A stretch of 64,000 bases of DNA. Source: Crambe crambe (Eukaryota; Porifera; Demospongiae; Poecilosclerida; Crambeidae). Both the position numbers and the translations under genes were made by a program. The stretch covers positions 1,922,001 to 1,986,000 of the forward strand of contig OZ004595.1 in NCBI GenBank assembly GCA_963924555.1, written 5' to 3'. Positions 1 through 64,000 of the stretch are shown here, one piece after another (the first letter of the stretch is position 1; each line of letters starts with the position of its first letter). The notes beneath the pieces are model-generated. The model was not told the origin of the DNA. It worked only from the letters and a program-made list of their open reading frames with translations, and did not search any database.

Positions 1-75
1 GTGATCATAAGCACCATACTGCCATGATGGTATTGCAAGATTGATAACATACTTCTTGAATGAGAACACACTCAC

Positions 76-792
76 CTGCAATTCATCCAGCATGTCATAC
101 ACTTGCTTGTTATAGAACTCATCATGTAGACAGTTGAAAGATGTCAGACTAAGAACATAGTCGTTGTGAGCATTGTAACTGCGAAGTATTGTTGTATCCT
201 GAAGCAACACAATGCACAGTAAGTTGTCAATCACCACAGCTTGAAATCAAAAAATTGGAACATAGTAACAGTTACACCTCCCTCCCTAATCAAAACACTT
301 ATTCGTCACTTATCCATCTTCCATTCATATCAACTATATTTCCCTAGCATCCATGTCCTGAATTAGACACCTTCCTAATTAGAACACTTGTCTACCCCTT
401 TCCCAATCTCTCAAGCCCCTCCCCCTTTCCTCACTCTCTCAAGCCACTCCCCTTTCCCCACTCTCTCAAGCCACTCCCCTTTTCCCACTCTTTCTCTCTC
501 AAGCCACTCCCCTTTTCCCACTCTCTCTCAAGCTTCCCCACTCCCTCTGGCCCATCTTTCTCAAGCTCCTCCCCCTTTCCCAATCTCTCTCAAGCCACTC
601 CCCCGTCCCCTCCTACACAGACCCTTTTGTACACACATACGTATGTATGTACCTTGACTGTTCCCTCCCCTTTGTCTAATCCTTCGGCATAGCGAAACCA
701 CTGGTCCTGGTACTCACGAAACAACTTCTGCACATTGTCTTCAGTCTTATCCACTCGAGACATGTACACTTCTCGAAAGGCATACCACTAAA

Positions 793-891
<99 letters not shown>

Positions 892-3800
892 CTTTGAAAG
901 GCATATAAATGAGGCAAACATTTTCCAGAAATGCTATCATGTTCTTATGTATTTTTGTATTATTTTTTCACCCCCTTTAATCAAGATACAATTCTTAGTC
1001 CTAACCTACTGCAACAGTACTAACAATACCTTCTTCATGAGGTGCTTCTTCCTGCTCATGAGGTCACTCAACTGCTGACTGACGGAGGTGAGGAGACGTT
1101 GAGAGAGATCGGTGTAACTACGTGCCTGTCGGTCACTCTCTTCCAACATGGCTTCCCAAGCCATGAAGTAGCTGGTGCCGGACAGAAGTCTACCAGAGAA
1201 GAAAGAAAGACCATCAGATCAGTTTTAGTACATACATACATACATACATACATACAGTACTGACACAAACAAAGAAGTCCGTCATCAGTCAAATACTGAC
1301 CAACTCATATGTATTGACAGGATAAAATACTAACAGCAAACTGTTTTGATCAATCTTATCAATTTGATCAACTGTTTCCCCTCCAGTTTAATACTAAATG
1401 CAGGGCAGACCACTCTATCTGGATGAAGAAACTTCAAAGAATAGTGGGCTGGGTCTATGGCATTAATATTCTCATGGATATACCCTGTTTGAAAGTACAG
1501 CTCTGCATTACACATCTTGTACTCTGCACAAATTGCACACCACCAGTGCACTGTGCCTATAATGAGAAGGAAGCCATACTGACTCAATTCCTAATGTAGT
1601 GCATACACCAATACAATACAGTGTAGTAATAATAATAAAGGTTGTGTAGCAGCTGCAATCAATGACCAGGGGCTGATCCAGGATTTGAGAAAGGAGGGGT
1701 GACAACTAAATTTCGCGCGCAAAATTCGCGTAATTTCAGTGGTTAACAATGACAGATGAAAGGCTGGGCATTTGGGAATCATTGCTTGACATTAAGGCAG
1801 TCTATGACAATTTTAAGCAGAAATACCCGAGAAAAATGACTAGCAATAGTTTAATTTCTGTTAATGAATAATGTCAGTATTAATTTTGCTTTTTCTTATT
1901 AATCATGAATATCATTAAACTTGAGAGGGGGGGGGGGGGGGGGGGGGTGATAAGTCACCCATTTCACCCTCTCTGGATCAGCCCCTGATGACTGCCTTCA
2001 TCCTTGCAAGTGTGCACATCATTTTAATACTGTTTATAGTTATCTTACGGGTCTTTCTTTAGGCTTTCAGCCGTTTTTCTCTTGAAGCCCTTTACCAGAT
2101 TGTGGAGTTGCTGGGAGTGCTGTTCCTCCACTGACGCCAACTTGTGCACAAAGTCCACGGCTGCAGGGAACAGGAAGAGGGCAATAAGGAACAATTAGAG
2201 GAACAGAGGAGAGGAAGACGGCAATAGGGAACAGTTAGAGGAACAGAGAAGAGGATGAGGGCAATAGGGAACAGAGGAGAGGATGAGGGCAATAGGGAAC
2301 AGTTAGAGGAACAGAGGAGAGGACGAGGGTAATAGGGAACAGAGGATGGGGTAGGGGAAAGCAACAGACAGAAGAATAGAAGGGGACATTGAATAATATT
2401 ATGGAGTGGCATAATGGATCCCTCAGGGGGTAGGGAAGGAAAATGGCCACAGATAACACTAGTATAGCCATGGGGAAACAGCCAGAGGGTGTGGCATTTC
2501 GGGGATCCTGTCTAAACTATTCATTCAATAAAAAATTCCAGATTTTATTTCACAGTGCTAAAGTTAGTACTTTGGCAGCCAAAAACAGTCACACATGAAA
2601 AGTGACCTTTTTCTAATACAAGACTGCCTCACTCACTAAGAAAGAACAAGTTGTCAACTAGCTTGGCTTAGGCAGCAACCAAACAAGAGACCGAGTGCTT
2701 TAACTCTGTTAATTAAGAATGTGAAGGGTCAAAGTAACATATGAAAATATCCTTTTCTAATGCCTCACTATAAAATAGTCAAGGCTGCAACATTACAAGC
2801 TTTTAAGTTTTGAATAACTCTTCGTTAATAAAGCTTCTGCAATTGTGAAACGAAAATTCTAACGCCGCACTCACAAAGATAAAATAGTCAACATTGATTA
2901 GGCTGTAGCAAAACAAGCTTTATATCTTGCATAACTCTGTCAATGATTAAGAATGTTATTGTAAGGGTCAAAGCAATTGTTCAATCAGTGAACACAATAT
3001 TAATACATTTGCATACAGGATAATGTGATATGACTGACTGTTGCATAGGTGTGGAAATAAGGACATCACCATCAGGACAGGACACTACACTATCAGGACA
3101 CTATACTATCAGGACACTACACCATCAAGGATATTTATGAAAGGGAATTCAAGTGGTAGTATTGCTGAGTAGTGAGTACAATCTTGAAAATAATTTTTTT
3201 TCCCCAAAACAGATTGGTCAACAATGGTGTACAGTAATGTCATGGCCATGGTGTAATGTAATGGCCACCTACCTAACCTAACCTTTGCCCCACAATAAAC
3301 TGGCCAACACGGTGTAATGTAGTGGCCACCTACCTAACCTAAACGTTTGCCCCACAATAAACTGGCCAACATGGTGTAATGTAATGAACACCTAACCAAA
3401 ACATGGTGTAACAATGGTGTAACATGGTGTAACATGGTGTAACAATAATAAGGGGCTACCAGAACATGTAAGTAGAAACTGCTACTTCTTGGACACCTCT
3501 GATGTTGTCCATGATCGCTGCATTTAGGAGAGTAAGCATGACATGACGTATTCTTCATGATGGAGGTAGCTTAGAGGTTGGATCGCATTTCAGAGTCATC
3601 TTAAGGCGGCGGGTATGCGTTTGCTCATGAATAATTCATGAGTTAATGAGGCGAGTAGTTGCACCGACTATGAGATGGTATAGTTGAAAACTACAGTTTC
3701 ATACTGACTAGCACTTCCTACTCTACATCTGAGGGCAAACCAGACACTCGAGAACACTACCGTTGCAGAGAAACTCAACCGCTAAGCAGCCATACCTCGA

Positions 3801-5869
3801 TCGATTTTTTGACGTCAATTTTCTCGAACTACAGGCTTGTGATGACTGTCTTTTGTGCTTATTCCAGTTGTATAAACCAAGATGCAGGGCGGCGCGGAGA
3901 GATTTTAGCAAGAAAAGCCAACACTCCTGAATTTTGATCGCTTTTAGCCGTCGATCGAACGATCGATGGGCCATAGCTCTCGCGTACAGTGGCTTCTTTT
4001 CAAAATCTCTCCGTCTGGCCCTGCCCACTGGTTCATATAATAAGAAAAAGTACAAAATGCGGTCAGCATATGGCTGCAGTTTGAGAAAATTGACGTCAAA
4101 AAATCGATCGAGGTATGGCTGCTTAGTGGTTGAGTTTCTCTGCAACGGTAGTGATCTCGAGTGTCTGGTCTGCTCTCAGTTGTAGAGTAGGAAGTGTTAA
4201 TCAGTATTAAACTGTAGTTTTCAACTGTAGCATCTCATAGTCGGTGCAACTACTCGCCTCATTAACTCATGAATTATTCATGAGCAAATACCTACCCGCC
4301 ACCTTAAGTACAGAATATCAAGACCAAGTCAGTATTCAAGTAATTACATATTATTACAGTGATGATAATCATTGAGCACTTCATATATATAGGAACACAT
4401 ACAAAGACATTCCGCTATCTACCAATTCACTTTGAACTTGTGACACATTCCTTGTCAAGGTACACCATTTTTAACCTTGTCACACGAGAGTACTGCTAAT
4501 GAGCAAGCACCTTACACAGTTTCACGCTAAAGTATGCGCTATACACTTGTTTATCAGTAAAGTGTCTTTTTAGCATTGAAAAAACTCTTTCAGTATCAGC
4601 TGATTCACAAGCCATGAATACAATTACCACAAATAACTCAGGGTCAGAGGTCAGATTGCATAAACTGAACCATCCATAGAGACAAAGTATTCACTTAATC
4701 ATTCACTATATCTGCTTAACTTTCTCAACTCTTGACCAAACTTCAAATACCAGCTCAATAGAGTAGTTAGTTGATGAGCTCTACTAGTGTGAAAAATTTG
4801 GTCAAGAATTGAGAAAGTTAGAATAGATATCAAAGGATGAATAGAGATACACTGTAGTATCCTATGTACCAGCTGTTCCTGGTGCACAATCACAGAGCTT
4901 GAGACAAGACACCCAAGGAAGCTACTCCAGATAAATGTACAAAGTTCCTGTGATGGTACTCCTGATACAGAGTGCCTAAAGATAGTCGTGATCCTGACAG
5001 ACACAGAGTACAGAGTGCCTGAAGACTCCTAGATATCCTATAAAGAGTGCCTGAAGATGTCCTAATCCTGACATACAGAGTGCCTAAAGATGTCCTAATC
5101 CTGACATACAGAGTGCCTGAAGACTCCTAGATATCCTGACATACAGAGTGCCTAAAGATGTCCTAATCATGACATGAACAGAGTACAGAATGCCCGAAGA
5201 TGGTCCTGACATACAGAGTGCCTGAAGATAGTCCTAATATTTGTAGCTCTACCCCAACACTCAATTGATTGATGTAAGATGAAGGGCAAAAAATTAACCA
5301 ATGTGAAGTGGTTCCAGTGCAAATGAAATGAAAAGCACATGTGTACAGGGTTTTGAATCTTTGCAACAAGAAAATGTTAGCTGTACTGCTGTGGTCCAGG
5401 CCTAGCTACCACTATTCTGCTACTACTACTTCCAAATAAGGAACGGTCTTGGGTCTTCAGTCTGTTGCAAAGAACCACACTTTACAGTGCTTCCCCCCAG
5501 TATACTAAATGCAGGGTAGGCCACCCTGCTTAGATATAGAACTTCAAAGAAAGTGGGCTGGGTCTATGGCATTTTCTCATGAATATACTTTAGCACCCTA
5601 CTGCTAGGGGAGACTCTGCTCTAAAAAGAGTGAAGCCACTTTTTGACGACTCAGCAGGAATGCTCTTAATTAGCCCATAGCAATATTTACATTCGTTTAT
5701 TACTGATTATCACCCACTTGTAATGATAGCAACCAAATTAATACAAAATCATGTTCTGCACTTGCTAGCGAAGCACGACAACAATCCAAAGGGGAAATTA
5801 TCCAAGTATGCACTTAATTAATCTGAGCATAAAGGCTAGCATTCACATGTCTTAGAGAGGCAGAGAGAG

Positions 5870-5960
<91 letters not shown>

Positions 5961-8900
5961 CATTGACACTCAGCAAATCAAACATCAAATCAACTAAACA
6001 AGGGGGATAGTAGTCTTAGGTTGCCCATGACTGGAGACAGACGGATACAGCTTTCCACACACCAATTTGGCATACCATTCCAGTGAGTAGCGAGAACTTG
6101 TGGGCATACCTATACACCAAGAACCTAACTTCATTAACCTCCTTTATGTGGACCAATTATCACATCAGTAGCAGCCAAAGTGATACAATAACACAGCACA
6201 TTTTCCCCAGTTACCAAAGGTTTGGCATGCACTCACAAAGTTGGCCAAACTAATTGGATGATGAACCATTTAGTTCAACACTCACATGAACAATAGGTTT
6301 ACCAATCAGCTTCTGTACAATTGAAAGTAAAGCAGACTAGCCTTTGAAGTTGCCAGAATGCTAACAGATAATTTTAAAATTCAAATTTCCACTAAGAGGA
6401 ATGTCAGTGGTGATAGATAGAGCCTGTCATCTAGAATACAAGATGCTTGTCCAAAGAAGGTGCAGATGAATGCAATTGTAATGTTGTTAAATCCTATGCT
6501 TCACTGGAGAGTTGCTATTACAGGGTTCTCCCCAGGGCTGATAAATGATTGAACATGCCCTCACATCCTCGGTGTCCCATGCATGTGGTCAGTGGTTTTA
6601 GTATTATGCAAATAAAAACACTCAGACTGAAAAGCATGTGGCCATGAGTAATAGACCACTCTCTGGGGAGAACCAGACTATGGTACTGGTTTCCAGTCAT
6701 TGCCAACCACACTCCAGTGTTTAAATCATTGAACATGTCCAATATCATGTGATACAATTATACTCTCGACCAATCAAGTTGAACTCTGTTCTTCAACCTA
6801 TATTCCTTCAACCTAACCTAAATTCCTTCACCATTTCTTGATTGTCATATGACGTGGTGAAAGTTATTAACTCTAAGCTGCAGTAACAACGATTATGATA
6901 ACAATTGGACACATAATGAACAATCTGGGAAATTTGAGTCATCAGTATCGTCATCATTCTCTGGAATTTTAGAACGTACCAAGACTGTGGCTTCATGATA
7001 TGTATAGCTATACTTGAGTTATATAGGAAAGGCCATCATTTCAAAATGCTGAGGTCTTTGCTGGTCTGAAAGCAGATTAAATATAATAATCAAAGAATGG
7101 TCGCACCTCTTTTCTTCCGTTCTACCAGTCTGTCGATGCAGGGAGGAGTGGGGAATGGAATGTCATGCAATAGTATACGATATGAAATGGACCATGATAT
7201 TGAATTTAAAGCACGTATGAATTGACGAGTATTACAGTGCTCTTTCGTTGTGAGCTCAATGAAATCCCCCCTCCCCTTCACCCCCAATATACCCTGAAGG
7301 TTTTCTTTCATTCTTTTGCTTTGTATTCAATATGGCCAAAAAAATACTTCTGTACAAATAAACTAAATAAAGTTTTGATTTTATGATCAGTTGCTGCAGA
7401 GCAGTGGAAAAACTTTTAAGTAAACTGAGCACTACATTATGTATGCTTTCAAGTTCAAATCATGATTCAAAAAAACAAAAAAACAATAACATCTCAATTT
7501 TGATAACTGGTCCACCATCCGAGCGGGACATTCTGACGGGGATTGAGACTGGTATGTAGTTTCAATGTGTACAGGAACGATAAGATTGGGGAAACCGATC
7601 GAGTCTCAAACTTCACAATTGTATTTTTAATCATCCACTCATGCAAAAAAAACATCTAGAAGTACACAATTTAGCGCATATGCACACACACATTTATCTA
7701 CACTTTGAATAAGGTTGTACTCTACAAGAGATTTGTCCATGAATTGGTAAGCAGTTTAGAATTGCAATTCCCCCATCCTACCAGAGAAATTTAAGCCTAA
7801 TTGGCACACATATTAACACCATGAAAAGCATACGGCTATCTCTTGATGTGACATACTAAATTTCCTTAACACCATGAAAAGCATTCACACCTATACAGCC
7901 TTCTCTTGATATGCATTTCCTTGATCAGCGGCTACTACCTGCAGGTACACTTGACTATGTATTCGAGGGCAGTCACTGCTCAAGGAAAATCTTTAAAAGC
8001 TTTTTTTTGGCACATGAAGAACTGCAGGGAAAACTAACAGACCATTAACAAAATAAAATGTACACAAGAGTTGTGGTTCGATCAGATCACATATGGAAAG
8101 TGTGCAGCAAAGGTGATCCATGGCCAATGGAGGGCAGAATTCATCCATGGGGGATGACCCCATCAATTAGGGTGCATAAACCACCAGATATACCAAAATT
8201 GAATAAGCCAGGGGATAAGCCAGTCCCTATCTTGCATACACACTCAAATGGTCTCAAATTATGTTGCCAGGAACTGAAAAATTTTTTTTGCCTGATCACA
8301 TCCTGCCTGCAGGTGTTCAATGTTTGAGTGACCCTGTGACACTTCATAGCTTGCATAGCAGAGTAGATTCAATTTCAGGATTATCCAGGACTCCTCACCC
8401 AAGATGTGTGTCTGCTGGCACAATTGTGTAATGAAATCTGATGTCAGTACTGTGACACATTATGTCCTACAGGACAAATAATGAGGTCTAACTTTTGACA
8501 TCTTCATATGATGTTTGAAACAGGGAGGGGGGAGGGTGTGTGCTCCCATGATGATTACAAGAAAGAGCAAGTAAGGAAGGTATCAAATTATTGTACTAAC
8601 AAAGCTATGAAATATGACCTGTCTTTTTTTTTTTTTAGTCCTTTAACCTGCGGGTAAGTAAATATGCAGTAACATCCCAGAGAGGCAATGATATGCCACA
8701 CCCCACTTTTAATTCCTCCTCTTCCCCTTATAAAAATTCAATTACCAGCCACACACTCATGTACACCATTCCCATTTTAGGGACAATGGAATAGTAGTAG
8801 TAATTCTCACTATACATAAAATTTAATTACACGCCTCTGGCTCCAAGGTTAGGTTGAAAACACCAAAACTAATAAGTAAGATCATACTTCTCTACTTGGT

Positions 8901-9281
8901 AAGGTCGCACCGAATACAGACTGTATAATTATTGCTTGATATGGTAACTATGACAACACCAGATGTGCTGGATGTCCATTCTTGTTTTCGTAGGCTATCA
9001 GCTGGAAGCCTGTTTAGATATCCAACTGAAACTTTAATACTAAACCTTCAGGCAACAACAAAAAAACTCAGAGACAATGTGAGAGTATAGCAGCCACTTA
9101 TAATTATTGGGGCAACAACTCCTCTACGCTTTTATCCATAGAGGTGATAGCGATCATTCAAGACACTGATACATTCAAGACACTAATGTCGAGAGTGGTG
9201 AACATTCAAGATACTCTAAATTGTAACAGTCCTAGAGCACACATCTGTTATTGCAATGGGCCAAGAAACAGAAAGCTAGAC

Positions 9282-9359
<78 letters not shown>

Positions 9360-10336
9360 TCCAGGGAGTCCACATTAATTTGAGTTGTGATTTCACTGAA
9401 GGCCACACACAATAGTCAAGACATGTAATATTCTTGTCCTGAATAAAATGTGTCCTGAATACAAAGGACCCCTCTTGAATACAAGATAATCATGGAACAA
9501 TCATGAGAAATAGCCAAACACATCAAGACTTACATGATACATGTTACTATATCAAACAGAAAAGGCTAAGAGTGGGAGAACCATTTGTTGTTAGAGCATG
9601 TCCAAAACCAGATCTGAAGTTTGAGCTCTAGGGATGTGCTAGCATACATAGAGATGCCTAATACACTGGCAATTAACAGTGCCTTACAATGCTTAAAAGA
9701 GCGTGCCAAATTCTTCGAGTTGTTAACAACATGTGAAGTGATTGGATTCAAATAATATGCCAACAGCAGGGAAGAAAGAAAAGATCAATTTTTCCTTTTC
9801 TCTGGAATAATATATACTGTACCTGATGACCATTAACTCAATACAAGGGCTGGACAGAAATGGTACAGAAAATTTTTTCATTATGTCAGGCTGTTATATT
9901 TTAAAACACTTCTTTGTATATCATAGCTAACAATACAGCTGCAGCTGCTTTATCACATGCTGACAGGATTTCCTCAAATAGAAGCTTTGTTTGACAATCT
10001 ATTTGATGCCTCAAAACAGTTGGTGTCAAATATTTCCAGCTCAAATTAACCCACATTAAGAACTTTTTAGCCTATGAATATGGCCACATGAATAAGCCAC
10101 ACACGACTTGGCACACTGTCTTCATGGTGAAAATAGTGCTAGACAACGCCACATAATTATACAGCTAGAGTCAGCACAATATTAGCTTTTATCGGCTCAG
10201 TTTAGATAGCTAGCTAGCTAACACAAATACCTGTTTCAGATAACTTGGCTGCAAAGTTGGAGTGGGCTTTCAGGGCCTCGTTGGAACTCCTGTGAGGTAA
10301 GTCTCTGTACCTCATAAATTGAGCTGTTCCATTCAT
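76..10336 (-). CDS. F-BAR domain protein (FES/FER- or FCHSD-like), 5' part of gene
   Basis: Five exons join in frame on the minus strand: 10231-10336 (ATG at 10336), 2049-2160, 1030-1189, 653-787 and 76-198. All have GT-AG borders and phases agree at every junction; the gene continues past the left edge. The roughly 212 visible residues are a helical F-BAR domain: an N-terminal helix (VDFVHKLASVEEQHSQQL), a middle segment with MAWEAMLEESDRQARSY, and a late helix with HNDYVLSL. That last motif resembles the FER kinase F-BAR (HNQYVLAL), but FCHSD proteins have a related one. Such domains dimerise into curved modules that bind and bend membranes and recruit actin regulators. Without the C-terminus I cannot say whether an SH2-kinase (FES/FER) or SH3 (FCHSD) tail follows. 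Intron 1 is about 8 kb, unusually long here. The gene is divergent from PAQR3. Confidence 0.8.
388..600. repeat. C/T-rich minisatellite
   Basis: About seven degenerate units of 26-30 bp built on ctctctcaagccactcccc lie in an intron of the F-BAR gene. The apparent open frame across them is a by-product of the repeat. Confidence 0.8.
798..889. repeat. (GA)n microsatellite
   Basis: A nearly pure GA tract of about 90 bp lies 11 bp upstream (gene sense) of the F-BAR exon that begins at 787. Read on the minus strand it is a CT-rich polypyrimidine tract leading to that exon's acceptor. Confidence 0.95.
1388..1482 (+). repeat. Dispersed short repeat, copy A
   Basis: Shares actaaatgcaggg, cttcaaagaa and gtgggctgggtctatggcat with copies near 5501-5587 (+), 17740-17830 (-) and 58752-58812 (-). 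No coding capacity. A C-rich stretch precedes the shared core, as in copies B and C. Confidence 0.7.
1667..1987. mobile_element. MITE with 15-bp TIR and 5-bp TSD
   Basis: The ends are exact inverted copies: CAGGGGCTGATCCAG at 1667-1681 and its complement ending at 1987. The 5-bp direct repeat ATGAC flanks it at 1662-1666 and 1988-1992. The 321-bp interior has no open frame and contains a 21-nt G run. It is a non-autonomous DNA transposon. The CAGGGG end recalls hAT-type elements, but hATs duplicate 8 bp, so the superfamily is uncertain. It sits in an F-BAR intron. Confidence 0.75.
1927..1947. repeat. Poly(G) tract
   Basis: About 21 consecutive G inside the MITE at 1667-1987. Confidence 0.95.
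2160..2350. repeat. Purine-rich ~39-bp minisatellite
   Basis: Four to five imperfect units carry gaggaacagaggagaggatg and gggcaatagggaacag. Intronic, next to the F-BAR second exon. Confidence 0.8.
3060..3445. repeat. Compound tandem repeats
   Basis: Three adjacent arrays: ~16-bp units (aggacactacaccatc) at 3066-3127; ~66-bp units (gtaatggccacctacctaac, ccccacaataaactggccaa) at 3225-3400; and 12-bp acatggtgtaac units to about 3445. Confidence 0.75.
3605..4303. mobile_element. Foldback MITE with TTAA target duplication
   Basis: Two imperfect inverted arms of roughly 220 bp (3605 to about 3830 and about 4080 to 4303) face each other around a 250-bp centre. The termini are GG[C/T]GGCGGGTA, and TTAA lies on both sides (3601-3604, 4304-4307), the footprint of piggyBac or Kolobok elements. 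The arms share motifs such as gcaactactcgcctcattaa and aaatcgatcgaggtatggct. No transposase is encoded, so this is a non-autonomous element. The two open frames seen across it on opposite strands are the arms read in opposite directions. Confidence 0.85.
4955..5235. repeat. ~33-36-bp minisatellite
   Basis: Six or more units with gacatacagagtgcct(g/a)aag followed by variable atgtcctaatcct or actcctagatatcct segments. Confidence 0.8.
5501..5587 (+). repeat. Dispersed short repeat, copy B
   Basis: Same core as copy A (tatactaaatgcaggg to ggtctatggcat), preceded by a short run of six C. Confidence 0.7.
5853..5958. repeat. (GA)n microsatellite
   Basis: Long GA tract with two ggca interruptions near its left end; intronic. 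Confidence 0.95.
6521..6676. mobile_element. Possible hAT-like MITE
   Basis: The left end CAGGGTTCTCCCCAG is matched in inverse at the right by CTGGGGAGAACCAG, about 155 bp apart. The outermost bases do not pair perfectly and I could not find a convincing 8-bp duplication, so the boundaries are tentative. Confidence 0.4.
9285..9356. repeat. (GA)n microsatellite
   Basis: About 70 bp of GA in the first intron of the F-BAR gene. Confidence 0.95.
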
Positions 10337-10809
10337 GGCTGGCCTGGACCTTCCTTCTTCGGATAAAGACATCAAACAGGCAGCTAGCTAAAGGTGTAAG
10401 TTAGCTTAAGCTCTGATAACAATTCAGAGGTACAGGAGATTGCTAGCTAACAGGCTCAGATCTAGCTAAATCGCACAATAGCACTGCTTCAGTTGGCTTG
10501 GAATGCTAGTTTGCTTCTTTTTTTCACTGGCTGCATTATTAATTGCACACATGCCAGACAATACGCATGCGCTATACCTATTGGGCGCGCGCGGCATTCA
10601 AAAGTGGGCGCGGCGCCGGCCGGCCGGGCGGGCCGGGACAAGCCAGTCGACCACTTACCAACAGGCCATCTTGCTTGTAGCTAGCTCGAGCAGCGTTTAT
10701 TTGAGACAATTTATATGCAAGTCATTGTAGCCAGCTAGCTTAAGCTCTCAGAAAGTAGGAGGATCAGGACATCCCCATCTCCGCCCCTTCCTTGTTGAGC
10801 CCTGCGGTC
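10337..10809. promoter_or_regulatory. Bidirectional promoter, F-BAR / PAQR3
   Basis: A 473-bp interval separates the two divergent start codons. It contains the only strongly GC-rich patch of the region (about 10586-10640, gcgcgcgcggc and ggccggccgggcgggccggg). The palindrome CGCATGCG at 10564-10571 resembles an NRF-1 site. No TATA box was recognised. The promoter role is inferred from position and composition. Confidence 0.6.
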
Positions 10810-11374
10810 ATGATGAAAGAAACAGACGTAGAGAAAGGTCTAGACCCAAACTACCCTCGGGAGCAGTACATGAGCCATGAGACAGCTGAACCTCCAGTTC
10901 CTGTTGCTAATTCCCCCTTTGGGATTCCTCTCTACTCGTATCGGGCTATCCCTTCCTTTCTCCAGGGGAACCCGTACATCACCGAGGGCTACAGAGTGCA
11001 CCTCACACCAAAGATGTGCGTCAAGAGGTGAGATTTGTTATGTGAGAGTGCAAGAGATCCAACACTGTGTAATAGTGGTAGTGGGGAACTCTTATCACAA
11101 TACTGTATGTATGTCTATTCTGGTATGTATGTCTATTCTGGACACCAAGCTCGTTAAGATCAGAAATTTCTCTGTTGCCCCTCCCCCTTTTTTGATGAAT
11201 TTTCAGTGCCTTCATTTTCTCCAATGAGACGGTCAACATCTGGTCCCATCTGATTGGTCTGATTTACTTCACTCTGCTCCAGTTCAATGACAATCTCTAC
11301 TTTCTTCCAAGCCACAGCGCCAGCCTGGGAGACCACATCACCTTCTCCATTATGAATTTCTGCTTTCAGGTGAG

Positions 11375-11431
<57 letters not shown>

Positions 11432-11810
11432 ACTGTCTGCTATGGTTTCATACTAAGTAACAATTCTCTTTATGACAGGTTTGCATGTTCTGTTCCTGTG
11501 GTTATCACATGTTTTCCTGCCAATCAGAAGTGTCCAATAAACGCTGGCTGAGTCTGGACTTGGCTGGAGTATCCGTCGGACTCTGTGGTTGCTACTTCCC
11601 GGGGTCCTACTATGCTTTCTACTGTCACAAGGTATGTATGTAATGATGTGCAATGGAAAGGGGGAGGGGGAGGGGGGTGTCCCTGGAATCCAGCTGCTAT
11701 AATTATGGTCAAGAGGGTCTAAATTTTGAGAATAAGACTTACTCTAAATTATTAATTGGTGCACAAACCAGCACACTACATAGGGTATTGCCCCCAAATG
11801 ACTTTTGCCC

Positions 11811-11841
<31 letters not shown>

Positions 11842-12739
11842 AAAACAACAACAACTGAAGGTGTGTGTTAACTTGCAACTGATGGCTAAAGTAATACCTA
11901 CCGAATGTGGTTTATACTGCTTCAGGTTACCTATTATTATGGTGGGTCTCGTTTATAGGGCAGGGTTCTCTGATTATAATTAGAACACGGTTCACTGTAG
12001 CACAAATAATAACAAAAACAAAACACAAGCAATAAACACAACAAGCAATAAGGAAAGCACAAGCTACTGGTGAATTGAAACAGTTGATTGAGAGCCCTAA
12101 CTGTGAAATCCAACTTTACTGAACGTAGAGCTGTAGAAAGCTTAGCTGTACCGCCGTAGGAGTGCCGTCAGTTGGCTGACCATCACTGTGTGAACAGATC
12201 CTCACTTCGATATCATCAGACGTGGGAAATGGGAGGGACATGCTGAACCACGAAAGGTGCAGCAAGGGGTGGCACAGTCTGTACCATCCCACAATGCACC
12301 ATTAAGACTATCATCACAAAAATAGTTCCCTCCCGTGAATGAAGGGGGTAGGGCTGTTCGTCTTTTTTGGTTCTCCACACAGGGACAGTGATGTAATCCA
12401 GCACTAAAAGTCCAGATATGTTCTCGAGGTGTTCCATGAGGAATATTCTGTTCAAGGTACAGCTTGTTTAGGCACCTTTGCAACAAGCCTAGAGCACACT
12501 AAATTATACTGGAACTATTGTACTGGTACTTTGATGGAGTAGTGGAATAATGGATTAGTGTAAACTGTGGCTTGGGTGATCTGGCTTTCTCAGTTGCAAA
12601 GGTAATAAAACAAGCTGTAATACTGGAGGAGTAACATCTTTGTGTAGCAGTGTAAACCATGGAGCAGACTGTATCCACCCACCCATTTCAACATCTGGAC
12701 TCCAGAGTCATTTATAGTGTAGAATAATAGAGCTCTTAA

Positions 12740-12776
<37 letters not shown>

Positions 12777-13761
12777 GTACTCACTCCCATTGGCATATGG
12801 AGGGAACTCCCACCCCCCCCCCCCCCCCCCCCCCCGAGGTAATTCTGGATGTAGTGGGGTAGTTCTAATTTCAGGACTTAAGGGAGGTGGTGGAATGCCA
12901 GACTTTCCCTCTCTCTTTCTGTCCTTCAGTATTGGCAGTCAGGGTACATGTGTGCAATGGGGGTGCTGGTCTTCATCAGCTTCTTTGCACAAGCCCATAA
13001 GGACTTCCTATCCCAGCACTGGTACTTCCGACGACTCGCTCTCTACGCTGCCCTCATCTTTGCCAGCATGGTTCCCGTCGTCCACTGGATTATGCTAAGT
13101 GGTGGCTTTCAGGAACCATTTGTACAGGTGGGTTATAGACCAGTTCAAGAAATTAATTTTTAAAGCTGTTTATTGAGCCAACTGGGCCTCATATTTATAG
13201 TGGAACTTCCATGAATAAAGGACAATCCACTCTACCCCCAAAAGAGGACAACCTCTCTACAAAGACAAAAGGCTGGGCCGGTCCCAAGTGAATGTATCAG
13301 GACTGTATCAATTTCACTTCTTTCTTGTTTTGTTTTTAGCTCTTCATACCAAAGATAGCAATAATGTACATGGTGACTATGATCGGTGGTTTCTTCTATG
13401 TTAGTCTTTTCCCCGAGAAGATGTGTCCAGGTATGCAGAAAACATTATGATGACCTTTACCTTATTTAAAGGCATGTGGTATATAGTGGGACCCACTTCC
13501 CACCTACCCGGGTTCTTTGACTTTTCCAATACATGGTAGTTTCCGTTTGCCTATAATAAAAAATGGTTCTTGTTGCTCTTTCACACTCCAGGAAAAGTGA
13601 ATTTGATTGGTTCGAGTCACCAGTGGTGGCATCTCATGGTCTTGGCCTCATTCACCTACGCCCACCACATGGGTGTGACCGTCTTCCTCTACTGGGACAC
13701 TCACTCTTGTCCTGCCGTGAAACTAGAACCATTTAATTCTCAGCTACAGTCAATACAGTGA
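10810..13761 (+). CDS. PAQR3: PAQR3-like progestin/adipoQ receptor family protein (RKTG)
   Basis: Six exons: 10810-11027, 11207-11369, 11479-11631, 12930-13127, 13340-13430 and 13592-13761, giving 330 residues (human PAQR3 is 311). PAQR proteins are seven-helix membrane proteins; PAQR3 sits in the Golgi and in vertebrates traps Raf kinase. Family marks are YITEGYRVHLTPKMC, FIFSNETVNIWSHLIG, the helix after SLDLAGVSVGLCGCY, VPVVHWIML and the terminal His motif GSSHQWWHLMV. ATG 10810 is preferred; an in-frame extension to 10792 begins with TTG. Exon 2 starts so that CVKS|AFIFSNET reads through as in vertebrates. Intron 3 carries a broken unrelated exon (12116-12486). The gene is convergent with TERF. 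Confidence 0.93.
11378..11430. repeat. (CT)n microsatellite
   Basis: Fifty-odd bp of CT starting a few bases after the PAQR3 exon 2 donor. Confidence 0.95.
11808..11844. repeat. Poly(C)-poly(A) tract
   Basis: About 24 C followed directly by 13 A, in PAQR3 intron 3. Confidence 0.95.
12116..12486 (-). pseudogene. Frameshifted extracellular Cys-rich domain fragment
   Basis: Within PAQR3 intron 3, on the opposite strand, a frame reads PREHIWTFSAGL, CPC, PPSFTGGNYFCDD, LWDGTDC and CCTF, then stops. One frame over, the sequence continues with WF, FPTSDDIEVRIC and a terminal LYVQ before a stop at 12116-12118. The order HIWTF - CPC - YFCD - LWDG.C - CC.F - WF - DDIE.R.C - YVQ matches a recurrent, to my knowledge unnamed, secreted domain I remember from sponge and cnidarian predicted proteins. 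The frame change near 12249-12262 (between CCTF and WF) marks this copy as broken unless there is a sequencing error. No flanking exons were seen. Confidence 0.6.
12741..12778. repeat. (GT)n(GA)n microsatellite
   Basis: Compound dinucleotide repeat in PAQR3 intron 3. Confidence 0.9.
12813..12835. repeat. Poly(C) tract
   Basis: About 23 consecutive C in PAQR3 intron 3, about 95 bp before exon 4. Confidence 0.95.
13196..13290. repeat. Dispersed 'gaggttgtcc' repeat fragment
   Basis: Contains gtggaacttcc, aaaagaggacaacctctctac and ggtccca. Related strings occur at about 30040-30105, 38010-38150, 40925-41105, 46940-47090 and 62890-63015, in both orientations. Probably remnants of one short non-autonomous transposon family. 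Confidence 0.5.
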
Positions 13762-14489
13762 CCTGATTATTCACCAACAATATTTATTTTGGCAGTGTTG
13801 CAATAACGGCAATCACATGATAACACAATATTATTTTTTTATAACATCGTCAGGGTACCATCACTTGATAACAATAATTTTTATAACATTGTCAGGGTAC
13901 CATCATGGACTAAATTCATCATTGATATTTTGACGATATTTTTAGAACAAAATTAATTGAAGCAATAATTATATCCAAATTTGTGCTATTTGTAGTCCAA
14001 CCATAATAATATGTTTCAGCAAAGGCTAAATTTAAATCACAGCATAATATAGCACTGACTTCAAACACCTGCTATATGTTTCAACACCTGCTATATGTAT
14101 ATACACACTTCTTTCTAGTGTCAGACCAACAGAAAAATGGCCAACCAACTGCAGTTTTGCTTAGAAATTTGTCCTGTGTCAGACTGTTAAAATTGTCCCT
14201 GTAATCAGACTATCAGCAATGTGATACTTTTTTTAATTTTCTTAGTCAAATTATCCCTACATAGCCTTATTCCCAGGCCTATTTTCTAATCCTACACTGA
14301 ATTTTAGTCCTAGTAATCTTATAGCCTCATACCCAGGCCCTATTTTTTATATCTACAAAAACAAAAAAATTGGGCCTGGGTACGAGGCTTAGAAATCTTA
14401 GAGCTACTGAAATGAAGATTGAAATATGCCTATACTGTTTGTCTCTACATATGTCAGCATCTTTACAAAAAAACAACAATAAACAGAGT
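13762..14489. other. Convergent 3' region of PAQR3 and TERF
   Basis: No gene seen. AT-rich, with small direct repeats (aacaatatt, gtcagggtaccatca twice at 13850-13905). An imperfect hairpin at 14323-14389 has arms agcctcatacccaggccc and gggcctgggtacgaggct. This must hold both 3' UTRs. Confidence 0.6.
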
Positions 14490-17400
14490 TCAATCATTAG
14501 TGTGTGCATAGCGTCCCCTTAAGTTTCTTGCCTTGTCTTTCAAGCTCACACTGTTCCGACTCGGATGAAAGGGGTAAGATTTGAGGATGGCCACCCAGCT
14601 TCCCCATCCAAATCTTTTGATTCCCGCTTCAAGGAATTCCGTCTCCTGCGTCGAAAACATGACTTTTCTCTTTGGAGATGGCCTATAATTGGGTGCTGGG
14701 GCTCGTGGAGCAAAGTGCTCCCTTGGTTTCAGTGGAAGTTGAGGGAGTCGATCTGTGGAGATAATGATAGGGTGTCATTTTTTGTTGTAACAATCCTTTA
14801 CCAATGCATCAGAAGGCATACAAATTGGTAAAGGGTTGTCAGCACAGCAGTATGTCCCACCTGACCTGGTATGTTAGAAGGTGGAGTCATACACGCTGAT
14901 TCATCAAAGTTGTCATATATTGCAGCAAGATTCACATCTGGAGTCCTGCAAGAGAGAGAAGAATCATTACTTGTTACTCTGTTCCCAATGGCCAATAGCC
15001 TATCTTGGGGCGAGCATAGTCAATGATCTTTATTACAACAGGGTTTCACTTACAATTTTTTCTTACGGCTGGGAGTGACTTTTGAAGAAGAGATGGTTTC
15101 TACTTCCTTCGGAGAAGCATAACCACTGGTTCCTTCCTTTGTTTCCTTCATCCTCGGACTGGTCCCCACCTTTGTTACTGTCTCCCTTGGAGAAGCATGA
15201 GCACTCGTCCCCACCTTCCTCACAGAGAGAGCATTGTTGATCCCTGTGTCTCCCTCCTCACTCTCACTGGGGACATAGTCATCATCGACCACGGAAATCT
15301 CTAAGTCACTCTCACTGGACTCTTCAACTGCTACAGACATAGCACTTTCCGATCTGGTCTTCTTATTGTTAGAGGCAATTGTATCACTGGAAAAAAACTC
15401 ATCATCACTGGATAACCTGAGTGTTAAAGGCTTATATCTGGTTGCTGTGCGTGTGATATTGCTGGAGATTTTTGGATTGACAGAAGAAAGTCTTTCGTCC
15501 TCCTCACTACCACTCGATTTCTTCTGAAGTGCAGATGATTTAAGTACAGCAACTCTTCTTGAGCCAGCCTTTTTATATGCCATGGTATCACTGCATGATG
15601 TACCATCTTCACTGCTACCACTAGCTGCTTTAGACCTAGTCGTCCTTGGCTTAATTTTCTCTGAGACTTTGCCAGACACTCGATTTTCATCACTCAATTC
15701 TAGCATTCTTGAGCCAGCCTCTTTATGTGCCATAGTGCCACTGTTGCTATCTCCGCCACTTGACTTACTCTTTCCCTCAACTTTCTTCGACAAATGCTCA
15801 TCTTCACTCAATTCTAGTTTTCTTGCTCTCCTGGGGCTAGGGCCGACCTTCTTTTCATTGCCGGAAGAGTTTTCTTTTTCACTCCTGCTAGAAGGTCCAG
15901 TTTTTGCTGACCTGGCACGTTTGGACTTAATAACCGTTGATGACACAGCTTCCATTTCTGCTTGACTTTTTGATCCTTCACTTTCGCCACTCGATTCTAG
16001 CTTTCTTGCTCTCCTGGGGCTAGGACCGACCTTCTTTATATCAATTTCATTGCTGGAAGAGTTTTCTTTTGCACTCCTGCTAGAAGGTCCAATTTTTGCT
16101 GACCTGGCACGTTTGGACCTAACGACCACACTTGACGACACAGCTTCCATTTCTGCTCCACTTGACTTTGATCCTCCACTTTCGTCACTCGATTCTAGCA
16201 TTCTTGCTCTCCGGGGGCTAGGACCGACTTTCTTTATACCAATTTCATTGCTGGATGAGTTTTCTTTTTCACGCCGTCTAATTTTTGCTGATCTGGCACC
16301 TTTGGACCTAGTACCCACACTTGGTGACTCAGCTTCTTCACAGCTACTTGATTTAATACTTCTTGATCCTCCACTTTCGTTACTTGATTCTAGCAATCTT
16401 GCTCTCCTGGGGCTAGCCTTCTTCTCTACTGTTACGACATCAATCTCATTGCTTGACGAGTTTTCCTTCTCACTCCCACTACTAGAGAGGCCAATTTTTG
16501 CCGACCTGGCACCTTTGGACATAGAAGCTTCTGTTTCCATCTCACTGCCACTCAATTTAGCATTTTTCAACTTATTATGTGCAGAAATAGCAGACTCACT
16601 CAATGACGATAATTTAATTATCATGCTTTTAAAGTCTGTAGTCATCTTCTTGGACTTTCGCACACCAACAGTGCTACTGGAATCTTTCGGTTCTTTCACC
16701 ATCTTGGTTCTTGGCTGTTCAAATGCCTCATTCGATAGGCCATCCCAGGATACTGTTTTCTTTGTGTGGTCAGAACTGCTTAAAGGCCACTGAGAAGCAG
16801 CAGTGGTGGCATAGGTGGCGGCGACGGCAGTGGTGGTGATGGTAGTGGCAGCAGTGCCGGTGGCGGCGGTGGCAGCGGTGGTGGTGGTGGTGGTGGTGGC
16901 AATGGCATACTTACGGTTACCACAAAGTCTAGTGCTGCGTCTTGCTACTGTATAAGACTTCTTCTTATAGCTGCGTTTTTTCACTTCTGGTTTAACATAC
17001 TTCTCCCTAGCAGCCTTACTGACCTTTGGGTCTTCCCTATGTACAGGGGAGGGGAGAGAGAGAGTCTGGATCAACACATACCCTCATACATACCCTCAAT
17101 GTGGACTCAAAAATGGACAACATTGTGTACTTTTATTCTATAACTCACTGGATTAATTTCCTACACTTAGGGCATGGAATATTATAATAATCTGCCATGA
17201 TTCATTCAATTCAACGTTGTTAACGTTATTCAACGCTCTACTGAGCATGCACACAGTCACACAGTTGTAATTTCCATGGCAACTGATTGACTTCTACATA
17301 CAGCATAGCAAGCGATGAGCTTATCCAAGTGCTTTGTGGCAGCTGCGCCTAGCCACTTAAATAGTCAACATGGAGCTAACCACAATAACTTATGAGCTTA

Positions 17401-17829
17401 TCTAAGTGCTTTGTGGCAGCTGCGCCTAGCCACTTAAATAGTTAACGTGGAGCTAACCACAATAACTTATTCATGAGTTGTCCAATTTGAGGCTGTTCTT
17501 GAATTTATTGCAGTCACTTTTGCATTTTACATTTGGACAACCAATTGCAATTCACTGTACAGATGCTTATATTTGTGGAACCTGGTTATAGTGGTCACCT
17601 AGGTAACTCAGGTTGAAATTTACCCAATTATGATAGAGTATTACATAGTAAAATGAGGACACTTCTACCCATTGCTTTAATAGTCTCCAGTCTCCCTTAG
17701 CTGTACTTTCAAACAGGGTGCTTATAAGCATGAGAAATTGCGAATATAATTCAATTAATGAAATAGACCCAGCCCACTTTCTTTGAAGTTCTATATCCAA
17801 ACAGGGTGGCCCGCCCTGCATTTAGTATA

Positions 17830-17865
<36 letters not shown>

Positions 17866-20765
17866 ACACTACCCTGAAACTCTAATCAGCCACTTGAGAA
17901 GTACCACAGTACAGACAGTATGTATGAATGTACCAACCATAAATCTCCCACTGGGTGAGCTTCACGACAAAAGTCGATAGGGATCATCTCAAACATTTCA
18001 GGTGGTCCTTGATTTCTTACGAAAAGGGTCACCAATTTTCGGACTTTCTGGCAAAACTTCTCACGTGAGTGCTGGTTGAAAAATAGCTTGATGTACAGCT
18101 TCATCTCTTCTTCCATTAGATGATGCGATGTTCTCTTGCCGCCTGCGATGTATTTCAGAATGTCTTTCAGCTGAGAAGACAATTCCTATGGATATTGAAG
18201 ATAATAAAGTACACTTACATAAGGTGTTATCATCATCTCTCCCCTCCCACTCCCTCACTGACAATACTCATACTAATTATAGAAATTGTCAATCAGTGCC
18301 CATTAAAATCATCTGCTGTAGTCTTCTGGTCTAGCATACTTTGTCGTGATCCAGCATTGGTGATTGATCATAAAATGCATTCCAGTACCTCTGAGCCAAC
18401 TCAATATTGTCATTCTTGACGTAGGACAGAACAATCTGAAGGAGAGAGAGAGAGAGAGAGAGATGTATTAACGATTCAGTGAGAGAGTCTCTGAGGGTAC
18501 GTACCTGACACTGAGCCTCAGAGAAGAGCCTATCCACTTGATCAAGGTATGATTTCACTTCAAGAGAGCATTGCCTGCAGTGAGCACATCATTGCTCAAT
18601 TGAAATTATCAAGTCCCAATTCAAATAAGTAAGTAATAAGCTACACAGTAGCTATGGAGAACACCTGACACTAACACTTGTACAATATTGCATACTTTTT
18701 CAATAAGATGAGCGTCTGGTGGAAGTCGTGGACGATATTAATGTCCTCCTCATCATCTTCACTGGACTCAAACCGCTGGGCCAACAATAGGAGATTCAGG
18801 ATCCTGACAAATACCACACTGTCACCAGGCTCTTCACACTCACTACAATACTCTAAAAGGAAAAGTGATACTATTATCATAGATGTCAGGAGTGGTCTTC
18901 AAAAACAATTTGTAACAAGTTAGTCTTTTAAAAGACTAGGAATGCCTCGGCACTTCAATGCAATCTTTTTTAAACATTCTAAATAATAATCACTGAGCAA
19001 CATGGCTTATTATATTGTAGTAGGCAAGGTTAGTATTTACACAGCTAGTATTCTTGCTGTTTAATGCTTTCAAACTGCCGTTTTGAATGGTTATTTTCAC
19101 GCATAGCTTATGTGTACTGGATTCTTTCATTGTTTGGAAGCCTCAGTCCTAGTTCCGAGATTCTCCTTCACCATGGCTCTCTCTTTGGCACTTCAAACGA
19201 TCACTAGTTCGTCTCTTTGGCACTTCAAACAATCACTAGTTCGTCTCTTTGGCACTTCAAACGATCACTAGTTCGTCTCTTTGGCACTTCAAACGATCAC
19301 TAGTTCGTCTCTTTGGCACTTCAAACGATCACTAGTTCGTCTCTTTGGCACTTCAAACGATCACTAGTTCGTGTACACTGCAATCTCTGTTGTTTTTAAT
19401 AGTTCACTGCTCCTTTTAGTCAGTTCTCTGGATGTCATTAAATGGGCTTGATTTGTTGGCCAAAGAAGCATCAGCACTCCCTTCGCGATGTAGAATTACC
19501 GGCATAGTGATTGCGAGCCTGAGCCTAAGTCTGTCTGTTTGTCCTTAGTACTGTAAAGCTACAGTCTAGCTAGAGATTAATGCACGTGCTCGATACGCAT
19601 CATCGCGCGTGTGCGTTAAACGTACCATTATGCATGCATGCATAGTCGCCTCCAGCACTGCGCCTTGGCACTTCGGTGCCGAGGCAAAAATGAGCCTGGG
19701 TTGTCAACAACAATGCCAGTAACCACACTCACCAGCTCCGCCCCAGTTGTGGTTTGACAGCCTTTGAAGCTATTTTGAAGCAGCATGTGAGCTGTACACT
19801 CAGCAGCACGAGTGAAGCAGCATGCAGTAAGTCAAGGCTAGAGCATGTAGCAGCACTTGTGGCTGTGCAGAATCTATGCTGAGCTAAAGCTCCCATAAGC
19901 ATTTGCTGATGTCATGACCACAGCAGCAAAAGCTAAATGTGGCAGTGTATGCACATGTGAGAATTTCATAACCAGAACTATTATGACACAGCTAGTATAT
20001 GCTCCCTCCATTAGATCCCTTGCAGTAGGTGTGGCATGAGCAGGGCTTATCATGGAAGCGGCCATGTTGGTGTACAGCATGTCTATGAGTACGAAGTACA
20101 CTGAAACTGCTAAAGGCATGTTTTCTCCGGTGCAAACGCAGACTAGCTTTGCTGAACTAGCAATAAAAACCTTTGAAAATAGATAAACTACCGAGCAGCA
20201 GCAGGAGTCTGAAGTGCAAATTAATACCTATACCTTGTTCGCTGTGCACGATAATATGTGGATATGTTAAGAAATTTACAGAAATGCTGAGTCAACTGCA
20301 AGGGGTCGAACTACTCCATCACCCACTGTTATGGCATCTCAATCTGCTTGAGGGGGTGGGCCCTAATCTAACCACGCCCAGCTGCTGATCTGGCACGATT
20401 CAAATTTGTGGGGAACCCTTACCTAACCACCAGCTACATATATCTAGCTATAGCTGCTTACCTGCAAGGATTTTCACAAAAAAGGGGGCTTGACTAAGAG
20501 GGGCGGCCTTCTCTTGCTTGAGGTACTTGAGGATGAGAAACCAACTTAAACTTTTGATATTTTCGTGCTTCATGTCCGCTGTGAAGCTCGAAGGAGCTTG
20601 CCGTATAGACGAAGCTTGCTGTATAGACGAAACTTGCTGTATAGACGAAGCTTGCTGTATAGACGAAGCTTGCTGTATAGACGAAGCTTGCTGTATAGAT
20701 GAAGCTTGCTGTATAGACGAAGCTTGCTGTATAGACAACTCGGTCTGACTCTCAGAAGTTGACAT
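14490..20765 (-). CDS. TERF: Telomeric repeat-binding factor (TRF1/TRF2 homologue): TRFH + telobox Myb
   Basis: Exons: 20462-20765 (ATG 20765), 18696-18852, 18505-18574, 18340-18435, 18021-18185, unresolved linker, 15054-17036, 14866-14945, 14490-14752. The N-terminus has about eight SSIQQA repeats. A helical block follows, from SWFLILKYLKQ through VRILNLLLLAQRF and VLSYVKNDNIELAQRYW to MKLYIKLFF. It matches the TRFH dimerisation domain (compare human VIICIKNKEFEKA). The 15054-17036 exon encodes about 660 Ser/Lys/Arg-rich residues with ~55-residue tandem repeats and Thr/Ala runs. The last exon has the telobox Myb: FLEAGIKRFGWGSW, ILKSYPF and SLKDKARNL. TRF proteins bind duplex telomere repeats and anchor shelterin. 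Phase demands extra coding of length 3n+2 between 18021 and 17036. This is either a small exon or a longer exon ending near 17900. Confidence 0.88.
15054..17036 (-). repeat. Coding tandem repeats in the TERF linker
   Basis: Within this exon four to five units of about 165 bp each encode R-S-K-x-A-R-S-A-K, KENSSSNEI and GPSPRRARxLES. A (GCC/ACC)-type triplet tract at about 16797-16905 encodes Thr/Ala runs. The repeats create long antisense open frames (for example 16050-16793 on +) that are not genes. Confidence 0.8.
17316..17469. repeat. 77-bp tandem duplication
   Basis: Two nearly identical copies starting tgagcttatc(c/t)aagtgct, in the TERF intron before the large exon. Confidence 0.9.
17740..17864 (-). 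repeat. Dispersed repeat copy C ending in a 34-nt poly(G)
   Basis: Reverse-oriented copy of the 1388-1482 family (atagacccagcccactttct to tttagtatac). It is followed directly at 17831-17864 by 34 G, equivalent to the C-run that precedes the core in copies A and B. Confidence 0.7.
18853..20461 (-). other. TERF intron 1
   Basis: A 1.6-kb intron with no recognised gene. It contains a 32-bp minisatellite at 19180-19372 and GC-richer unique sequence around 19560-19690 with a tgcatgcatgcat palindrome. Confidence 0.6.
19180..19372. repeat. 32-bp minisatellite, 6 copies
   Basis: Six almost identical head-to-tail units beginning tctctttggcacttcaaacg. Units are contiguous with no spacers, so it is not a CRISPR array. 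Confidence 0.95.
20590..20740 (-). repeat. Coding 18-bp minisatellite in TERF exon 1
   Basis: About eight 18-bp units (read on + as gctgtatagacgaagctt) encode SSIQQA, with one SSIQQV and one SSIRQA variant. The 18-bp period keeps the frame, so copy number could vary without breaking the protein. Confidence 0.9.
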
Positions 20766-20781
20766 TTCTTCTCGCTCGTTC

Positions 20782-23700
20782 CAGTCGTTACGCAACCTTA
20801 AATTTTTAATTTTTTATGACGTCATATTTGACTTGCCACGTGGGCAATTTTTTGTTGAAGAAGTGGTAGGTAGTTCTAGCCTCTCTACTCTCCTTGAGAG
20901 CATTTTTCAGTGGCCACGCTTGAAGTACCTATGCAGGAAAGCTGTAAAAACAAGCTATGTGTTTGTGGAGTGTAGATAGCTGAGCACTCTGTTTTTAATT
21001 GGGAACTTCTGTTCGATGGATCAAAGAGCTGTACTTGGGTCTCGTTGGAAAGCGCGCTCTAGGACAACATTGGAAAGCGTGCACAATTCAATAACCGGGT
21101 ATGTTAAAGATAATTATTTTAGCAGTAGATATGTCATTTTGAAGTAGATGTATAGGTGTCGAAAAATATAATCCACGAGATTTCAGAATGATAATATGTA
21201 CAGCTACAATAAATCCATGTCTTCTATAATGTCATCCTCACTTTCAATTTCAAAGTCATTAAGTTCATCTTGAAAAACGAAGTCCATAATATCATCAACA
21301 TCATGATCTCTCTCTATCTCCTCTTCAATTGACAGGTCCCTGATGGCAGATTCACTATTGTGGATGTCATTCATGGATGTGGTGTTGCAGCAGTTTGTGC
21401 ATTCGCATCCAGCTGAGCAAGAGTTTGCCTTCTTTCTACAGCTGCAGCGATTGGTCGTACATCCGGTCGCACACCTGCAACCTCTTATTAAACTCTCAAG
21501 TCTATTCCTGATGGTCTTGATGTTTTCATCAGTGTCCCACACTATAGCGAGTGAGTTGTTCTTTATGGACCATCCGTAATATGATAGTGACTCAAGTGTC
21601 ATTTCATTAAGGTGTGCTTGTCCCCACAGGTGTAGAACCCAGCAGGATCTCTTCCAGTGGAACTTTAGTGCTTCATTGGAGGCCATCATCTCATTTTCAA
21701 ACTTTGTTCTGAACCAGATGGTGTTCCTGATGTCATCAAGCCATTTATGATGCTGTTCTTCTTCAGACAAGCCCAGGTTATTGAATGTAGAGTAGTGGGT
21801 GGCAGGACATTGTGTAATAAAACCAGAAGAATGCTTTTTGAAATACACTGTACCCACTAGTCGTAGGAATGCCAAATAGCCTGACTTCCAGTTTAAGGGT
21901 AGGGTTTCAAACCCTAAGGTTCCTGAAGCAGTACTTCCAGTAATGAAGGTAGCGTACTGAAAAAAGTACCGTAGAAAAGTGGCTTTACCTATCCCACTGA
22001 AAAAGGACACATAATCACAGCCAGTACACACAAACAGCGTCTGAAGAACACGGGGTAACTCTGATGGTGTGAGCTTGCCTAGATCTGGATCAGCTTTTAA
22101 GGCCATGATCAGATTTTTTAGGTGAAGTAGTCTTAACTCTCTGGCACTATAAAGGCTGATTTGTGCAATTATGTCCTTTGTTTTGGAACATTGGAGGCCA
22201 ATTCCAATCATGTAGACATCAGTGTCTGGTGTGATCAGAAGTATCCTGTGGTATCTCGTCATACATGCATGTAACCATAGCCTGGTGTCAGCTTCTTCTG
22301 CATTGCATGTGTAGGTGGGGTCTGGCTGTGGTATGTTTTCTTCAGTCACAAACCATGCTTCATCACTGAATGTGCCTGCCACATACAAGGACTGATTGGC
22401 TGTAAGGAAGGTACTAGAATGATGAAGAAAGTAGTGTCCAAGGAACTTTACTAGGTTTCGTTTGCATGTCCGGCAATTAAGAATGTTTTCCCTCCATTTC
22501 CTGGGGACTATTTCTGCATCCTTGGTCATGTTCATGCACACATGATTGGTCGAAATTGTGGATAGTGCATCTCTTCTATGTTGCTCAAAATATTTTGGTG
22601 TATTTTGTAACCTTCCAGGGTTGTCAAAAATGACATGAACCTCCAGGCTGCCTTTGCAGAACTGTGGAAAAATAAATCTTCTCAGTAGAAAGGAACCATA
22701 ATCAGCAAGTGTCTTGTGGTGGCTGAGAGGGTACGTATTTATTAAAAACATACCCTCCAGCAAAGAGCACTGAGGTTTCCAGCCTGAAGGCAAATGATGG
22801 GTGATTATTGGTGGGGAGCACTTTTTATATCTGGTTTCCAGGGATTTTGTGAAGTAACTCTTTTTCCCACTGAGTGGATTTCCTTCATTATCACTAAGTG
22901 ACAGTGGATATTGCACGAGCTGTTCAACTGGCCTGTCTATTTGTTGGCCAGTTTTTTGAGAGAAGAGGAGCTTTCTTTTGATTGCTGTTAGCACTAATTT
23001 TTGATCCCTTTCCAGTTGTGATACCTTTCTTTTATTGGATTTTCTTGTTGTGAAGGTTTCCAGTGCTCTCCTTCTATTAGGTGCTTCAGTGCTTGGTGTT
23101 TGTAGAGTGAAATAGGAAATTCTGAGTTGGTATTCTTCTTCACCAATTTTTCGAAAGTTTAGGAGATGGTGGTACTTTGAATCTTGTGCTTTCTCTCCTG
23201 TAAATGGGTTGATCAATCCTCTGTTTTCATTGGCCTCTAGGAAGGAAATATCAGAGAGGGCACAAATCTGTGACTTTATATTAGATTCAATTTTAGTATC
23301 CACATTTTTGGTTGAGTACACTGATTCTACTTCACTGGTATTTTTTTCTTTTTCAGGAAAGAGCTCCTTATAGAGGTGTTCAAATGCAATGGTTCTGTAT
23401 ACGAGGTAAGATGCAGTTCTGTTGATGTAATCTTCAGATGGTTTTACCACTGCCTGTTTGCATTGCCTATTAATTAACATTTCGTGGGCCTCGTCAATCC
23501 CAACAGAGTGCCATTCCCTCCCACTGATGTTGGCTACAAAGGCTCCTTGGGTAAACATAAGCAGCACTTCTTCTGGTAAATTCAGTAGATCATGGGTGTG
23601 ATTTGAAATCACCTTTTGGTAGGTGGGGTGATCAAATGCCGTGAATAGAGGAGCCATGGTCTTCATGCTGTTCATCCTCAAAGCCCAGTTGCCACTACGT

Positions 23701-26700
23701 ATGGCTAAGTAGAGGCCAACATAAGCCATGGCATCCTCAAAGACGAACTGAACCCAAAATTTCCAGGTGTTATCTTTGTTAGCCATACTTTGCAAGTACT
23801 TCTCAAACTCAGAGAACATTACTTTTTTGTCCTCTGCTAAGGTGGCTAGTGTCACTAGAGAAGTATTTATTTTGTGCCTAAAGTTTTCCTCCTTTGCTGA
23901 CTCGGTGTTATTGAGGATATCTATCACCCTGTTTAGGAGGCTTGTTTGTGATCCTGCTGTTGTCAATGTACTTGTGTTACATGTTGTAGAATCAGTACAT
24001 GTGGTAGCCACAGTGAATGTAGATGGTGGTCTGGCACATGAGGTAGCTACAGTAGATGCAGATGGAGGTTCAATAGCTCTAGTAGGCATAGTAGATGTAG
24101 ATGGAGGTTCTGTAGCTATAGTAACCACAGTAGATGTAGATGGTGGTCCAGCACATGCAGTAGCCATGGTAGATGCAGATGGAGGTTCGGTAGCTCTAGT
24201 TGCAGAAGGAGGTTCAGTAGTAGCCACTGTTGATGTCACATGTGTGGAAGCAGATGGAGCAGTACCAAGAAATGAGTGCAGCATTGCTCTGTATAGTGCC
24301 TCCCAGGCTTCCAGAATGAAGTTATGGGTTCTTTTGAATTGGCTACATTCTTTGATAGCAGCCACTGGGTAGCCAGCTACCTCAGCGAGTGATTTCAGCC
24401 CGGCATCAAAGTATGGCTTCATTAAAGCCACCTGATAATTCATGAGCATATGCCAGTCCCCTGGGTAGGGGATCAACCAGCCCAACTCATCACTGTACTC
24501 CAATTTTAGAGACTGCAACAACTCATAAATTTTGGCATCCCCTTCAACAACCAGATATTTGTTGCCCGTAGCTGTGTGTATAAACTCGTCATAAAGGTCA
24601 TGGAGCATGGACATTAGAGTGTCTTTGCTGTCAGCCTTGCAATCCATAATATTAAGATAGAAAAAGTTTGATTTTTCTGTATGTGTGGCCCTGGTGCATG
24701 AGAAGTAATCCTGTATACTTATTACTCTCTTGTCTGGTTGCTTGGCTGCAACTGCTACTTTCTGAAGCATATACATGTGCAGTTCACTCTTCAGCTCCAT
24801 CACTGCAGACTTCTCCTGATCGTTAGGCAGAAAATCTGAGAGTGAAAGAAGTCGACTTTCCTTTTGGGCAGTGGCACTCATATGGAAGAAGGGGTGCTGG
24901 TTGCTAGAACTTTCAGCACGCAATTGTGAGTTATACTCGGTGCCTGTTCGAGGCTTTGGCTGCCTTTTAGCAGTTGGTCCTGCAGTATATGATGGTAATC
25001 TTTTCCTACCTAGTCTGTGAGTGATGTCATGGTTACAACTAGGTTGAGCAACTGAGGAACAACTGCTATGCACAGCAGCCGTATTCAGTAGGGTATGATC
25101 ACTGAATGCTGGTTCAATAGACAGTGCAAGTGATGGTAGAGGCTGAACAACCTGAATAGATGTTCCATGCCAGCTGCTGTTATTTGAGCCTTTACTGACT
25201 CTTGCAAAGCTGTGTTTGAAGTCGATATTGTCGGCTGATATGATAATGAAGCTCTCACTATCTAGACACTTGATCTTAAGTTGCTCTCAATCTGTGTGCT
25301 TCTGTTGAATGTGCCTAGCCAGTGTGTCCATTGAGGCACATACGCCAAGCTGGTTCAGAAACTTGATGAGTGTGGCTGATCCCCCCTGGCCATCTATGAT
25401 GGAGGTGAGTAAGGTATGCAGGGGTATTGTGTAGTTGTCATTAATGCAAAACATCACAGAACAGAAGATACAGAACCTCCTCATAAGTTTAGTATGTTTG
25501 GTCTTGGGTGAAACTTTTGTTGTATCTTTTTTCTCCCATGGACTCGTCGTTAAAAGGCAGATGGCTTCCCACAATATGGGATCAATATCAGCAATGAGCT
25601 CTTTTATGGTTGTATCGGATAATTCAAAATTGTGTTTTTTGTTACTTATTAAAAATGAGTTGATATGTGAGCATGCTCTTTGATTAATTTCTGTGAGTAA
25701 TTCACGTCTGGTGTGCTCTGTATGCTCAATACTCGTGCTGGTGGTGGTATGCTTGATTTCATTTTCAGGGACCTGTTGTGCTTTTCGTACTTTCCATAGT
25801 GCTTGAGATAGGGGTTGAGATAAATCACTGCCAGATCTAAATATAAGTGTGCCGAACTTTTTAACTTTGCATGTGTATTTCATGTGGTGCTGTAAATTGG
25901 TGGTTAAAGTGCTAAGGATAAGTTGTGGTGAAACAAGTTTGGGTATATCAATTTCCTCCTGTAGTTGGTGTGCTAATTTCGTAGCAGCAGTGGAGAACAT
26001 GTCCTGGATGTCTGGAAGCAGGAGAGCATTCCCCTGAAGTAGTTCCTTTGCCACAACTACAGTAATGGTTTTTAGTGAGGATTCTACCAGTTCTTCCACT
26101 GTGTGCACTGTGTTATGTACGTTACTTGATAATTTGATGATAATACCGTGTAGATCACTATCCTTGCTAATAGTTTTTTCTTCTTGTATAATAAATAAGT
26201 GTGAACGATAACATGTATAACATACTTTATCCTGTTGTTTTATGGTGCCTTCAAAATTGGTGTGTTGGAATAAATGTTGTTGTATTAGGTTAGGTTGGGG
26301 GCATAGTTTGGGGTTGGAATCTCTGCGGAGTGCTGTCCCACAAGTGACACAATGTCTTTGTACGGGGTGCAATTTTTTATATACCATATGGTAGTGATGT
26401 TTGCAGAGTGGTGTAGGGATTGGGATGGGCGAAACTTTACTCTTTAATCCTAAACCTCTAAGTACCGATTCCGTTTGTCCTTGTAATGAGGAAAACACTA
26501 CTTGTTTGCACTCGTCGATGCAACAGGTTGTTTGGCTGGTTGTTAGCAACCACCTAGGTGTATGGCTAGGATCTGTAAGTACCCTTGTTACATCCCTTCT
26601 GCAGGTTTGACAGATTACTCCATCATCAGGGACATCAAGGCTTGATATGTACCTGTAAGCCTCTACATTTTTCCACTTGGATGGTGTGCTCAGATGGACT

Positions 26701-27398
26701 TTTCCATGGCAGAGGTAGCAAGCTTCTGTGAGGCTGGTGGTCTGCTCTGTCATTGCACTATAACTATAATGTATTAGTACACTGATAATTTATTTATCAC
26801 TTTTTAATGATAAAATATTACCATGTATATTAGTTTGTTCCTTCTCTGATCTGTTACCACACTTAGCAGCGGTTGAAATACTAAGTAATAGGATTGTTTA
26901 CCTACTTATCAACCACATACAAGTATAAACCACAAGCACACTTACCTTAACCAATTTCAGCTGCACAGTGAATGCAGCTGGACTTTGCACGCGCTTAAGT
27001 ACATTGCTGCCGAGCGTGCACAAGTCCATACTTGGATCATTGTAAGCTAGGGATGTCAGAATGGTGCTGGAGAAAGTAAAGCTTTAGATCTGTGTCGGAA
27101 AATATTATACCACGTTAGTTAGTGCATCCTTTCAAAACAGGTATGTTGCATGTTTGGTGCCCGTGCAAGTGGATTTTGGCAGTTGTAAGCGATTAAGTGC
27201 GTTATTAGTGTACTAGGAAGGTTGTGTGTCCTCGCTAACAAATTTCAAGTCCAAGAATGCACAGGTAACGAAATGAGAAGACGTTTTCTAGACCTGCTGT
27301 TTTGATTCATTGTGCACCTACGGCAAGAATTGACATTTCCGGTAAAATTAAATTTCAATGGGGCCCAATTGACTTCCGGTTTGGTTGCGTAACGACTG
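20782..27398 (-). mobile_element. Academ-like DNA transposon, 6617 bp, between TERF and PINX1
   Basis: The ends are exact 16-bp inverted repeats: CAGTCGTTACGCAACC at 20782-20797 and its reverse complement at 27383-27398. They are flanked by the 4-bp direct repeat GTTC (20778-20781 and 27399-27402). The interior holds one very long minus-strand frame (21204-26753) with a transposase-like core and an XPG/FEN1-type nuclease. A 3-4-bp duplication together with an encoded XPG nuclease is what I remember of the Academ superfamily; the family name is inference, the TIR and TSD are seen. Intact ends and a nearly intact frame suggest a fairly recent insertion. It separates the TERF start codon (20765) from the PINX1 start codon (27505). 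Confidence 0.85.
21204..26753 (-). CDS. Transposon protein: Zn-finger-like N-terminus, candidate DDE core, XPG nuclease, CXC cluster; one in-frame TGA
   Basis: One frame of 1849 codons runs from ATG 26753, broken only by TGA at 25287-25289 (codon 489). The frame reopens at once without shift, continuing with SFIISADNIDF and SSWHGTSIQVVQPLP before the first later start-like codon. Codons 1-488 hold Cys pairs (CYLCHGK, CQTCRRD, CVTCGT, CYTC). A candidate DDE core has VEGDAK (about codon 739), a D-x-x-H type PGDWHM (766-768) and GIDEAHE (1087-1091). An XPG/FEN1-like nuclease follows: VIFD (1377), AEEADTR (1485-1491), TPDTDV (about 1510) and the helix-hairpin GCDYVSFFSGIGKATF (1578-1593). A CXC cluster (CRCATGC, CSC, CECTNC) lies at 1759-1789, then an acidic tail. 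About codons 830-915 are TEPPSAST-like repeats. The catalytic assignments are mine. Confidence 0.75.
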
Positions 27399-27402
27399 GT
27401 TC

Positions 27403-27504
27403 TCGCGCGCTACTCATTCAAAGTTACTTCAAAATTACATTTTCTTACGGTTAATTTGGTGACCACGTGGTGGGTCGGTTAGGGGTGTGGCGTGGCAGGT
27501 TAGG
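27403..27504. promoter_or_regulatory. PINX1 promoter-proximal region, formerly shared with TERF
   Basis: The 102 bp between the transposon's right TSD and the PINX1 ATG contain tcgcgcgc at 27402-27409 and an E-box palindrome inside gaccacgtggtg (about 27460-27471). With the element and one GTTC copy removed, it joins the last 12 bp upstream of the TERF ATG, giving a 118-bp interval between the two start codons. Confidence 0.65.
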
Positions 27505-28789
27505 ATGCTTGCCGAGAAGAGGGAGAAAGTGAAATGGAGTCAAGATCCCAGAAACTGTAGATGGAGCCGAGGTATATTATTGGTGTGCTGAGTTAGCTTG
27601 ACTACACTGTTCTTCGACACAGATAAGTCCAAGTATGGTTACCGCATGCTTGAACGGATGGGATGGACTGAGGGCAAAGGGTTAGGAACAAATGAAAGCG
27701 GAGATACCACGCATGTTAAGATTTCCAAGAAGGATGACTGCAGAGGTGTGTTACTATAGTTACAGAAGCCACATCAAAGGAAGAAAACCAGGGGAAGGAC
27801 AAAGAAAGGAGCAATTTAATAATTTTATCAATTGCAGGGGTAGGGTGTAAGAGGGGAAGAGATGAGGAATGGCTCGAACACCAGGACACCTTTGACAAGT
27901 TATTGTCTGACCTCAATGCCCGGCAGTGTAATGGTGGGGCTGTCCCCACTACTAATCAGCAACCAGATGAGCAAGCTGAAGGAGGAAGAACTCTAGTGGA
28001 CAATGCTGTGGAATCCAAGAAGCTAGTGTGAGGTTATCATTGTAGATATGGGGATGGAGAGAGTTAGAGCAGATATAGCGAATGATCAAAGAGTCCTAAA
28101 CCCTCAAATAACCTGCAGTCAGGTAACCATCTCCCTGTAGTTCCTCCTGTTTTTGTTTTTGTTTTTGTTTTTTGTTTTTTTCCATCTGGTGTACTGTATT
28201 CTTGATACATGTATTATAATGATACATCTGCAGGTATAAACGTTTCCTTCACAGCAAAGATTTGTCAATGCAGAGCTCGGAGGATTTAGATTGTGTCTTG
28301 GGAAGGAAGAAAAGAAGAAAACCTTCCATTTCGAAGCAAGTACGTATGTATGCACGAGTCACTTGTATCCTCCTCTAGTCTGTGATCTACAATTCCCAAC
28401 AACAAATTCCACGTTTCTTTGTTAGACACATAAACAATTTTATCCCACAAACACCCATGTAGCAGGACTTTTACTATTCACACACCAGCTCCTCCCTCCT
28501 TCTCCCTGGTCACCCCCATGGCCCACCTAATTTCAGATCAACTGAAATCAACACTTCAGTTTTTCATGAAACTCGGCCCTTACTGTTATAGGAACTTGAT
28601 GTGAAGGGGACTGTGAAGGACACGCCCACAGGGACTGTGAAGGACACTCCCATGGGGACTGTGCAGGACACGCTCACAACCTCACATGGAATCACCACTG
28701 TCACAAAGACCCAGAGTGTCCAAGAATACTTTTCTATGAAGATGCAAGCCAAGAGAAGTAGTACCACTAAGAAGAAAGCTAAGAAGTAG
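27505..28789 (+). CDS. PINX1: PIN2/TRF1-interacting protein PINX1 (G-patch protein)
   Basis: Exons 27505-27571, 27623-27745, 27838-28027, 28234-28339 and 28592-28789 join in phase to 227 residues (human 328). The N-terminus MLAEKREKVKWSQDP matches the human opening. Exon 2 is the G-patch: YGYRMLERMGWTEGKGLG. Then come DEEWLEHQDTFDKLLSDLN, a YKRFLHSKDLS...DLDCVLG block typical of PINX1, and a QEYFSMKMQAK motif close to the C-terminus. PINX1 is a nucleolar protein that works in pre-rRNA/snoRNA processing and, in vertebrates, binds TRF1 and telomerase. The protein ends 14 residues after QEYFSMKMQAK, so the long Lys-rich telomerase-inhibitory tail of the human protein is missing. A poly(A) signal AATAAA lies at 28887-28892. 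It is divergent from TERF, with the transposon between. Confidence 0.95.
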
Positions 28790-29349
28790 GACTACCATGT
28801 TATGTATGTTTTGATTCATAACTTTTTATTCTGGCTTTCAGTGCAGTTATACATAACCACATAATTTATTATGACTGTGTATAATGAATAAAAAGGAAGA
28901 AAAAAAAGTCATTCAGTCTGGTTTCAGAGCTAGCCTGCATAAATAGACAGGGAATAGAAGTCTTTATATAGCCTAGTTCTACATGTATACAGGACAGTTG
29001 GAAAGAAGATGATAGTACAATGCACAAAAGATTTATCGTACCCTGTTTTATTCTTCCTCCACTTTATAAATGACTCCTACAATAAATGTTGCCCTTTATA
29101 ATTATTATTCAGAGGTTTTCACATCTACAAGGTCCTTGCCTCTTCTGTACAGTGACCACCACCAAGTGTGGTCGAGGTGGTCTCCAATCCATAACCAAGT
29201 GATTTCTCAAAATCAACGGTACAAACACTATTGGGAGTAGTAAGAGAGGTTGTTTCTGGGTCATGGTCTCTTTACAGAGGTCAAAGATCAATGGTACAAA
29301 CACTGGTGTCTTAATACAGGTTTCACACACTTGCACATTTGATTGCTGC
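28790..29349. other. Convergent 3' region of PINX1 and NTMT1
   Basis: No gene seen. AATAAA at 28887-28892 (+) fits PINX1. TTTATT at about 29046-29051 is a minus-strand AATAAA fitting NTMT1, so the two 3' UTRs are nearly adjoining. Confidence 0.6.
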
Positions 29350-30837
<1,488 letters not shown>

Positions 30838-30839
<2 letters not shown>

Positions 30840-32410
30840 GCTCGACCTTCGAATATTCGAACTAGCAAACAATATTGACGATACCTTACCATATCCTATT
30901 GAGATGGAAGATGGTAAGGAGGAAGGTTTTATAGTAAAGAAAAAAGATGATGTAGATGATGTTATAACTCCCAAAGAAATATCAGCCAAGGATGGAAGAA
31001 GAAAAAGATTTACAGGAACCCAAAGAAGTAGTGCCAACAACCCTACAGAAACTTCACAAGACATAGTTCCTAAAAAGACCAAGATACCAAGGAGAAAAAT
31101 AGCCAATCAGATTCCCGGTGATATACTGGAGAATCCGGACCTGAATTCTGCCATTTCAGTTTTGCCATCAAATTATAACTTTGAGATCCACAAGACGATT
31201 TGGAGAATCCGACAGAATGAGTCCAAGCGAGTAGCACTTCAGTTTCCCGAGGGTTTACTCATGTTTGCATGCACCATTGCTGATATTGTGGAGAAATTTA
31301 GTGGAGCTGAGACCATCATCATGGGAGATGTTACATACGGGGCGTGTTGTGTGGATGATTTCACTGCTCGTGCTCTTGGGGCAGACATGATGGTTCATTA
31401 CGGACACAGTTGTCTTGTTCCCATCAACACCACCTCCATTAAGATGCTGTATGTGTTTGTGGATATCAAAATAGACAACCAACATGTGATTGATACAATA
31501 AGGTAAGATTAAAGATCCTGAATTGTATACCAAAAGAAGCATCAAATGACATTATTTGGTGAAGTACATTTTCTAGTTGAGCACTAGTCCCTTCTCATGA
31601 GGTGAAAGCTGGACTACTTCTCTCTCTTGTCCTCCTCATATGTATCTCTCTTCCTCCCTCTCTCCTGAATACAATGATTGATATCTTTTCCTCGTCCCCA
31701 GGTTTAACTTCAAAAATGGTTCTCATATTGCACTTGTCAGCACGATCCAGTTCGTGGCAGCTCTGCAAAGCATTCAGCAACTCCTTACCAGTGAGTACAG
31801 TGTCACTGTACCTCGCTCACATCCTCTCTCTCCAGGAGAAATCTTAGGCTGTACATCCCCGAAACTTTCAGCTGAAATTGAAGCTGTGATCTACGTAGGA
31901 GACGGCCGATTCCATTTAGAGTCTATTATGATAGCAAATCCTAAACTTCCCGCTTATCGCTACGATCCATACAGCAAGGTTTTCTCTCAGGAGCACTATG
32001 ATCATGAGATGATGCAGCAGACAAGAAGAGATTCAATTATGGAGGCTTCGACTGCTAAACGATTTGGACTGATCCTTGGAACATTGGGAAGACAGGGAAG
32101 CCCAAAGATTCTGGATTTCCTCAAAGATTCCATGGCACAGTTAGGAATCAGCTATATTGTCGTATTGCTGTCAGAAATCTTCCCAGAGAAGTTGAAATTG
32201 TTCAAAGATGTGGATGCCTGGGTGCAAATAGCATGTCCAAGGCTGTCGATAGATTGGGGGACTGCTTTTGAGAAGCCTTTACTCACTCCCTATGAGGCAG
32301 CTGTGGCCCTCAAGATTACTAACTGGAAGGAGGAGGAGAATTACCCTATGGATTTTTATGCTACTAACAGTCTTGGACCATGGACAGTGAATAATGTAGT
32401 TCACAGGTGA
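30838..32410 (+). CDS. DPH1: Diphthamide biosynthesis protein 1
   Basis: Two exons, to 31502 and from 31702 to 32410. Starting at ATG 30904 gives 435 residues (human 443); an in-frame ATG at 30838 would give 457 but overlaps the NTMT1 start, so 30904 may be the real one. DPH1 with DPH2 forms the 4Fe-4S enzyme that transfers the 3-amino-3-carboxypropyl group of S-adenosylmethionine to a histidine of EF2. The conserved core is easy to see: [51 protein letters not shown] and HYGHSCLVP. Then follow [39 protein letters not shown] and [11 protein letters not shown]. The three cluster cysteines fall in GACCVD, LGCTSP and IACPRL. An AATAAA begins 2 nt after the stop. Confidence 0.96.
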
Positions 32411-32411
32411 C

Positions 32412-32533
32412 AATAAAATTTATTGCGCGCGCAAAGATAATAATAAAGCGTAACGTAACTAGGTAACGCGAAAGCTATAATAAAATTTAGCGTTTTTCGA
32501 AATTCCCGCGTCTGCTGATGCTAACGAGTAATA
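32412..32533. promoter_or_regulatory. DPH1 3' end and FOXN-like promoter
   Basis: Only 123 bp separate the DPH1 stop from the next ATG. The interval holds AATAAA at 32412-32417 and further aataaa copies near 32441 and 32480, plus a gcgcgcgc patch at 32425-32432. The termination signals of one gene and the promoter of the next must overlap or abut. Confidence 0.55.
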
Positions 32534-35266
32534 ATGGAAGAGTCTCCGTCTCTCTCGGCAATTTCGGACTTGCAGAATGAGCAGGAAAACAATGATGACT
32601 CAGCAGCGCCTGTGCAAGATGACCTAACCAATTTGAATTGGGTAGCAGGTATTCCGGTACCTATGAATACTTCTGTATCTCCTCCTGAAGGAGTTAAAGC
32701 AAGAAAACTCTTTTTTGGACCATCTTGCGCAAAGAATGCAGCAGAGCAGTGCCTATCGGATGCCGAAATACAGACACCTAGTACATGTGTTAAAACAAAG
32801 CCCCTGAAAGTACCTCTTCCAACATTTAAGATTGTTGTGAAGGATCAGAAAGAACATTGCGATAATACTCTTGCATCCAATGGTTCTTCTCCAGACAGAA
32901 AAGATTCAGTGATTTTTGCTAATATCGTTAATAAAATAACTTCAGAAAGTGATCATATCAACACACTGGAGTTGGATTCCCTCCCGGATAGAATAGGACT
33001 CTCATTACCAAATGAGGTGGTGTGTTTGGATGTCGAGAAGGAAGAGATCATCAAGGATGCAGATACTGATGAGGATATCGACGATGACGAAGAAGATGAT
33101 GCTGCACTTCAGGAGAAACCAAATTGCTCATACACTTGTCTCATTGGAATGGCTCTGAAAGCCAGCAATGGCTGCCTCCCAGTAAATGCTATCTATCAAT
33201 ATGTAGAGTAAGTTAATGATTATTAGCTATATTGATGAATTGGTTTATTATTTTTCTATAGGAAAGAATTTCCTTACTTCCTCACTGCCCCTGACGGATG
33301 GAAGGTGGGGATAATAATTTTTAAAGTAGTTTCTAGATCACTAAAGTAGCTTATCATTGATCTCTTCCTGCTTTATTGTTCACCCTTGCCTCAGAACTCT
33401 GTTCGACACAATCTATCTCTCAATCCAATATTCCGTAAAGTTAATCGTGAGGGTTGGACTGGGAAGAAAGGCTATCTTTGGGAAGTGAGCCCAGATAAGC
33501 AAGAGCTTGTAGACAAAGAAATTTTGAGATTCTTGAGCAGTACAGGGAAAAAGCTCGGCAAATTTGTCCCAGCAGCTGCAAAAGGTAGATGGGTAGATGT
33601 AACTCAGCAACTCCCCTGTTATAGTCAGAGAGATGGCTATGGCAAACATTAATTTTGATACTTGATTTTTCACAAGTGCAGCTATTCACTTGTTATCAGA
33701 GAAAGGGGTTAATATATTGTATGTTTCGTTTCATTCCCCCAGCTTCATATCCTAAGACCAAATACAAACCACGTTCAAAAAGTAGCAGTTGCTACTCATC
33801 ACACCTGAACACAGGAGGTCCAATCATCTGTAGTCGGTGTACAAGAATTCTCAGTCCCACACCTCAAGACTCATCCACCTCCTCTGATGATAGTCCAGTA
33901 CACCTCACAGAGAAAGAAATGAAGAAATATTCCATCGAGGCACAGGTAAAATACTGTAATGCATTCTGCTGTAACATCCTCATCACTTTTTACTCTATAG
34001 GAGGAAGTGACTGCTTCAGATATTCAAATGAAGCCAAAACTAAGTGCTACCCAACCAACATTTGACACAGAGAAAAGTCCATCAAAATACATTGGAATCA
34101 AACCTCCCTCAAATGACCCTCGAGAAGTAGCTGAAGAACTCTTTGGCCTCGGAGGCTCAAGTCCAGACATCCCTGGGAATTATTTCTCAATGGGGTATGG
34201 TGGCGGACCATTTATGCCGTTTTACCCACACCCGAGTCAGTTTGGGATACCAATGGAAAACTTTGATCAATTTCTCAACACATCCTCTTCTAGCTCTTCA
34301 AGCACATCCCCCCTCAATCAGAAGGGGGCTAATTTCCCCTCCTATTTCCAGCAATATGCCATTCCTTTCCCAATTCAGTACATGTACCCTCAAATGTACA
34401 ATTTCAGTGGCAATGGGTGTGTTACTGGTAGTAGTGGAGCAGCACCAAAAAATGCAGCCCCAAAACTTGCAGAAACATCTATCAAGGTTTTGTCTAGTTC
34501 AGATCAAATGGAGAGAGGAGGTGAACCTCAAGACATGAATGATATTACAAAAGGAAAGCATCAAAATGACATGGACAGTTATCCTGAAATCACTAGCTTA
34601 AGTTCACCTCTCAAAAGATTGAAGGTTGCTGATGATGGAGGGTCACTTGCAGCAGATGAATTGAACATTTCAGCTTATTTCGCTGATGTGAGTGCTAATG
34701 GTATTGGTTCAGATGAGGATGTTGACGAAAGTGAAGAACTTCCAGATTTTATGTCGTTTTTATTGAAGTCTAACCAACAAGAAGAGAGTGACTTTGGGCA
34801 CTCAGCCAATTTGGATAATTTCACTCTCGAGGAGAGGAAAAATCTAGAAGAATTGGCAGGAAACAGTGACTTAAGAGCACTTCTTTGTGCTGATCTGGAA
34901 AACTCTAAAAACTGTAAAAAAGATGAAAGTGTACATATTGAAGCAGATCCAGGATCTACTTATCTCAGTTCGATTCCCAACATAAAGAATAATGATGAAA
35001 TACCCAAGGAGAATCACAATTATATGAACAATGGAGAGAAGAGTGAAAATGGATGTATTACTTCAGTGGATCTTCATGACATTGACTCAACGGTTACTTC
35101 CTCGCGGCAGGATAACTACTTTCTTCCAAGCCTGGATAGCCTTCTTCATTTGGGAGATAACACTATAGTCACCATTAAAACGGCAATGAATTTGGACATC
35201 CAGGGAGTGGTAGAAGTTTCAACTGAAGATGATGCGGCAAGGGTGTCCAGCCCTTGTGCAGTTTGA
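32534..35266 (+). CDS. Forkhead transcription factor, FOXN1/4-like class
   Basis: Exons 32534-33207, 33262-33304, 33395-33584, 33743-33945 and 34001-35266 give 791 residues. The winged-helix domain (about residues 196-290) is split over three exons. It begins NCSYTCLIGMALKASNGCLP and includes [22 protein letters not shown], the recognition helix, then [28 protein letters not shown] is as in FOXN1/FOXN4 rather than FOXN2/3 (APTGWK). An acidic run (DEDIDDDEEDD) precedes the domain. The C-terminal part is long, Ser/Asn-rich and acidic, with ESEELPDFMSFLL and LDSLLHLGD stretches that could be activation segments (inference). Orthology within FOXN is uncertain because the flanks are not conserved enough to judge. 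Confidence 0.9.
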
Positions 35267-35531
35267 TAAAGAATACATGGCATGCTCCTATTAGCCAGCT
35301 ACTTTTATTATTAGCTATACTGTTTAAAATTTAATTTTAGGTACTAGCGAACTCTGACATACTAATCAATTTCATTCAGGAAGTGATTTCATTTATGAAG
35401 AATTTTGATTACTTAGCTAATACTTATAATCCGGGCATGTAAACATTAAATTAGCCAAGCCAAGATATCAAGATGTCACACAGCTGCAGTTGGTTTTAGC
35501 TAGCTCTTGTGTGCTGCTAGAGGGAATTAAG

Positions 35532-41310
<5,779 letters not shown>

Positions 41311-41543
41311 CAGATTCTCCACCACATAATATTATGCACCTGCAGAATCTACATGCAACAGGCCAACTGGAGAACCAGAAACACACACCACCATCATAAC
41401 TACACAAGTGATAAATTATATATAGGAGGTATAGCCAGCTGTATAACCAGTGTTATACACATAATATCACCATTCTGTAATGCAATACATATTTTGGTAC
41501 AAATAGAATGTATCATATATAATTATATATAGTGAGTCCTAAA

Positions 41544-43180
41544 TCATGTGATTTCTTCAGTTTTTGCTGTGTTTCTGGAAAAACGAATTGAGCAAATAAA
41601 TGCAAGCGTCATCATTATTGTACAGAATAGAAATATCTTGGGAATTCCTCCTGATGTATCATGAAGAAAAAGCAAAGCCAGTGACGAAAGGATTGTTAGA
41701 GGCACTCTAAACCAGTTGGTTATGCTGAGTCTGTGTTCTTCAGGCAGGACTTTCTCCCTTAAGACACGCATGATAGGAAAGTAGAAGCCACATAGCAACT
41801 CAAACACTTGCAAGCAAACGAGCATCTTGAAGCGATAGAGAGTGGCATTCCTGTACTGAGCAAAGTAAGCTGCCACGCTGAAAACGACTGAAGCAGCTGC
41901 ACTAATGAGAGCTAGCAGTCTTGTCATGGTGTAACCAACTTTGGCAATGAGGTAGTCGCATATGATCCCTCCAAGTAAGAAGCAGACCATAAAAGAAGCG
42001 AATGCTACCCCCAATGAAATGTCATGGTAGACATCAAGTGCTGGTGTCCAAATGAAAACGAATACAAATAATACACTTTCAAATAAACTCTGAATCGTCC
42101 CCACCAGGAAAAGGTCTACATCTTGCAGTATTGTCTTCAAACCCTCTCCACATGATTTTCGAATACGTTCCTGAGATATTGTTGCTGCCTTATCATCGCT
42201 GAAATTTTCGGTCCAGAGGGTTGCCAAGCAAACTATGGATCCGATGAAAATTGGGATGGCGAGGATGAATGGTGCCACAGGACCAAAAGACATCCAGCGA
42301 GCAACTACATCTGCCAAGAACCCAGCAACAACTGCTACTATACTGCTGCCAAAAGCTACGTGGCTGAAAGTTATGGGTAACCATTCCTTCGGGAAGTCAA
42401 AGTTCTTCAAGTGTTCGTGAGCATACCAAGACTCCAGCGTGGAGAAGAGAATGGAGTTTGTCAAACCGGCTACACACCGACCAAAGATTAAGACGCTATA
42501 TTGAGGGAAGAGTGTTAGTATGCAGGAGAGAATGTAGAGAATACAGAATACGATGGCTGTCTTTTGTCTTCCCAGTTTGGCTGTGATGATGTCTTTAGTG
42601 GGGAAGAACACAGCACTGGAGATAATGCCACATACATAAATTATAGCCACTTGTCCTTCAACAAAACCATAGTAGTGATAGAGACGATAGAGGTAGGGAC
42701 CTGGAAGAAGTGGAACAATCGAGTCAAGGATTTCCAAAACATAAATGGATGACAGTTATAGAAAACTGATCAAACTATCAAAAATTCTGAGTGTACCACC
42801 TTCACCTCTAGACTGAATCCCCACGACGAAGTAATGTGTTACTACTTGTATGTCCCATCTAAATGCATACATAGGAGCATTCATATGGGGATAAATGCAG
42901 GTGGTATATCTATCATTCTAACATAAAGATTAAACCAAAATAACTCAGAGGGTCTCATTGCACTCTAAATCTTCCCAAAGACCACCTGTCATGCCCACCC
43001 ACACTTGCCTTGTAACCAGTCACCCAATACCACCAGGAGGTAAACAGGAATGTATTTCCTCTGAAAAGCCAGGAAAGTGGGGTTCTGGGTAGATTCGTGC
43101 TTGCTTATCCGTAGGTACAAGTAAGCCACAGCACAAACTGTGGATAGGAAGAATAAAGAGATGTAGGTTACCACTAGCAT
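41544..43180 (-). CDS. MFSD5: Molybdate-anion transporter MFSD5 (major facilitator family)
   Basis: Two exons, 43009-43180 (ATG 43180) and 41544-42700, give 442 residues (human MFSD5 is 450). It is a multi-spanning major facilitator protein; the vertebrate protein is described as a molybdate importer. Matching landmarks: an N-terminal helix then NPTFLAFQRKY, DWLQGPYLYRLYHYYGF, GQVAIIYVCG, LGRQKTAIVF, YSVLIFGRCVAGL, WYAHEHLKNFDFP..W, GPVAPF, GTIQSLFESVLFVFVFIWTP, GFYFPIMRVLREKVLPE and NWFRVPL. The single intron starts with GC rather than GT (CAAG|GCAAGT), a minor but genuine donor class; the next exon begins in phase. It is divergent from PSMG2, with 105 bp between the start codons. Confidence 0.95.
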
Positions 43181-43285
43181 TTTTGGCACTTCATATACTC
43201 TTGATAATGCGCACCTTAAAGTTCGGGGTCGAAGTGCATCTTTCCTCTCTAGCGATCCCTACCTTACCATCACCATCCATTCAAG
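43181..43285. promoter_or_regulatory. Bidirectional promoter, MFSD5 / PSMG2
   Basis: A 105-bp gap lies between oppositely directed ATGs. It contains cttgataatgcgcacc and ggggtcgaagtgc but no TATA box that I recognise. The promoter role follows from position. Confidence 0.6.
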
Positions 43286-45462
43286 ATGTTTATAAGTGCA
43301 GGAGATGGACGGCCATCATTCGAGAAACACAGGGTTATATTGGTGAGATTAAGTTCTAATAAATATTCTCACATCACAGGGTCCCATCACACCCCTAGCC
43401 ATGCATTTCAGTGGGCAATGTGGGACAACTGACGGCAGACCTCCTCATCAACACCCTGCGTCTCCCTCGGGTGGGGTACCTGGATCACCCAGCCATCCTA
43501 CCCCTGGTGGGAAATGATGCTTTTGATCACACCCACCAAGCTGGGAGTGGGTACCTCCACACAGCTGCCGAGGGTAACCATTTTTATCATTAAAATAAAT
43601 AAGAATAACTTTGTGTGATAAATTTTTTCAGTGTATCACAGTGCAGAGCTGAAACTTGTAGTGGTACAATTGAGAACTCCACTTATAAAGGTAGAGTACG
43701 ATAATACTGTTCCATTTTTGAGAGAGTTGCTGGTTGAAATCTGATGTAGGGACTTCGAGAAGAGTTCTGTCTGAAGCTGCTGGAGTGGGTGAATGAAGAG
43801 GGAATGACTGAAGCTGTGGTGCTCACCAGTTCCTATGCTCACGAGAGAAGGGACTCTCAGATAAGAGGGTATTCAGTGGGACTTCAAAATGTGGTGTGGA
43901 CACTTTTTGGAACCAGTAATAAGCGTCCTGATTAAGGAGGTGTCCTTGGGGTCAAAAAATATCCTGAAGATTTTGCATTTTCAGGGAGTCCACATTTACC
44001 TAGGGTCTCCACTGTAATGGTTAAAAGGTTTCTCCTCCAAATAATATAGAGGATTTTTCATTTCAGGCTATGTGTATTATGGTAGTCTTAGTATTAGTGT
44101 GTCCTTTTTTCCAAATTCATAAAATTTGAAACCTTAGCTTCAAACTTAAAATAAGACAATTCCTCTTTTCAGGACTCTAAAAATTGATCCTGGAATGGAG
44201 TGATTCCATTCTACAGCAGAGTGATTCCAATTCTGTATCAGGGCATAGTAGTACCTGAGGGTAGTCCTAATCCCATGGCTGTTATATAACACGTAGGAAA
44301 TTTGACCAGACATAGGGAAAAATTTAATGGGAAAAAATGGCTGGAAATCAGTGTCCTGTGTCAGGCTGTTGTTTTAACCACTTTATACAATTATGAGACT
44401 GATTGATTTTCTATAACTTTTCCAGGGAACCATTTAGATTTCTGCTGAGTTCCTCGGCAAGCCACTTACACTCTCACTTCACCAGCCAGCTCCTCTGGAG
44501 TCCCCTAGAGCCACGCTGCTCCCAGGAGGACACCACACCCTCCTCCTCCTCTTCACCTTCCTCCATTAAACACCAGGTGCAAGGAGTGCTCCAGGATTCA
44601 CACATTTTCTTACCTGGAGCTGGACTCTCAAGAAAGTTGTATAAAGAAAGGTATATGTAGTACTCTGAAACCACTGTGACCACCTATGGGTCAGCTTTAC
44701 TACTAGGGAGATGATCTCTTTTTAGGGAGATGGTGCTGTTGGGACATGGTGGAGTGTCCCTAATAGGGATGGGAGGTCAAAATACTGGACTGTTTGGTAA
44801 TATGGATGTAGTCTGTTTCTTTACTGGGAGATGGAGTGGCAGGTACTGGTGGTCTCTTTAGGGAGGTCATATAGCTGGGCCATTTGGTAATAGAGATGTA
44901 GTCTCTTTAAGGAATAGCTGCATGGTGAAGAGAGAGATGATTAGAACATAATTTTGCTTCTGCGTCTTGGCTTCCTAATGTGATAAAGATTTGCCTATCT
45001 GTACAACTGTTACTTCTTTCTCCGACTAACACCTAGTCAGTCAGATTAATGGCTACACGAGACTAGTCATTTCCTCCTTTCTAACAAGACCAGTATGTTA
45101 ATTCTATGTGGACACATGATACCACTTCTATATGCATTGGGTTGGCCTGTAGGTTGTCACTGTGTTCTGATTCTTTCTAGAGTTAATTAAAATCTGTATT
45201 CGTAGCAATGTGCTTGGAGTTGCCATGGTGGTGATGATTGCTTTTTGCAGCCAGGGGGATAATATCCAGGATGCAGTAGCCATGGCTGCTAGAGTTGACA
45301 AATGGTTGCATGTCAACAAGAAAGAAGTAAGCAGTAAGCCTTACAAATTTAAGCAACAATTTATTTTCCTATTTGCCTTAGGGAAAGAGTGGATATGAAT
45401 GGTTGCATCCTAGTTCCTGGAATATGATGTATGGTGGACCATCCCCATCAAACATATTCTGA
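43286..45462 (+). CDS. PSMG2: Proteasome assembly chaperone 2
   Basis: Seven exons: 43286-43342, 43399-43573, 43632-43690, 43750-43868, 44426-44650, 45206-45326 and 45382-45462, 278 residues (human 264). PSMG2 pairs with PSMG1 (PAC1-PAC2) to help assemble the 20S proteasome alpha ring. Matching segments are ISVGNVGQLTADLLI, PLVGNDAF, ELKLVVVQLR, EEFCLKLLEWV, AVVLTSSYAHERRDSQIRGEPFRFLL, FLPGAGLSRKLY, QGDNIQDAV and the C-terminal PSSWNMMYGG...SNIF. Exon 2 must start at 43399 (acceptor cctag) because the frame is closed just upstream. The exon 5 linker is Ser-rich and poorly conserved. It is divergent from MFSD5. Confidence 0.93.
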
Positions 45463-45793
45463 TCTGACATATCATTAATGGTAATGGTCGTCAATTTCGT
45501 GAATATGGTAATGATCGCCATCTTCATAAAGCGCTATTTATCACGTGAGAATGCAAAATTAAAAAATGGCTGGCAAACTGGCGTGGCTCAAAAACCAAGA
45601 TTTGGAGCTCGTGGAGAACTGAGCCGAGAAGAACTGAGTTTGCCAAGAGCCTAAGGACTTCTCGGTGCGTAGCTGAAGTATTCCTAGGAGTTTACTTTGC
45701 GGTGCTGGTCGAGAGGCTAGCTGAGCTGAGCTGAGCTGAACGTTGTGTGTGGTGGACTCAAAAGGTTAATTAATAAGCGACTTGCATAAAGCC
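45463..45793. promoter_or_regulatory. PSMG2-ARHGAP39 intergenic region
   Basis: 331 bp between the PSMG2 stop and the proposed ARHGAP39 start. It contains cttataaagcgc-like sequence near 45525 and gctgagctgagctgagctga at about 45719-45738. It presumably holds the PSMG2 3' UTR and the ARHGAP39 promoter. Confidence 0.5.
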
Positions 45794-63302
<17,509 letters not shown>

Positions 63303-63841
63303 TTTTATTATATTATATTATAACATTTTATTTGTGGTTGATTTTAGTTAACAATTTATTTCAGAGTGCTCTTAAATTTGAAACATGTTGTACTGGTAGA
63401 TTTGTTTTATTGAATCTTCATTTTTCAGCAGTGATTTCTTTCTCATTATGTGTGTTAATTATTCTTTAAAATTATTTTAGTGTGAATACCACATTCTTAT
63501 TCGGGCAGCTGTAGCAGTGTCCGTGGCTAAATGCCCACAAATTGGTAACACTCTTTCAGCTGAATAAGCTGCTCAGCTATCTCTGTCTCTCTCATGGCCA
63601 GATGTTGACATTTCCTGTATGTATGTATGGGCTCTCTACGCATGCGCACTGCGTCATATCCTGTTGGGTACCCTTGGATCCGTTTTCGTCATGGAGCGAC
63701 AGCAAGATTTTTTCACGTGTTAGACATGTACAATAGAAAAGCATAAAAGGAACAGCGAACTGTAAGAAGAGAGAATTCATAAATTGCACCGCACTTATCA
63801 GTGCAGATTTATCAGTGCAGATATTACCAGTCTCCAGCAAA
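63303..63841. promoter_or_regulatory. ARHGAP39 3' region and DUOXA-like promoter
   Basis: AT-rich for the first 200 bp, then less so. ACGCATGCGCA at 63638-63648 resembles an NRF-1 site, and tgcgtcat at 63650-63657 resembles a CRE/AP-1 half. Both lie about 200 bp before the next ATG. No gene seen. Confidence 0.5.
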
Positions 63842-63997
63842 ATGGGTAATTCATTAAGAAATCAGCCAATGCCATCAATATATGGTGAACTGAAAACACC
63901 AGTCACACAAGATGTTACACTGATTGGTCTGATAGTTGCATTTGCAACCATTGCTGTCTCCTTCATCGTCATTATCCCTGGAATTCGAGGCTGGGAG
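63842..63997 (+). CDS. Dual oxidase maturation factor (DUOXA-like), first coding exon
   Basis: ATG 63842 opens a 52-codon exon ending GAG|GTA at the window edge. It encodes a short N-terminal segment (MGNSLRNQPMPSIYGELKTP), then a hydrophobic helix LIGLIVAFATIAVSFIVIIP and PGIRG. VTLIGLI...FIVIIPGIRG aligns with the first transmembrane helix of vertebrate DUOXA1/2 (FIVILPGIRG). These multi-spanning ER proteins escort dual oxidases to the cell surface, where the complex makes hydrogen peroxide. Only one exon is visible, so the assignment rests mainly on this motif. Confidence 0.75.
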
Positions 63998-64000
63998 GTA

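Follow-up and report, generated by a model that had tools for sequence, protein, structure and literature searches.

The window, a 64,000-nucleotide stretch of Crambe crambe contig OZ004595.1, carries a TERF-like gene and a PINX1 gene whose start codons face each other across a DNA transposon. Its animal gene content is in keeping with a sponge source. This arrangement raises the question of whether the two genes had shared a promoter before the transposon arrived, and which of them the insertion may have altered.

The gene pair and the insertion-free site

The start codons were placed exactly, at 20765 for the TERF-like gene on the minus strand and at 27505 for PINX1 on the plus strand. The features of the locus are as follows.

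14493..20765, minus strand: TERF-like gene, eight-exon model built from open frames with GT/AG sites
20766..20777: TERF-side remainder of the old intergenic DNA, 12 bp, from empty-site arithmetic
20778..20781: left copy of the TSD, GTTC
20782..27398, minus strand: DNA transposon of 6617 bp, its transposase frame in the same sense as TERF, recognized by TIRs, TSD and multiple copies
20782..20797: left TIR
20817..20842: two motif matches at the TERF-proximal end of the element, CRE TGACGTCA at 20817-20824 and E-box CACGTG at 20837-20842
21204..26789, minus strand: transposase frame, with DUF6589 in a 1359-aa part
27383..27398: right TIR
27399..27402: right copy of the TSD, GTTC
27399..27504: PINX1-side share of the intergenic DNA, 106 of 118 bp, with CACGTG at 27464-27469
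27505..28789, plus strand: PINX1, 227 aa in five exons (27505-27571, 27623-27745, 27838-28027, 28234-28339 and 28592-28789)

The first-pass annotation had described a head-to-head pair with a transposon in between, and this was borne out by the coordinates, the TIRs and the TSDs. Its arithmetic for the gap was also confirmed, as removal of the element and one GTTC copy leaves 12 + 106 = 118 bp between the ATGs, and the element does lie 12 bp from the TERF ATG, 20766-20777 being the intergenic remainder. PINX1 and the gene with the TRF-type Myb once had their ATGs 118 bp apart, in close divergent arrangement; ~6.7 kb now lies between them. An empty allele was looked for in the assembly and was not found, since the promoter/PINX1 DNA has a single full match there and the region is thus present as one copy; eight further matches of 31-38 bp fell on one intron stretch.

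The transposon ends in perfect 16-bp TIRs (CAGTCGTTACGCAACC). Ten copies were fetched from elsewhere, and an identical 4-bp TSD was found in all seven that were testable, that is, with both exact TIRs within the fetched stretch; the remaining three were without one exact end there. A coincidental pairing of inverted repeats was ruled out by the TSDs of these other copies. The transposase frame has one in-frame stop in the window copy and none in the copy on contig C5 (1861 codons), and the two copies are 99.83% identical, with 10 mismatches and one gap over 6617 bp. Because of this near-identity, the insertion next to the TERF-like gene is judged to be very recent. Its 16-bp TIR, 4-bp TSD, long transposase frame and internally deleted copies are features that the element shares with TIR-type DNA transposons that make 4-bp TSDs, but its transposase carries DUF6589, the only domain recognized there by a domain search. 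No paper in the open literature searched links DUF6589 with transposase.

Probable promoter use before and after the insertion

The plant G-box reads CACGTG, and this word is present in the 106 bp on the PINX1 side. It was chosen after inspection of that retained DNA; of 20,000 stretches of 118 bp drawn at random from the window, 1.7% contain it. A general enrichment was rejected, as the whole window holds 10 copies against 10.0 expected. In Amphimedon, 45% of genes are reported to be placed so that a shared core promoter could transcribe them divergently, and nearly one in three seem to be so transcribed; an E-box described as "practically identical" to the plant G-box reportedly has four times the frequency in bidirectional promoters that it has in unidirectional ones (PMC4773876). 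As described there, the bidirectional promoters of Amphimedon queenslandica are like the present locus in their short divergent spacer with an E-box/G-box-like motif; the spacer here is instead split by a young transposon, and is known from ATG positions. A second divergent pair lies 2 kb off, where the next two genes, an NTMT1-type gene and a diphthamide gene, have overlapping ATGs and are equally tight.

A promoter shared by TERF and PINX1 before the insertion is plausible from this analysis, with CACGTG in the retained DNA in its favor. The earlier interpretation as a whole is partly supported, being weakened by the frequency of such pairs and by the missing docking motif, the unproven TRFH and the second telobox-Myb gene described below. 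Because close divergent pairs are ordinary in Amphimedon, the one sponge with a published survey, and the adjacent genes are also paired, the pairing alone is not proof of co-regulation and needs no functional reason. Most likely, it reflects genome compactness rather than selected co-expression of binding partners.

We consider it probable that a divergent pair, brought about by genome compactness, was recently split, with the promoter of PINX1 largely kept and that of TERF lost. Before the insertion, the 118 bp would have served both genes as a single bidirectional promoter, a common arrangement in Amphimedon, whose genome is compact; the very recent arrival of the transposon then placed it 12 bp ahead of the TERF ATG. 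PINX1, with 106 bp including CACGTG, should change little. TERF, having lost the neighboring promoter, would now have to start within the transposon end, where the CRE and E-box lie, or depend on read-through from the transposase, which is co-oriented with it, or else be weakly expressed. Between the transposase stop and TERF, the minus strand has two ATTAAA and no AATAAA. The suggestion that the element could alter both genes thus applies chiefly to TERF, which is likely affected because it keeps only 12 bp, whereas an equal effect on PINX1 is unlikely, given that it keeps 106 of the 118 bp.

It is also possible, and we advance it only tentatively, that the element end took over as the TERF promoter, perhaps giving stress- or germline-responsive expression. 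The CRE and E-box lie 52-77 bp upstream of the TERF ATG, and both occur in 10/10 distinct element copies, the window copy included, when copies are defined by a left end matching an exact 22-base probe; moreover, the TERF frame is still open. However, both motifs are short and expression from them is a prediction, and an open frame may carry no information after so recent an insertion.

Identity of the TERF-like gene

The split of a divergent pair was described above for a gene called TERF, an assignment that depends on the following features of the minus-strand gene.

20765-20462, 18852-18696, 18574-18505 and 18435-18340, minus strand: exons 1-4
18185-about 17952 (end uncertain), 17036-15054, 14945-14866 and 14752-14493, minus strand: exons 5-8
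20595..20736, minus strand: 18-bp coding tandem repeat (SIQQAS) just past the first ATG
17952..20573, minus strand: region where TRFH is expected, from the tail of exon 1 to exon 5; TRFH candidate only
14493..14681, minus strand: TRF-type Myb (telobox) domain and C-terminus, from solved-structure matches

For the join of exon 5 to exon 6, whose phase is provisional in the model, in-phase donors can be placed at 17937 and 17904, among others. The start of TERF might be the next in-frame Met, at 20573 beyond the SIQQAS repeat, and the ancestral gap would then be about 310 bp.

Among solved structures, the Myb domain had 19 matches with E no higher than 1. The top 16, led by one at 8.5e-9, all belong to TRF1, TRF2 or Terfa of zebrafish; after them come 1x58, TBF1 and a telomere repeat-binding protein from a plant. 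In Pfam it matched PF00249 with 25.0 bits against a cut-off of 24.4, and with a longer tail it scored 23.3 bits, just under the cut-off. Like vertebrate TRF1 and TRF2 (TERF1, TERF2), the protein has a C-terminal telobox Myb with a KDxxR core after a long linker; it differs in having F and A for the first and third tryptophans, a one-residue insertion before helix 3 and no detected TRFH. For the N-terminal region, there was no TRF match in Pfam and none among six weak solved-structure matches, the hhalign probability against TRFH was 0.06%, and the pairwise scores were reached by 25/1000 (local) and 153/1000 (global) shuffles. A protein search with TRF-like domains returned a sole match, an unnamed 675-residue protein that is 99% identical and contains the linker exon, and a further search of this kind found nothing more; a TRF family search of the sponge's own genome gave no match, with the controls silent too. 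The label of TERF-type telomere gene is hence supported at the C-terminal Myb, but TRFH is still a candidate, and the genome has another gene with a telobox Myb.

That second gene, on contig C19 (2171505-2171663), encodes a C-terminal telobox Myb, and it could be the true TRF if the window gene were another telobox-Myb gene, for example a TERB1-like one. The C19 Myb scores similarly against TRF2 (4.1e-8), TRFH was not detected in the window protein, and the window Myb also matches chain 1x58_A, 4930532D21Rik (0.0029), which we take to be TERB1 and whose loop is presumably of equal length. This exchange of identities is nevertheless unlikely, in that TRF2 outscores 1x58 by 17.5 bits as a match to the window Myb, and none of the 19 matches is a general Myb protein, whereas the C19 Myb also matches Myb oncoproteins and SNAPC4.

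PINX1 and the telomere repeat

The identity of PINX1 is sound, with a G-patch (PF01585, 2.8e-14) and yeast PXR1 as the best solved relative (7.1e-15, residues 2-93). Vertebrate PINX1 binds TRF1 and also has a TRF-docking motif. The window protein shares the N-terminal motif and G-patch of PINX1/PXR1 but is short, and its 227-aa model has neither the [FYI]xLxP docking motif nor LxP. PMC7227075 attributes the docking motif to TIN2 and TERB1. No PINX1 relatives were found in genome_contigs, and a PINX1-like match in viral_contigs (39 residues, 49% identity; 278-kb viral record) was judged to be chance.

It is quite improbable that TERF and PINX1 were kept head to head for a joint telomere role and that the transposon broke a functionally coupled pair: the binding of PINX1 to TRF1 in vertebrates is in line with it, and the pairing seems unexamined in the open literature searched (no paper was found joining PINX1, TERF1 and head-to-head, or PINX1 and bidirectional promoter), but tight divergent pairs are common in Amphimedon, the adjacent NTMT1-type/diphthamide pair is just as tight, PINX1 here is without the docking motif, and the second telobox-Myb gene lies elsewhere in the genome.

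The telomeres of this animal carry an unusual repeat, with CTAGGG in place of TTAGGG. (CTAGGG)n was found at 28/36 chromosome-scale contig ends and (TTAGGG)n at 0/36. In 22 four-kb contig ends, 14112 of 14157 xxAGGG words were CTAGGG, and genome-wide a run of five CTAGGG units matched 40,583 times, overlaps counted, and the TTAGGG counterpart never; together these counts ruled out assembly noise. PMC3919612 describes the same hexamer as a minor variant, (CTAGGG)n, in human telomeres, whereas it is the sole terminal telomere repeat found here, and reports that CTAGGG diminishes vertebrate TRF1/TRF2 binding in vitro. A TERT RNA-binding domain is present in the genome. Telomerase RNA was looked for and not found: a search with RF00024 had no match even with E as high as 10, with five prokaryote controls scoring below the cut-off, and a template-like pattern was spread over 74 places, against 12 for a control pattern.

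Because the host telomere is CTAGGG, reported to diminish TRF1/TRF2 binding, the TRF-type gene is of more interest. It is conceivable, if rather doubtful, that the telomeres switched wholly to CTAGGG, that the TRF-type Myb changed with the repeat, and that the transposon has just uncoupled this gene from PINX1; the change in the Myb would be the loss of two of three core tryptophans and one residue inserted beside the DNA-reading helix. If true, three things would be changing together: the repeat at the chromosome ends, the protein that reads it, and the way in which that protein is regulated. The recent insertion provides a natural allele pair for asking if a divergent promoter can be split harmlessly, and CTAGGG raises the question of how the animal protects such ends, and by which of its two telobox-Myb proteins.

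Divergent gene pair and the inserted element

The TERF-like gene and PINX1 are arranged head to head with a DNA transposon between them:
14493..20765 (-), TERF-like gene, ending in a TRF-type Myb
20782-27398, DNA transposon of 6617 bp with perfect 16-bp inverted ends, flanked on both sides by GTTC
27505..28789 (+), PINX1

Recomputation of the facing start codons (20765 and 27505), the element and its GTTC flanks confirmed the coordinates of the first-pass annotation, including the gap of 118 bp that separates the two ATGs when the element and one GTTC are subtracted. The head-to-head pair split by a transposon, which that annotation described well, is real and young.

The PINX1 model comprises 227 residues from five exons, with a G-patch match (2.8e-14) and yeast PXR1 as the closest solved relative (7.1e-15), and its identity is sound. 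No [FYI]xLxP motif was present in the 227-residue model.

The genome assembly (143.1 Mb, 119 contigs), in which the window corresponds to C18:1922001-1986000, was searched with a stretch across the left junction of the element. The 33 matches comprised the window itself, two adjacent matches to a host tandem repeat, and at least 30 others, some of them short. Ten other copies were fetched; an identical 4-bp duplication flanked all seven copies with both exact ends, the remaining three lacking one exact end in the fetched stretch. The transposase frame lies on the minus strand and has a DUF6589 match (1.2e-15); it is interrupted by one in-frame stop in the window copy and by none in a copy on contig C5 (1861 codons open). 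Along the entire 6617 bp, the C5 copy (L018, about C5:6045577-6052192) and the window copy share 99.83% identity, differing by 10 mismatches and 1 gap. Locus L017 matched at 99.3% over 5.2 kb, with extra DNA and its right end beyond the stretch, L024 at 97.5% across the full length, while the other seven copies matched piecewise at about 81-96%. By these identities the insertion is recent. With a near-identical, full-length C5 copy whose transposase frame is open, the element family may still be active.

Proposed shared promoter and probable effect of the insertion

The pair had been proposed to have very probably shared one bidirectional promoter. The pair and its 118-bp site hold, but the idea that they represent a telomere promoter with paired function is no more than plausible. 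An adjacent NTMT1-type methyltransferase gene (-) and diphthamide-synthesis gene (+) form another tight divergent pair, their first in-frame ATGs, taken as putative starts, overlapping at 30839 and 30838 (30837-30840). The TERF/PINX1 pairing is probably not special by itself. The PINX1 region is present in full only once in the assembly, which contains no empty allele. A search for PINX1 relatives gave a single short, chance-like match in viral contigs and none in genome contigs, and no report joining PINX1 with TERF1 and head-to-head, or PINX1 with a bidirectional promoter, was found in the open library searched.

CACGTG, the sequence of the plant G-box, occurs at 27464-27469. When 20,000 stretches of 118 bp were drawn at random from the window, 1.7% contained this motif, which was picked post hoc and whose frequency across the whole window is at chance level. 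For Amphimedon, bidirectional promoters are reported to have an E-box "practically identical" to that G-box four times as often as unidirectional ones (PMC4773876).

The insertion was asymmetric: 106 of the 118 bp, including CACGTG, stay with PINX1, and 12 bp stay with TERF. In the element end adjoining TERF, TGACGTCA and CACGTG lie upstream of the TERF start codon at a distance of 52-77 bp. The two motifs were present in 10 of 10 distinct element copies matching an exact 22-base left-end probe (window copy counted), a count that omits two further fetched copies missed by the probe (L024 and L025) and the remaining matches of the junction search. The transposase and TERF are co-directional. 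Given the 12 bp kept versus 106 bp, the motif-bearing end and the shared direction, TERF is the gene more likely to be altered, through loss, replacement or read-through. It had been suggested that the element could change or uncouple expression of both genes; this arrangement favors an effect on TERF and makes an equal one on PINX1 unlikely.

TRF-type Myb of the TERF-like gene

The TERF-like gene was modelled as eight exons, with an uncertain exon 5/6 join. An 18-bp coding tandem repeat of about 7.9 copies (SIQQAS; 20595-20736) lies at the start of its frame, and the start codon may instead lie after this repeat. In intron 1 a 32-bp unit is repeated in tandem six times, almost perfectly (19180-19372), and a run of 34 G lies in an intron at 17831-17864.

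The C-terminal 63 residues form a TRF-type Myb. It had 19 solved matches at E up to 1, of which the top 16 were TRF2, TRF1 or zebrafish Terfa; ranked below them were 4930532D21Rik (1x58), TBF1 and a plant telomere repeat-binding protein. Relative to TRF2, the LKDKxR core retains its K, D and R, but the first and third tryptophans are replaced by F and A, and one residue is inserted. A TRFH domain would be expected upstream; no TRF match was found there in Pfam, which gave only a weak sub-cut-off TnpW match, or among six weak solved matches. The hhalign probability of this region against eight aligned mammalian TRF2 proteins (drawn from 120 of 696 found) was 0.06%, and shuffled sequences reached its pairwise score in 25/1000 local and 153/1000 global alignments.

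A second C-terminal telobox Myb was identified at C19:2171505-2171663 (-) (L083 and L084), in a gene ending with QLKDKYRNIKGRK and a stop. It is 40% identical to the window Myb and similarly close to TRF2, yet close to other Mybs too, with W, W and Y at the tryptophan positions. Because TRFH was undetected and the genome has this second telobox Myb, the label "TRF-type" is fair, and orthology to TERF1/TERF2 is only putative.

Telomere repeat at the chromosome ends

Chromosome ends were read to learn the expected target of a TRF-type protein (L027-L046, L055, L059-L065 and L072-L079). Eighteen contigs of 5.7-9.7 Mb (C1, C3, C5, C6 and C8-C21) make up 141.0 of the 143.1 Mb, and (CTAGGG)n in telomeric orientation was present at 28 of their 36 ends, with TTAGGG termini at none. 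The other eight showed no terminal telomere repeat in 4 kb (six ends) or 300 bases (ends of C1 and C17), nor did the starts of nine small contigs, read at their starts only. More than 500 reversed CTAGGG copies lie slightly internally at both the end of C10 (L036) and the start of C12 (L037), and 10 reversed copies lie at the start of C1 (L055 and sequence inward of it). Some of these ends may be wrongly joined in the assembly, or the arrays may be real inverted telomere arrays.

In 22 telomeric ends (4 kb each), CTAGGG accounted for 14112 of 14157 xxAGGG words and TTAGGG for one. Five tandem TTAGGG were absent genome-wide, the identical search with CTAGGG giving 18,944 + 21,639 overlapping matches; three tandem TTAGGG occurred exactly at three internal places only. 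A TERT RNA-binding domain was also found in the genome. The ends of C10 and C13 (L040) have a similar final sequence with GGCTAATGAGCCATGGATATC, on either strand, possibly a subtelomeric repeat; that of C13 also has scattered CCCTAA/TTAGGG words, including 10 non-tandem TTAGGG in total.

Among the papers listed, searches of the open library for CTAGGG telomeres in sponges, for some other rotations of the repeat and for demosponge telomere repeats returned no report of such telomeres. Human telomeres contain CTAGGG as a minor variant, and PMC3919612, citing another article, states that it reduces the binding of TRF1 and TRF2 in vitro. The CTAGGG telomere is more surprising than the split gene pair. 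It makes the altered TRF-type protein a testable case, in which the reader of the repeat could be the window Myb or the C19 Myb.
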